Assembly: GCA_902511025.1 (NCBI GenBank)
Contig: CABXDP010000003.1
Coordinates: forward strand, 1-63,503
DNA length: 63,503 nucleotides
Reading direction: 5' to 3'
Source: an uncultured Gammaproteobacteria bacterium
Lineage (GTDB): Bacteria > Pseudomonadota > Gammaproteobacteria > PS1 > Pseudothioglobaceae
The notes under the pieces were generated by a model. It was not told where the DNA came from. It was given only the letters and a program-made list of their open reading frames with translations, and searched no databases. The translations under genes and the position numbers were made by a program. Below, piece after piece: positions 1 to 63,503 of this stretch. Position 1 is the stretch's first letter; each line of letters starts with the position of its first letter.

Positions 1-750
1 ACGGGATATGAGGAGGCCGCTGCCCAGGGATTGCTTGCAGGAATAAACGCTGCTCTCCAGGTTCAAGAAAAGAATGCATGGATTCCTAAGAGAGATGAGT
101 CCTATATTGGAGTCATGGTTGATGACTTAACGACCAAAGGAGCAACAGAACCATATAGAATGTTTACCTCAAGGGCAGAATACAGACTATTGCTTAGAGA
201 AGACAATGCAGATGAGAGATTAACGCCCCAGGCTAGGGAGTTAGGGCTTATTGATGACCTTCGCTGGCAGGCTTTTAATGGGAAGTATGAGCAAGTTGCC
301 AATGAAAAGAAACGTTTAAAGTCTTTTTGGATTCAATCTGATGACACTCAAGCGCAAGAGGTTCTGGGAATAAAATTAAATCATGAATATAGCCTTGAAG
401 CTTTGCTTAAAAGACCAAATATCAACTACAAATTGCTAAGTAAGATTGAAAAAGCTAAACCATTTTTAGAAGATAAATTGATTATTGAGCAAGTGGAGAA
501 CCAAATTAAGTATGAGGGCTATATTAAAAGACAGTTAGACGAAATTGAAAAATATCGTAAAAATGAAAATACAAAGCTCTCTTCAAATATTGACTATAAC
601 GAAATTAAAGCACTATCAAATGAAGTGAGACAAAAGCTTAATCAGTTTAAGCCTGAAACAATAGGCCAGGCAAGCAGAATTCAAGGCGTAACTCCTGCAT
701 CAATTTCGATATTACTTGTATTTCTAAAAACTTATAAAACGCATTCGTGA
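1..750 (+). CDS. mnmG: tRNA uridine-5-carboxymethylaminomethyl modification enzyme MnmG/GidA, C-terminal part (truncated by window start)
   Basis: Frame open from base 1 ([19 protein letters not shown]...), [18 protein letters not shown] and C-terminal [15 protein letters not shown] typical of MnmG; followed by rsmG. Confidence 0.95.
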
Positions 751-1358
751 GTGAACTAGAAAGGTTGCTTTGTGAGGGTGCAGAGCTTATGGATATATCT
801 CTTTCAGATTATCAAGTTGATCAACTCCTAGCCTATCATAAGCTTATTGAAAAATGGAATCAGGTTTATAATCTTAGTGCAATACGCGACCCCATTGAAT
901 CAATTAAAAAGCATTTTTTAGATAGTCTCTCAATAGTAAATTTTATTCAGCCTGGACTGCTACTAGATGTTGGCTCTGGTGCTGGTTTACCTGGAATTGT
1001 TATCGCAATTATGAAACCAAAAACTAAAGTATTTACAATCGATAGTGTTGGAAAAAAATGCCGCTTTATGCAGACAGTAAAAACAGAGTTATCATTGGAA
1101 AACTTAACCGTAGTCAATAACAGAGTTGAAAATTTTAACTATGAAGAGCCATTTCAGCAAATAGTATCAAGGGCTTTTTCTTCTGGGGTTGATACAATTG
1201 AAAAAACTCGGCACTTGATTTCCAGTAATGGACGTTATTTGCTTATGAAGGGTGATAATATTGAACAAGAAAATCTTAAGAATTTCAGCTCTATAATTCA
1301 TTCCTTAAAGGTTCCATTTGTCTCAGATAAGAGATCACTTTTAGAAATTAATATATAA
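747..1358 (+). CDS. rsmG: 16S rRNA (guanine527-N7)-methyltransferase RsmG
   Basis: [21 protein letters not shown] and [20 protein letters not shown] motif; overlaps mnmG end. Confidence 0.95.
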
Positions 1359-1365
1359 TTTTGAT

Positions 1366-2136
1366 ATGCAAATAGTTGATTCTCATTGCCATATTGATCG
1401 TGTAGACCTTAACGCATTTGGCGGAAGTATTGAGTCAATGCTGAAGCATGCTGGCGACCTTTCAGTGACTAAGTTTCTTTGTGTTTGTATTGATTTAGAG
1501 CATTTTGATGAAGTTCATAACCTATCAAAATCTTACCCAAACATCTACTGTTCCGTTGGTGTTCATCCAACAGAGGTAGATGGCAAAGACCCATCTGTAG
1601 AAGAACTCCTAGGGTTTGCTAATAGTGAAACTGTCATTGCTATTGGTGAGACAGGTTTAGATTATTTTCATGTGAGAAAGAATGAGGCTGATTGGCAGAG
1701 AGAGAGATTTAGAAGACATATTGCCGCATCTAATAAGTCAGGGAAGCCAATGATTATTCATATGAGAGATTCAAAAGATGACACAATAGATATTCTATCT
1801 AGTGAGAAAGCAGAAAAAGGGGTTATGCATTGCTTCGCTGAGGATTTAGAGACTGCTAAAGCGGCTCTAGATTTAGGGTTCTACATTTCTTTTTCTGGCA
1901 TTCTGACCTTTAAAAGTGCCCAAGAATTAAGGGAAGTGGCAAAACAAATTCCAGATGATCGAATTTTGATAGAAACAGATTCTCCTTACCTAACACCTGT
2001 CCCATACAGGGGTAAGCCAAATAGTCCAGCTTACACTTATTATGTTGCTGAAAAGCTTGCTGAGATTCGTAATACAACTATTGGCGAGATTGCAAAATTA
2101 ACAACTCAAAATTTCAATCAGTTGTTCTTCTCTTGA
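1366..2136 (+). CDS. TatD family metal-dependent hydrolase
   Basis: VDSHCHID, GETGLDYF, HMRDS, ETDSPYL motifs. Confidence 0.93.
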   Translation: MQIVDSHCHIDRVDLNAFGGSIESMLKHAGDLSVTKFLCVCIDLEHFDEVHNLSKSYPNIYCSVGVHPTEVDGKDPSVEELLGFANSETVIAIGETGLDYFHVRKNEADWQRERFRRHIAASNKSGKPMIIHMRDSKDDTIDILSSEKAEKGVMHCFAEDLETAKAALDLGFYISFSGILTFKSAQELREVAKQIPDDRILIETDSPYLTPVPYRGKPNSPAYTYYVAEKLAEIRNTTIGEIAKLTTQNFNQLFFS

Positions 2137-2140
2137 GTTT

Positions 2141-3064
2141 ATGACTATCCATGATGCTCCTAGATTTGTAACTGTTGATGACTTTTCTGTGGGTCAAAGA
2201 CTTGATAATTATTTAATTAAGCAACTCAAGGGTGTTCCCAGATCCAGAATTTATCGTATCATTCGAAAGGGCGAGGTTAGAGTAAATAAAGGCAGAAAGA
2301 AAGCTGATTATAAGCTTAAAGCTGAGGATTTAATTCGAATACCACCCATACGAACTTCAACTGAAAAAGAGATTAAGCCTTCACAAGGCTTGTTAAAGAC
2401 ACTTGAGAATTCGGTGCTTTATGAGGACAAGGGATTGCTAATAATTAATAAAATCCATGGCATGGCAGTTCATGGTGGAAGTGGGATTAGTGTTGGAATT
2501 ATTGAGGCACTTAAATCACAATACAAGGAACCCATAGAGCTGGTTCACCGGCTCGATCGTTCGACTTCTGGATGCTTGCTTCTTGCAAAAAAAAGATCAG
2601 TACTGAAGTCATTGCATGAGCAGTTAGTTAGTCATCAGTTAGAAAAACGATATACAGCACTTGTCAAAGATACATGGAGCAAGAAAAGGCATACTATTGA
2701 TGCGCCCATTTATCAAAACTCCAGATACAGTGTTATCGATTCAAAAGGAAAGGATTCCCTAAGTCACTTTCATCCCATAAAAAACTTTGAATTAGGTGAG
2801 TTCAATGCATCACTCGTTGAGGTATCGATAGAAACGGGCAGAACCCATCAAATTCGCGTTCATGCAAAGTTTGCTGGCCATCCAGTTGCACAAGATGATA
2901 AGTATGGCGATGCAGCTTTTGATCAATTTATGAAAAAGAAAGGTCTAAATCGTCTATTCTTGCATGCGAAGACACTAACTTTTACAAACCCCTTAACAAA
3001 TGAAATTCAAAAAGTAAGTGCGCCCTTGCCAGCTGATTTAGAAGCATTTCTTAAAAAACTATGA
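2141..3064 (+). CDS. rluC: 23S rRNA pseudouridine synthase RluC
   Basis: S4 domain followed by VHRLDRSTSGCLLLAK catalytic motif. Confidence 0.9.
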   Translation: MTIHDAPRFVTVDDFSVGQRLDNYLIKQLKGVPRSRIYRIIRKGEVRVNKGRKKADYKLKAEDLIRIPPIRTSTEKEIKPSQGLLKTLENSVLYEDKGLLIINKIHGMAVHGGSGISVGIIEALKSQYKEPIELVHRLDRSTSGCLLLAKKRSVLKSLHEQLVSHQLEKRYTALVKDTWSKKRHTIDAPIYQNSRYSVIDSKGKDSLSHFHPIKNFELGEFNASLVEVSIETGRTHQIRVHAKFAGHPVAQDDKYGDAAFDQFMKKKGLNRLFLHAKTLTFTNPLTNEIQKVSAPLPADLEAFLKKL

Positions 3065-3903
3065 ATGCATACATACGACTGATGAGACTAGATAAGCCTA
3101 TTGGCTCATTATTGCTCTTATGGCCAACCTATTGGGCGCTATTCCTGAGTGCAGATGGATGGCCAGACTTGGATTTGTTGATTATTTTTACACTAGGAGT
3201 TGTGGTGATGAGAAGTGCGGGTTGCGTAATTAATGATTATGCTGATCGAGATATTGACAAACATGTCAAAAGAACACGAAACAGACCAATTACATCAGGT
3301 GAGATTTCATCAAGATCTGCATTAACATTATTTATCGTACTTCTACTACTAGCGCTTATTTTAGTTTTACAAACCAACCTATTAACAATACAGCTCTCAT
3401 TAATTGCGGTTAGTTTGGCCGCAATTTATCCGTTTACTAAAAGATGGACTAGCCTGCCACAGCTTGTTTTGGGGGTAGCATTTGGAATGAGCGTTCCTAT
3501 GGCATTTGCCGCACAAACCGAAACCATAGCAATAGAGGCAGGGCTTGTTTTCATTGGGTCCTTAGTCTGGACTCTGATTTACGATACTCTTTATGCAATG
3601 GCTGATCGAGAAGAAGACTTAAAAATCGGTGTAAAGTCGACAGCAATTCTTTTTAAAAAGTATGACCAGATTATCATTACATTCTTACAATTGCTACTTA
3701 TTTTGATATTTTTTGGAATAGGAAATACCTTCAATTTGGGTCAAATTTACTATTTTTCATTAATTATTATTGGTTGCATCATGATTTATCATCAATTTTT
3801 GATGAAAAAACGCCAAAATGACCAGTATTTCAAGGCTTTTATTCATAACAATTACATTGGTATGACTGCATTTGCAGGGATTTTCTTATCTGTGACAATT
3901 TGA
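3061..3903 (+). CDS. ubiA: 4-hydroxybenzoate polyprenyltransferase UbiA
   Basis: NDYADRDIDKHVKRTRNRPI and YDTLYAMADREEDLKIGVKSTAI motifs, polytopic. Confidence 0.95.
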   Translation: MNAYIRLMRLDKPIGSLLLLWPTYWALFLSADGWPDLDLLIIFTLGVVVMRSAGCVINDYADRDIDKHVKRTRNRPITSGEISSRSALTLFIVLLLLALILVLQTNLLTIQLSLIAVSLAAIYPFTKRWTSLPQLVLGVAFGMSVPMAFAAQTETIAIEAGLVFIGSLVWTLIYDTLYAMADREEDLKIGVKSTAILFKKYDQIIITFLQLLLILIFFGIGNTFNLGQIYYFSLIIIGCIMIYHQFLMKKRQNDQYFKAFIHNNYIGMTAFAGIFLSVTI

Positions 3904-3988
3904 AAGCATTTTTTGTTGTTTTTTTGCAACTTTATAGCTATTTATAGTCATTTTTGCTTAATTTTTAGCTTTTTTTCATCAATAAAAC

Positions 3989-4015
3989 TTGACACTCAGT
4001 TTTTGTTACTATAAA
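3989..4015 (+). promoter_or_regulatory. Candidate sigma70-type promoter (TTGACA - 15 bp - TATAAA) for the first microprotein gene
   Basis: TTGACA at 3989-3994 and TATAAA at 4010-4015; same arrangement and spacing before the paralogue. Confidence 0.55.
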
Positions 4016-4024
4016 AAGTGCATC

Positions 4025-4044
4025 AATCGGCAAAGATGCCGGTT
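4025..4044 (+). promoter_or_regulatory. 5'UTR stem-loop AATCGGC-AAAGAT-GCCGGTT
   Basis: 7-bp stem, 6-nt loop; matching element in front of paralogue at 4459-4478. Confidence 0.6.
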
Positions 4045-4070
4045 ATCTTTATAATTAATGGAGAGAAAAT

Positions 4071-4286
4071 ATGTTAAGTAATGTAACTGGTTGGATAAAA
4101 AAATTAACAGAAGCAGGCGTCGGTCTTGTTGGACTTGCAATTGTTGCTCAAGTAATCTTTGGTTCAAGCGTAGCATTCCTTCCTGGTGATGTTATTGCTA
4201 ATCTAATGAGTATTATTGGATCACTTGGAGCTGCTGGCTTAGTTGGTTTGGTCACAGCTGGATTGTTGTACCAAATCCTCAAGTAA
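4071..4286 (+). CDS. 71-aa hydrophobic two-helix microprotein (copy 1), function unknown
   Basis: ATG with GGAGAG ribosome-binding site; ~60% identical by eye to the protein at 4504-4722 with promoter and terminator. Confidence 0.8.
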   Translation: MLSNVTGWIKKLTEAGVGLVGLAIVAQVIFGSSVAFLPGDVIANLMSIIGSLGAAGLVGLVTAGLLYQILK

Positions 4287-4307
4287 ACATTCCATATTAG
4301 CTCAATG

Positions 4308-4336
4308 AAAACCCGCCGCAAGGCGGGTTTTTTTTT
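4308..4336 (+). terminator. Rho-independent terminator of microprotein copy 1
   Basis: AAAACCCGCC-GCAA-GGCGGGTTTT stem with GNRA-type loop followed by T-run. Confidence 0.9.
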
Positions 4337-4422
4337 GTACATTTGAATATTTCTAATGTTGTCTTAAGTCCAATTAATGCAACAGATTGAGCGTTTTTTC
4401 CTATAAATGCAACTTAGAAAAC

Positions 4423-4449
4423 TTGACATAATTATATTGATACTATAAA
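4423..4449 (+). promoter_or_regulatory. Candidate promoter (TTGACA - 15 bp - TATAAA) for microprotein copy 2
   Basis: TTGACA 4423-4428, TATAAA 4444-4449. Confidence 0.55.
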
Positions 4450-4458
4450 AAGTTCATC

Positions 4459-4478
4459 AATCGGTAGTGATGCTGGTT
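4459..4478 (+). promoter_or_regulatory. 5'UTR stem-loop AATCGGT-AGTGAT-GCTGGTT
   Basis: Same stem as 4025-4044, kept by G-U compatible substitutions. Confidence 0.6.
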
Positions 4479-4503
4479 ATCTTTCAATAAATGGAGAGAA
4501 GAT

Positions 4504-4722
4504 ATGTTAGACAAAGTAATTGGTTGGGCAAAAAAATTAACAGAGGCAGGTGTTGCTGTAATCGCACTTGCTGTTGTTGTTCAAATAATCTTTGGCGGTG
4601 ATGCTGCATTCCTTCCTGGCGATGTAACTGGCAGCCTGATTAGTATTATTAGTGAACTTGGCTCTGCCAACTTGGTAGGACTAGTTGCTGCGGGGTTAAT
4701 ATACAAAATCTTTACTAGGTAA
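4504..4722 (+). CDS. 72-aa hydrophobic two-helix microprotein (copy 2), function unknown
   Basis: Paralogue of 4071-4286: shared V.GW.KKLTEAGV...FG...AFLPGDV...LVGLV.AGL.Y.I. Confidence 0.8.
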   Translation: MLDKVIGWAKKLTEAGVAVIALAVVVQIIFGGDAAFLPGDVTGSLISIISELGSANLVGLVAAGLIYKIFTR

Positions 4723-4741
4723 CATAGCATATTAGCTCATT

Positions 4742-4770
4742 AAAAAACCCGCATTTAAGCGGGTTTTTTA
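4742..4770 (+). terminator. Rho-independent terminator of microprotein copy 2
   Basis: AAAAAACCCGC-ATTTAA-GCGGGTTTTTT. Confidence 0.88.
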
Positions 4771-4789
4771 TTATCGAAAGGATTAGAAG

Positions 4790-5605
4790 TTAAATTCCTC
4801 TAAGAAGTTCGTTAATTCCAACTTTTGATCTGGTCTTGGCATCGACCTGTTTAACGATCACAGCGCAATAAAGCGAATAACTGCCATCTGAGGATGGAAG
4901 GTTTCCAGAAACAACAACAGATCCAGCTGGTATTCGACCATAACTTACTTCACCAGTCATCCTATTAAAAATTTTCGTCGATTGGCCAATATAAACACCC
5001 ATTGATATAACTGCCCCTTCTTCAACAATGACACCCTCAACAACTTCAGACCTTGCACCGATGAAGCAATCATCCTCAATTATTGTTGGGCTGGCTTGAA
5101 GAGGCTCTAAAACTCCACCAATACCAACACCACCTGACAAGTGAACATTTTTACCTATTTGAGCGCATGATCCAACTGTTGCCCATGTGTCGACCATTGT
5201 CCCTGAGTCAACATAAGCACCTATATTGACATAAGAAGGCATCAAAACAGTATTGGGAGCAATATATGAGCCTCGTCTCGCTGTCGCTGGAGGTACTACC
5301 CTAACGCCTGATGCTTGAAATTCCTTTTCAGTTGTATCAGCATACTTAGAAGGCACTTTATCAAAGTACTGTGTAAAACCAGAGGGCATAGGAGAATTAT
5401 CTGCAAGTCTAAATGAAAGAAGGACGGCCTTCTTTAACCATTCATTAACCTGCCAATCTCCAACACCTTTTTGTTCTGCAACTCTGACCTTTCCTGAGTC
5501 CAATAAATGTATTACTTCGTTGACAGCATCTTTAACCTCTGCACTAGCACTAGAAGGAGTTAAATGGTTTCTGTCCTCGAAAGCTGATTCAATAATATCT
5601 TTCAT
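4790..5605 (-). CDS. dapD: 2,3,4,5-tetrahydropyridine-2,6-dicarboxylate N-succinyltransferase
   Basis: Left-handed beta-helix hexapeptides; [32 protein letters not shown]. Confidence 0.96.
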
Positions 5606-5661
5606 ATTTATTATTTAAAAAAAAGGGGCAATTATATCATTTACATTAGTTTTGCGATTAT

Positions 5662-6381
5662 CTAATGTTCATGATGATGGTTGTGATGATGTTCATAAGT
5701 GGCCATTAACTCATGGATTTGATCTGCAAAAAGGTCATTAAATTTTTCATCTTTTAATATTGATTCTGGAAGACCCTCACAGCAGATGTGATGATATAAA
5801 CATAAAACTTGGGTTGACTCCTTCATGACTCGATGTAGATCATGAGATACCATTAAAACCGCACAATTTTGCTCTTGATGAATATCCTGTATCAGTTTAT
5901 ACAGTTGCATTTGACCATCAACATCTAGATTTTGGGCGGGTTCATCGAGTATCAATACATTCGGTTTATTGAGAAGAGCTCTAGAGAGTAAAACTTTCTG
6001 TAATTCACCACCAGAGAGATTTTTTAGAGGCAAATGAAGCAATTCATTGATACCAGTCAAATCAAAAGTCTGCTGCATAAAAGCTGAATCCAATTTCTGA
6101 TTCAAAGTTAGAAAGTCTTTTACAGATATAGGAATATAAGGATTGGCTGTAAAAGTTTGAGGTGAATAACCAAGCCTGATATCACCTGTGTAAGTGACAT
6201 ATCCCGAGTCCTGTTTAATAACACCCAATAAAATTTTGATTAAAGAGCTTTTTCCTGCTCCATTTGGGCCAATGAGTGTTACAAATTCACCTTGATGAAG
6301 TTTAAAACTGACATCATCAAGAACATTCTTACCATTGTGGCTGAGCGTTATATTATCGAGAGTTATGAGAGCATCCGACAT
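5662..6381 (-). CDS. znuC: Zinc ABC transporter ATP-binding protein, His-rich C-terminus
   Basis: GPNGAGKSS Walker A, LSGGE signature, LILDEPAQNLDV Walker B; EHHHNHHHEH tail. Confidence 0.85.
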   Translation of the reverse strand: MSDALITLDNITLSHNGKNVLDDVSFKLHQGEFVTLIGPNGAGKSSLIKILLGVIKQDSGYVTYTGDIRLGYSPQTFTANPYIPISVKDFLTLNQKLDSAFMQQTFDLTGINELLHLPLKNLSGGELQKVLLSRALLNKPNVLILDEPAQNLDVDGQMQLYKLIQDIHQEQNCAVLMVSHDLHRVMKESTQVLCLYHHICCEGLPESILKDEKFNDLFADQIHELMATYEHHHNHHHEH

Positions 6382-6496
6382 CCATACATTTTATCTAACA
6401 TTTCTTACTTTCAAGCCTAAAATATAGTGTTAGAAGCATTAAATTCAAAAACCAGTTTCTAAGAATTGAATCATAGTTTAGATGTAAAATTTAATT

Positions 6497-9235
6497 ATGA
6501 ATCAACCTCTCATTTTAGTTGACGGAACAGCATTTTTATTCCGCTCTTACTTTTCAACCATCTCTCAAAATCTTACCAATGAAAGTGGTTTTCCGACAGG
6601 CGCCATGTTTGGAGTTGTGAATGCTGTCAAGCACTTGCAAAGAAAATATCAGGGTGCAAAACTAATAATGATTTTCGATGCAAAGGGTACAAACTTTCGT
6701 CATGAAATTTTTCCTGAATACAAGGCAAACAGAAGCCCTGCTCACGATGATCTAATTGTTCAAATTGAACCCTTATATAAAATTATTCGTGCTATGGGGT
6801 TTCACTTCTTATGTGAAGATGATGTTGAGGCAGATGATGTAATTGCCACCTTATCAAAATTTGCAAATGATCAAGGTATTGAAACTATCATTGCCAGTGG
6901 CGACAAAGATCTCTTTCAGCTTGTGGGAGAAAATGTCAAACAATTAGATATGAAGGGAAAGCTTTTTTCAGAGGAAGATGTTAAAGATAAAATGGGGGTA
7001 ATGCCCAATCAAATTCTAGATCTACTTGCTTTGACTGGGGACACTTCTGACAATATCCCGGGTGTGCCAAGTGTTGGCCCAAAGACTGCGGCAAAGTGGC
7101 TTGAACTTTATCAGGACATTGATGGCGTTAAAGCTAACGCAGATATGATTGGTGGCAAGGTTGGAGAAAAGCTAAGAGAATCTTTTGGGTTATTGGACCT
7201 TTCATATCAACTGGTGAAACTTAAATTTGATGTGGAGCTCCCCTTTAATATTCTTGAGGATGAGCCTGGAGAAAATACCCAGGAACTTATAAATCTCTAT
7301 ACAGAGTATGGTTTCTCCATGTGGCTAAAGCAACTGGATAATCCAACCCCCTCTAAAGCTAAAGAGTCACATGAGATTGATAAACAGATTCAGAAGGTTG
7401 AAGCCATTGATTCAAAATTCTCTATGGATGACTATACAAAAGAACTTATTTTGAGTGAAGATGATTTTGAAAGCTTATTGTCAAAACTTCTATCAAGTGA
7501 ATCTTTTGTTTTTGATCTTGAGACTAACAGTCTTGATTATATGGAGGCTCAAATAGTTGGTTTCGTATTTTTAGTGGAAAACAATAGCTACTATTTGCCA
7601 GTTGCTCATGATTATTTGGATGCACCAGCTCAAATGTCAAGATCCAAGGTTTTATCATCTTTAAAACCAATCTTAGAAAGTTCAAAAATTGGCAAAATTG
7701 GGCAAAATTTAAAATATGATGCACATGTTTTAGCAAACATCGATATTAATTTAAATGGAATCAAGGATGACACAATGCTTAAATCCTATTGTTTAGATTC
7801 GGTAGCGAGTCGACATAATATGGATGACCTAGCTCTTCATTATCTAGGTTATGAGACTATCCAGTATTCAGATGTTGCTGGAAGTGGAAAAAAACAACTG
7901 ACATTCAATCAAGTTAATATTGAAGAAGCTATGCCTTATGCATGCGAAGATGTCATTGTCACTAACGAGCTTAATAATTTATTTGAATCTAAATTACAGG
8001 AATTCCCTAAATTGATAGCGTTGTATAGGAGTATCGAGCTCCCTTTAATAAAAGTTATGTTGAAGCTTGAGAGGAATGGTGCTATGTTGGATGAGACGTC
8101 TCTTTTTAATCAACAAAATAAGATTAAAGAAGAGATGATTAAAATTCAAACTGAAGCCTATGAGATTGCTGGAGATGAATTCAATTTAGAGTCACCAAAA
8201 CAAATTCAACAAATTTTATTTAGTGAAGAGGGTTTTGGACTTGAACCTAAAAAGAAGACAGCAAAAGGACAGCCATCAACTAATGAAGAGGCGTTAAAGT
8301 TATTAGATCATCCGCTGGTTGACCTCATCATGTCTTATAGAACCTTAACAAAGTTAAATTCAACTTATTTAGAAGCGCTTCCTAGGCAAATTAATAGAAG
8401 AACTGGGCGTCTTCATACTTCATACCATCAAGCAGTTACAGCAACTGGAAGGTTATCCTCCTCAAAGCCTAATTTTCAAAATATACCAATTAGAACTGAG
8501 CAGGGTGCACAAATTAGATCTGCATTTATCGCTGAAAAAGGGAATGTAATTCTTGCTGCAGACTATTCTCAAATTGAATTAAGAATTATGGCGCACATTT
8601 CAGGAGACCAGAACTTAATCGAGGCATTCAATAATAATCAAGACGTCCACAGCTCAACTGCCTCACAAGTTTTTGGTACTGAAATTTCGATGGTCACCAT
8701 GGATCAGCGCAGAAAAGCTAAGGCTATTAATTTTGGCTTAATCTATGGCATGAGTGCTTTTGGCCTGGCTAAACAAATTGATGTATCTAGGACTGAAGCC
8801 AAGCAATATATTGACGGTTATTTTGAAAACTATCCTGGGGTTTTGAGGTTTATGGAGGAGACAAAAGACAAGGCAAAATCTCAAGGCTATGTCGAAACAG
8901 TCCTTGGCAGGAGGCTTTATCTACCTCAAATAAATTCTAAAAATAAAATGCTTCAACAGCATGCACTAAGGACTGCAATAAATGCGCCTATGCAAGGATC
9001 TTCAGCCGATATTATAAAGAAAGCCATGCTTGATATACATGCTTGGATTGACAAAGAGAATCATCCAATCAAGATGTTCATGCAGGTCCATGATGAGCTT
9101 GTCTTTGAACTTGATGCAAAAATGGCGGAGTTGCACGCAATAGAGATAAAAGCCTTAATGTCGAATGCTCTCAAGTTGAGCATACCGCTCGATGTCGATG
9201 TAGGTGTTGGATCGAACTGGCAAGAGGCTCATTAA
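6497..9235 (+). CDS. polA: DNA polymerase I
   Basis: 5'-3' exonuclease domain, 3'-5' exonuclease DLETNSLD, polymerase motifs DYSQIELR and QVHDELVFE. Confidence 0.98.
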   Translation: MNQPLILVDGTAFLFRSYFSTISQNLTNESGFPTGAMFGVVNAVKHLQRKYQGAKLIMIFDAKGTNFRHEIFPEYKANRSPAHDDLIVQIEPLYKIIRAMGFHFLCEDDVEADDVIATLSKFANDQGIETIIASGDKDLFQLVGENVKQLDMKGKLFSEEDVKDKMGVMPNQILDLLALTGDTSDNIPGVPSVGPKTAAKWLELYQDIDGVKANADMIGGKVGEKLRESFGLLDLSYQLVKLKFDVELPFNILEDEPGENTQELINLYTEYGFSMWLKQLDNPTPSKAKESHEIDKQIQKVEAIDSKFSMDDYTKELILSEDDFESLLSKLLSSESFVFDLETNSLDYMEAQIVGFVFLVENNSYYLPVAHDYLDAPAQMSRSKVLSSLKPILESSKIGKIGQNLKYDAHVLANIDINLNGIKDDTMLKSYCLDSVASRHNMDDLALHYLGYETIQYSDVAGSGKKQLTFNQVNIEEAMPYACEDVIVTNELNNLFESKLQEFPKLIALYRSIELPLIKVMLKLERNGAMLDETSLFNQQNKIKEEMIKIQTEAYEIAGDEFNLESPKQIQQILFSEEGFGLEPKKKTAKGQPSTNEEALKLLDHPLVDLIMSYRTLTKLNSTYLEALPRQINRRTGRLHTSYHQAVTATGRLSSSKPNFQNIPIRTEQGAQIRSAFIAEKGNVILAADYSQIELRIMAHISGDQNLIEAFNNNQDVHSSTASQVFGTEISMVTMDQRRKAKAINFGLIYGMSAFGLAKQIDVSRTEAKQYIDGYFENYPGVLRFMEETKDKAKSQGYVETVLGRRLYLPQINSKNKMLQQHALRTAINAPMQGSSADIIKKAMLDIHAWIDKENHPIKMFMQVHDELVFELDAKMAELHAIEIKALMSNALKLSIPLDVDVGVGSNWQEAH

Positions 9236-9349
9236 TTCGAATGTTGGTGAATTCATCTAGGTGTCAAAAGTATAATTTGGTGATGGGTTTGCATTCATAT
9301 AAATTAAAATAACTTCCTGAATTGAATAAGAAATCACTAGCTGGGCTAT

Positions 9350-11098
9350 ATGAAAGATCAATTACAAGAATTACTTACTAAGTGTGTTCAGGATTTAATT
9401 TCTAAGGGCATTCTTAAGGAGATGCCATCAAAAATTAGAATCGATCATACAAAGGATAATAGTCACGGTGATTATGCTACCAATATAGCATTGATGCTTT
9501 CTAAACAGGCAAAAATGAGCCCTGTTGAATTAGCAAAAATTATTATTGATCAATTCGAACAAAAAAACTTTATAAAGAAAATTGAAATTGCAGGCCCTGG
9601 CTTTATTAATTTTTTCATTTCACAGGAATCAAGCTCCTCAATTGTAAATGAGATTCTTGCCCAGGCTGCTTCGTATGGCTGTTCAGACATTGGACAAGGA
9701 AAAAAAGTGCTCTTGGAATATGTTTCTGCTAATCCTACCGGTCCACTACATGTAGGTCATGGCAGGGGTGCTGCCTATGGCGCAACTGTGTCAAACTTAC
9801 TAAGAAACGCTGGATTCATTGTTGATAATGAGTACTATGTGAATGATGCTGGCAGGCAAATGGATATCCTAACTGTGAGCATTTATTTGCGATATTTAAC
9901 CATTTGTGGTGAGGATTTAAGGTTTCCTGATAATGGTTATCAAGGCCAGTATATTAATGATATTGCTCAAGGAATTTATGAGACTAGTGGGCAGAAATTT
10001 CATCTTAAGTCAGATTTGGTTTTTGAAAATGTATGTCGTGATGGTACTGAGGGCGGAGATAAAGAGGTTCATATCGATCAGTTAATTGAGAAGGCTAAAT
10101 CGATTCTAGGAGATGGTTTTAAGGCTGTTTTTGAAGTTGGAATTGAAAGTATTCTGAGCGGGATAAAAAATGATTTAGCTGAATTTGGAGTGGTCTTTGA
10201 AAAATGGTTCTCAGAACAGTCACTGATTGATAGTGGTCTTTCAGAGTCGTGTATTTCTAAGCTGAAGGACAGTAAGAACCTATACGAGAAGGATGGAGCG
10301 TTATGGTTTAAAACAACAAATTACGGTGACGAGAAAGATCGAGTTGTTGTGCGTGACAATGGAAATCACACCTACTTTGCTTCTGATATTGCCTATCACC
10401 TCGAAAAGCTAAATAGGGGTTATGACAAAATTATCAATGTCTGGGGTGCTGATCACCATGGATATATTCCGAGAGTTAAGGCTTCAATTGAGGCACTAGG
10501 CCATAACTCAGATAAACTAGAGATTTTGTTAGTTCAGTTCGCAAATCTTTATCGCGGTGGCAGCAAGGCTCAAATGTCAACCAGAAGCGGCTCTTTTGTT
10601 ACATTGGAAGACCTTAGGGCTGAGGTAGGAAATGATGCGGCACGTTTTTTTTACATCCTTAGAAAATCAGAGCAACATATGGACTTTGATTTAGATTTGG
10701 CGAAATCTAAAACAAACGAAAATCCGGTTTACTATATTCAATACGCCCATGCTCGAATTTGCTCAGTTTTTAAGCAGGCAGACGAAAAAGAGCTTGAGTT
10801 GGATGTGAGTCAGGCAAATTTGTCTCTACTAACAGAGGAGATTGAAAAGGATATCTTAAGAGAACTGAGTCGATTTAGGAGTGTTTTGGAATCATCTGCA
10901 ATTCAATATGAGCCTCATCAGCTAGCTTACTACCTAAGGGATCTCTCTAATCATTTTCATAGCTACTATAACGCCTGTAAGTTTATCGTTGATGATAAAA
11001 ACCTAACACAGTCGAGATTAGCTCTAATCAATGCTACCCAGCAAATACTTAAAAATGGACTGTCAATTCTAGGGGTAGGTGCTCCAGAGTCGATGTGA
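9350..11098 (+). CDS. argS: Arginyl-tRNA synthetase
   Basis: [20 protein letters not shown]-like motif, C-terminal anticodon-binding domain. Confidence 0.97.
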
Positions 11099-14000
11099 AT
11101 GATCAAAAACAAAGAGATGACGCATTAAATTTACGTGACTCCTTCATAGTTCAAGCTCCTGCAGGTTCTGGAAAAACCGAACTCATCTCGCAAAGGTACT
11201 TAAAATTACTAGGCTCTGCTGACGAGCCAGAAAATATATTAGTAATGACGTTCACGAATAGAGCAGTAGATGAGCTAAAGCATCGAGTTATAAGTTCACT
11301 AAATCAAGCTACAAAAAAGCCTCCCAATGAGAAATTCAAAAGGAGAACTTTTGATCTCGCTACTAGCGTTTTAGATCAATCTGATAAGAGAGGGTGGGAC
11401 CTTATCAACCACCCTTCTCGGCTAAAAATAATTACTATCGACTCATTATCTAATCTAATAGTATCCAGATTTCCATCTCTTGAACAATTAATCCCGCCAA
11501 GAACCATGGTTGATTCTTTTGAGTACGACAAGATATACCGTCAGGCAGCAGAAGAAACCCTGCTTCTGATAGAGGATGATGAGTATCAAAAAATTATTTC
11601 ATCAGTCTTGCTTTATCTTGACAATGATGTTGATAGGTTCTATCGACTTGTAGAGCAAATGTTAAAAAAGAGAGAGCAGTGGCTCCCGAAAATATATGCT
11701 GAGGGTGCTTTAGAAATCAATCATATAGAAGATTTTTCTTGTGAATTGATTACTGAGCACCTCAAATTACTCAGAGCTAAAGCAGAAAAAATACTTAGCC
11801 CTCATTTTTTTTCTCTTCTTAGTGATAATGTAAGAGAGGAAGTATCAAAAATTAACAACCTTCCAGGTATCGAAGTCAGTGATTTAGAAGAGTGGAAAAT
11901 TATTTCTGAACTCTTAGTAACTAAAAATAATAGCAACTGGAGAAAGAAAGTCGATGTGAAAATGGGATTTCCTCCAGAATTAAAAGAAGAAAAAAATAGG
12001 TTCAAAGAAATCCTTGACGGACTTAATGTAAATATTGATTTTAAAGATCTACTCATCAATTTAGAATTTTTACCCAGCGGCAAGCTTCCAGATTCTACTA
12101 AAAAATCTATTTCAGATATCGTTCAAGTTTTAAAGTTAAGTGTTGCAAAGCTAAATATAATTTTTGATCAAGAAAAATTACAAGACTTCTCTGAAGTCAA
12201 TATTCAGGCATTAAACGCTCTAGATAGTAGAGATGAGATTAGTGATATTGCTTTACTATTGGATTACCAAATTAAGCATATTCTGATTGATGAATTTCAA
12301 GATACTTCATACTCTCAATTCAACTTAATAGAGAGGCTCATAGAGGGTTGGCAGCAAGGCGATGGAAAAACTATGTTTCTGGTTGGTGACCCAATGCAGT
12401 CAATCTATAAATTTAGGGAATCTCAGGTTGGAATATTTCTTAATGTTTCTCAAAATGGAATTGGGAGTCTTAAGATTAAACCCCTAAAACTAGAGGCAAA
12501 CTTTAGATCTAGTAAGAGTATCGTGGAGACGAATAATGAAATTTTCTCAAGAATTTTTCCTCAGAAAGATGACTTGGTTAAAGGTGCAATTCAATATTTT
12601 AGTTCATTTTCATTTTCAGAAACTGAGACATATGAAGCAGTTTCGTTCTATCCACTTGCACCCAATAATGATCTTGAGGAAGCGGAGCAAATATACAAAA
12701 TAATTAATCAATCGCTCTCAAAAGACTCTGAGGCGGAGATAGCTGTTCTCGTTAGGTCGAGATCTCACCTTGCAGAAATCTCTCAAGTTCTGCAAAAAAA
12801 TAATATTCAATTTGAGTCTTTGAAAACTGAAGCCTTAAGGTCTAAACTCTTCACAAGAGATTTGCTAAGTTTGTCAAGAGCACTTCTGAGCTTGGCTGAT
12901 AAGCTTGCATGGTTGTCTCTTCTTAGATCGCCCTGGTGCGGCTTAAATCTGAGTGATTTGTTAATTTTAAGTCAGACCAATGATCAAACTATTTTTGCTC
13001 AGTTAATGAATTTAGATTCCGAAGATAGAATCAGTTCTGATGGTCTTAAGAGATGCCAATATATTTTTGATGCAACAAGTGATGCTGTTTTTGCTGAAGG
13101 ACGATTTTCTTTTGTTGAGCGCTTTTCTTTTGTACTAAGTCAGCTATTCTATGACAATGAGCTGACAAACATCGAGAGAACAATTAAATCACAGTTTCTT
13201 GAAGTGTTGAATCATTGTGAGATCAATGAAAACCTTAATGCCCATACGATTGAATCTATGCTCGAAGAGCTCTATGCACCCTCTCAAGTCTCAAATGTGA
13301 AGTTGATGACTATCCATCAGTCAAAGGGTCTTGAGTTTGACACAGTTATTATTCCAGGACTGGGTAAAAAAGGAAGGAGCGATAATCTTCCTCTAATGCA
13401 AGTGCAAGAATTCCCAAATAACAAGGTTTTATTGTCTCCAATAAAGCCCTCATACGAAAGTAGTGAGAATGAAACTTACCTTTATTTGAAATATTTGCAA
13501 AAGCAGCAATCTCATTTTGAGTTGATGAGGCTTCTATATGTTGCTATGAGTCGAGCTAAAAATAAAGTTCATTTATTGGGCAGCGTATCAAAAAATGGAA
13601 AGACAGCGGCTGGATCATTTCTATCTTTATTGAACAAGTATTATGAGAAAGATTTGGATATAGATATATATGAGGGTGATAAAAATAACAAAGAAATCAG
13701 CGCGCCAAAACTCCTAAGAGTTAAAAATCTTGAGCCTGTATCAAATAAAAAAATAGGCGAAATTATCGAGAAAAAAAATTTTCCAAAATCTTTTGATTTA
13801 ATTTACCAAGGTTCAATTGGCACAATCGTTCATCATTATTTGGAGCATCAAGACTTCAATCCCTCTTTGTTGTCAGTTGAATCAAGGCTGAGAGAAATGG
13901 GGATTCCATCAAAATTGCTAATGACATTCTCAAGTTCAATTATGGAGATGCTCACAAAAACAAGGAAAGACAAGCATTTTGATTGGATATTTAAATATAG

Positions 14001-14271
14001 AGATTCAACTGAAGTGGAGTCAGAGTATAGAAATTCAAGCCAATCAGTTGTCATTGATCGATTGTTTATTGATGACGGAACTTTATGGATTATTGATTTC
14101 AAAACTGCCTCAATTGATGAAGGAGAGACTCTAGGTGAATTTATTAATCGACAAAAACTCTCGCATCAATCTCAGATAATAAAATACAAAGAAGTTTTAA
14201 ATGAATTCTACGATCTCCCTTCTAAAGCAGCGATCTATTGTCCTGCAGAAAGTCAACTCATATTTCTCTAA
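11095..14271 (+). CDS. UvrD/RecB-like (AddA-type) helicase with C-terminal PD-(D/E)XK nuclease; GTG start overlapping argS
   Basis: [69 protein letters not shown]. Confidence 0.9.
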
Positions 14272-14350
14272 CAAATAGTTAAAGAAAATAACTGGACAAA
14301 GGATCAAATTCCTCCTATGATGACAGCCAATTCTGTAAACATTTATCTCT

Positions 14351-15514
14351 ATGTCGAAGCGAAATAATAATGTGGGTTGGACTGACTATACTCAGAAGTA
14401 TGGTGATCGAAAAATAAAAACTATTAACCCAGATGTTCAAAGCGGCTCCTCTGTTTTGTTTGAAAACTTTGAAGATATGCAATTAGCTATGGAGGGTAAC
14501 TACCCTGGTGTAGATTATGGCACGCATGGACTGTCAACACAGAAAGCCTTTGAAGAAGCGATCTGTAGAATGGAAAATGGCCATAGAGCGTATGCATTTC
14601 CATCAGGAATTAATGCAATAACAAGTACTCTTATGGCATTTACTCAAAGTGGTGATGAGGTCTTACTCTGTGATAATGCCTATGGGCCCACTAAAAGATT
14701 TTGTCACAATATTCTTGCTAAATATAATATTAAGACAACCCATATTGAGTCAAATATTGGCAAAGAGATAAGCGCTTACTTTAATGACAATACAAAACTT
14801 ATTTTTTTAGAGTCGCCAGGCTCAAATACCTTTGAGATTCAAGATATAGGTGAAGTAGTTAAGGCTGCTAAAAAGGCTGGAATAATGATTATTATTGACA
14901 GCACATGGGCGACACCGCTCTATCTGAAGTCACTAGACCTTGGGGCTGATGTCGCCATTCAATCGGTTACAAAGTATATCTGTGGCCACTCAGATGTTTT
15001 GATGGGATGTGCAACTGTCAATGAAAAGTATGCTGATGAATTTGCAAGCTATTTTCAAACAGTTGAAAATTATACTAATCCGCAAGATTGCTATTCAGCT
15101 CTCAGAGGTTTAAGGTCGCTCAAAGTTCGATTGAAGGAGCACGAACGGTCAGCATTTGAGGTTGCGTACTGGCTTGAAAAACAGGATATTGTAGATTGTG
15201 TTATTCATCCCGGGCTGGAGTCGCATCCTCAACACTCGTTATGGAAGAGAGATTTTCTAGGAGCATCTGGCTTGTTCTCATTTACGTTCAAAAAGTCATA
15301 TTCAGCTGATCAAATTACCAAATTTGTTAACTCCCTTGAGATGTTTGGGCTCGCGTTTAGTTGGGGCGGTTATAAAAGTCTTTTGACTGCAAGACCTTAC
15401 AAGCGTGATGGTCAATGGCTTTATGATGGTAAGCATGTAATCCGACTTAGCATTGGGCTTGAGGAAACACAAGAATTGATCGAAGATTTACAGCAAGCCT
15501 TTAAGAGCCTATAG
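14351..15514 (+). CDS. metC: Cystathionine beta-lyase (Cys/Met metabolism PLP enzyme)
   Basis: YGTHGLSTQKAFEEAICRMENG, SVTKYICGHSDVLMG lysine motif. Confidence 0.88.
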   Translation: MSKRNNNVGWTDYTQKYGDRKIKTINPDVQSGSSVLFENFEDMQLAMEGNYPGVDYGTHGLSTQKAFEEAICRMENGHRAYAFPSGINAITSTLMAFTQSGDEVLLCDNAYGPTKRFCHNILAKYNIKTTHIESNIGKEISAYFNDNTKLIFLESPGSNTFEIQDIGEVVKAAKKAGIMIIIDSTWATPLYLKSLDLGADVAIQSVTKYICGHSDVLMGCATVNEKYADEFASYFQTVENYTNPQDCYSALRGLRSLKVRLKEHERSAFEVAYWLEKQDIVDCVIHPGLESHPQHSLWKRDFLGASGLFSFTFKKSYSADQITKFVNSLEMFGLAFSWGGYKSLLTARPYKRDGQWLYDGKHVIRLSIGLEETQELIEDLQQAFKSL

Positions 15515-16348
15515 TTATTTCTGGGCTAGCTCCCTTTTATCGTTTACAACAGTAATGCGCTGCATATGCCTAAACTCGGGTAAATAGTCACATACAGCAT
15601 AGTGCTGAGTAATCCGATTATCCCAAATGGCAACTGAGTTATTCTCCCAATGAAATCGTACTTGAAATTCAGGTTTGTTCATGTGTTGATACAAGAATTG
15701 TAGTATGTGATCGCTTGGCCCCTGATTTTCATTGACAATATTTCGGGTAAATGACTGATTGACATTAATATATTTGAGGCCCGATACTGGATGAGTTTCA
15801 ATAACTTTATGGACCGCTGACCCAACCTCTTTAAGGGCATCATTCACTGATGCAACACCCCCTTCTCTAAGGTAGTCGTTTCTAAATGTTCCCATATCAT
15901 GGATGGCCTCAAGATTTTCAAGAAATTGCTTCCAGCCCTCAGGCAATTGATTATAGGCGGCACTCATGCTTGCCCAAAGAGTGTCCCCTCCAAATTTAGG
16001 AACCTCAACTCCATGAAGGATACTTGCAAAAGGTGGATTAGATTTAAATGTTAGGTCTTTGTGCCAGTCTGCCGTGTCAGGTTTATTGTTGGCATCATTT
16101 CTGAGTAGAACAATACTTTGGTAACCCTCAACATGAGGGTAGACTGGGTGTCCAGGGTCTATTTCTCCCAAGCCTTCAGCGAGATGCATATGAGATTCAG
16201 GCGAAAGCTCTTGATCTCGAAAAAAAATCACCTGATGCTTAATCAGTGAATCATAGATTTGATCCAGATTTTCAGAATCTAAATGATTAAGTGATACTCC
16301 CGAAATTACTGCACCAATTGAGGGTGTTAATGGCTCGGCTTTAAACAT
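15515..16348 (-). CDS. TauD/TfdA family Fe(II)/2-oxoglutarate dioxygenase
   Basis: TADWHKDLTF (HxD) and WDNRITQHYAVCDY with downstream Arg. Confidence 0.9.
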   Translation of the reverse strand: MFKAEPLTPSIGAVISGVSLNHLDSENLDQIYDSLIKHQVIFFRDQELSPESHMHLAEGLGEIDPGHPVYPHVEGYQSIVLLRNDANNKPDTADWHKDLTFKSNPPFASILHGVEVPKFGGDTLWASMSAAYNQLPEGWKQFLENLEAIHDMGTFRNDYLREGGVASVNDALKEVGSAVHKVIETHPVSGLKYINVNQSFTRNIVNENQGPSDHILQFLYQHMNKPEFQVRFHWENNSVAIWDNRITQHYAVCDYLPEFRHMQRITVVNDKRELAQK

Positions 16349-16390
16349 CTATAGCTCCATTTTTTTTTGAATTTTATACCAAAAAACTGA

Positions 16391-17560
16391 CTAGTTAGTT
16401 TTTTTTAAAAACCACCATACTAACACAACAAGTTGTAACAATAGTAATGGAAGAACTGACAAAAGAACAACTTCCCAGCTAAAATTGAAGACGAACCATC
16501 CAGCTGAGAGTGCTGCAAAAGCCTGAAAACCAAACACTAAGAAGTCATTAATGGATTGAACTTTGAATTTTTCATTTTCATTGTAGGCTTGGGGAAGAAG
16601 GTTTGTTCCACCAATAAAAAGAAAGTTCCAACCAAGTCCAAGTAAAACAAGAGACCACCAATAATTTGTCAGCGCATGACTCATAAAGGCTATCAAAACT
16701 GAGACGAATAGAAACAAAATACCAATCAGCATCATTCTAGTCAGACCAATATACTTGACAACATAGGCCGTAAATAGTGAGGGAAGAAACATCGCTATAA
16801 CGTGACTTTGAAGAACAAGTTTAGTGTGATGCAGCGAATGCCCATCCATAACATGCATACTTACGGGAGTAGCAGTCATAATAAAACTCATGACAACATA
16901 TCCCGTTGTTGCAGCAGAGACAGCAACAATAAAAGAGCCCTGCGTAATGATGTCTTTTAGGGGTCGCTTTGATTTTTCTTTGTGCTCCTTGAATTTTGCA
17001 GCTGGCTCAAAAAAAGTCATGAATAGAAACGCTATGATGAAAAGAAACGCTAATAATAAGAATGATCCTACAAAATCAGTATTTAAGAGGCTTTTTCCAA
17101 TAGTAGCAATTTCAGTTCCAAGAAATGCAGAAATTAATCCGCCCAGAAGAACCACGGCGGTGGCCGAGGCCCTTTGTTCTGGATTGACGCTCTCGATAGC
17201 TGCAAAGCGAAACTGCATCATTGTTGCAACGCTAGCGCCAAGACAAAAACTTGCAAAACTAAACAGAAAGAATATTTCTTTTGTAATCGAAAAAATGCAC
17301 AGGCCAATCAGTAGGATAGAATAAATGCATGCACTTAAAAAAACTTTTTTCCGACCAAATATTGACATCAGTCGAATCACAGGGATCACGCTTAGAGCAG
17401 TTCCAACAACGATAGTTGCAACAGGCAGTGTCGATAAACTTTTCGTTGGAGCAAGTTCACTGCCAATTATTCCCGCAACGAAAACCATAAAAACACTCAG
17501 AGACATAAATAAGGATTGACAGGCAGTCAAAATCCATACGTTTCTAGGAAGGCTAAGCAT
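16391..17560 (-). CDS. MFS transporter
   Basis: ~12 hydrophobic segments; FGRKKVFLSACIYSILL motif-A-like loop. Confidence 0.85.
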   Translation of the reverse strand: MLSLPRNVWILTACQSLFMSLSVFMVFVAGIIGSELAPTKSLSTLPVATIVVGTALSVIPVIRLMSIFGRKKVFLSACIYSILLIGLCIFSITKEIFFLFSFASFCLGASVATMMQFRFAAIESVNPEQRASATAVVLLGGLISAFLGTEIATIGKSLLNTDFVGSFLLLAFLFIIAFLFMTFFEPAAKFKEHKEKSKRPLKDIITQGSFIVAVSAATTGYVVMSFIMTATPVSMHVMDGHSLHHTKLVLQSHVIAMFLPSLFTAYVVKYIGLTRMMLIGILFLFVSVLIAFMSHALTNYWWSLVLLGLGWNFLFIGGTNLLPQAYNENEKFKVQSINDFLVFGFQAFAALSAGWFVFNFSWEVVLLSVLPLLLLQLVVLVWWFLKKTN

Positions 17561-17574
17561 TATTAGTTAGATTG

Positions 17575-18945
17575 TTATTTCTTTGTAGGTCGTTTCCACT
17601 TGTCAATGGTCGACTGTTTATTTCTACTCAGTGTGAGTTTATCATCTGGAGCATTTTGAGTAATGGTTGATCCCGCTCCAATGGTTGCATTTTTACCTAT
17701 GATGACTGGAGCAACTAATTGACTATTAGATCCAATAAAGGCGCCATCCTTAACTTCGGTTTGATGTTTATTTGAGCCGTCATAATTGCAAGTAATCACA
17801 CCTGCACCAATATTTACGTCAGCTCCAATATTGCTATCACCAATATAGCTCAGATGCGACACTTTAGAATTACTTTTAATTGTAGATTTTTTGACTTCAA
17901 CAAAGTTGCCAACCTTGGAGTGATCACCTATGGTTGTATCGGGTCGAATCCTGGCAAAGGGACCGATAGTTGTGCTCGACCCAATAATCGAATTTTCAAT
18001 TATGGAATTCGGCAAGATAGACGTATTATCACCGATTTTTGAGTCTTTTATAATGCAGTTAGGCGAAATCATAACATTTTTTCCTAAAACATTATCCCCC
18101 TCAAAGACAACATTAACATCTATAGTGCAATCATCTCCAAAGTTCAAATCACCTCGACAATCAAAACGCCTAGGATCCATAATAGTCAGGCCTGAGGACA
18201 TTAAATCTTCAGCCTGTCTCACTTGATAGGATCGTTCAGCTTGGGATAGCTGTTTTTTGTCATTTATACCCATGACCTCTGACGCGTTTTCGCATACAAA
18301 TGAGGTAATATTAACATTATCTTTGACAGCACTTTCAACAATATCGGTTAGATACAGCTCCCCTTGCACATTATTGGGCTTTAATTCATTCAAATACCTC
18401 TTTAATAGAGAGCCCTGAATCGCCATGATTCCAGTATTGATTTCTTTGACTTTTAACTCCGATTCACTAGCATCCTTTTGTTCGACAATAGATTGAATCA
18501 GTCCATTTGAGTCTCTGATTATTCTTCCGTATCCAAAAGGATCATTTAGTACAACGCTCAAAAGTGAAAATCCAGAAGGGCGAGCTTTGATGAGAAGTTC
18601 TTCTAATGTTTTGCTTTGAAGTAGCGGAACATCACCATAAAGTATTAGGCAGATCGAGTCATCATTAATGAATGGGATTGCCTGCTGAACAGCGTGACCA
18701 GTCCCCAGCTGTTTTTCTTGCAGTACCCAGTTAATTTTATTTTTCGGCATTGCTGCTTTGACAGCCTGAGAATTATGACCAACAATTACATTAATTGTTT
18801 CAACGTGATCGCTTGATGCATCTACAACGTGTTGAAGTAGACATTTATTGCCAACCTTGTGAAGTACCTTGGCAGTTTGAGATTTCATTCTTGTGCCTTG
18901 ACCAGCGGCTAATATAATGGCAGTGTTCATCTTAATGCTTGGCAA
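17575..18945 (-). CDS. glmU: Bifunctional N-acetylglucosamine-1-phosphate uridyltransferase / glucosamine-1-phosphate acetyltransferase
   Basis: AIILAAGQGTRMKS; LbH repeats; GVITCNYDGSNKHQTEVKDGAFIGS. Confidence 0.97.
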   Translation of the reverse strand: MPSIKMNTAIILAAGQGTRMKSQTAKVLHKVGNKCLLQHVVDASSDHVETINVIVGHNSQAVKAAMPKNKINWVLQEKQLGTGHAVQQAIPFINDDSICLILYGDVPLLQSKTLEELLIKARPSGFSLLSVVLNDPFGYGRIIRDSNGLIQSIVEQKDASESELKVKEINTGIMAIQGSLLKRYLNELKPNNVQGELYLTDIVESAVKDNVNITSFVCENASEVMGINDKKQLSQAERSYQVRQAEDLMSSGLTIMDPRRFDCRGDLNFGDDCTIDVNVVFEGDNVLGKNVMISPNCIIKDSKIGDNTSILPNSIIENSIIGSSTTIGPFARIRPDTTIGDHSKVGNFVEVKKSTIKSNSKVSHLSYIGDSNIGADVNIGAGVITCNYDGSNKHQTEVKDGAFIGSNSQLVAPVIIGKNATIGAGSTITQNAPDDKLTLSRNKQSTIDKWKRPTKK

Positions 18946-19108
18946 AAATCTTTTTAAAAGGAATAATTATCGGGTTAATTTATTAATTTTTGTATAATGT
19001 TACCCTTTGTACCTTTTAATGGCCAAATTAAAAAAGATTTTGTAATGTGCCTGTCATATTTCAACTTTATGATTCTTCTCTAACTCTATCAAATGATTCA
19101 ATCATTCA

Positions 19109-19777
19109 ATGTATAAGAAACTAACTGCTGAGTTACTCGGTACATTTATACTTGTGTTTGCAGGCACCGGAGCGATTATGATTAATGATATTGCTCAAGC
19201 CATCGGCCATGTAGGTATAGCGTTAACTTTTGGTTTTGTGATAGTAGCCTTGATTTATAGTTTCGCTCATGTTTCAGGTGCCCACTTCAACCCAGCAGTG
19301 ACTATAGCTTTTTGGTCAATGGGTGAATTTAATAAAAGAAATGTTATCCCCTATATCGCTGCACAAATAATTGGTGCAGTGCTGGCAAGCCTATGTCTTT
19401 TTTATCTCTTATTGGAAAATTTTTCTAACGTATCTGAGGTGAGCTATTTAGGCGCGACTATTCCTAGTGGTTCTGTATCACAATCTTTTGGTTTTGAATT
19501 TATTTTGACCTTTGTCTTGATGATTGTGATTTGTTCATCGGCTGTTCATGGAAAAGCTACAAAAGATTTTGCAGGTCTGGCAATTGGACTGACTGTTGGA
19601 CTTGAGTCAATGTTTGCAGGCCCAATCACTGGCGCTAGTATGAATCCAGCAAGAAGTATAGGTCCAGCCATTGTGAGTGGAAACCTTGAGTACCTATGGG
19701 TATATATTGTGGCAACTTGTCTAGGTGCTGTTCTGGCATCGATGGTTTTTTTAAGAGTCTTTAAATCAGACAATTAG
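19109..19777 (+). CDS. Aquaporin / MIP-family channel
   Basis: Two intact NPA boxes (HFNPAVT, SMNPARS), six TM segments. Confidence 0.93.
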   Translation: MYKKLTAELLGTFILVFAGTGAIMINDIAQAIGHVGIALTFGFVIVALIYSFAHVSGAHFNPAVTIAFWSMGEFNKRNVIPYIAAQIIGAVLASLCLFYLLLENFSNVSEVSYLGATIPSGSVSQSFGFEFILTFVLMIVICSSAVHGKATKDFAGLAIGLTVGLESMFAGPITGASMNPARSIGPAIVSGNLEYLWVYIVATCLGAVLASMVFLRVFKSDN

Positions 19778-19786
19778 ATTAGTCAG

Positions 19787-20206
19787 ATGAGTAAAAAAGT
19801 TTTGGTTCTTTGCACAGGAAATAGCTGTCGAAGTATTATTGCAGAGGCGCTCATCAATCATACATTCAATGGTCAAATTGAAGCTCATTCTAGTGGTGTT
19901 TCTGCAAGTGGTAAAGTAAACCCTAAGGCAAAAAAAATATTAGAAGAAAATGAAATGTGGAAGAGTAGCTATTATTCTAAAGATATAGATTCCATTATTC
20001 ATATTCCTTTTGACTTAGTCATAACTGTTTGTGAAAATGCAAGTCAAACATGTCCGATTTTTCCTGGAAATATACCTGTCAAACATATAGGATTTGATGA
20101 TCCTGATGGTCAAGGATATGAATCTTTTAAACTTTGTTTTGAGGAAATAAAAGAAAATTTATTGCCATTTGTTCAAACTTGTCTTAGCAATTCAGCATCA
20201 AGCTAA
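19787..20206 (+). CDS. arsC: Arsenate reductase, LMW-PTP/thioredoxin-coupled type
   Basis: VLVLCTGNSCRS P-loop and VTVCENASQTCPIFPG (C-x6-C redox pair). Confidence 0.9.
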   Translation: MSKKVLVLCTGNSCRSIIAEALINHTFNGQIEAHSSGVSASGKVNPKAKKILEENEMWKSSYYSKDIDSIIHIPFDLVITVCENASQTCPIFPGNIPVKHIGFDDPDGQGYESFKLCFEEIKENLLPFVQTCLSNSASS

Positions 20207-20456
20207 TTATTGAAAAATATTCAACGCTTTTTTAAATTGAGTGAATTGGTTTAAGCCAATGGGATAAGGTTTTTTTTTACAGTTATAATAATTGTATTGA
20301 ATTCAATTAAACATACTAAGTCGATGAGACATTAAATCATAAAAGATTAAAAATTATTATTTATAATGTGCATTTTTCTGAGAGTTAAATTTCAGAAAGA
20401 GTTTGTGATTTTTTAAAATATTTTTAACCAATTACCCTAGGGAGAAGTTTAGAGAT

Positions 20457-21137
20457 ATGAAAGGAAAAGACAATATAACAAGTTTATTTGGTAAGTCACC
20501 AATAAGTCCACTACAAAAGCACATGAAACAAGCGCACTCTTGCGTTAAGGAGTTTGGCGTGTTTGCTAAAGCTGCTAATTCTGAAGATTGGGAAAAAGCT
20601 AAACTATCTCATATTTCAATTGGCAAAAAAGAGCAAAAAGCAGATGTCCTGAAGAAAAAATTAAGAATGAATCTTCCCAGTACATTTATGATGCCTTTTT
20701 CTAGAAGGGACTTATTAGATGTGCTTCTAATTCAGGACTCAATCGCTAATATTACAAAGGATCTCGCAGGATTAATGATGTCTCGAAAGATGTCATTACC
20801 AAAAGAAATTGCTGAAGACTTTATAAATTTAGCTAATCTATGTATCAAAACTTCAGCTGCAGCATTGTTAGCCATTAATGAGTTAGATGAGCTCTTAGAA
20901 ACTGCATTTAGTTCTCGAGAACGCAAAATTGTTGACAAGATGATCAAGAGAGTTAATGAACTAGAGCATGAATCTGATGTTGCTCAAGAGTTAATTAGGA
21001 ATAAACTTTATCTGCTTGAGGCTTCTCTGCCACCTATTGATGTGATGTTTTACTATCGGGCCATTGAGTGGCTCGGGGAAACCGCAGATGCAGCTCAAAA
21101 AGTAGGATCGCGTTTCGAAGTTATGCTCACAAAATAG
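20457..21137 (+). CDS. DUF47 / PhoU-like Pit accessory protein
   Basis: Helical DUF47-type sequence (SPISPLQKHMKQAHSCVKEF..., RVNELEHESDVAQELIR) directly before pit. Confidence 0.9.
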   Translation: MKGKDNITSLFGKSPISPLQKHMKQAHSCVKEFGVFAKAANSEDWEKAKLSHISIGKKEQKADVLKKKLRMNLPSTFMMPFSRRDLLDVLLIQDSIANITKDLAGLMMSRKMSLPKEIAEDFINLANLCIKTSAAALLAINELDELLETAFSSRERKIVDKMIKRVNELEHESDVAQELIRNKLYLLEASLPPIDVMFYYRAIEWLGETADAAQKVGSRFEVMLTK

Positions 21138-21146
21138 GAGAACATA

Positions 21147-22427
21147 ATGGAAATCATCATACAAAATAGTGAAATTCTTATTATGCTCGCCATTGGATTT
21201 GGGCTTTTTATGGCATGGGGTATTGGTGCTAATGACGTAGCTAATGCTATGGGCACTTCGGTTGGCTCTGGTGCTATAACTTTTAGGCAGGCAGTGATTA
21301 TTGCTGTTATTTTTGAGTTTGCTGGCGCTGTTCTAGCTGGTGGTGAGGTGACCGCAACAGTTCGAAAAGGTATTCTTGATGCTGGTGCATTTTCATCCAA
21401 CCCAGAATTACTAGTATATGGAATGCTGGCGTCACTCTTGGCTGCTGCAACATGGCTTTTAATTGCATCATCACTCGGTTGGCCAGTATCTACGACACAT
21501 TCAATCGTTGGAGCAATTGTTGGTTTTGGAGCAGTTGGTGTAGGCATAGAGGCTGTGTCATGGAACAAAGTGTACGCCATTATTGCCAGTTGGGTAGTTT
21601 CACCCCTTATTGCAGGAACCATGGCTATTATTATATTTAAAAGCCTGCAGCGTCTTGTAATTGACACAGATCGACCACTTGAGAATGCAAAAAAATACTT
21701 GCCTTTTTATGTCTTTTTTGTTGGATTCGTCCTCTCTTTGGTAACCCTTTTAAAAGGCCTTAAACATGTTGATTCGTTGAAACACCTTGGTAAAGATTTA
21801 CCAACCAGCATGATGATTGCTACCTTAGTTGGAATATTGGCGTCTATTATCGCTGCAACCATTATTAAGCGTATTAAAACAAATCCTGAAGATGATAATG
21901 AGTTCTCCTATGCGAATATGGAGAAATTATTTGGTGGACTGATGGTGATTACGGCGTGTTCAATGGCTTTTGCTCATGGATCAAATGATGTTGCTAACGC
22001 TATTGGACCATTAGCTGCGGTCTACAGTATAGTTGAGTCCGGAGGACAAATTGTTTCAAAAAGTGCATTGCCTTCATGGATATTGTTAGTTGGTGGTGGG
22101 GGTATAGTATTTGGACTTGCAACCTTTGGTTTTAGAGTGATGAAAACTATTGGTAAAAATATCACTGAGCTTACTCCAAGTCGCGGTTTTTCTGCTGAAC
22201 TTGCAGCAGCAACCACCGTTGTTTTTGCTTCTTATACCGGTCTTCCAGTTTCAACTACTCAAGTACTTGTTGGTGCCGTTCTTGGAGTAGGTATTGCAAG
22301 GGGCGTAGCATCGCTAAACTTAAGAGTTGTAAATAGAATATTTCTTTCTTGGCTCATAACATTACCGGCTGGTGCAGTAATGTCGATTTTATTTTTCTTT
22401 ACCCTAAAAGGAATATTTAGTGCATAG
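21147..22427 (+). CDS. pit: Inorganic phosphate transporter (PiT family)
   Basis: GANDVANAMGTSVGSGAIT and HGSNDVANAIGPLAA repeated PiT signatures. Confidence 0.95.
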   Translation: MEIIIQNSEILIMLAIGFGLFMAWGIGANDVANAMGTSVGSGAITFRQAVIIAVIFEFAGAVLAGGEVTATVRKGILDAGAFSSNPELLVYGMLASLLAAATWLLIASSLGWPVSTTHSIVGAIVGFGAVGVGIEAVSWNKVYAIIASWVVSPLIAGTMAIIIFKSLQRLVIDTDRPLENAKKYLPFYVFFVGFVLSLVTLLKGLKHVDSLKHLGKDLPTSMMIATLVGILASIIAATIIKRIKTNPEDDNEFSYANMEKLFGGLMVITACSMAFAHGSNDVANAIGPLAAVYSIVESGGQIVSKSALPSWILLVGGGGIVFGLATFGFRVMKTIGKNITELTPSRGFSAELAAATTVVFASYTGLPVSTTQVLVGAVLGVGIARGVASLNLRVVNRIFLSWLITLPAGAVMSILFFFTLKGIFSA

Positions 22428-22465
22428 AGCGTATAATATGTAGACGTATTGATTAGGGTAAGATT

Positions 22466-22693
22466 ATGACATTGGAAGAGGTACAAGCAAAGCTAGAGCA
22501 AGGTATAGAAGGCTCTGAAGTTGTTATGGAGGGCGATGGTTGTAACTGCTCAGCAGTTATTGTCTCTCAAGCATTTGATGGCCTATCATTGCTTCAAAGA
22601 CAAAGGCTAGTTTTGGGCCTCGTTAAGGAAGAAATAAAGAGCGGAGAACTTCACGCTTTAAGTGTTAAAACATTTACCCCAGATGAGAGATAG
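22466..22693 (+). CDS. BolA/IbaG family protein
   Basis: QRQRLVLGLVKEEIKSGELHALSVKTFTP. Confidence 0.88.
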   Translation: MTLEEVQAKLEQGIEGSEVVMEGDGCNCSAVIVSQAFDGLSLLQRQRLVLGLVKEEIKSGELHALSVKTFTPDER

Positions 22694-22735
22694 TATATAA
22701 TTCACTTCTTTTTAGAAACTTGAAGATTTAAAGTT

Positions 22736-22948
22736 ATGCAAACAGATATTCACCCTTCATACGAAAATATTAAAGTTGTGTGCAGTTGCGGTAATTCATT
22801 TGAGACTCGCTCGACTTCAGGTAAAGACGAAATTCATCTTGATGTTTGTTCAAGTTGCCATCCTTTCTACACTGGAAAGCAAAAAATCATGGATACTGCA
22901 GGACGTGTTGAAAAGTTCAAATCACGTTACGGCGCTTTCAAACGTTAA
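22736..22948 (+). CDS. rpmE: 50S ribosomal protein L31 (zinc-binding form)
   Basis: [12 protein letters not shown]...[29 protein letters not shown]. Confidence 0.97.
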
Positions 22949-22968
22949 TTTCAAATTAAGACGCACTT

Positions 22969-22993
22969 AAAGCCACAAATGTGGCTTTTTTTG
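22969..22993 (+). terminator. Rho-independent terminator after rpmE
   Basis: AAAGCCAC-AAAT-GTGGCTTT followed by T-run. Confidence 0.88.
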
Positions 22994-23057
22994 TGTCACA
23001 AGGAAACTAAAGAAAAGCCTTAAAATTGATATAATCAAATATTTTTGAGACAACAAA

Positions 23058-24098
23058 ATGGCATTCGACTACATTAATGCACTACTAAAAAAAGAAGTAA
23101 CCCGAACACCTATTTGGGTAATGAGGCAGGCAGGAAGATATTTGCCAGAATATAGGGCTACTCGAAAAAAAGCTGGAGATTTTTTGACGCTTTGTAAGTC
23201 AAGTGACTTGGCATGTGAAGTGACGCTTCAGCCCCTTGACCGTTTTGATTTGGATGCTGCTATTCTTTTTTCAGATATCTTAACTATTCCAGATGCAATG
23301 GGTCTTGGACTATATTTTGTTGAGGGTGAGGGCCCTAAGTTTACTCATCCACTGAACACACTTAAAGACATTGAGCAATTGCTAAAGCCAGATGTTTCTA
23401 AGGAGCTTTCTTATGTAAGTAACGCTGTCTCTGTTATAAAAAAAAATCTGAAGGGTAGAGTTCCGCTGATTGGTTTTACTGGAAGTCCATGGACACTCGC
23501 TACCTATATGGTTGAGGGGGGATCCAGTAAAACTTTTTCAAAAGTAAAAGCTTTGATGTATGAGAATCCGAAACATATGCATCAGCTTCTTGATGTCCTT
23601 GCTGATACCGTTATAGATTATCTCAATTCTCAAATAGAGGCTGGGGCTGACTCAGTTATGATTTTTGATACGTGGGGCGGTCTTTTGAATAAGGAGAGTT
23701 ATGAAAGCTTTTCGCTAAGATATATGTCAAAAATTGTTGATGGGATTAAGCGAGAATACGAAGGCAGAGTCATTCCAGTGACTCTTTTTACAAAAGGAGG
23801 CTCAGCTTGGCTAGAGCAAATAGCTGCGACTGGTTGTGATGCAGTTGGAATTGACTGGACCGTTGAGATAGGAGATGCGGAGAGACGAGTTGGAAGTCGG
23901 GTAGCATTGCAGGGTAATCTTGACCCATCGGTTCTCTATGCATCGTCAGAGGTTATTAAAACTGAGGCGCATAAAATTCTAGATCAGTTTAAAGGTTCAA
24001 CTGGACATGTATTCAATTTAGGCCATGGGATTACACCTGAGGTTAATCCAGAGAGCATGAAGGTCTTAGTCGATGCAGTGCATTCATATCCAAAATAA
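23058..24098 (+). CDS. hemE: Uroporphyrinogen decarboxylase
   Basis: [34 protein letters not shown]. Confidence 0.98.
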
Positions 24099-24167
24099 AA
24101 AATCAGTTAAATAGAGATTTAGTGTCACTATGTTAAAATTAATTTAAATAAAAAATAAAACAATACC

Positions 24168-24968
24168 ATGTCGCGAATCTTTAATATTTTCAAACAACTG
24201 GATGAAGCTAATCAAACTGCTTTTATTCCTTTCATCACTGCTGGGGATGGTGGCCTAGATAATTGTGAAGCGCTTGTTTTTACTCTTGCAGATAGCGGTG
24301 CTGATATTATTGAATTAGGCATGCCATTCTCTGACCCAATGGCTGATGGTCCGGTGATTGCCAAATCACATGAGAGAGCAGTAGCTGATGGTATAGATCT
24401 TCATGATGTTTTTGCAATCGTTGAAAGGTTCAGAGAACATAATCAAAGTACAGGTATTGTATTAATGGGTTATACCAATCCAATTGAAGTTTACGGATTT
24501 AAAGATTTTGCAGCCAGAGCTGATGAAGCTGGAGTTGACGGGATTCTAGTCGTTGACATGCCACCTGAAGAGGCCGCAGACCTTAAAAAAGAACTCGATA
24601 AATATCAGATTGATTTAATCTTTTTAGTTGCGCCAACAACAACAGATGCGCGTTTAGAACATATTTCAAAGATAGCGAGTGGATACATTTATTACGTTTC
24701 TCTGAAAGGGGTTACAGGTGCAGGTAATTTAGATGTTGACTCTGTCAACTTCCACTTAAAGAGAATGAGAAACTACATCCAAATCCCTGTTGGTGTTGGT
24801 TTTGGAATTAAAGATGCTCAAACAGCAAAGCAGGTTGGTGAAAATGCTGACGCTGTGATTGTTGGAAGTGCCCTGGTTTCAATCGTTGAGGAGCTCTCTT
24901 CTGACAGGGATAAAATGGTCACTAAGGTTGGGAATCTGGCTAAAGAGATCTCTAACGCAATAACTTAA
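24168..24968 (+). CDS. trpA: Tryptophan synthase alpha chain
   Basis: AFIPFITAGD, IIELGMPFSDPMADGPVI, GYIYYVSLKGVTGA. Confidence 0.97.
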   Translation: MSRIFNIFKQLDEANQTAFIPFITAGDGGLDNCEALVFTLADSGADIIELGMPFSDPMADGPVIAKSHERAVADGIDLHDVFAIVERFREHNQSTGIVLMGYTNPIEVYGFKDFAARADEAGVDGILVVDMPPEEAADLKKELDKYQIDLIFLVAPTTTDARLEHISKIASGYIYYVSLKGVTGAGNLDVDSVNFHLKRMRNYIQIPVGVGFGIKDAQTAKQVGENADAVIVGSALVSIVEELSSDRDKMVTKVGNLAKEISNAIT

Positions 24969-24980
24969 CTAAGGCAAAGT

Positions 24981-25826
24981 ATGAGTTGGTTAGAAAAAAT
25001 AATGCCATCAATTGGCAAGAATGCAAAAAAGAATATACCAGAGGGTCTCTGGAGTAAATGTCCTGAGTGCAATCGAGTTCTTTATCAGGAGGAGCTTCAG
25101 CGTCTACTCTATGTTTGCCCAAAGTGTAATCACCATCTAAGAATTTCAGCCAGAAAAAGACTGGAGAATTTTCTTGACATGGAAAATCAGATTGAGATAG
25201 CAGCTAATGTTCAATCAGCCGATCCTTTAAAGTTTAAGGATCAAAAAAAATACAAGGATCGTTATCAAGATGCCCAGAAATTTACTAAAGAAAAAGATGC
25301 TTTAGTTGTTAAAAGTGGTTTTTTGAAAGGAATGCCAGTTGTCACAGCGGCATTTGATTTTAATTTTATGGGCGGTTCAATGGGCTCAGTTGTTGGTGAA
25401 AAGTTTGTGAGGGCAGCTAATTCTGCTATCAAAAATAATCAGCCTTTTGTTTGCTTTTCTGCCAGCGGCGGGGCGCGTATGCAAGAAGGGCTATTTTCTT
25501 TGATGCAAATGTCTAAAACATCTCTTGCTGTGAAACTATTGGCCGATAAAAAAATTCCTTTTATTTCAGTTTTAACAGACCCTACCATGGGCGGCGTCTC
25601 AGCAAGTCTTGCTATGCTTGGAGATATCCAAATCGCTGAACCCAATGCAAGGATTGGTTTTGCTGGAGCAAGGGTTGTCGAGCAAACCGTTCGCGAGGAG
25701 CTTCCAGAAGGTTTTCAAAGGAGTGAGTTTTTACTCGAGAAGGGTGCTATTGATATGATTGTTCCCCGCCCAGAATTAAGAAACAAGATTTTTCAATTGC
25801 TATCAGCACTTCATTCCTCAACATAA
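24981..25826 (+). CDS. accD: Acetyl-CoA carboxylase carboxyltransferase subunit beta
   Basis: Zn-finger CPECNRVLY...[18 protein letters not shown]. Confidence 0.97.
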
Positions 25827-25850
25827 TTTTTTAATATTAAGTATTAAACC

Positions 25851-26780
25851 TTGAAAATATATTTAGCTAATCCCAGGGGCTTTTGTGCTGGAGTTGACAG
25901 AGCTATAGAGATAGTTGAGCATGCCATTGAAAAGCATGGCTCACCTATATACGTAAGACATGAGGTCGTTCATAATAAATATGTTGTCAATAATCTGAAG
26001 AATAAAGGCGCTATCTTTGTTGATGAAATTTCTGAGGTTCCAGAAGGTTGTGTAGTAATCTATAGTGCTCATGGAGTATCGCAAGCAGTTCGAAAAGAAG
26101 CCAATGATATTTCAGCTATTATTTATGATGCAACTTGTCCACTGGTGACAAAGGTGCATAAAGAGGTAATTCGTCGCCAAAAAAACAATCATCAGGTGAT
26201 ACTTATCGGCCATGCTGGCCATCCAGAAGTTGAGGGAACTCTGGGCCAGTCTGATGAATCTAACAGCATCACTTTAGTTGAATCAGTTGGTGATATTGAT
26301 GGATTAAATTTTAACCAAGAAAGAGATATTTCTTACACTACCCAAACAACATTATCTGTTGATGACACATCAGAAGTTATTGAAGCATTGCAAGAGAAGT
26401 TTCCCAATATACAATCTCCAAAGAAGAGTGATATTTGTTATGCAACGCAAAACCGACAGGATTCAGTAAAAGAGGTCATAAAATATTCAGAAATTCTCAT
26501 AGTCATTGGTTCAAAAAACTCTTCAAACTCGAATCGCCTCAAAGAGATTGCCGATAATCAAGGCAAACCAGCTTATTTAATAGATAGCTCTGATGACATT
26601 GATGAGCAGTGGTTAGATAATATTAATTCGGTAGGAATAACTGCAGGTGCTTCGGCTCCAGAGATTTTGGTTCAGGAGGTAGTAAGTTTCTTGATGTCAC
26701 AGGGTGGTCATGAGATTATTGAGGTAGAGGGGGCAAAAGAAGATGTTAATTTTCCTGTGCCTGCATCATTAAAAAATTAA
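25851..26780 (+). CDS. ispH: 4-hydroxy-3-methylbut-2-enyl diphosphate reductase; TTG start
   Basis: [40 protein letters not shown]. Confidence 0.97.
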
Positions 26781-26799
26781 TAAATATAGAATATAAATA

Positions 26800-27801
26800 A
26801 TGAAAAAATACAACATTTATGGAATGGGCGCTGCAATTGTAGATACAGAGGTTGTGGTAAGTGATTCATTTATTAAAGATAATGATATTGGCAAAGGCTT
26901 GATGACTTTAGTTGATGCAGAGAGACAAAAATATCTTCTTGACTCTCTTACCACTCAGCGTGTACCTGTAAAGATGAGTTGTGGCGGTTCGGCTTGTAAC
27001 TCCGTTGTTGCAGCAAGCATGTTCGGTTCAAGCACCTTCTTCTCTGGCAAGGTGGCTAATGATGAGGTTGGTGACTTTTTTATAAAAGATTTAAATAAAT
27101 CGGGAGTTGATTTTCATCAAGTAGACCCATCAAGTGGAGTTACTGGAAAGTGCCTAGTCATGGTTACGCCAGATGCAGAAAGAACGATGAATACTAATCT
27201 GGGCGCGAGCCTCGAGTTAACATATCGTGAAGTTGATGAAGAAGCGCTAGCCAATTCAGAGTGGTTATATATTGAAGGATATGTTGTGACCGATGATCAA
27301 AGAACAGCAGTTGCACGAGATGCAATGCAGTCCGCAAAAGACAATGGTGTTAAGACCTCCCTAAGCCTTTCTGATCCTTTTGTTGTTGAGGTATTCTCAG
27401 AAAATATTAAAACTATAATTGGAGATGATGGCCTTGATTTGATTTTTTGTAATGGGGATGAAGCAAGAAGCTTTACAGATACTCATACTATTGAGGCAGC
27501 TGCAGAAGGCTTAAAAAAATACGCAAAGACTTTTGTGATTACTAGGGGTCCTGGCGGATCATTAGTATTTGATGGTGTTAATCTAATTCATACTGAAGGG
27601 GTTTTAGCAAGCGCAGTAGATACGAATGGTGCAGGCGATATGTTTGCAGGTGCTTTTTTACATGCTTTATGCAGAGGCAAGGGTTTTGCATGGGCAGCTG
27701 ATTTTGCAAATGCCGCCTCCTCAAGAGTAGTCAGTCAATTCGGTCCAAGAATTAATTCAATTGAATACATTAGTCTCAAGCAGCAATTCAAATTAGATTA
27801 G
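26800..27801 (+). CDS. PfkB family sugar/adenosine kinase
   Basis: C-terminal VDTNGAGDMFAGAFL signature; adenosine-kinase-like N-terminus. Confidence 0.88.
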   Translation: MKKYNIYGMGAAIVDTEVVVSDSFIKDNDIGKGLMTLVDAERQKYLLDSLTTQRVPVKMSCGGSACNSVVAASMFGSSTFFSGKVANDEVGDFFIKDLNKSGVDFHQVDPSSGVTGKCLVMVTPDAERTMNTNLGASLELTYREVDEEALANSEWLYIEGYVVTDDQRTAVARDAMQSAKDNGVKTSLSLSDPFVVEVFSENIKTIIGDDGLDLIFCNGDEARSFTDTHTIEAAAEGLKKYAKTFVITRGPGGSLVFDGVNLIHTEGVLASAVDTNGAGDMFAGAFLHALCRGKGFAWAADFANAASSRVVSQFGPRINSIEYISLKQQFKLD

Positions 27802-27805
27802 TTTG

Positions 27806-27835
27806 TGCAAATATCCTTGTATATTTGCATATAAT
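27806..27835 (+). promoter_or_regulatory. Inverted repeat TGCAAATAT-CCTTGT-ATATTTGCA abutting a perfect TATAAT -10 box
   Basis: 9-bp perfect arms 27806-27814 / 27821-27829; TATAAT 27830-27835; upstream of winged-helix-like gene. Confidence 0.65.
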
Positions 27836-27894
27836 GCATAGAATTGGCACTTGAAGTTAAAAAGTTAAATCAATTTAAATTTTTGAGGTAAGTT

Positions 27895-28179
27895 ATGAAG
27901 AAAGCAGTAAGTAGATTATTTCAACTTCGAAAAGCTTTAGATGAATGTGAAAAAGAATTTGGGTTGAGTGGATATTCTGAGGTGGAAAAAGCAGTTTTTT
28001 CATTTATAAGTTCTAATTCAAATGTCACTATCACTTCAATAAAAAATGACCCGTACTTTTCAAAATACTCCTTATCAACAATCAAAAGAGCAGTTCTTTT
28101 CCTAACATCTAATAATATTGTTAGGGCTGATCAGTCGACTTTGGATAAAAGAGAGATGATCTTGTCATTTCAAAAATAA
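27895..28179 (+). CDS. Small putative winged-helix DNA-binding protein (94 aa)
   Basis: Helix-turn-helix-like pattern VTITSIKNDPYFSKYSLSTIKRAVLFLTSNNIVRADQSTLDKREMILSF (wing-like tail). Confidence 0.6.
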   Translation: MKKAVSRLFQLRKALDECEKEFGLSGYSEVEKAVFSFISSNSNVTITSIKNDPYFSKYSLSTIKRAVLFLTSNNIVRADQSTLDKREMILSFQK

Positions 28180-28307
28180 CTGCAAATTTATCAAGTGAGC
28201 GAAGCCTATAGAGAACTCACTATAATAAAATCCAATAGGACTCGACTGATTCTGCTAGCAGCGAGAAATAAGTGAATACAGAATGGCGGTTGCCACTACT
28301 TGCAGTT
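28178..28307 (+). other. Structured or operator-bearing intergenic region closed by 8-bp inverted repeat AACTGCAA/TTGCAGTT
   Basis: Arms 28178-28185 and 28300-28307; internal GTGAG/CTCAC, ATTCTG/CAGAAT and TGGC-GGTT-GCCA dyads; TATAAT at 28221-28226. Confidence 0.4.
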
Positions 28308-28337
28308 AATGATGCTTTTTATCTATAGGTTATTAGA

Positions 28338-28931
28338 ATGCAAGAAAATATAACTAAAGACCCTCTTCTCGAAGTGCTTCAACCTCAAACCATAACTTTC
28401 TTGATAGTTGTGCTTTGTTATTTTATAAATGGGCCTGCTTATCCCTTTGAAGGAAATCTTATCTGGCTTCCTTTAGGTGCAATGTCACTCTGTTTTCTGT
28501 TGTTTGGTTTTAGGGTAGCTCTTGCAGCAATTTTTGCCTCGCAATGTTCCGAATTTTGGTTTAACTCCCAGCCTTTTTTTGATCAGTTGACACTGGTTAT
28601 GACTGTTTCAGGAACACTTGGGCCCGTTCTTGCTATAGCAAGTATGAGGTTTTTTAAATTATCTAATTTTTTTGATGGCGAGAAACTTGTATTTCACCAC
28701 CTTATTTTTTTAGCAATCTTAACTGCGTTATTTAATACGCTTATTGCATTTTTTGTATCTTCTTATATTGTTTCAAATGGTCAAGCTAATGAGGTAATTC
28801 ATGCGACCGACTTTTTAAGGAACTACTTAATGGGTGATATTTTAGGCTGTTTGTTAGTTTTATTTTTTGCAGCTCTTGTGGTTGTTCCATTTATCAAATA
28901 CTTTTTTCCAAGGATTACTCCTTCAGAATAA
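28338..28931 (+). CDS. Stand-alone MASE1-like integral membrane protein
   Basis: Polytopic; GNLIWLPLGAMSLCFLLFGFRVALAAIFAS and LRNYLMGDILGCLLVLFFAALVVVP pattern resembles MASE1 sensory domains; no effector domain. Confidence 0.55.
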   Translation: MQENITKDPLLEVLQPQTITFLIVVLCYFINGPAYPFEGNLIWLPLGAMSLCFLLFGFRVALAAIFASQCSEFWFNSQPFFDQLTLVMTVSGTLGPVLAIASMRFFKLSNFFDGEKLVFHHLIFLAILTALFNTLIAFFVSSYIVSNGQANEVIHATDFLRNYLMGDILGCLLVLFFAALVVVPFIKYFFPRITPSE

Positions 28932-28975
28932 TTTTTGACGAAGAATATTCTAGCTCTTTTATGAGTTCGAGCTAA

Positions 28976-31900
28976 CTAAACCAGTGACTTAACTATATTG
29001 CCAATTTTTTTAATTCTAAATTGATCAGCCTCCATAACTTCTTTTACTACCAGAGTTTTTGGATTTTTTAGATGAAACTGTTGAGGCTTTGTTTGGATTA
29101 GATTGATAATTTTTGATGTATCAATGTTATTGGTGTCATTTAAAGTAATTTCTGCCTTGTCGTCATAGATATTGATTTTAAGAATTCCAATATTTTGAGA
29201 TAAATTCTTTAGGGAGGATGACTCAAATAAATTTTGAGTTGGCTCAGGAAGAGGCCCAAATCGATCAATCATTTCAACTTTTAGTTCTTTCAATTCGTCT
29301 TCCAGCTCAGCACTTGCAATCCTTTTGTAAAGAATAAGTCGCTCATGAACATCAGGCAAGTAAGTTTCTGGGATGATGCAGGCAATCCCTGGATTAATTT
29401 CTATCTCATCCAGTGAAGCATCTTTAATATCAAGTTTATAGTTATTCTTTATCGCATGAATGGTTCGTTTTAGTAAATCATGATAAAGATTAAAGCCAAT
29501 CTCAGAAATCTTGCCGCTTTGATTTTCACCCAATAAGTCACCCGCACCCCTTATTTCAAGGTCATGATTCGCTAACATAAAGCCAGCGCCCAACTCTTCC
29601 AATGAAGCAATTGCATCCAGACGTTTTCTAGCATTATCAGTTATTGATTGGTGTGATTTAATGACCAAATAGGCATAAGCTTTGTGGTGAGAGCGGCCAA
29701 CTCTGCCGCGAAGCTGATGAAGCTGAGCAAGGCCAAAATTTTGTGCATTGTTAATAATAATAGTATTGGCGCTTGGTATATCGATTCCAGTTTCAATAAT
29801 TGTTGTGCAAACTAGAATTTGAAAACGCTGGTGATAAAAATCAGTCATTATTTGCTCAAGTTCCTTGCTTGGCATTTGGGCATGGGCAATCCTAATTTTT
29901 ATATTCGGCATAAGTTCTCTTAATGACTCTGCCATGTTGTCAATCGTATCGATGTCATTATGCACAACAAAAATTTGACCACCTCTATGGAGTTCTCTTG
30001 AGCAAGCTTCAGTAATTGTATTGTTGTCCCACTCATCAATAAAGGTCTGTATTGCAGTTCTTTTTGCTGGAGGAGAAGCGATAATAGATAACTCCCTCAA
30101 CGAACCAAGTGCCATATTCAGTGAGCGTGGGATTGGTGTTGCTGTCATGGTTAATATATCGCTTTGGCCACGGATTTTTTTTAATGACTCTTTTTGTTTA
30201 ACGCCAAATCGATGCTCTTCATCAATAATTATTAAGCCAAGATTTTTGTATCTAATACCACCTTGAATTAGTTTATGAGTTCCTACTACAATATCAATTT
30301 TTCCTAGTTTGAGGTCTGATTTGATTTGTGTTTGATCTTTAGTACTTTGAAATCTAGATAGAGACTTAATAACCACTGGAAATTTAGAAAAACGATCATT
30401 AAAGGTTTGATAGTGTTGGTTAGCTAGAAGCGTTGTTGGAACCAGAATAGCAACTTGCTTTCCTGATTCAACAGCTAAGAAAGCAGCCCTCATTGCAATT
30501 TCAGTTTTACCGAATCCTACGTCACCACAGACCAGTCTGTCCATGGGTTTATCAGATTGCATATCCATTAAAACATCATTCATTGTTTTAATTTGATCAG
30601 TCGTTTCTTCAAAGGCAAAACTTGATACAAAGGAACTATATGAGTCCTTAGGGCTGGGGTATGAAAAACCTTTTTGTGACTTACGTTTTGCATAAATTTC
30701 TAATAGTTCAGCAGCAACATCATAGAGTGACTCAGCCGCTTTTCTTTTTGCCTTTATCCACTGCTGACTTCCTAATTTATGCAGTGGTGCGTTATCCGCA
30801 CTCACTCCAGTGTATCTTGAAATGAGGTTTAAGCTCGTGATAGGAACCAACAGCTTTGATCCATTTGCATATTCTACTGAGATAAAATCTTGTTGATTGT
30901 CATCAAAGCTTCGACTAATCAGACCTAAATAGCGCCCAACGCCATAATGCTCGTGGACTACAGGATCACCCAGTTGAATTTCAACTAAGCTTTTTATGGC
31001 CTCATCAAAATCTTTGTGTTTTGCTCGACGCCTACGTTGCTGCCTAACCACATCTTGTCCAAATAAATTATTTTCAGTTATGACCGCTATTTTTTCAAAA
31101 ATAACACCTTCACTTAAACTTGCATGGGTGATACTGAGTTTTGAATCTCGATTGAGGAAGTCAGACCAGTTAGGGCACTCTTCAGCTTTTAAATCATACG
31201 AAGATAGCAAATCATTTAAAACGCTTTGCCTCCCCTCTGATTCACAAACAATTAAAGTGCGTCCATTAAAGTTATTAATGAAACTGAATAGCTTATTCAG
31301 TGGTTTCTTGGCCTCAGCTTCAATTTTAACTGGAGGGAGCATTACAGATTTAAAGTCTAAACCCCCATCTTTGAGTGTCTTAGATGTTTGAATTTGAACC
31401 TGCTTTTTTTTCTTAAGGGCAGCAAAAAAATCGTCACTATTTAAAAAAACCTTGTTAACTGCAAGGGGCAATCTTTCCAGTGAGTTCTGACAGTAGTTAA
31501 AGCGCTCTAATAACTCTGCAGTCTGCAGATCAATTGACTCAGAAATTCCTTTTTGATAAGCAATGACTGAATTATCTGGAATGAAATCAAACAATGTTTC
31601 AGTTGTTTCAAAAAACAATGGCAAATAGAACTCTATCCCTCCTGGATAGCGTCCCTCACTGACCTCTGTATAAATGAAACCATCCGTATTACCAAACTCA
31701 GAAACGTAGTTTTTTTTAAAGATATCGATACTAGCTTTATCCGATGCAAACTCTCTTGCAGGTAAAAGTTGAATTTCTTCAATGACTTCAATAGATCTCT
31801 GTGAAGATGGATCAAAGGATCGAATCGACTCAATTTCATTATCAAAAAGATCAATTCTATATGGGTTTTTTACGCCCATTGGGTACATGTCAATTAGCGC

Positions 31901-32407
31901 ACCTTTTAATGAAAATTCACCTTGCTCCATAACCGTTGTTACTCTTCGATATCCAATCCTTATAAGATTTTCAGTAAATGAGTCAATCTCAAGATTCTGG
32001 TTATTTTTAAGACTAAGGCTATACTTATCTATAAAGCCTCTTGGACATATTCTTTGAGACAGCGCCTCAATTGTAGTAACGATAATCCCAGACTCAAGGG
32101 ATGATAATTTGGCTAGCGTACTAAGCCTTGAAGAGACAATGTCAGGATGAGGTGAGAAGTGATCAAATGCCAAAACTTCCCAGCTTGCAAAACTAAGAAT
32201 CTCAATGGATTTGTTAAAAAAAGCGAGTGATTTATTGATTTTGTCATAATGCTTTATATCACTAGCAATGTACAGAACAAATCCTTCGTTAGATTCTGCA
32301 TATTCTAGAAGTGCAAGTGCTTCTGAAGGACCAAATAGTGAGCCCCAATAATTCTTTCTGAAGTCTGAAGGGATTGACTTAGATTCTGCGGGATAAACTA
32401 GGCTCAT
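28976..32407 (-). CDS. mfd: Transcription-repair coupling factor
   Basis: UvrB-like N-terminus, CarD-like domain, DEEHRFGVKQKE, LRGRVGRSHHKAYAYL. Confidence 0.97.
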   Translation of the reverse strand: MSLVYPAESKSIPSDFRKNYWGSLFGPSEALALLEYAESNEGFVLYIASDIKHYDKINKSLAFFNKSIEILSFASWEVLAFDHFSPHPDIVSSRLSTLAKLSSLESGIIVTTIEALSQRICPRGFIDKYSLSLKNNQNLEIDSFTENLIRIGYRRVTTVMEQGEFSLKGALIDMYPMGVKNPYRIDLFDNEIESIRSFDPSSQRSIEVIEEIQLLPAREFASDKASIDIFKKNYVSEFGNTDGFIYTEVSEGRYPGGIEFYLPLFFETTETLFDFIPDNSVIAYQKGISESIDLQTAELLERFNYCQNSLERLPLAVNKVFLNSDDFFAALKKKKQVQIQTSKTLKDGGLDFKSVMLPPVKIEAEAKKPLNKLFSFINNFNGRTLIVCESEGRQSVLNDLLSSYDLKAEECPNWSDFLNRDSKLSITHASLSEGVIFEKIAVITENNLFGQDVVRQQRRRRAKHKDFDEAIKSLVEIQLGDPVVHEHYGVGRYLGLISRSFDDNQQDFISVEYANGSKLLVPITSLNLISRYTGVSADNAPLHKLGSQQWIKAKRKAAESLYDVAAELLEIYAKRKSQKGFSYPSPKDSYSSFVSSFAFEETTDQIKTMNDVLMDMQSDKPMDRLVCGDVGFGKTEIAMRAAFLAVESGKQVAILVPTTLLANQHYQTFNDRFSKFPVVIKSLSRFQSTKDQTQIKSDLKLGKIDIVVGTHKLIQGGIRYKNLGLIIIDEEHRFGVKQKESLKKIRGQSDILTMTATPIPRSLNMALGSLRELSIIASPPAKRTAIQTFIDEWDNNTITEACSRELHRGGQIFVVHNDIDTIDNMAESLRELMPNIKIRIAHAQMPSKELEQIMTDFYHQRFQILVCTTIIETGIDIPSANTIIINNAQNFGLAQLHQLRGRVGRSHHKAYAYLVIKSHQSITDNARKRLDAIASLEELGAGFMLANHDLEIRGAGDLLGENQSGKISEIGFNLYHDLLKRTIHAIKNNYKLDIKDASLDEIEINPGIACIIPETYLPDVHERLILYKRIASAELEDELKELKVEMIDRFGPLPEPTQNLFESSSLKNLSQNIGILKINIYDDKAEITLNDTNNIDTSKIINLIQTKPQQFHLKNPKTLVVKEVMEADQFRIKKIGNIVKSLV

Positions 32408-32994
32408 AGAACGTGAACATTTTCCTTTGCGAGCATATCGATTAATTGAATTGTGGGGAGCCCAATAAGGCTGTTAGGATCATCACCCTCCATTTCAGTA
32501 AATAATGCAATTCCTAAACCCTCTGATTTGAAACTGCCGGCACAGTTAAGGACATCTTCCTTGGATAAATACTTTAATATTTGATTATCTGATAGTGTCT
32601 TAAATGAAACCTTGAAATGTTCGACATGAACATGAATATTAAGATTTTTTGTGTTCATCAAAACTAACCCTGTAAGAAAGTTTACAGTTTTTCCAGAACT
32701 TTTTTTGAGTTGAAGGAATGCATTTTCATGACTGCCAGGTTTGGTTAAGATGGAGTCATTGGCTTTGTATCCAGTATCCAATGTAGCTACCTGGTCAGAG
32801 GCAATAATCAAGCCAGTCTTAGATTTTGCCACTGCCACTGCCTTTTCCTTTGAGAGGCGAGTTACTAAGTCAATGGGCGATTCGTTCACTCTTCTATCCT
32901 CATTTATCTCCGGAGAAACTACTTCGAAGTCGAGTCCTAGCTTATCAAGGATAGCTTTTCTGAATGGCGAAGATGAGGCAAGAATGAGTGACAC
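32404..32994 (-). CDS. Maf-like nucleotide pyrophosphatase
   Basis: LILASSSPFRKAILDKLGLDFEVVSPEI; IIASDQVA. Confidence 0.93.
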   Translation of the reverse strand: MSLILASSSPFRKAILDKLGLDFEVVSPEINEDRRVNESPIDLVTRLSKEKAVAVAKSKTGLIIASDQVATLDTGYKANDSILTKPGSHENAFLQLKKSSGKTVNFLTGLVLMNTKNLNIHVHVEHFKVSFKTLSDNQILKYLSKEDVLNCAGSFKSEGLGIALFTEMEGDDPNSLIGLPTIQLIDMLAKENVHVL

Positions 32995-33050
32995 TGAGAG
33001 ATTAAAGATTGTAAAATAATCTAATATTTTACTTCAATCAGGCTGAATTA

Positions 33051-33539
33051 ATGCGCTTATCAATAGTAGTGGCAATGGATGATAATCGTTTGATTGGTAA
33101 TAAAAATCAACTTCCATGGCATCTTCCAGCTGACTTGGTATACTTCAAAAAACTTACCACGGGCAAGTCAATATTAATGGGAAGAAAAACTTATGATTCC
33201 ATTGGGAGGCCACTTCCTAATCGAAGAAACATTGTAATTACCCGTAATTCAGAAATTACAATACCAGGATGTGAAGTAGTTTTGAGTTTAGGTCAAGCGC
33301 TTGAACTCACAAAAGGAGAGGAAGAGGTAATGGTTATCGGCGGTGCAACTTTGTGTGATCAGCTTCTTCCAGAAATCAACAGACTTTATATTACCAAGAT
33401 TGATGGAGAATTTGAGGGTGATGTTTTCTTTCCAAAATATGATCATCTTAATTGGAGCCAAGTGAGTTGTGAGTCACATAAAAAAGATAGTGTAAATGAA
33501 TATTCACACCATTTTATTGTTTTAGATAGAGTCCAATGA
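33051..33539 (+). CDS. folA: Dihydrofolate reductase
   Basis: LSIVVAMDDNRLIGNKNQLPWHLPADLVYFK; MGRKTYDSIGRPLPNR. Confidence 0.97.
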   Translation: MRLSIVVAMDDNRLIGNKNQLPWHLPADLVYFKKLTTGKSILMGRKTYDSIGRPLPNRRNIVITRNSEITIPGCEVVLSLGQALELTKGEEEVMVIGGATLCDQLLPEINRLYITKIDGEFEGDVFFPKYDHLNWSQVSCESHKKDSVNEYSHHFIVLDRVQ

Positions 33540-33718
33540 AAAGGCTGATCTCGCTAACTTTATTGATTGTATTCTTGTCGGGTTGCATCTTTACTAAGGT
33601 CGTTACTGTTCCTATGAGAGTAACTGGCGCAGTGGTCTCTGTAATTCCAGTGGTTGGAGATGGCGTTGATAATATCTTGGGCACTAGCGCCGATGTCATC
33701 GACGCGATACCTATTTAG
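33536..33718 (+). CDS. Small putative lipoprotein (60 aa)
   Basis: Signal peptide with lipobox LSGC; tail TVPMRVTGAVVSVIPVVGDGVDNILGTSADVIDAIP. Confidence 0.7.
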   Translation: MKRLISLTLLIVFLSGCIFTKVVTVPMRVTGAVVSVIPVVGDGVDNILGTSADVIDAIPI

Positions 33719-36700
33719 ACTACTTTCAAGTGCTTCTTATCTTGGGCGGCTAGAACTTCTTTTAGGGCCCTAGGCATAACCTTGACGAAGTGCATAGCCT
33801 CTTTATCCCAGTTATCTAGTATCTTTCCAGCTATTTTTGAGCCTGTATATTTAAAATGCTTTGTTGTAAATTCATGAAGCTCAGATAGTGACTCCTTATC
33901 CATTGGATCAAAGTCAATCATCGCAGAGTTTGCTCTTGACTCTAAAGTTTGATTTGGATTATAAACATATGCGATACCTCCACTCATACCAGCACCAAAG
34001 TTTCGACCAACCTCACCTAGAATGATAGCTCTTCCACCTGTCATGTACTCACATCCATGGTCACCAATTCCCTCAACAACAGCTATCAAACCAGAATTTC
34101 GAACGCAAAAGCGCTCAGCAACTTGGCCTGAAAGATACAGTTCGCCACCTGTTGCGCCATAACCACAAACATTTCCAGCAATAATTTCATTTTCAGAGGA
34201 GTAGGTTGAGTCTTTAGGAGGATAGACAATGACTCGACCACCGGACAATCCTTTTCCTACATAATCATTCGCATCACCCTCTACAGACATAGTGATTCCT
34301 TGAGCAAGAAAAGCTCCAAAAGATTGTCCAGCAGAACCTTGGAAATTAATTTGAATTGAATCATCCTTGAGATTATTACCTTGCCTTGATTTAACAACAT
34401 GAGAGGACAACATGGCCCCAACAGCTCTATCGACATTCGAAATACTAGACTCAAATTGAACTCTCTTATCGTTTTCAATAGCCTGTTTAGACTTCTCAAT
34501 TAAATCGAGATCTAACTGATCTTCAAGTTGATGATCTTGCTTAATACTCTGATAGGTTCCAGCGTCTCTGTATAGGTTTTCAGCAGGAGTTAATATTGAA
34601 CTTAAGTCAATTGAATCTTGCTTCCAGTGATTGATCGCTTTATTCATTTCAAGCATATCGACTCTACCAACCATATCTGTTAATTTAGAAAAGCCAAGTT
34701 CAGCCATGATAGTTCTCAACTCTTCAGCAACCATAAACAAATAATTAACTACATGTTCTGGTTTCCCAGTAAATTTTTTGCGCAATACTTTGTCTTGAGT
34801 GGCGATTCCAACAGGACAAGTATTCAGATGGCATTTGCGCATCATAATGCAGCCAAGAGTGATTAATGGGGCAGTAGAAAAACCAAATTCTTCAGCGCCT
34901 AATAAGGCAGCAATTGCAACGTCTCGCCCCGTTTTAAGTTGACCATCAGTCTGGATGACAACTCTTGATCGAAGATCATTCATTACTAGTGTTTGATGCG
35001 TTTCAGCGACACCTAATTCCCATGGCAATCCTGCATGCTTGATTGATGTTAATGGAGAGGCTCCAGTTCCTCCATCATGTCCAGCAATAACAATATGGTC
35101 AGATTTTGCCTTCGTGACTCCAGCAGCAACTGTCCCTACACCAACTTCGGATACTAGTTTGACACTGATACGTGCATCTGGGTTTGATCGCTTAAGGTCA
35201 AAAATGAGCTGAGATAGATCTTCAATAGAGTAGATATCATGGTGAGGTGGAGGGCTGATTAATCCAACACCAGCTGTAGAGCACCTAATTTTAGCAATAC
35301 CCTCATCAACTTTTCCACCTGGAAGCTCTCCACCTTCTCCAGGTTTAGCGCCCTGAGATACTTTTATTTGAAGCTCGTCAGCATTATTGAGATAGTCAAT
35401 TGTAACGCCAAAACGGCCTGAGGCAACCTGCTTAATAGCGCTTCTTCTGGAGTCACCATTCGCATCTGGAGTCCAACGTTTTGAGTCTTCACCCCCTTCT
35501 CCAGTGTTTGACTTTCCACCTATGCGATTCATAGCTATAGCAAGTGATTCATGAGATTCAGCTGAGATTGATCCAAAACTCATAGCACCAGTAACAAATC
35601 TTTTAACTATTTCTTTTGCTGGCTCAACTTTTTCAATATCGATTGCATTTCCATCTTTAAATGACATCAGGCCACGAAGCGTGCAATTCCTCGTGCCCTC
35701 TTCGTTTGATTTTTTAGAAAACTCCCAGTAAGCATTCTGATCATTGCCCCTAGCAGCTTTTTGCAAAGAGGAAATTGTTTGTGGCTCCCACATATGCTTT
35801 TCACCACCACTTCTCCAGTGATAGTGACCCAGATTGTCCAGTGATTTTGTTAAAAATGCTTTATTATGTTGAGCTTCAGATTCTTGTTGAATGACATCAA
35901 AACCTACTCCACTGATTCGGCTTGCGGTTTCAAAAAAGCACTTATTCATGACTTCATCAGAGAGACCAACAGCCTCAAAAATTTGAGCACCTTTATAGGA
36001 TGCTAGAGTGGAGATACCCATTTTTGCCATCACTTTAAGCATGCCTTTGGCAATTGCCTTTCGGTATGCCTTAACAACATCATCATCACTATCCAAATTA
36101 ATTAATTTGTCTCTTCTGGCTTGCCATAAAGCTTCAAATGCTAGGTAAGGGTTGACTGCATCTGCGCCGAATCCGGTCAGTAGACAAAAATGATGAACCT
36201 CTCTTGCTTCTCCAGTTTCAACTATGATTCCTACCTGAGTTCGCATATGGTTAGCTACTAAGTGTCTGTGAACTGCAGAAGAGGCAAGGAGTGAGCTAAC
36301 AGCATTTCGATTAGAATTTATTTCTCTGTCTGACAAAATAACAAGGCTGTGACCGTCTTTGATAGCTTGTGTGCTTTGTTCACATATTGAATCAAGCATT
36401 TCAGCTAGGCTATGATTTCCCTTCGTCTCATATGTTATGTCTATCGTCTTACTTGTCCAGCCTCTATGGTCGCATTGATTGAGTGCAGCCATTTCTTCAT
36501 TGGTCAAAATAGGGTGATCAACCACCAGTCGGTGAGCATTCTCTTCTTTATTGCTCAACAAATTTCCTTCCGGCCCTATCGAGCAACTCAGAGACATAAC
36601 CACTTCTTCTCTAATTGAGTCAATCGCAGGATTTGTAACCTGAGCGAAGAGCTGCTTAAAGTAGTCGTATATAATTCTTGACTGATCCGATAAGCACGCT

Positions 36701-38232
36701 AGTGCAGAGTCATTTCCCATTGAGCCAACTGGATCCCTTAGTTCACTGACTAAAGGCAACAACATAAATTGAAGAGTTTCGGTGCTGTAGCCAAATGCCT
36801 TAAGTCTGTTGATGAGGGTGTCTGGATAGAATCCTTTGGAATCACCCTCTGATGTCAAGTCGGCTAAGGATATCTGTTGCTTATTTATCCAATCTGCGTA
36901 TGGATTCTTGTTTGCAAAACTATTTTTAATTTCATCATCATCAATGAGCTCGCCTTTTTTAAAATCTACAAGAAACATTTTTCCAGGTCTGAGCCTACCT
37001 TTTGTCTTAACGTTATTTGTTTCAACATCGACAACACCAACCTCAGAAGCCATAATGACTCGATCATCATGAGTTAGATAATAGCGAGACGGTCTCAGAC
37101 CATTTCGATCAAGTACCGCTCCAATATAGCGTCCATCTGTAAAGGCAATTGATGCGGGCCCATCCCAAGGCTCCATGACGTTTGAAAAGTACTCATAGAA
37201 TGCTTTTTTTTCTGAGCTCATTTCAGTATCATTCTGCCAAGCTTCAGGCACCATCATCAATACAGCCTCCTGAAGAGATCTGCCATTCATCAATAAAAAC
37301 TCTAAAACATTATCAAAACTTCCAGAATCTGACACCTCAGTTTCTATGACTGGGAGTGTTTTTGACAGGTTGTCACCAAAGATATCACTCTCAAGAACCC
37401 CTTCTCGCGCCCTCATCCAGTTATAATTTCCTTGGCGAGTATTAATCTCACCATTGTGAGCCATAAACCTGCAGGGCTGAGCTCTGTCCCAAGAAGGAAA
37501 CGTATTGGTCGAGAAGCGAGAGTGGACCATAGCTAAATAAGTGCTAAATTTTTTATTTCTTAGGTCAGTGTAGAAGTCTAATAATTGCGACCCCATGAGC
37601 ATCCCCTTGTAGATGATTACTCTGGAGGATAAACTGCAGACATAGAACATTAAAGCCTGAGAAATTGACTCATCGGTTCGGATTATTTTAGAAATATTTT
37701 TGCGGATCACATAAAGGACTCCTTCAAAGGCGTCCCAATCTATATTGCTAGCGTTTTCAATAATCAGCTGCTTAATTTGAGGTTGTGATTCTCGAGCTGT
37801 ATCCCCTACATTGGCAAGAATAGAGTCTACAGGAACGTCTCTCCAGCCAATTAAAGATTGACCTTCTTCATTAATAATTTTTTCAACTAGAGTGATGCAG
37901 AGGTCTCTTTCTTTTGGTTCCTGTGGCAAAAACACATTACCAACACCGTAGGAACCAGGAGCTACATTAATGCTGAATAGTCTTTCGATTTCATCTGAGA
38001 AAAACTCATGAGGAATGTCTGTCAGTATTCCAGCACCATCACCTGTATTCGCCTCACATCCGCATGCACCGCGATGGTCCATTCTTGTGAGCATCTCTAA
38101 GGCATCTTGCGTAATTTGATGAGATGAGTTGCTTTTCAGATTGGCAATAAATCCAACTCCACAGTTTTCTTTCTCATTGTTTGGGTCGTAAAGCCCACGC
38201 GCTTTAGGCAAATGTAATTGCTTTTTTTTCAT
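33715..38232 (-). CDS. gltB: Glutamate synthase large subunit
   Basis: ENCGVGFIANLK amidotransferase N-terminus, MSFGSISAESHESLAIAMNRIGGKSNTGEGGED, GXGXG C-terminal repeats. Confidence 0.97.
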   Translation of the reverse strand: MKKKQLHLPKARGLYDPNNEKENCGVGFIANLKSNSSHQITQDALEMLTRMDHRGACGCEANTGDGAGILTDIPHEFFSDEIERLFSINVAPGSYGVGNVFLPQEPKERDLCITLVEKIINEEGQSLIGWRDVPVDSILANVGDTARESQPQIKQLIIENASNIDWDAFEGVLYVIRKNISKIIRTDESISQALMFYVCSLSSRVIIYKGMLMGSQLLDFYTDLRNKKFSTYLAMVHSRFSTNTFPSWDRAQPCRFMAHNGEINTRQGNYNWMRAREGVLESDIFGDNLSKTLPVIETEVSDSGSFDNVLEFLLMNGRSLQEAVLMMVPEAWQNDTEMSSEKKAFYEYFSNVMEPWDGPASIAFTDGRYIGAVLDRNGLRPSRYYLTHDDRVIMASEVGVVDVETNNVKTKGRLRPGKMFLVDFKKGELIDDDEIKNSFANKNPYADWINKQQISLADLTSEGDSKGFYPDTLINRLKAFGYSTETLQFMLLPLVSELRDPVGSMGNDSALACLSDQSRIIYDYFKQLFAQVTNPAIDSIREEVVMSLSCSIGPEGNLLSNKEENAHRLVVDHPILTNEEMAALNQCDHRGWTSKTIDITYETKGNHSLAEMLDSICEQSTQAIKDGHSLVILSDREINSNRNAVSSLLASSAVHRHLVANHMRTQVGIIVETGEAREVHHFCLLTGFGADAVNPYLAFEALWQARRDKLINLDSDDDVVKAYRKAIAKGMLKVMAKMGISTLASYKGAQIFEAVGLSDEVMNKCFFETASRISGVGFDVIQQESEAQHNKAFLTKSLDNLGHYHWRSGGEKHMWEPQTISSLQKAARGNDQNAYWEFSKKSNEEGTRNCTLRGLMSFKDGNAIDIEKVEPAKEIVKRFVTGAMSFGSISAESHESLAIAMNRIGGKSNTGEGGEDSKRWTPDANGDSRRSAIKQVASGRFGVTIDYLNNADELQIKVSQGAKPGEGGELPGGKVDEGIAKIRCSTAGVGLISPPPHHDIYSIEDLSQLIFDLKRSNPDARISVKLVSEVGVGTVAAGVTKAKSDHIVIAGHDGGTGASPLTSIKHAGLPWELGVAETHQTLVMNDLRSRVVIQTDGQLKTGRDVAIAALLGAEEFGFSTAPLITLGCIMMRKCHLNTCPVGIATQDKVLRKKFTGKPEHVVNYLFMVAEELRTIMAELGFSKLTDMVGRVDMLEMNKAINHWKQDSIDLSSILTPAENLYRDAGTYQSIKQDHQLEDQLDLDLIEKSKQAIENDKRVQFESSISNVDRAVGAMLSSHVVKSRQGNNLKDDSIQINFQGSAGQSFGAFLAQGITMSVEGDANDYVGKGLSGGRVIVYPPKDSTYSSENEIIAGNVCGYGATGGELYLSGQVAERFCVRNSGLIAVVEGIGDHGCEYMTGGRAIILGEVGRNFGAGMSGGIAYVYNPNQTLESRANSAMIDFDPMDKESLSELHEFTTKHFKYTGSKIAGKILDNWDKEAMHFVKVMPRALKEVLAAQDKKHLKVV

Positions 38233-38368
38233 AAATATTGAGTCTAGAACGGATACCCACGAACCTTGCAGTATACCTGAATATTTTAATAAATTAAAGA
38301 CTAAATTATCCCATATCTATTGTTATGAAAGGGATTTTAAGGTAGAATTATTTCATTTTTCTAGTCAT

Positions 38369-39121
38369 ATGTTGGCAATAATTTCACCCTCAAAAACGCA
38401 AGATTTTTCTCAATGTAATATCGATGTCTTTTCTCAAACTAGGCAGATAGAGAGTTCAAATGAGTTAATTGGAATTCTCAAAAATAAAAGTAAATCCCAA
38501 ATTTCAAAATTGATGTCATTGAGTGAAAAATTATCAGAATTAAACTTTGATCGTTTTCAAAAGTTTCAATTACCCTTTACACTTAAAAATGCTAAGCAGG
38601 CAATTCTTGCATTCAAAGGCGATGTTTATAACGGCATCAATGCCCCAGAGTTATCCCATGAAGATTTAGAGTTCGCTCAAGGCAAAGTTAGAATGCTATC
38701 AGGCCTTTATGGGGTTATCAGGCCGCTTGATTTGATACAGCCTTACCGCTTGGAGATGGGCACAAAGCTCAGTAATGGAAAAGGGAGCGACCTCTATGAC
38801 TACTGGGGGTCGGACATCAGCAATGTGCTTAATGAAGATGAGTCTGATTTAATTGTTAATCTTGCTTCAAATGAATACTTCAAAGCGATTGATAAAAATA
38901 CTCTCAATGCAAATATCTTGGATATTGTTTTTAAAGAAAAGAAAGGGGACGCCTACAAAGTGATTGGAATATATGCAAAAAGAGCGAGAGGTTTGATGGT
39001 TAATTATATTATTAGAAATAGACTAGAAAACCCTGAGAACTTAAAAGAGTTTTCTGATGAGGGTTATCGTTTCGATCACCGACTATCGAGCGAATCGTCT
39101 TGGGTTTTTTTGAGGGGTTGA
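38369..39121 (+). CDS. yaaA: Peroxide stress protein YaaA
   Basis: MLAIISPSKTQDF, FKGDVYNGINA, MLSGLYGVIRPLDLIQPYRLEMGT, IYAKRARGLMVNYI. Confidence 0.95.
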   Translation: MLAIISPSKTQDFSQCNIDVFSQTRQIESSNELIGILKNKSKSQISKLMSLSEKLSELNFDRFQKFQLPFTLKNAKQAILAFKGDVYNGINAPELSHEDLEFAQGKVRMLSGLYGVIRPLDLIQPYRLEMGTKLSNGKGSDLYDYWGSDISNVLNEDESDLIVNLASNEYFKAIDKNTLNANILDIVFKEKKGDAYKVIGIYAKRARGLMVNYIIRNRLENPENLKEFSDEGYRFDHRLSSESSWVFLRG

Positions 39122-39207
39122 AAGACACACTATTTTCATAACTATACAAGTCCCATAAAAAAATCTAACTGGTATTATTTTCACCAAATATTTAAGTTAG
39201 CAAATAT

Positions 39208-39474
39208 ATGATTAAAGTATATACATCCCATTCGTGTTTTTACTGCATCAGGGCAAAGAATTATCTGGATAACTTAGATGTAGAATATGAAACTCTGAAT
39301 ATTCAAGAGGATAGTCAAGCTCGCGATTTTTTTGTGAAATCTGGGTTTAGAACTGTGCCCCAGATTTTTGTAAACGATACTTTACTCTGCAGTGGTGGAT
39401 CAGATGGGTTAGTTCAAATGAGTAAAGAGGATATCCAGGATAAATTTCTTGAGATTACAGGATCACCACTCTAA
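39208..39474 (+). CDS. grxC: Glutaredoxin 3-like
   Basis: CFYC active site, TVPQIFVND. Confidence 0.92.
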   Translation: MIKVYTSHSCFYCIRAKNYLDNLDVEYETLNIQEDSQARDFFVKSGFRTVPQIFVNDTLLCSGGSDGLVQMSKEDIQDKFLEITGSPL

Positions 39475-40382
39475 ACTCCTCTTATCCCAGCAATGCCTTG
39501 TGCACCAATACTCAAAGCCTGATTCATTGAGCTTCTATCCATTCCACCAAGCAGATAAATGGGCACTTCACTTTGAGAGATAATCTCTGAAGCTTTACTC
39601 CATCCAAGAGCCTGAGTATCGGGATGTGAGAGAGTTCTATTGATTGGCGAGAGGCTTACATAATCCATTGATATTTTTTCGGCATGCTTTACTTCCATTA
39701 AGTTATGAGTGGAAGCCCCTATAAGCTTTTCTTCAGGAAGATCTGTTGATGAAAATTTCAGCAGTTCTTTTGTGGTTAGATGCCATCCATCACATTGCTC
39801 TTTAAAAGTCATTTGAGGCATATTTAAAACAAGCTTTACGTTACTTAATTCGCATAATTTATGAAATTTTTCAATGTAGGACTTATCAAGCTCATGCTTA
39901 CTTCTGAGTTGAATAATTTTGACTCCATCAGCAATATGCTGGTTGCATTGATGAAGAATAGAGTCAGATTCATGATTGTCAGGAGTTATCCAATAACTAT
40001 TTGGAAGAGAGGCTTTTTTAATAATTTTCCACATGGTCGGCAAAAGCTTGAAGTTTGCAAAGTCATCAATACTGCACCAAGAGTATTCTTGACCTTCTTG
40101 ACCTAATGGAATTCCAGAATATTCATCAATCATATAAACGGAGAGGTTAATCATCTTTTCAGGATACTGCTGTTGAATTGTCTGAGTCAGGCTGCACTTT
40201 TTAACTTGAATGCCTGTTTCTTCAAATAACTCTCGCTTCAGCGCATCCTCATGGTCTTCATTGCTTTCTACCTTGCCCCCAGGAAGCTCCCAAAAGTCAG
40301 ACATAAACTGATTTTTTTGACGTTTAGCAATAAATACATCTTTTGAATCATTTCGAATTATTCCCACTACAACTTCAATCAT
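39471..40382 (-). CDS. Nudix hydrolase (MutT-type) fused to thiamine-phosphate synthase-like domain
   Basis: GGKVESNEDHEDALKRELFEETGI Nudix box; C-terminal ThiE/TenI-like IIQLRSKHELD...DYVSLSPINRT...GIAGIRGV. Confidence 0.9.
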   Translation of the reverse strand: MIEVVVGIIRNDSKDVFIAKRQKNQFMSDFWELPGGKVESNEDHEDALKRELFEETGIQVKKCSLTQTIQQQYPEKMINLSVYMIDEYSGIPLGQEGQEYSWCSIDDFANFKLLPTMWKIIKKASLPNSYWITPDNHESDSILHQCNQHIADGVKIIQLRSKHELDKSYIEKFHKLCELSNVKLVLNMPQMTFKEQCDGWHLTTKELLKFSSTDLPEEKLIGASTHNLMEVKHAEKISMDYVSLSPINRTLSHPDTQALGWSKASEIISQSEVPIYLLGGMDRSSMNQALSIGAQGIAGIRGV

Positions 40383-40490
40383 TTTATTTTCTTAAGTCCA
40401 CCTTGCCTATATATTTTATAGATATCTTTACATTATCTCCGTGATCATGAGACAAGGTAAAATAACTATTTTAATATTTGAGATGACACA

Positions 40491-42053
40491 GTGAGTCTTC
40501 AAGAAAAAATTAATGCAATATATTCTTTTAAAGATAGTTTATGTGAAAATCTAATTGGAATTGAAAAGGAAGGCCTTCGTGTTGCTCAAGATGGCAGTAT
40601 TGCTCAAACTCCACATCCAGATAGTTATGGTTCGGCTTTGACCCATCCAGAAATTACAACAGATTTCAGTGAAGCCTTGGTTGAAATTGTGACGCGCCCA
40701 ATCAAAGGGGCCACCAATGCTATTGATGAGTTATCTAAAATTAACCACTACATCAACCATCATCTAGCAAATAACGAGCGTTTTTGGCCAGCAAGTATGC
40801 CTTGCATCTTGAGAGGTAAAACTAATATTCCAATAGCTTATTATGGAGAGTCTAATCTTGGAAAAATGAAGACAGTGTATCGCCGAGGCCTTGCCAATAG
40901 ATATGGCAGCGTTATGCAAGCTATTGCTGGCATTCACTTTAATTATTCATTTTCATTAGAATTTTGGGATTCATATCAAAAAACTATAGTTTCAGAAAGC
41001 TCATTAGAGTCTAAAAGATTCATGAGTCATCACTATATGGCCTTAACACGAAATGTATTGAGATATGGCTGGCTGGTTACATATTTGTTTGGAGCTTCTG
41101 CTACAGTTTGCAAATCTTTTATGCAAGACTACCATGACCACAACTTAGAAGAGTTTGATGATAATACTCTTTATCTCCCCTATGCAACCTCCCTCAGAAT
41201 GGGTGATATTGGTTATCAGAACTCTCAGGAAGATAAAAAAGGCGTAAAGGCGAACTATAATAGCTTGCGTCATTACATATACAGTCTAAGAGCCGCAATG
41301 CAAAGCAATTGTGAAGATTGTGAAGCTATCGGTGTAAAACAAGATGGGGAGTATCTTCAGCTTAATACCAATATTCTTCAAATTGCAAATGAGTACTACT
41401 CTTCAGTAAGGCCTAAGCCAATAATAAATGGGAGTGATAGACCTCTTGGTGCGTTATTAAAAAAAGGAGTGGGCTATGTTGAATTAAGGTCGCTTGATGT
41501 TAATCCATTAATGAAAGACGGAATTGATGAAGAGCAAGTCCAGTTTCTTGAATCATTCATGTTGTTTTGTTTATTAGAGGATTCACCTGTAGTTTCTACT
41601 GCAGAGATAAATGAAATAGATATAAATGCTAACTTAGTAGCTCACAGGGGGAGAGAACCTGATCTCAAATTGAATCATCAGGGTGAAGAGTTATTATTAA
41701 AAAATTGGGGCCAGTCTATCCTGAGTAAGATTACGGATTGCTCAGCTCTTCTGAGTGAAACTCATGTTGAATCGGTGAAACAAATCTCCAATAGGATCAA
41801 TAATCCTGATTTGACCCCATCAGCTCAAATGCTCAATGAGATGAAGCATGAAGAAAAAGGATTTTTTGAATATACAGACCAGTTCAGTCGCAAATATCAA
41901 AAACTTTATAAAGATATGAAGATTGGCAATGGTTATTTTTCGGAGCTTGATAAACTGAGAGCTCTTTCACAGGAAAAACAACTAGAGATAGAGTCAGATG
42001 ACACTGTAAGTTTTGATCAATTCTTAGACGAATATTTTTCAAGTGACACCTAA
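40491..42053 (+). CDS. gshA: Glutamate-cysteine ligase; GTG start
   Basis: LIGIEKEGLRV, HPEITTDFSEALVEIVT, GVGYVELRSLDVNP. Confidence 0.95.
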   Translation: MSLQEKINAIYSFKDSLCENLIGIEKEGLRVAQDGSIAQTPHPDSYGSALTHPEITTDFSEALVEIVTRPIKGATNAIDELSKINHYINHHLANNERFWPASMPCILRGKTNIPIAYYGESNLGKMKTVYRRGLANRYGSVMQAIAGIHFNYSFSLEFWDSYQKTIVSESSLESKRFMSHHYMALTRNVLRYGWLVTYLFGASATVCKSFMQDYHDHNLEEFDDNTLYLPYATSLRMGDIGYQNSQEDKKGVKANYNSLRHYIYSLRAAMQSNCEDCEAIGVKQDGEYLQLNTNILQIANEYYSSVRPKPIINGSDRPLGALLKKGVGYVELRSLDVNPLMKDGIDEEQVQFLESFMLFCLLEDSPVVSTAEINEIDINANLVAHRGREPDLKLNHQGEELLLKNWGQSILSKITDCSALLSETHVESVKQISNRINNPDLTPSAQMLNEMKHEEKGFFEYTDQFSRKYQKLYKDMKIGNGYFSELDKLRALSQEKQLEIESDDTVSFDQFLDEYFSSDT

Positions 42054-43386
42054 AGTAGACACAATTTGTGCCATCGCCTCTGCAATAGGGCAGAGTGGTA
42101 TTGGCATCATAAGAGTTTCAGGACCTCTTGTTAAGTCAATTTTTAAACAGATTCTGCAGACAAATTTAAAGCCAAGATATGCCTACTACGGTCCATTCTA
42201 TGATTTTGAGGGTTCCGTTATTGACAAAGGGGTAGCGATCTTTTTTCCAGGTCCAAACTCCTATACAGGTGAGGATATTGTTGAGTTTCACGGCCATGGA
42301 GGCGCAAGTGTACTAAGAAAGCTGCTTGAAACAATTACAGACTCCAAGGTCCGACTAGCAGAGCCTGGAGAGTTTACTAAGCGAGCATTCTTGAATGGGA
42401 AGATGGATTTGATTCAGGCTGAAGCGGTTCAAGATTTAATTCAATCAAATTCAGAAGAGTCAGCACTGAGTGCAGTCAGATCCTTAACTGGCGAGTTTTC
42501 GACAAAAATAAATGAGCTACTGTCTGAATTAATATCCTTGAGGGTTTTTGTAGAGGCAACGATTGATTTTTCTGAAGAGGAAATTGATTTTTTAGAGTCA
42601 CATGAGGTATCAAGCAAACTTTATGCGCTTAAGAAGTCTCTCAACGATATTCTTAATACCGCTACCCAAGGCGCTATTCTTCGAGATGGTATATATGTAG
42701 CAATAGCTGGAAAACCGAATGCGGGAAAGTCAAGCCTCTTAAATTCTCTTACAAAGCAGTCCAGTGCCATAGTGACTGATATCGCTGGTACTACAAGAGA
42801 TGTTCTCAAGGAGACGATTCATATTGATGGGATGCCTGTTCACATAATAGATACTGCTGGACTTCACAATAGTAATGATGTTATAGAGCAAGAGGGAATC
42901 CGACGGGCAAATATGGAAATCAAGAATGCTGATATTATTTTGCTTGTTTATGACTCAAATGATTCTGTGTTCGATTTAACGATCTTGCCAGACTCTGTAA
43001 AAGATAAACCAAAAATATTAGTGAGAAATAAAATTGATCTTGTTGGTTTAAAGCCCAGTGTTCAGAAAGTTGACCATGTATTGGATATTGCAATCTCTGC
43101 TAAAAATGGAGAGGGGGTTGATTCACTTCAAGATGCACTCTCTGAGTTTGCAGGATTGAACGCAACTGCTGAGGGCGTATTTTTGGCCCGAAAAAGACAT
43201 ATCAATGCTATCGAGGAAACACTTGTATTCATAAGTAATGCAATTGATCAATTAAAACAAGGCTCTAGCGAATTAGTTGCAGAGGATTTGCGCCAAGCGG
43301 GTCTTCAGCTTAGCCAAATAACTGGTGAATTCTCATCAGACGATCTTTTGGGGGAAATCTTCTCTTCTTTTTGTATTGGTAAATAG
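42043..43386 (+). CDS. mnmE: tRNA uridine-5-carboxymethylaminomethyl modification GTPase MnmE; GTG start
   Basis: GKPNAGKSSLLN, DIAGTTRDV, DTAGLHN, C-terminal FCIGK. Confidence 0.96.
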   Translation: MTPKVDTICAIASAIGQSGIGIIRVSGPLVKSIFKQILQTNLKPRYAYYGPFYDFEGSVIDKGVAIFFPGPNSYTGEDIVEFHGHGGASVLRKLLETITDSKVRLAEPGEFTKRAFLNGKMDLIQAEAVQDLIQSNSEESALSAVRSLTGEFSTKINELLSELISLRVFVEATIDFSEEEIDFLESHEVSSKLYALKKSLNDILNTATQGAILRDGIYVAIAGKPNAGKSSLLNSLTKQSSAIVTDIAGTTRDVLKETIHIDGMPVHIIDTAGLHNSNDVIEQEGIRRANMEIKNADIILLVYDSNDSVFDLTILPDSVKDKPKILVRNKIDLVGLKPSVQKVDHVLDIAISAKNGEGVDSLQDALSEFAGLNATAEGVFLARKRHINAIEETLVFISNAIDQLKQGSSELVAEDLRQAGLQLSQITGEFSSDDLLGEIFSSFCIGK

Positions 43387-43537
43387 AGTACAATTAAGTT
43401 TTTCGAGAGAAAAAATCTGGAATTTTTATAGCTCTTCATTTCTCTCTATACTGTTGATTTAAATCACTATTTTGTTTGAGACCTGCATAAGTATTTATGT
43501 GCTTCAAACTTTATTTGACAAAAATTAGTAATATAGC

Positions 43538-43565
43538 TTGACGCTAGGATTTGAGCATGTATAAT
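43538..43565 (+). promoter_or_regulatory. Candidate rRNA operon promoter (TTGACG - 16 bp - TATAAT)
   Basis: TTGACG 43538-43543, TATAAT 43560-43565 upstream of boxA-like element and 16S. Confidence 0.65.
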
Positions 43566-43607
43566 TTCCCGCTTTCACCGCACAAATCAAAGCTTTTTTG
43601 AGCGGTA

Positions 43608-43622
43608 GTTCTTTAACAATTT
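43608..43622 (+). promoter_or_regulatory. boxA-like antitermination element in 16S leader
   Basis: GTTCTTTAACAATTT; near-identical element before 23S. Confidence 0.65.
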
Positions 43623-43645
43623 ATCAAGCAACTTGTGTGGGCACT
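43621..43645 (+). other. 5' arm of 16S precursor processing stem
   Basis: TTATCAAGCAACTTGTGTG..CACTC pairs with GAGTG..CACACAAGTTGTTTGATAA at 45302-45327. Confidence 0.75.
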
Positions 43646-43751
43646 CGTGCAAGAAATTGTGCAGTGCACATAAAAAACAAAAGCAGATAAGCTTTTTAAA
43701 AAATTGAACTATTGGTTATAAAATGCCAAGTGTTCTAAAAAGTCAAAGATT

Positions 43752-45291
<1,540 letters not shown>

Positions 45292-45301
45292 AGAAAAGCA
45301 T

Positions 45302-45327
45302 GAGTGTTCACACAAGTTGTTTGATAA
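45302..45327 (+). other. 3' arm of 16S precursor processing stem
   Basis: Complementary to 43621-43645. Confidence 0.75.
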
Positions 45328-45381
45328 TATAAAAGTAAGAGAAAAAGACCAATAACCCAAAGTCAAGTTATTTGATATTAA

Positions 45382-45458
<77 letters not shown>

Positions 45459-45482
45459 TTTTCTGGGTTATTAGTTTTAATT

Positions 45483-45558
45483 GGGGCTATAGCTCAGCTG
45501 GGAGAGCGCCTGGTTTGCATCCAGGAGGTCAGCAGTTCGATCCTGCTTAGCTCCACCA
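45483..45558 (+). tRNA. tRNA-Ala (TGC)
   Basis: Cloverleaf GGGGCTA...TAGCTCC-A-CCA, anticodon loop TTTGCAT. Confidence 0.97.
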
Positions 45559-45571
45559 TTTTTCTCAAGTG

Positions 45572-45613
45572 AAAACTTAAATAAGATTTAGTCCTAAGTT
45601 TTATTTAAGTTTT
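45572..45613 (+). other. Near-perfect ~20-bp stem-loop in 16S-23S spacer
   Basis: AAAACTTAAATAA (45572-45584) / TTATTTAAGTTTT (45601-45613) perfect, inner GATTTAG/CTAAGTT pairs with two G-U. Confidence 0.85.
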
Positions 45614-45644
45614 TATACCCTTTCCGGTTTTAACTGGATTGGGA

Positions 45645-45659
45645 GCTCTTTAACAATTT
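45645..45659 (+). promoter_or_regulatory. boxA-like antitermination element before 23S
   Basis: GCTCTTTAACAATTT. Confidence 0.7.
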
Positions 45660-45721
45660 GGATATGAAGTAAAGTTTGTTAAATACAATACAACGTAAGG
45701 TGTATTGCATTGACACAACAA
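45660..45721 (+). other. 5' arm of extended 23S precursor processing stem
   Basis: AAGTAAAGTTT, AAGGTGTATTGC and TTGACACAACAA pair with 48778-48817. Confidence 0.8.
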
Positions 45722-45862
45722 TTTCAAAAAATATGGATTCTCATTGATAGATTAATTTCTATCATTGATAAATAGAATTCACTGATTGTATCGAAAGATA
45801 TAACTAGTGACTTCACAAGGTGAAATACGAAACCATTTAACCCAGATACTTTGGGGTTATAT

Positions 45863-48752
<2,890 letters not shown>

Positions 48753-48777
48753 ATAACACCCAAGATATTTGGAGATG

Positions 48778-48817
48778 TTGTTGTGTCAACAGGCAATATG
48801 CCTTATAAACTTTACTT
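48778..48817 (+). other. 3' arm of extended 23S precursor processing stem
   Basis: TTGTTGTGTCAA / GCAATATGCCTT / AAACTTTACTT complementary to 45667-45721. Confidence 0.8.
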
Positions 48818-48897
48818 TATCCATTTTGTTATACCTCTGGTATAAAAACTTTTTAATTCATTTGAGTTAGGTTTCGACCTAATTCGAATAAGCAGTT

Positions 48898-49016
48898 TGC
48901 TTAGTGATAATAGCAAGTGTGACCCACCTGATCCCATCCCGAACTCAGAAGTGAAACCACTTAGCGCCGATGGTAGTGTGGGGTCTCCCCATGTGAGAGT
49001 AGGACATTGCTAGGCT
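48898..49016 (+). rRNA. rrf: 5S ribosomal RNA
   Basis: CCGAACTCAGAAGTGAAAC...TAGCGCCGATGGTAGTGTGGGGTCTCCCCATG; GCTTAGTGA/TTGCTAGGC terminal helix. Confidence 0.93.
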
Positions 49017-49022
49017 TTTATT

Positions 49023-49062
49023 CAAAATACCCCGACCTTTTCTAAGGTGGGGTATTTTTTTA
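49023..49062 (+). terminator. Rho-independent terminator of rRNA operon
   Basis: AAATACCCC(g)ACCTT-TTCT-AAGGTGGGGTATTTTTTT. Confidence 0.88.
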
Positions 49063-49120
49063 TCTAGACTAATTCAAGTAAAATCGAGCTTCTTAAATAG
49101 AGTTCAATCTCAAAGAATTT

Positions 49121-50071
49121 ATGATGAATAAACAAGAAGTGATAAGTGTTGTTGAAGGAATTATTGTTATTGATTCTGGATATTACAGTAAAGACTTTGC
49201 ATCAATATATCTTCTGAGACAGAACAACAAGGTTGCCATTATCGAAACAGGCACCAATTACAGTGTTCCTATTGTAGAAAACGTACTCATTAAGAATGGC
49301 CTAAGTCTTTTAGATGTGTCTTATGTAATTCCAACTCATGTCCATCTCGATCATGCTGGGGGAGCTGGGGAGCTCATGAGGCAATGTGTAAATGCAAGTT
49401 TAGTGGTTCACCCGAGAGGCGCACGTCATTTGATTGATCCAAGCAAACTCATTGCAGGAGCAATGGAAGTCTATGGCGAAGAGAAATTCAAGGAATATTA
49501 TGGTGAAATTATTCCAATAGATGCCAATAGAGTTACTGAGGCAGATGATAACTTTATTTTAGATTTTGATGGGAGAGAGCTTACATTTATTGATACTCCT
49601 GGACACGCGAGACATCATTTTTGCATCTGGGATAAGACAACGAAGACTATGTTTACTGGGGATACGTTTGGTATCTCATATCGTGACCTTGACCATCAAG
49701 ATGATGTCTATATCTTGCCAAGTACTAGTCCTGTCCAGTTTGATCCAGAAGCCCTCATTAAAAGTATCAATCGAATCATGGAATTTAAGCCAGAGCGGAT
49801 CTGCTTAACCCATTTTTCAGCCATTAAACCTACTAAGAAAGTTGTCAATAAATTAATAGAAAGTGTCCACTTTGTAAGCGATTTAGCAGTCAAGCATGCA
49901 GACAAAAATGATGCAGAATCAATCATTTATAATAATATGATGGATTATTTTCTTAAAGGACTGAATGAGATTGGTTTTCAAAATAATGATGTTGCAAAAG
50001 ACAGACTAAGTCTTGATGTTCAAATTAATACTCAAGGCCTAATTTACTGGCAGAAAAATAGACAAGGATAA
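49121..50071 (+). CDS. MBL-fold metallo-hydrolase
   Basis: THVHLDHAG, DTPGHARHH, FTGDTFG motifs. Confidence 0.92.
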   Translation: MMNKQEVISVVEGIIVIDSGYYSKDFASIYLLRQNNKVAIIETGTNYSVPIVENVLIKNGLSLLDVSYVIPTHVHLDHAGGAGELMRQCVNASLVVHPRGARHLIDPSKLIAGAMEVYGEEKFKEYYGEIIPIDANRVTEADDNFILDFDGRELTFIDTPGHARHHFCIWDKTTKTMFTGDTFGISYRDLDHQDDVYILPSTSPVQFDPEALIKSINRIMEFKPERICLTHFSAIKPTKKVVNKLIESVHFVSDLAVKHADKNDAESIIYNNMMDYFLKGLNEIGFQNNDVAKDRLSLDVQINTQGLIYWQKNRQG

Positions 50072-50135
50072 GACTTGAATCTAATCCTTTAATGAACAAA
50101 TAAGTATAATACTATTTGGCTTTCCAAACTCAATT

Positions 50136-52832
50136 ATGAAGAATCTTTTACTTTATCTAAATAAGTATTTTGCGAAAGTGCCATCGCAGCTTATTCCCTA
50201 TCGTAAAGCAGTTCTCTTAGTTGCTCTACTGTCAACTATTTTTATGAGTTATGGCGCTTCTCGTTTTGTGCTCGATACGTCTTTTGATGTATGGTTTAGT
50301 GAGTCCGACCCTGCAATCGAGGCTTTGGATGAGTTCCGCGATCAATTTGGAAGTGATGATGGCCTCTTCATCGTTTATGAGGCAAAAGATGGGGATGTGT
50401 TTTCAAATAAATCACTTACTTTAATCTCAGAAATTACAGAGACTCTAGATAATTATGAGCAAATCAGTGATGATATATGGCTTAACCAGTATGGCTTAAC
50501 TCCAGATATTGTTGAATCACTATCGCACATCAAGCGTGTTCAATCTTTATCAAACATTAGAATTCAGAAAAATGATGACGATGTTTTAAGTTCGCCCCGC
50601 TTAGTACCTAAAAATATTCCAAGTGATGTCAGTAAGCTAAATGCCATTAGTTCTGAGGCAGATGATCAGCCTTCTCTTGAGCTATTTATGTTTTCTAAGG
50701 ATCATCGCTATGGGGCAATCTCTATCAAAACGGATTTTGGAGCTATTCCAGTTGTTCAAGAGTCTGGCGATGACTCCTCTCTTTTTTCTGACGATGATTG
50801 GAGTGATGATTTTGATGCTAGCATGGATGATAGCGCTGTCATCCAAAAAATTGAATACCAGCCTGACGAGCCTGCCCTTTATATTCCATTTATGAAGGCT
50901 ATAACAGCGATCACAGAGCAGCCAGAGATGATTGGGCATTTCAACTTTTATCCAATTGGTAACTCTGCAATGATCTCTTTAGCTATGGACACTCTGATCC
51001 AGGCTGCATTCTTGTTGATAGGAATGGTAGTTATCATAAACCTTTTGCTTTGGACTTTGTTTCGCTCTGCCAGCGCGGTTGTTCTTCCTCAGCTTGCAAT
51101 AGGTCTGAGTATATTGTTTGTCATTGGTGGACTGAGTTGGTTGAACTTAGCATCAACAACTCTAATCGCTTTAACAGTAATGCTTGTTATTGCGGTAGGT
51201 GTTGCAGACTGTGTTCATGTTATGAGCTCCTATTTGTTTTTTAGGCGAGATGGGAAGGAGCACAATGAGGCACTCTCTAAAGCTTATGGTAAGACTGGGG
51301 TTCCAATACTCCTAACAACCATTACAACAATGGCAGGTATGTCATCACTAGCTGCAATAGGCATGCCGATGTTTGTACAGTTTGGCCTTTCTTCCGCGGC
51401 AGGGGTTTTCTTTGCCTTTCTATACACAATCTACTTACTACCCGTTTTGTTAAATTACTGGCATCCAATGCAGATTACAAAATCAAGCAATGAAGATATT
51501 TATAACAAAAAAGGAATTAGAGTTATAGTCCTATTGCTGAAATCAAAGATATTAAGTTTTTTATGTTTCTTTGCAAAACCCCTATTAAGTGCATCAAAAA
51601 AAGTTGGTTTGACCTGGTTAGTGAGTGCTGAATGGCTCCAGCCATTATTAGACAGAATCCCAGCTTTTGTAGAGAGTTTCCGATACTTAATCGCTATTGT
51701 CTTTTTTGGTGGATTTATAGTGTGTTTGTATGGCGCAACGCAAGTAAAAATAGACTCTAACCTAGTTGAACTTTATTCTGATGATGTTCCAATTGGTCAG
51801 GCATATGACATTGTTGATGATAATATGATGGGGACTGGAAACATGGTCATAGTTGTTGATACTGCTGTATCTGATGGAATCATGGATCCTGCTGTCTTAA
51901 GCTCAATGGACAGACTTCAGGCTAAAATCGAAGATAGTTATAGTGATTACATTATCCGTACAAATTCCCTAGCTGACCTCGTTAAAGATACTCATGCGAT
52001 TATGCAAAGTTCAGAGGAATTCAGAACTATTCCTGACAGTCAGATTGCAGTCTCCCAGCTCCTTTATCTCTTTAATAGTTCCAATCCAGAGGAGCGAAGA
52101 GCTTTGGTTAGTGATGATTTCAGTAAAAGTCATATTAGTGTTCAACTCAGGAATGCAGGGTCTGAAGAATACAAAGATTTTTTTGATGAGATTCAAAAAG
52201 ATATTAATTACGAGTTTAATAAACTTACAGAAATCTATCCAGAACTCAAGGTTCAAATTACTGGCTCATTCGCACTAATGATGAGGTTAGCAGATGATAT
52301 CAGCAAGAATCAATTTAAGAGTTTGGCGATAGCAGCAGTTGTCATCAGTCTTCTTATGATGCTGACTCTTGGTTCATTGCAGGCAGGTGTAATCTCGATT
52401 GTGCCAAATCTAATTCCTGCAACATTAGCGTTTGGACTGATGGGCCTTCTTGGAATTTCGCTGGATACAGATACGCTCATGATTGCGCCTTTAATTATTG
52501 GTATTGCGGTCGATGATACAATTCACTTTATTAGTCATTACAGAATGTCACTTGCTCAAAACCACAACATGAAAATCGCCCTGGTTGAAACCATAAAAGA
52601 GGTTGGACAGGCGGTTACGTTTACAACTCTCATATTGGGTTGCGGGTTTTTTATGTTAACCTTTAGTGACTATTTAGGATTAGCTAAAATAGGGGGCTTT
52701 GGCTCCTTAGCGATTTTTGTAGCGCTGCTATGCGACCTGTTGTTTTTCCCTGCATTGATAATGATATTTAAGCCAAAATTTGGCCAGAAAGATGTTGATG
52801 ATAATTTAAACTTTATAGAGGTTTCAAAATGA
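50136..52832 (+). CDS. MMPL/RND superfamily transporter
   Basis: Two repeats of large periplasmic domain plus TM bundle; GVADCVHVMSSYLFFRRDGKEHNEAL and GIAVDDTIHFISHYR. Confidence 0.92.
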   Translation: MKNLLLYLNKYFAKVPSQLIPYRKAVLLVALLSTIFMSYGASRFVLDTSFDVWFSESDPAIEALDEFRDQFGSDDGLFIVYEAKDGDVFSNKSLTLISEITETLDNYEQISDDIWLNQYGLTPDIVESLSHIKRVQSLSNIRIQKNDDDVLSSPRLVPKNIPSDVSKLNAISSEADDQPSLELFMFSKDHRYGAISIKTDFGAIPVVQESGDDSSLFSDDDWSDDFDASMDDSAVIQKIEYQPDEPALYIPFMKAITAITEQPEMIGHFNFYPIGNSAMISLAMDTLIQAAFLLIGMVVIINLLLWTLFRSASAVVLPQLAIGLSILFVIGGLSWLNLASTTLIALTVMLVIAVGVADCVHVMSSYLFFRRDGKEHNEALSKAYGKTGVPILLTTITTMAGMSSLAAIGMPMFVQFGLSSAAGVFFAFLYTIYLLPVLLNYWHPMQITKSSNEDIYNKKGIRVIVLLLKSKILSFLCFFAKPLLSASKKVGLTWLVSAEWLQPLLDRIPAFVESFRYLIAIVFFGGFIVCLYGATQVKIDSNLVELYSDDVPIGQAYDIVDDNMMGTGNMVIVVDTAVSDGIMDPAVLSSMDRLQAKIEDSYSDYIIRTNSLADLVKDTHAIMQSSEEFRTIPDSQIAVSQLLYLFNSSNPEERRALVSDDFSKSHISVQLRNAGSEEYKDFFDEIQKDINYEFNKLTEIYPELKVQITGSFALMMRLADDISKNQFKSLAIAAVVISLLMMLTLGSLQAGVISIVPNLIPATLAFGLMGLLGISLDTDTLMIAPLIIGIAVDDTIHFISHYRMSLAQNHNMKIALVETIKEVGQAVTFTTLILGCGFFMLTFSDYLGLAKIGGFGSLAIFVALLCDLLFFPALIMIFKPKFGQKDVDDNLNFIEVSK

Positions 52833-53743
52833 ATAAACCAGTAACAAATGATCTGAACTTAAAACTGCTCTTATTAACTTTCTGTTTTGCAATGTTTAGT
52901 CTAAATGCCGTCGCTGATACTGACCTAAGTGCCAGAGAAATTATGGAAAGAGTTGACGTAGAGTCTAGAAAATCAACAGACTCTGCGTTTACGAGAATGA
53001 AACTAACGACTTGCAAATATGGCAAAAAGGATGGCAAGATTAAGTGTGCTGAAAAGCCCCGGATTAAATTGGTCGAGAACGCACAAATTAATACCGGTCT
53101 AGATGATAAAGACACTAAGAGCGTTGCAATCATTCTTGAGCCAGCAAGTGAGAGGGGAATTGGAATGCTCTCTTATAGTTATGATGATAGTGATAGAGAT
53201 AATGAAACCTGGCTCTATTTGTCTGCCCTTGGAAAAGTGAAGAGAATCAGTGTCAGAAACAGTGACGATGAGGAGACTGAGTCTGCTAGTATTTTCGGTA
53301 CTGAAATGACAACCGAAGATCAGGAGTCTGGAAAGCTTGATGACTATACCTATGAACTATTGGAGCAGGGCAAGTTTAGGGGTCGTGATGTTGCGGTCGT
53401 TGAGTCGACACCAAAACCTCATCGACTCAGTAAAAGTAGTTATGGGAAAACCCAGAGCTGGGTAGATACCGAGAGATTTATTACCTTGAAGGTTCAAATG
53501 TTTGACAAGAACTCCAATCCTATCAAAAAGCTTGAGGTTGGTAAAGTTGAAAAAATTAATGATGTTTGGATGGGTAGAAGTCTAACATTTTTTAATACTG
53601 TCAGTAATAGGCTAACTAATATGAGGCTCGAAGCTATCAATTTTGGTGTGGATATCCAAGAGGATTTTTTAACTCAGAGAGCCCTTACTGACCAGGCCTT
53701 CAGAGAGAAGTATCTTAAAGATCTTCGCAAACAAGCTCAATAA
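52829..53743 (+). CDS. LolA-like outer-membrane lipoprotein-sorting protein
   Basis: Signal peptide; DNETWLYLSALGKVKRIS..., KTQSWVDTERFITLKVQMFDKN typical of this family. Confidence 0.85.
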   Translation: MNKPVTNDLNLKLLLLTFCFAMFSLNAVADTDLSAREIMERVDVESRKSTDSAFTRMKLTTCKYGKKDGKIKCAEKPRIKLVENAQINTGLDDKDTKSVAIILEPASERGIGMLSYSYDDSDRDNETWLYLSALGKVKRISVRNSDDEETESASIFGTEMTTEDQESGKLDDYTYELLEQGKFRGRDVAVVESTPKPHRLSKSSYGKTQSWVDTERFITLKVQMFDKNSNPIKKLEVGKVEKINDVWMGRSLTFFNTVSNRLTNMRLEAINFGVDIQEDFLTQRALTDQAFREKYLKDLRKQAQ

Positions 53744-53751
53744 ACAATAAG

Positions 53752-55023
53752 ATGTTTAATAGTTTTTTAAGACAATTTATTTTTGTAATATTTGGTTTTG
53801 TCTTCTTACTGAATGTTAACGCAGACGACTCATTTTTTGATGATGATACTGTTTTTGATGAATCTGAAGGGGAGTTTGATGAGTGGTCTGATGATAGTGA
53901 TGTCTTTGGAGAAGATGCGGATATTGAAAAAAAAACATTATCTTGGTTAGACCTTGGTGTGACTCAAAAGTGGGGCTTTAATCCTGCAAGTGATTACAGT
54001 ACCACTGAAGAAAGAACGGAAATCACTCTTGGAACTAGTGGCTCAGTCTCTGATTCGGGTTATGGAGAGGTTGAACTTAAAGCGACTCAATATTGGCCAA
54101 GTGATAGTAATTATTCAACTGAAAAAAATGATTTAAAAGTCGAAAAGGCCTTTTTACAGTTTAGTTTTGATGACTGGAGCACTAAGATAGGTAAATATAC
54201 CATTGGCTGGGGTGAGCTCGAAGGCGGCGCACTTGATTTTGTTAATCCCTCTGGCGGATTGACTGATCCATCGATGTTGCCACAGTGGTTTTTGAGTGCA
54301 ACGCGCTATTTTGATAATAGGGATTTAAGTTTTTTCTATAATACCAATCCAAAAATTTTGAAGAGTAGCCTCCTTATTCTAAAAAATGAAACCTATGATG
54401 AGTTTGGAATGCGCTATGGGATAAGTAGTGAGGGAAGTGATATGGCATTTTATCTTGGTCAGCTCGTACCCAATGATGCGCTCATAAATCTAACTGATGG
54501 AATGGTTTATGCAACCCCTTATCAATTAATAGGTTTTGGAATGAATAAGGCTTTTGATGACTTCTTGCTTAAGTTTGATATTGCCCTCAAGAACAATGTT
54601 CAGCACAATCGAAAAGGACAATTCATTAAAGTAGATCGGCTTGATTGGGACTTGGCATTTGATATTCAAAACGATGATAGGCAGTGGCTTATATCTATTA
54701 ATTCTAAGTATCTTTTGGATTATGCTGATGATTATTTGACGCCTTCAATTTTAGGTGTTGGTGTAGGTGCAAAACGAAATAACATGAGCTACATGGTCAG
54801 CGTTAGTGATAAGTTTGGAGACTCTGACTGGAAGTGGGGATTGTCAAATGTTATATCTTCTAATAATGACTTAAATCTTAGTTCCGCAACTCTTGATTGG
54901 GACATTAATGATCAGTGGCAAGCTTCTTTTAGTGGGACTTACATCGATGCTAAAGATAATCGTGCTTTTGCTGTATTAGATGATTATCAGAGAGTTAATT
55001 TAGAAATTAAATATCAATATTAA
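53752..55023 (+). CDS. Putative outer-membrane beta-barrel protein with acidic N-terminal extension
   Basis: Signal peptide, D/E/W-rich N-terminus, alternating beta-strand pattern, C-terminal YQY. Confidence 0.75.
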   Translation: MFNSFLRQFIFVIFGFVFLLNVNADDSFFDDDTVFDESEGEFDEWSDDSDVFGEDADIEKKTLSWLDLGVTQKWGFNPASDYSTTEERTEITLGTSGSVSDSGYGEVELKATQYWPSDSNYSTEKNDLKVEKAFLQFSFDDWSTKIGKYTIGWGELEGGALDFVNPSGGLTDPSMLPQWFLSATRYFDNRDLSFFYNTNPKILKSSLLILKNETYDEFGMRYGISSEGSDMAFYLGQLVPNDALINLTDGMVYATPYQLIGFGMNKAFDDFLLKFDIALKNNVQHNRKGQFIKVDRLDWDLAFDIQNDDRQWLISINSKYLLDYADDYLTPSILGVGVGAKRNNMSYMVSVSDKFGDSDWKWGLSNVISSNNDLNLSSATLDWDINDQWQASFSGTYIDAKDNRAFAVLDDYQRVNLEIKYQY

Positions 55024-55120
55024 AACTTAAGATATGAAGGTCAACTAAAAAAAACTGATGCAACCCTATCAATGAATCTATCAAAGTAGTACATAGTATA
55101 ATTTATGGATAATAATTTAA

Positions 55121-56425
<1,305 letters not shown>

Positions 56426-56452
56426 CCCCTTTATTATTTTTTGGAGTGAAAG

Positions 56453-56782
56453 ATGAATCTACCACCAGAAATTTTCCTGATTGCAATGTTTGTGCTGATG
56501 TATTTTTTACTAATCAGACCACAACAAAAAAGAGCTAAAGACCACAAAAACTTATTGAAAGAATTGAAAAAAGGTGATGAGGTTGTTACTAATGGCGGCG
56601 TTATTGGAAAAATAACTGCGGTCGATGAATCTTTTGCTGAAATAGAAGTATCTTCAGGCGTTTCTATGAAAGTTCAAAAACAAGGTATCAATCAAAAAAT
56701 GCCAAAAGGAAGTGTCAAGCCAATGACTAAGGCAACTAATAAGTCAAAGGCTAAGACGAAAGCAATTGAAAAATCGGAATAA
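56453..56782 (+). CDS. yajC: Preprotein translocase subunit YajC
   Basis: YFLLIRPQQKRAKDHKNLLKELKKGDEVVTNGGVIGKI. Confidence 0.95.
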   Translation: MNLPPEIFLIAMFVLMYFLLIRPQQKRAKDHKNLLKELKKGDEVVTNGGVIGKITAVDESFAEIEVSSGVSMKVQKQGINQKMPKGSVKPMTKATNKSKAKTKAIEKSE

Positions 56783-56798
56783 AGGCTAAATACTCCAT

Positions 56799-58646
56799 AT
56801 GAACCATTACGCAGCCTGGAAAAATGTTCTAATTGTATTTTTCCTTTTTATATTAGGTCTCTTCGCCTTGCCAAATCTCTATGGTTCAGATTTGGCGATC
56901 CAAATTTCTGGATCTGGGAACTATGATGTCAGTCAGAGAGACCTCGATAAAATCAAAGATACTTTGTCAGATAATGGTGTTGGTTTTAAATCGATTTCTC
57001 TTGAGGACAAGAACGTACTTATCAGGTTTAATGACTCACAAACACAACTATCTTCCAAAGCAATTTTGAAGGATTCACTCACAAGAAATTATGTTGTTGC
57101 TCTAAATTTAGCGCCATCAATTCCTCAGTGGCTATCAGGCATGGGAGGTAAAGCAATGTCTTTAGGTCTTGATCTTAGGGGCGGTGTTCATTTCCTCTTA
57201 GAGGTCGATATGGATGCAGTCACTACGATGGCTTTAGATCGTTATTACAACGAACTAAGGGCTGAACTGAGAAAAGATAAGCTTTACAAGAAAATACGAA
57301 AAGAAGATAATTTACTGCTTGTTTCATTTAAAAGTGAAGCGCTTAAAAACGAAGCTAAAAAAGTTATTAAAAATGACCTTCCTGATCTAGTTATTGCTGA
57401 AGGAACTGAGCAAGAGCTCGAGTTAGGGTTTGAGATTTCAGCCACTGCTCAGGCCGATGCAAAACTTGGCGCACTCAAACAAAACATCACTACACTCAGA
57501 AATCGTGTGAATGAATTAGGCGTTGCTGAGCCGATTATTCAGCAACAAGGAACAGAGAGGATTGTTGTTCAATTGCCGGGAGTTCAAGACACGGCTAGAG
57601 CAAAAGAAATTCTTGGAGCTGTTGCGACAATTGAATTTAGAATGGTGGACGAAAAAAATGATGTCCAAACTGCAATTCAATCAGGAAAAACGCCTACTGG
57701 TTCGAAAATCTACAAGTTCAAGGATGGTCGACCTTTACTCCTGAAAACAAATGTGATCACGACTGGAGAGAACATTGTTGACGCTTCATCCAGCATGGAT
57801 GAAAATAACCAGCCCAGTGTCAGCATTGTTCTAGATAGCTCTGGTGGACGCTCTATGCTTGATACAACCAAAGAGTTTTTGGGATATAGGATGGCGGTCG
57901 TCTTTATCGAAAACCAGGTTGAAACTGTGATGGAGGACGGCGTTGCTGTTAAGAAGCGAACTAAGACTCAAGATATTATTAACGCTGCTACAATCCAAGG
58001 AACATTCTCAAATCGTTTTCAAATCACTGGGCTGGATAGCGCAAGAGAGGCAACAAATCTAGCATTACTACTGAGGGCTGGTTCTCTATCAGCACCAGTA
58101 GAGATTATTGAAGAGAGAACAATTGGGCCAAGTCTTGGTTCAGACAATATACAAAAAGGATTGATCTCAGTGCTCGTTGGATTCGCTTTAGTGCTGATCT
58201 TTATGGCATGGCGTTATCGAGTTTTTGGTCTAGTTGCCAATCTAGCTTTGACACTGAACTTGATCACAATTATTTCTATTTTGTCTTTAATCCAGGCCAC
58301 CTTAACGCTTCCTGGAATAGCGGGAATTGTTCTAACAGTTGGTATGGCAGTGGATGCCAATGTGTTGATTTTTGAGCGCATTAAAGAAGAAATCCGCTCC
58401 AGTAAAAATATTCAAAAAGCAATCTCATTAGGTTATGAAAAAGCCCTACTTACCATTGCAGATGCTAATATCACTACGCTGATTGCCTCCATAGTGTTGT
58501 TCAGTTTTGGTACCGGGCCAATTAAGGGTTTTGCGGTAACTTTAACTATCGGAATCATTACTTCAATGTTTACCGCAATCATTGTCTCTAGAGCGATCAT
58601 AAATCTAATCTATGGTGGTAAAAAAGTTGAGGAGTTAGCAATATGA
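56799..58646 (+). CDS. secD: Protein translocase subunit SecD
   Basis: LGLDLRGGVHFLLEVD; VGMAVDANVLIFERIKEE. Confidence 0.97.
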   Translation: MNHYAAWKNVLIVFFLFILGLFALPNLYGSDLAIQISGSGNYDVSQRDLDKIKDTLSDNGVGFKSISLEDKNVLIRFNDSQTQLSSKAILKDSLTRNYVVALNLAPSIPQWLSGMGGKAMSLGLDLRGGVHFLLEVDMDAVTTMALDRYYNELRAELRKDKLYKKIRKEDNLLLVSFKSEALKNEAKKVIKNDLPDLVIAEGTEQELELGFEISATAQADAKLGALKQNITTLRNRVNELGVAEPIIQQQGTERIVVQLPGVQDTARAKEILGAVATIEFRMVDEKNDVQTAIQSGKTPTGSKIYKFKDGRPLLLKTNVITTGENIVDASSSMDENNQPSVSIVLDSSGGRSMLDTTKEFLGYRMAVVFIENQVETVMEDGVAVKKRTKTQDIINAATIQGTFSNRFQITGLDSAREATNLALLLRAGSLSAPVEIIEERTIGPSLGSDNIQKGLISVLVGFALVLIFMAWRYRVFGLVANLALTLNLITIISILSLIQATLTLPGIAGIVLTVGMAVDANVLIFERIKEEIRSSKNIQKAISLGYEKALLTIADANITTLIASIVLFSFGTGPIKGFAVTLTIGIITSMFTAIIVSRAIINLIYGGKKVEELAI

Positions 58647-59569
58647 GTCTCAGATCTTTAAATATTCCAGTCATTGATTTTGTAGGCAAGAGGAAAATAG
58701 CGCTGATTTTTTCAGCAATTTTGTTGATTGCTTCTATAGCTTCTTTAGGCTTACAAGGCTTAAAATTTGGTATCGACTTTACAGGTGGCACTCTAATTGA
58801 GCTGGGTTATGAAAAAACTGCAGACCTTGAAAATATAAGAACTAAACTTGCAGAAGCTCAATATGAAGGGGCTAATGTGCAATATTTTGGCTCTGATACT
58901 GAAGTGCTTATTCAGTTAGAGCCTCAGGCGACATCAAGTGCAAAGTTAAGCTCTTCAATCATAAGGATGCTAGGCGATGGAATAGATGTCAGAAGAGTAG
59001 AGTTTGTTGGCCCAAAGGTAGGCGAAGAGCTAACCAATGATGGTGGGCTCGCAATGCTATATGCGTTAATTGGAATATTAATCTATGTTGCCTTTAGATT
59101 TGAATATCGATTCGCCTTAGGTTCAATTGCAGCTATAGTTCATGATGTCATTATCACGTTGGGCGTTTTTTCAATTCTTCAGATTGAATTTGATTTGACA
59201 GTCTTAGCAGCTATCCTTGCTGTCATTGGTTATTCTTTGAATGATACGATTGTTGTCTTTGATAGAATACGCGAAAACTTTTTAGCAACTCGTCACGTCG
59301 AGCCTGAACCTATCGTTAATGAGGCCCTCAATCAGACCTTATCAAGGACAATCATGACCTCACTGACGACCTTACTGGTGCTACTTGCTTTGTTTTATTT
59401 GGGCGGTGAAGTGATTAATAGTTTTGCAGGCGCATTAATTGTGGGCGTTGTTATTGGAACCTACTCCTCAATTTATGTTGCAAGTTCAATGATTCTTGCA
59501 CTAGGCATTTCAAAGGAGGATATGCTTCCTTCTGAAAAAGAGAAAAAAGAGATTGATGCAAGGCCTTAG
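58643..59569 (+). CDS. secF: Protein translocase subunit SecF
   Basis: FGIDFTGGTLIEL; GYSLNDTIVVFDRIREN. Confidence 0.97.
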   Translation: MSLRSLNIPVIDFVGKRKIALIFSAILLIASIASLGLQGLKFGIDFTGGTLIELGYEKTADLENIRTKLAEAQYEGANVQYFGSDTEVLIQLEPQATSSAKLSSSIIRMLGDGIDVRRVEFVGPKVGEELTNDGGLAMLYALIGILIYVAFRFEYRFALGSIAAIVHDVIITLGVFSILQIEFDLTVLAAILAVIGYSLNDTIVVFDRIRENFLATRHVEPEPIVNEALNQTLSRTIMTSLTTLLVLLALFYLGGEVINSFAGALIVGVVIGTYSSIYVASSMILALGISKEDMLPSEKEKKEIDARP

Positions 59570-59578
59570 TTTGCTATC

Positions 59579-60796
59579 TTAGCTAAACTTCTCAAAAACA
59601 AGACAAGCGTTAGTTCCACCGAAGCCAAAACTATTTGAGAGTACACGGCTCAGTTGAACATCTTTTGTTTCCCTTACAATAGGCATCCCAGAGGCTTCAC
59701 TGTCAAGATTTTCAATATTAACAGATTCAGTAACAAAGTCATTTTGAAGCATCAGCAGTGAGTAGATTGACTCATTTACGCCCGCAGCTCCAAGAGCATG
59801 GCCAGATAAAGATTTGGTTGAACCTATGAGAGGTATTGAGGCATCGCCAAAAGCCTCTTTAATTGCTCCAAGCTCTTTAACATCCCCTACAGGAGTAGAG
59901 GTTCCGTGAGCGTTAATATAATCTATTGGTCCATTAACATTTGCAATTGCAATTTCCATGCATCTTTTGGCTCCCTCACCCGAGGGCGCGACCATATCAT
60001 AGCCATCTGATGTTGCGCCATAGCCAACAAGTTCGGCAATAATTTCTGCTCCACGCGCTTGTGCATGATCTAAGGACTCTAGAACAAGAGCACCACCTCC
60101 ACCTGATATTACAAAACCATCTCGATCAGCATCAAAAGCACGAGAGGCATTAGTGGGCGAGTCATTGTATTTTGAAGAGAGTGCACCCATAGAGTCAAAT
60201 AGCATTGAAGTTGACCAATCTAATTCCTCACCCCCGCCAGCAAAAACGACATCCTGTTTTCCAAGCTGGATTTGCTCCATTGCATTTCCAATGCAGTGAG
60301 CACTGGTTGAACAGGCAGAACTTATGGAGTAGTTAATTCCCTTAATTTTAAATAGGGTAGAAAGGCATGCCGAGGTTGTTGAGCCCATTGTTCTGGGAAC
60401 TCGGTAAGGTCCAACTCTTTTTATACCTTTTTCTCTTAAAATATCTGCTGCTTCAATTACATTTATATTGGAGGCTCCACCAGAGCCCATAATGAGCCCC
60501 GTTCTTTCATGAGAAACCATTTCTGGACTGAGTCCAGATTCTTTGATTGCCTCATCTAATGCTATAGCATTGTAAATTGCAGCATCTGCCATAAACCTTA
60601 GCATCTTACGGTCAATGACTTCACTTGTATCAATTTCAGGAATAGAGCCATGAACATGAGACCTAAGTCCCATATCCCTATAGGTTTCACTGAATTCTAT
60701 TCCAGATTTTGCTGATCTAAGTGAGTCTAAGACTTCTGATTTATTAGCACCAAGACTACTAACAATACCCATACCAGTAACGACGACTCTATTCAT
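59579..60796 (-). CDS. fabB: Beta-ketoacyl-ACP synthase I
   Basis: Active-site [36 protein letters not shown]. Confidence 0.93.
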
Positions 60797-61320
60797 CAGA
60801 ATGCTGAAGTATCAGTAAATAAACCAACTTTAAGGTTAGTTGCTTCATAAATAGTCTTACCATCAACCTCCATTGTTGCATCGGCAATTCCCATGTACAG
60901 TTTTCTTGCAATAACCCGGGATAGACTTACATTGTAAGTAACTTTTTTACTTGTTGGTAGGACTTGCCCTTTAAATTTAACTTGGCCTGAGCCAAGAGCA
61001 CGCCCTCTGCCAGGTCCACCTAGCCAACCAAGATAAAACCCAACTAACTGCCACATAGCATCAATACCTAAGCATCCAGGCATGACAGGGTCCTCATTAA
61101 AGTGACAATCAAAGAACCATAAATCTTTATTGATATCAAGCTCAGCAGTCATACCTCCTTTGCCATAGTCTCCTGCATTTTCACTGATATTTGTAATACG
61201 ATCAAACATTAGCATGGGTGGCTGAGGAAGTTGTGCATTGCCAGGACCAAACAGTTCTCCCTTACCGCATTGGATTAGATCTTCGTAGGAATAGCTGTTT
61301 TGCTTCATAAGTCTTATCAA
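60796..61320 (-). CDS. fabA: 3-hydroxydecanoyl-ACP dehydratase/isomerase
   Basis: [31 protein letters not shown]. Confidence 0.96.
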
Positions 61321-61369
61321 GTCTTTTGATCAATAAATTTTAACATAGTTGAATTAAGCTTAAATCAAC

Positions 61370-62524
61370 TTAAGGGTTAAGGTCATCAATGATGTCTTCA
61401 ACATTTTCCAGACCAACCGATATACGAACCAGATTTTCAGAAATATGCGTTTGTTTTTTTTCTTCTTTTGTAAGCCTTACATGAGTTGTTGTTGAAGGGT
61501 GAGTGATGGTTGTTTTAGCGTCACCCAAGTTAGCCGTAATTGAAATCATTTGTGTATTATTGATGAGATTAAATGCCTCCTTTCTTCCCCCTTTAACCTC
61601 AAACGAGACAATACCTCCAAAGCCTGTCTGTTGCTCCTTAGCAATCTTATGATGGGGGTGACTTTCAAGTCCAACATAGTGCACTTTATCTACAAATGTT
61701 TGACTTTCAAGCCAAAGAGCCAGCTTGAGTGCGCTCTTACTATGAGCCTTCATTCTAAGACTTAGAGTTTCCAGACCTTTAAGGACGACCCATGCATTAA
61801 AGGCACTTAATGTTGGACCAGTAATTCTAGTAAATAAACTAATTTCATCAACAATTGATGCTTTTCCAACAACCGCACCAGCCAAGCATCTCCCTTGTCC
61901 ATCTATATATTTAGTTGCTGAATGAATAACGAGGTCAGCACCAAGCGATAAAGGTCTCTGAAGTGCAGGAGACATAACGCAGTTATCTACCGCTAGGACT
62001 ATATCATTTTGCTTTGAAATAGCAGCTAATTTTTTAATTTCAACAACCTCGCCTAGTGGATTCGAAGGAGTCTCTAACAGAAATAATTTAGTATTATTTT
62101 GAATACTGTTTTTCCATCCATCTAAATCGGATAAGTCTACAAAAGTAACTTTAATTTCAAACTTTTCAATAATGCTATTAAGAAGAACAATGGTTGTTCC
62201 AAACATGCATCTTGAGGCAACCATATGTTCACCCGGCTTAAGAATAGTCATTATGGTCGCAAAAATAGCAGACATTCCGCTTGCTGTTGCCTGACACTTT
62301 TCAGCTCCTTCTAGAGCTGCCAACTTATCTTGAAATGAGCTAACTGTTGGGTTGGTAAATCTTGAATAGACGTTGCCTTGATTTGTTTCAAAGCGCTCTG
62401 CAGCTTGCTCAGCACTATCAAAACGATAGCTTGACGTTAAAAAAATAGCGGCAGAGTGTTCCTGTTCATTGGAAGATTGATGGCCTTCCCGAACTGATTT
62501 GGTTTTAAAGCTACTATCTTTCAT
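61370..62524 (-). CDS. metZ: O-succinylhomoserine sulfhydrylase (PLP enzyme)
   Basis: YSRFTNPTVSSFQDKLAALEGAEKCQATASGMSAI, HSATKYIDGQGRCLAGAVVG; adjacent to purF. Confidence 0.9.
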   Translation of the reverse strand: MKDSSFKTKSVREGHQSSNEQEHSAAIFLTSSYRFDSAEQAAERFETNQGNVYSRFTNPTVSSFQDKLAALEGAEKCQATASGMSAIFATIMTILKPGEHMVASRCMFGTTIVLLNSIIEKFEIKVTFVDLSDLDGWKNSIQNNTKLFLLETPSNPLGEVVEIKKLAAISKQNDIVLAVDNCVMSPALQRPLSLGADLVIHSATKYIDGQGRCLAGAVVGKASIVDEISLFTRITGPTLSAFNAWVVLKGLETLSLRMKAHSKSALKLALWLESQTFVDKVHYVGLESHPHHKIAKEQQTGFGGIVSFEVKGGRKEAFNLINNTQMISITANLGDAKTTITHPSTTTHVRLTKEEKKQTHISENLVRISVGLENVEDIIDDLNP

Positions 62525-62535
62525 GATTTTGTTTA

Positions 62536-63503
62536 TTAGTCAGCATCATTGTAGATCAATTCAGAGCTTTCATTCGTGATATTATCCTCCTTCGCCTTAT
62601 CTGATCTCTCAGCTTCAAGGTTGTCAAGGTATGGTTTATCAATATCTTTTGTCAGATAATTCCCATCAAAGCATGAGCAATCAAACGTTTCAATTTCAGG
62701 ATTGCCTTGTTGAACTGACCAAATTAAGTCATCAAGGTTCTGATAAATTAATTTATCGGATCCAATAGCCTCGCAAACTTCATCCGTACTTTTTTCGTGA
62801 GCAATGAATTCATTTTTACTCGCCATATCAATGCCATAAACATTAGGATATCGAACTGGAGGTGCTGCAGAGGCAAAAAAGACCTTCTTTGCACCTGAAG
62901 ATCGTGCCATCTGTACAATTTCTTTGGAGGTCGTTCCGCGAACAATAGAGTCATCCACAAGCAGTACGTTTTTATCTTTAAACTCTAATTCAATGGCACT
63001 CAACTTTTGACGAACCGATTTTTTTCTTTGTTTTTGTCCAGGCATGATGAATGTTCGAGCAATATAACGATTTTTTATGAATCCCTCCCGATACTTCACC
63101 TCGAGCGCATTAGCGAGCTGAAGTGCAGCAGTTCTTGAGGTGTCAGGAATAGGGATTACCACATCAATTTTTTCATCAGGCCACTTTGATTTAATCTTAT
63201 TTGCAAGCTTTTCACCCATCCTTAATCGAGACTTATAGACCGAGATGTTGTCGATAATAGAGTCTGGCCTCGCGAAGTAAACAAATTCAAATATGCAGGG
63301 TGACAGCCTAGGGTTTGACGCGCACTGCATCGAATGGAGTTGGCCTTTACGATCAATTACAATGGCCTCACCTGGCTCAATATCACGGATTATTTTGTAA
63401 CCAAGTGCTGTCAGAGCAACGCTCTCAGAAGTCAGCATATACTTAGTGCCATCCTTAGTGGTTCTTTCTCCCAGAATTAGTGGTCGAATTCCATTGGGGT
63501 CTC
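62536..63503 (-). CDS. purF: Amidophosphoribosyltransferase, C-terminal part (truncated by window end)
   Basis: PRTase motif [20 protein letters not shown]; frame runs off window edge. Confidence 0.95.

What the first reader, a model, noticed from the sequence alone, without database searches (positions are those of the whole stretch)
3985..4772. Tandemly duplicated mini transcription unit encoding two novel-looking hydrophobic microproteins
Two consecutive units each have a TTGACA-15bp-TATAAA promoter, a conserved 5'UTR, a GGAGAG ribosome-binding site, a 71-72 aa ORF and their own strong hairpin terminator. The proteins are ~60% identical by eye: a short amphipathic GW.KKLTEAG start, a hydrophobic helix, a conserved FG...AFLPGDV turn and a second hydrophobic helix (LVGLV.AGL.Y.I). 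I recognise no family. The layout (own strong promoter and terminator, retained duplicate in a compact genome) suggests a highly expressed, dosage-dependent membrane peptide. Holin-like, leaderless bacteriocin-like, pilin-like or membrane-organising roles are all possible; none is shown here.
Basis: partly seen in the sequence, partly recalled or inferred. Interest (0 to 1): 0.75.

Follow-up and report, generated by a model that had tools for sequence, protein, structure and literature searches.

The report
Unnamed tandem small membrane-hairpin proteins
Two neighbouring genes in a streamlined ocean bacterium each carry their own strong-looking promoter, RNA hairpin leader and terminator and encode a tiny two-helix membrane protein from a widespread family that no database consulted here names and whose job is unknown.

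Summary
Two stand-alone units (3985-4338, 4419-4772) encode 71- and 72-aa proteins that are 62% identical. Both are under purifying selection (median dN/dS 0.21 and 0.17). The TTGACA element is present in all 43 Thioglobaceae (SUP05 clade) copies compared. The 5'UTR holds a hairpin with compensatory base changes. One part needs care: the -10 can be read as TATAAA after 15 bp or TAAAAA after 17 bp. Copy A has codon usage like ribosomal proteins; copy B does not.

The proteins belong to an unnamed family. It is found in most of the genus and many sister genera, always between ubiA and dapD where the flanks are held. It also occurs in about 11% of sampled Alphaproteobacteria, in some Nitrospinota, and rarely in Verrucomicrobiota, Nitrospirota and other gammas. 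There it sits in unrelated neighbourhoods, often as a tandem pair, and pairs arose independently at least three times. No Pfam, NCBIfam, PHROG, PADLOC, PDB or fold match is significant.

Best reading: an abundant stand-alone inner-membrane hairpin protein (N-in/C-in) that probably self-assembles through glycine/alanine faces and affects membrane structure or permeability. The function is inferred, not shown. Holin, bacteriocin and T4SS-pilin membership is unsupported.

The parts
3989..3994 (+). -35 element TTGACA of unit A
   Evidence: sequence; TTGACA present at the matching place in all 43 Thioglobaceae copies compared
4010..4017 (+). -10 region of unit A: TATAAA (4010-4015, 15-bp spacer) or TAAAAA (4012-4017, 17-bp spacer)
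   Evidence: sequence; block TACTATAAAAAGT conserved in the genus, TAAAAA/TAAATT at 16-17 bp in sister genera
4025..4044 (+). 5'UTR hairpin A: AATCGGCA aaga TGCCGGTT
   Evidence: (stem 4025-4044); compensatory changes counted
4060..4066 (+). Shine-Dalgarno-like GGAGAGA of unit A
   Evidence: sequence; conserved in relatives
4071..4286 (+). ORF A, 71 aa, two-helix hydrophobic protein
   Evidence: dN/dS 0.21; CAI 0.68
4307..4338 (+). Rho-independent terminator of unit A
   Evidence: terminator kept in the Thioglobaceae relatives
4423..4428 (+). -35 element TTGACA of unit B
4444..4451 (+). -10 region of unit B: TATAAA (15-bp spacer) or TAAAAA (17-bp spacer)
4459..4478 (+). 5'UTR hairpin B: AATCGGTA gtga TGCTGGTT
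4493..4499 (+). Shine-Dalgarno-like GGAGAGA of unit B
4504..4722 (+). ORF B, 72 aa, paralogue of A; the single copies of sister genera are closer to B
   Evidence: dN/dS 0.17
4741..4772 (+). Rho-independent terminator of unit B
   Evidence: (perfect 12-bp inverted repeat)

Best explanation
Each unit is a self-contained, probably constitutive gene for a small inner-membrane hairpin protein. Shown by sequence or prediction: a short amphipathic start carrying K/R; a first long helix with small residues on one side and a conserved Gln near its outer end; a conserved turn FG..xF..GDVxGN; and a broken second helix with a glycine run (LGxxGLVGLxA), ending in K/R. Inferred: both ends face the cytoplasm (positive-inside rule), the glycine/alanine faces pack the hairpin and bring copies together, and A and B form homo- or mixed oligomers in the cytoplasmic membrane. 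There they act as an abundant structural, proteolipid-like component that changes membrane packing, curvature or permeability. The strong promoter, leader hairpin and private terminator would give a short, stable, monocistronic mRNA for a high-copy protein. The tandem duplicate would raise dose and/or supply a second, slightly different subunit. Anatomy and family are well supported; the cellular role is inference.
For: AF2 model from 46 relatives: helices 2-30, 41-54 and 58-71, mean pLDDT 87.8. Column conservation over 57 diverse members: T13, E14, G16, A21, A23, Q27, F30, G31, F36, G39, D40, V41, N44, G53, G56, L57, G59, A62, R/K72. Amphipathic N-terminus (hydrophobic moment about 0.5) followed by two hydrophobic segments. 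Charges sit at the two ends, and D40 in the loop. One distant relative carries a long Lys/Thr-rich C-terminal tail, easiest to reconcile with a cytoplasmic C-terminus (L187). Purifying selection. Promoter and terminator conserved. Leader hairpin covaries: 92% of cells paired against 82% in shuffles, and 17 cells with double changes against 5.3, 0/500 shuffles for each. CAI of A is 0.68, above all 41 window genes compared. The gene stands alone in unrelated neighbourhoods across lineages: a co-directional neighbour within 60 nt upstream in only 3 of 58 loci. Tandem pairs arose independently in SUP05, Nitrospinaceae and an alphaproteobacterial-type clade.
Against: No transcript, peptide, localisation or oligomer data. 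B's codon usage is ordinary. pTM is only 0.56 and a monomer model cannot show oligomers. The third helix (58-71) is short for a full membrane span on its own, so the second half could be re-entrant or lie on the surface. The patchy distribution (absent in 4 of 28 other genus members and in several sister genera; 0 of 338 good-quality genomes) shows it is not a universal structural need.
Confidence: 0.4

Rival explanations
1. It is a small accessory subunit or regulator of a larger membrane complex (respiratory, transport or secretion) whose genes lie elsewhere, as CydX or KdpF are for theirs.
For: Size, two helices, a buried conserved Gln27 and an invariant turn suggest a specific contact surface. 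Stand-alone placement is compatible with a partner elsewhere.
Against: No consistent neighbour outside Thioglobaceae. The patchy spread over phyla matches no obvious complex. Each unit has its own strong promoter and terminator rather than riding in an operon.
Confidence: 0.25
2. It forms a pore or channel (holin-like, stress-triggered or MscL-like) that changes membrane permeability.
For: Predicted N-in/C-in two-helix topology with an N-terminal amphipathic segment, as in class II holins and MscL (general knowledge). No MscL was found in the own, 66% complete, genome.
Against: Profile comparison with MscL gives 3% probability. No PHROG match is significant; the best holin is E=2.7. No phage hit. 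Apparently constitutive and chromosomal, with no endolysin beside it.
Confidence: 0.15
3. It is a two-helix pilin-like subunit (VirB2/TrbC type) that is pulled out of the membrane into a filament.
For: Weak, sub-threshold resemblances: TIGR03745 over nearly the whole length (E=0.0013, 18.5 bits against a cut-off of 52.5), a VirB6-type model (best E=0.00014), DUF2976 0.0098 and T4SS_pilin 0.12.
Against: All are far below curated cut-offs. hhalign with a DUF2976 member gives 1.6%. No signal peptide or prepilin leader. No conjugation genes recognised beside it.
Confidence: 0.08
4. It is a leaderless bacteriocin or a small membrane toxin.
For: Short, hydrophobic, amphipathic start; the tandem arrangement recalls two-peptide bacteriocins (general knowledge).
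Against: Same chromosomal place through a whole family with purifying selection; no immunity or antitoxin gene beside it; no PADLOC or PHROG match.
Confidence: 0.06

Closest known systems
TIGR03745 / DUF2976 (integrating conjugative element small membrane protein)
   Same: about 75 aa mature size, two hydrophobic helices; one relative aligns over nearly its whole length at E=0.0013
   Different: 18.5 bits against a cut-off of 52.5; the conjugative protein has a signal peptide and sits in a transfer cluster; profile comparison gives 1.6%
MscL (PF01741)
   Same: amphipathic N-terminal helix, two helices, N-in/C-in, an FG then a short turn
   Different: MscL is about 130 aa with a cytoplasmic helix bundle; hhalign probability 3%; no Foldseek match in the PDB
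Class II holins
   Same: two helices, both ends inside, similar length (general knowledge)
   Different: no significant PHROG match; not in a lysis cassette
Small proteolipids (PMP1_2, Pmp3/YqaE)
   Same: very small hydrophobic membrane proteins; PMP1_2 is a weak hit for 4 of 57 members (best E=0.00063)
   Different: PMP1/2 are about 40-aa yeast proteins with one membrane helix; no Pmp3 (PF01679) hit appeared in the listings; likely a composition match
E. coli lpp-type gene layout
   Same: very short monocistronic unit with strong promoter and terminator for an abundant envelope protein (general knowledge)
   Different: Lpp is an outer-membrane lipoprotein with a signal peptide; here there is neither

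Membership tests
VirB2/TrbC/DUF2976 T4SS pilin | family profile over its curated cut-off | tested here: not met
   best 18.5 bits against 52.5; T4SS_pilin E=0.12 at best
VirB2/TrbC/DUF2976 T4SS pilin | cleavable signal peptide before the two helices | tested here: not met
   helix 1 begins at residue 2 with no n/h/c leader in members; judged by eye, no predictor was run
VirB2/TrbC/DUF2976 T4SS pilin | lies in a transfer (virB/tra) gene cluster | tested here: not met
   the own neighbours are gidA-rsmG-tatD-rluC-ubiA / dapD-ABC-polA by their sequences, and no gene set recurs in other lineages; neighbours were not scanned for T4SS models
MscL (PF01741) | MscL profile match | tested here: not met
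   no hit in hmmscan; hhalign 3%
Phage holin | match to a holin family or a lysis-cassette context | tested here: not met
   PHROG holin E=2.7, none at 0.1 with A3; no phage hit
Phage holin | forms lethal membrane lesions | not testable with these tools
   needs expression
Type IV or type III prepilin | prepilin peptidase motif before the hydrophobic helix | tested here: not met
   no leader; N-terminus M[LF]xx[VI]xxW[IV]KKLTEAG
Leaderless or circular bacteriocin | linked immunity or export genes and antimicrobial activity | tested here: not met
   no recurring partner gene; activity not testable
Any named Pfam/NCBIfam family | score over the curated cut-off | tested here: not met
   searches show none over cut-off; alignment-wide scans list only weak E-values without bit scores, best 0.00014

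The most novel reading that the evidence does not exclude
A categorically new family of membrane-organising or channel-forming micro-proteins, shared by streamlined ocean bacteria and several other phyla, that evolves again and again into tandem two-subunit (A/B) hetero-oligomers and is among the most abundant membrane proteins of these cells.
Probability: 0.2. Interest if true: 0.8.

Novelty: new variant of a known kind. Interest (0 to 1): 0.5.

Why it matters
Streamlined marine bacteria keep few genes, so a small membrane protein kept with its own conserved promoter, structured leader and terminator, and duplicated independently in several lineages, points to a real and uncharacterised membrane function in abundant ocean microbes. 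Tryptic peptides from so hydrophobic a 7-kDa protein are few, so routine proteomics would tend to miss it (inference from the sequence).

Tried and rejected
Pfam, NCBIfam, PHROG and PADLOC scans of the two proteins and of 55-57 relatives gave only weak, composition-like hits. PDB sequence search with three profiles: nothing below 0.09; the inovirus coat hit at E=0.53 vanished with wider profiles. Foldseek against PDB and BFVD: no match. MscL and DUF2976 profile comparisons: 3% and 1.6%. Rfam: only sub-threshold matches near the family, mostly on the terminator hairpins. Phages and plasmids by tblastn: none, though low-complexity masking weakens this test for hydrophobic queries. Literature searches found no description or abundance report. 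A whole-genome download was not available.

Full report
What is there. The window carries two tandem units at 3985-4338 and 4419-4772. Each has an exact TTGACA, an AT-rich -10 block, a leader with a hairpin, GGAGAG, a short ORF and a Rho-independent terminator. ORF A (4071-4286) encodes 71 aa and ORF B (4504-4722) 72 aa; they are 62% identical. The two units align in register over promoter, leader, CDS start and terminator at 79-83%. The only correction concerns the promoter: TATAAA is 15 bp from TTGACA, but sister genera keep TAAAAA or TAAATT at 16-17 bp, so the working -10 may be TAAAAA at 17 bp.

Where it lies. Upstream are genes whose sequences read as gidA, rsmG, tatD, rluC and ubiA; downstream, on the other strand, dapD and an ABC ATPase, then polA and argS (names from my reading of the translations). 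The nearest named relatives are SUP05 / 'Ca. Thioglobus' / Pseudothioglobus genomes. In all 16 Thioglobaceae loci compared the family sits between the same ubiA and dapD clusters. Of the 28 other genus members searched, 20 have two or more copies, 4 have one (one of these, G017, lies at a contig end) and 4 have none; many of these genomes are incomplete. One genus genome on a single contig has three (A-B-A, locus L044). Sister genera have one copy; those compared are closer to B than to A.

Selection and regulation. Median pairwise dN/dS is 0.206 for A and 0.165 for B (Nei-Gojobori), so both are maintained proteins. TTGACA is present at the matching place in all 43 Thioglobaceae copies compared. 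The leader hairpin lies at a nearly fixed distance from it, and on 17 distinct leaders 92% of cells pair, with 17 double-sided changes against 5.3 expected from shuffles and 0/500 shuffles as high. Relatedness inflates such counts, but sliding the arms by 1-3 columns drops pairing to 16-52%. The likely use is a 5' stem that protects the mRNA (inference). Codon usage against the own ribosomal proteins is 0.68 for A (ribosomal mean 0.69; 41 window genes mean 0.60, maximum 0.66; P=0.007) and an ordinary 0.59 for B (P=0.28). So high expression is plausible for A and unproven for B.

The family. A profile search of GTDB representatives found relatives in Nitrospinaceae, Opitutales, Nitrospira, Reyranella/Rhodospirillales and other Alphaproteobacteria. 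Sampled prevalence: 36 of 338 Alphaproteobacteria, 5 of 60 Nitrospinota, all with two copies, 2 of 146 Verrucomicrobiota, 8 of 369 in the own class, and 0 of 338 good-quality genomes in a phylum draw. All six genomes of one small-genome alphaproteobacterial order have it (locus G+C 27-29%). In 22 of 58 loci the family is a tandem pair, sometimes with a strongly diverged second member. A tree of 104 members places the SUP05 duplication, the Nitrospinaceae duplication and the alphaproteobacterial one separately. The alignment is only 73 columns, so deep forks are weak, but the Nitrospinaceae B copies nest inside the Nitrospinaceae A copies (100/87) and the SUP05 genus copies lie in their own clade (96/97). 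Outside Thioglobaceae no neighbour recurs and the unit is free-standing: median 212 nt to the upstream gene, and a co-directional gene within 60 nt upstream in 3 of 58 loci.

Anatomy. AF2 with 46 relatives gives helices 2-30, 41-54 and 58-71 (pLDDT 87.8, pTM 0.56). Conserved positions over 57 diverse members are T13-E14-x-G16 at the membrane entry, small A21 and A23, Q27, F30-G31, F36, G39-D40-V41 and N44 in the turn, then L52-G53-x-x-G56-L57-V58-G59-L60 and A62, ending in R/K72. K/R at both ends and D40 in the loop predict both ends in the cytoplasm. A distant relative has a long Lys/Thr-rich C-terminal tail, which fits a cytoplasmic end (L187).

What it is not, as far as tested. No library match is significant and no fold match exists. 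The nearest leads are T4SS small membrane proteins (TIGR03745 E=0.0013, 18.5 bits against a cut-off of 52.5) and a VirB6-type model (best E=0.00014); profile comparison with a DUF2976 member (1.6%) and with MscL (3%) fails. No phage or plasmid homologue was found, with the caveat of low-complexity masking, and the viral contig scan could not be run.

Mechanism. The best-supported picture is a stand-alone, probably abundant inner-membrane hairpin protein whose glycine/alanine faces pack it and bring copies together. Repeated tandem duplication suggests more dose, or two-subunit oligomers, or both. A structural or permeability role in the membrane is my most likely reading (0.4); an accessory subunit of an unlinked complex is the main rival (0.25). 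None of the functional steps is shown.

Novelty. The proteins belong to a family that none of the libraries consulted names. Small two-helix membrane proteins as a class are well known and their functions vary widely, so I rate it a new variant of a known kind, with a categorically new reading not excluded.

Noticed in passing
43752-49015: A complete rRNA operon lies in the window: 16S, tRNA-Ile, tRNA-Ala, 23S, 5S.
   Followed up: partly
L187:5650-6201 (minus strand): A gammaproteobacterial relative of the family is fused to a long Lys/Thr-rich (KTKTKT) C-terminal tail resembling histone-H1-like or AlgP-type repeats; a membrane hairpin with a nucleic-acid-binding-type tail.
   Followed up: no
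L192:1969-2202, L193:6284-6511, L188:5705-5947, L181:5986-6243: In several Alphaproteobacteria and others the second gene of the pair is so diverged that only permissive profile scores find it, so pairs are probably undercounted.
   Followed up: partly
L044: One single-contig genus genome (G028) has three tandem copies, A-B-A.
   Followed up: partly
L082 and L085; L099 and L101; L080: Near-identical family members with shared neighbours sit in bins named from different classes (SAT1367 gamma and UBA828 alpha; Rhodobacteraceae Water_Bin34 and gamma SP335), and a 'Nitrospirae' bin carries the Nitrospinaceae pair; some MAG labels must be wrong, or transfer was very recent.
   Followed up: partly
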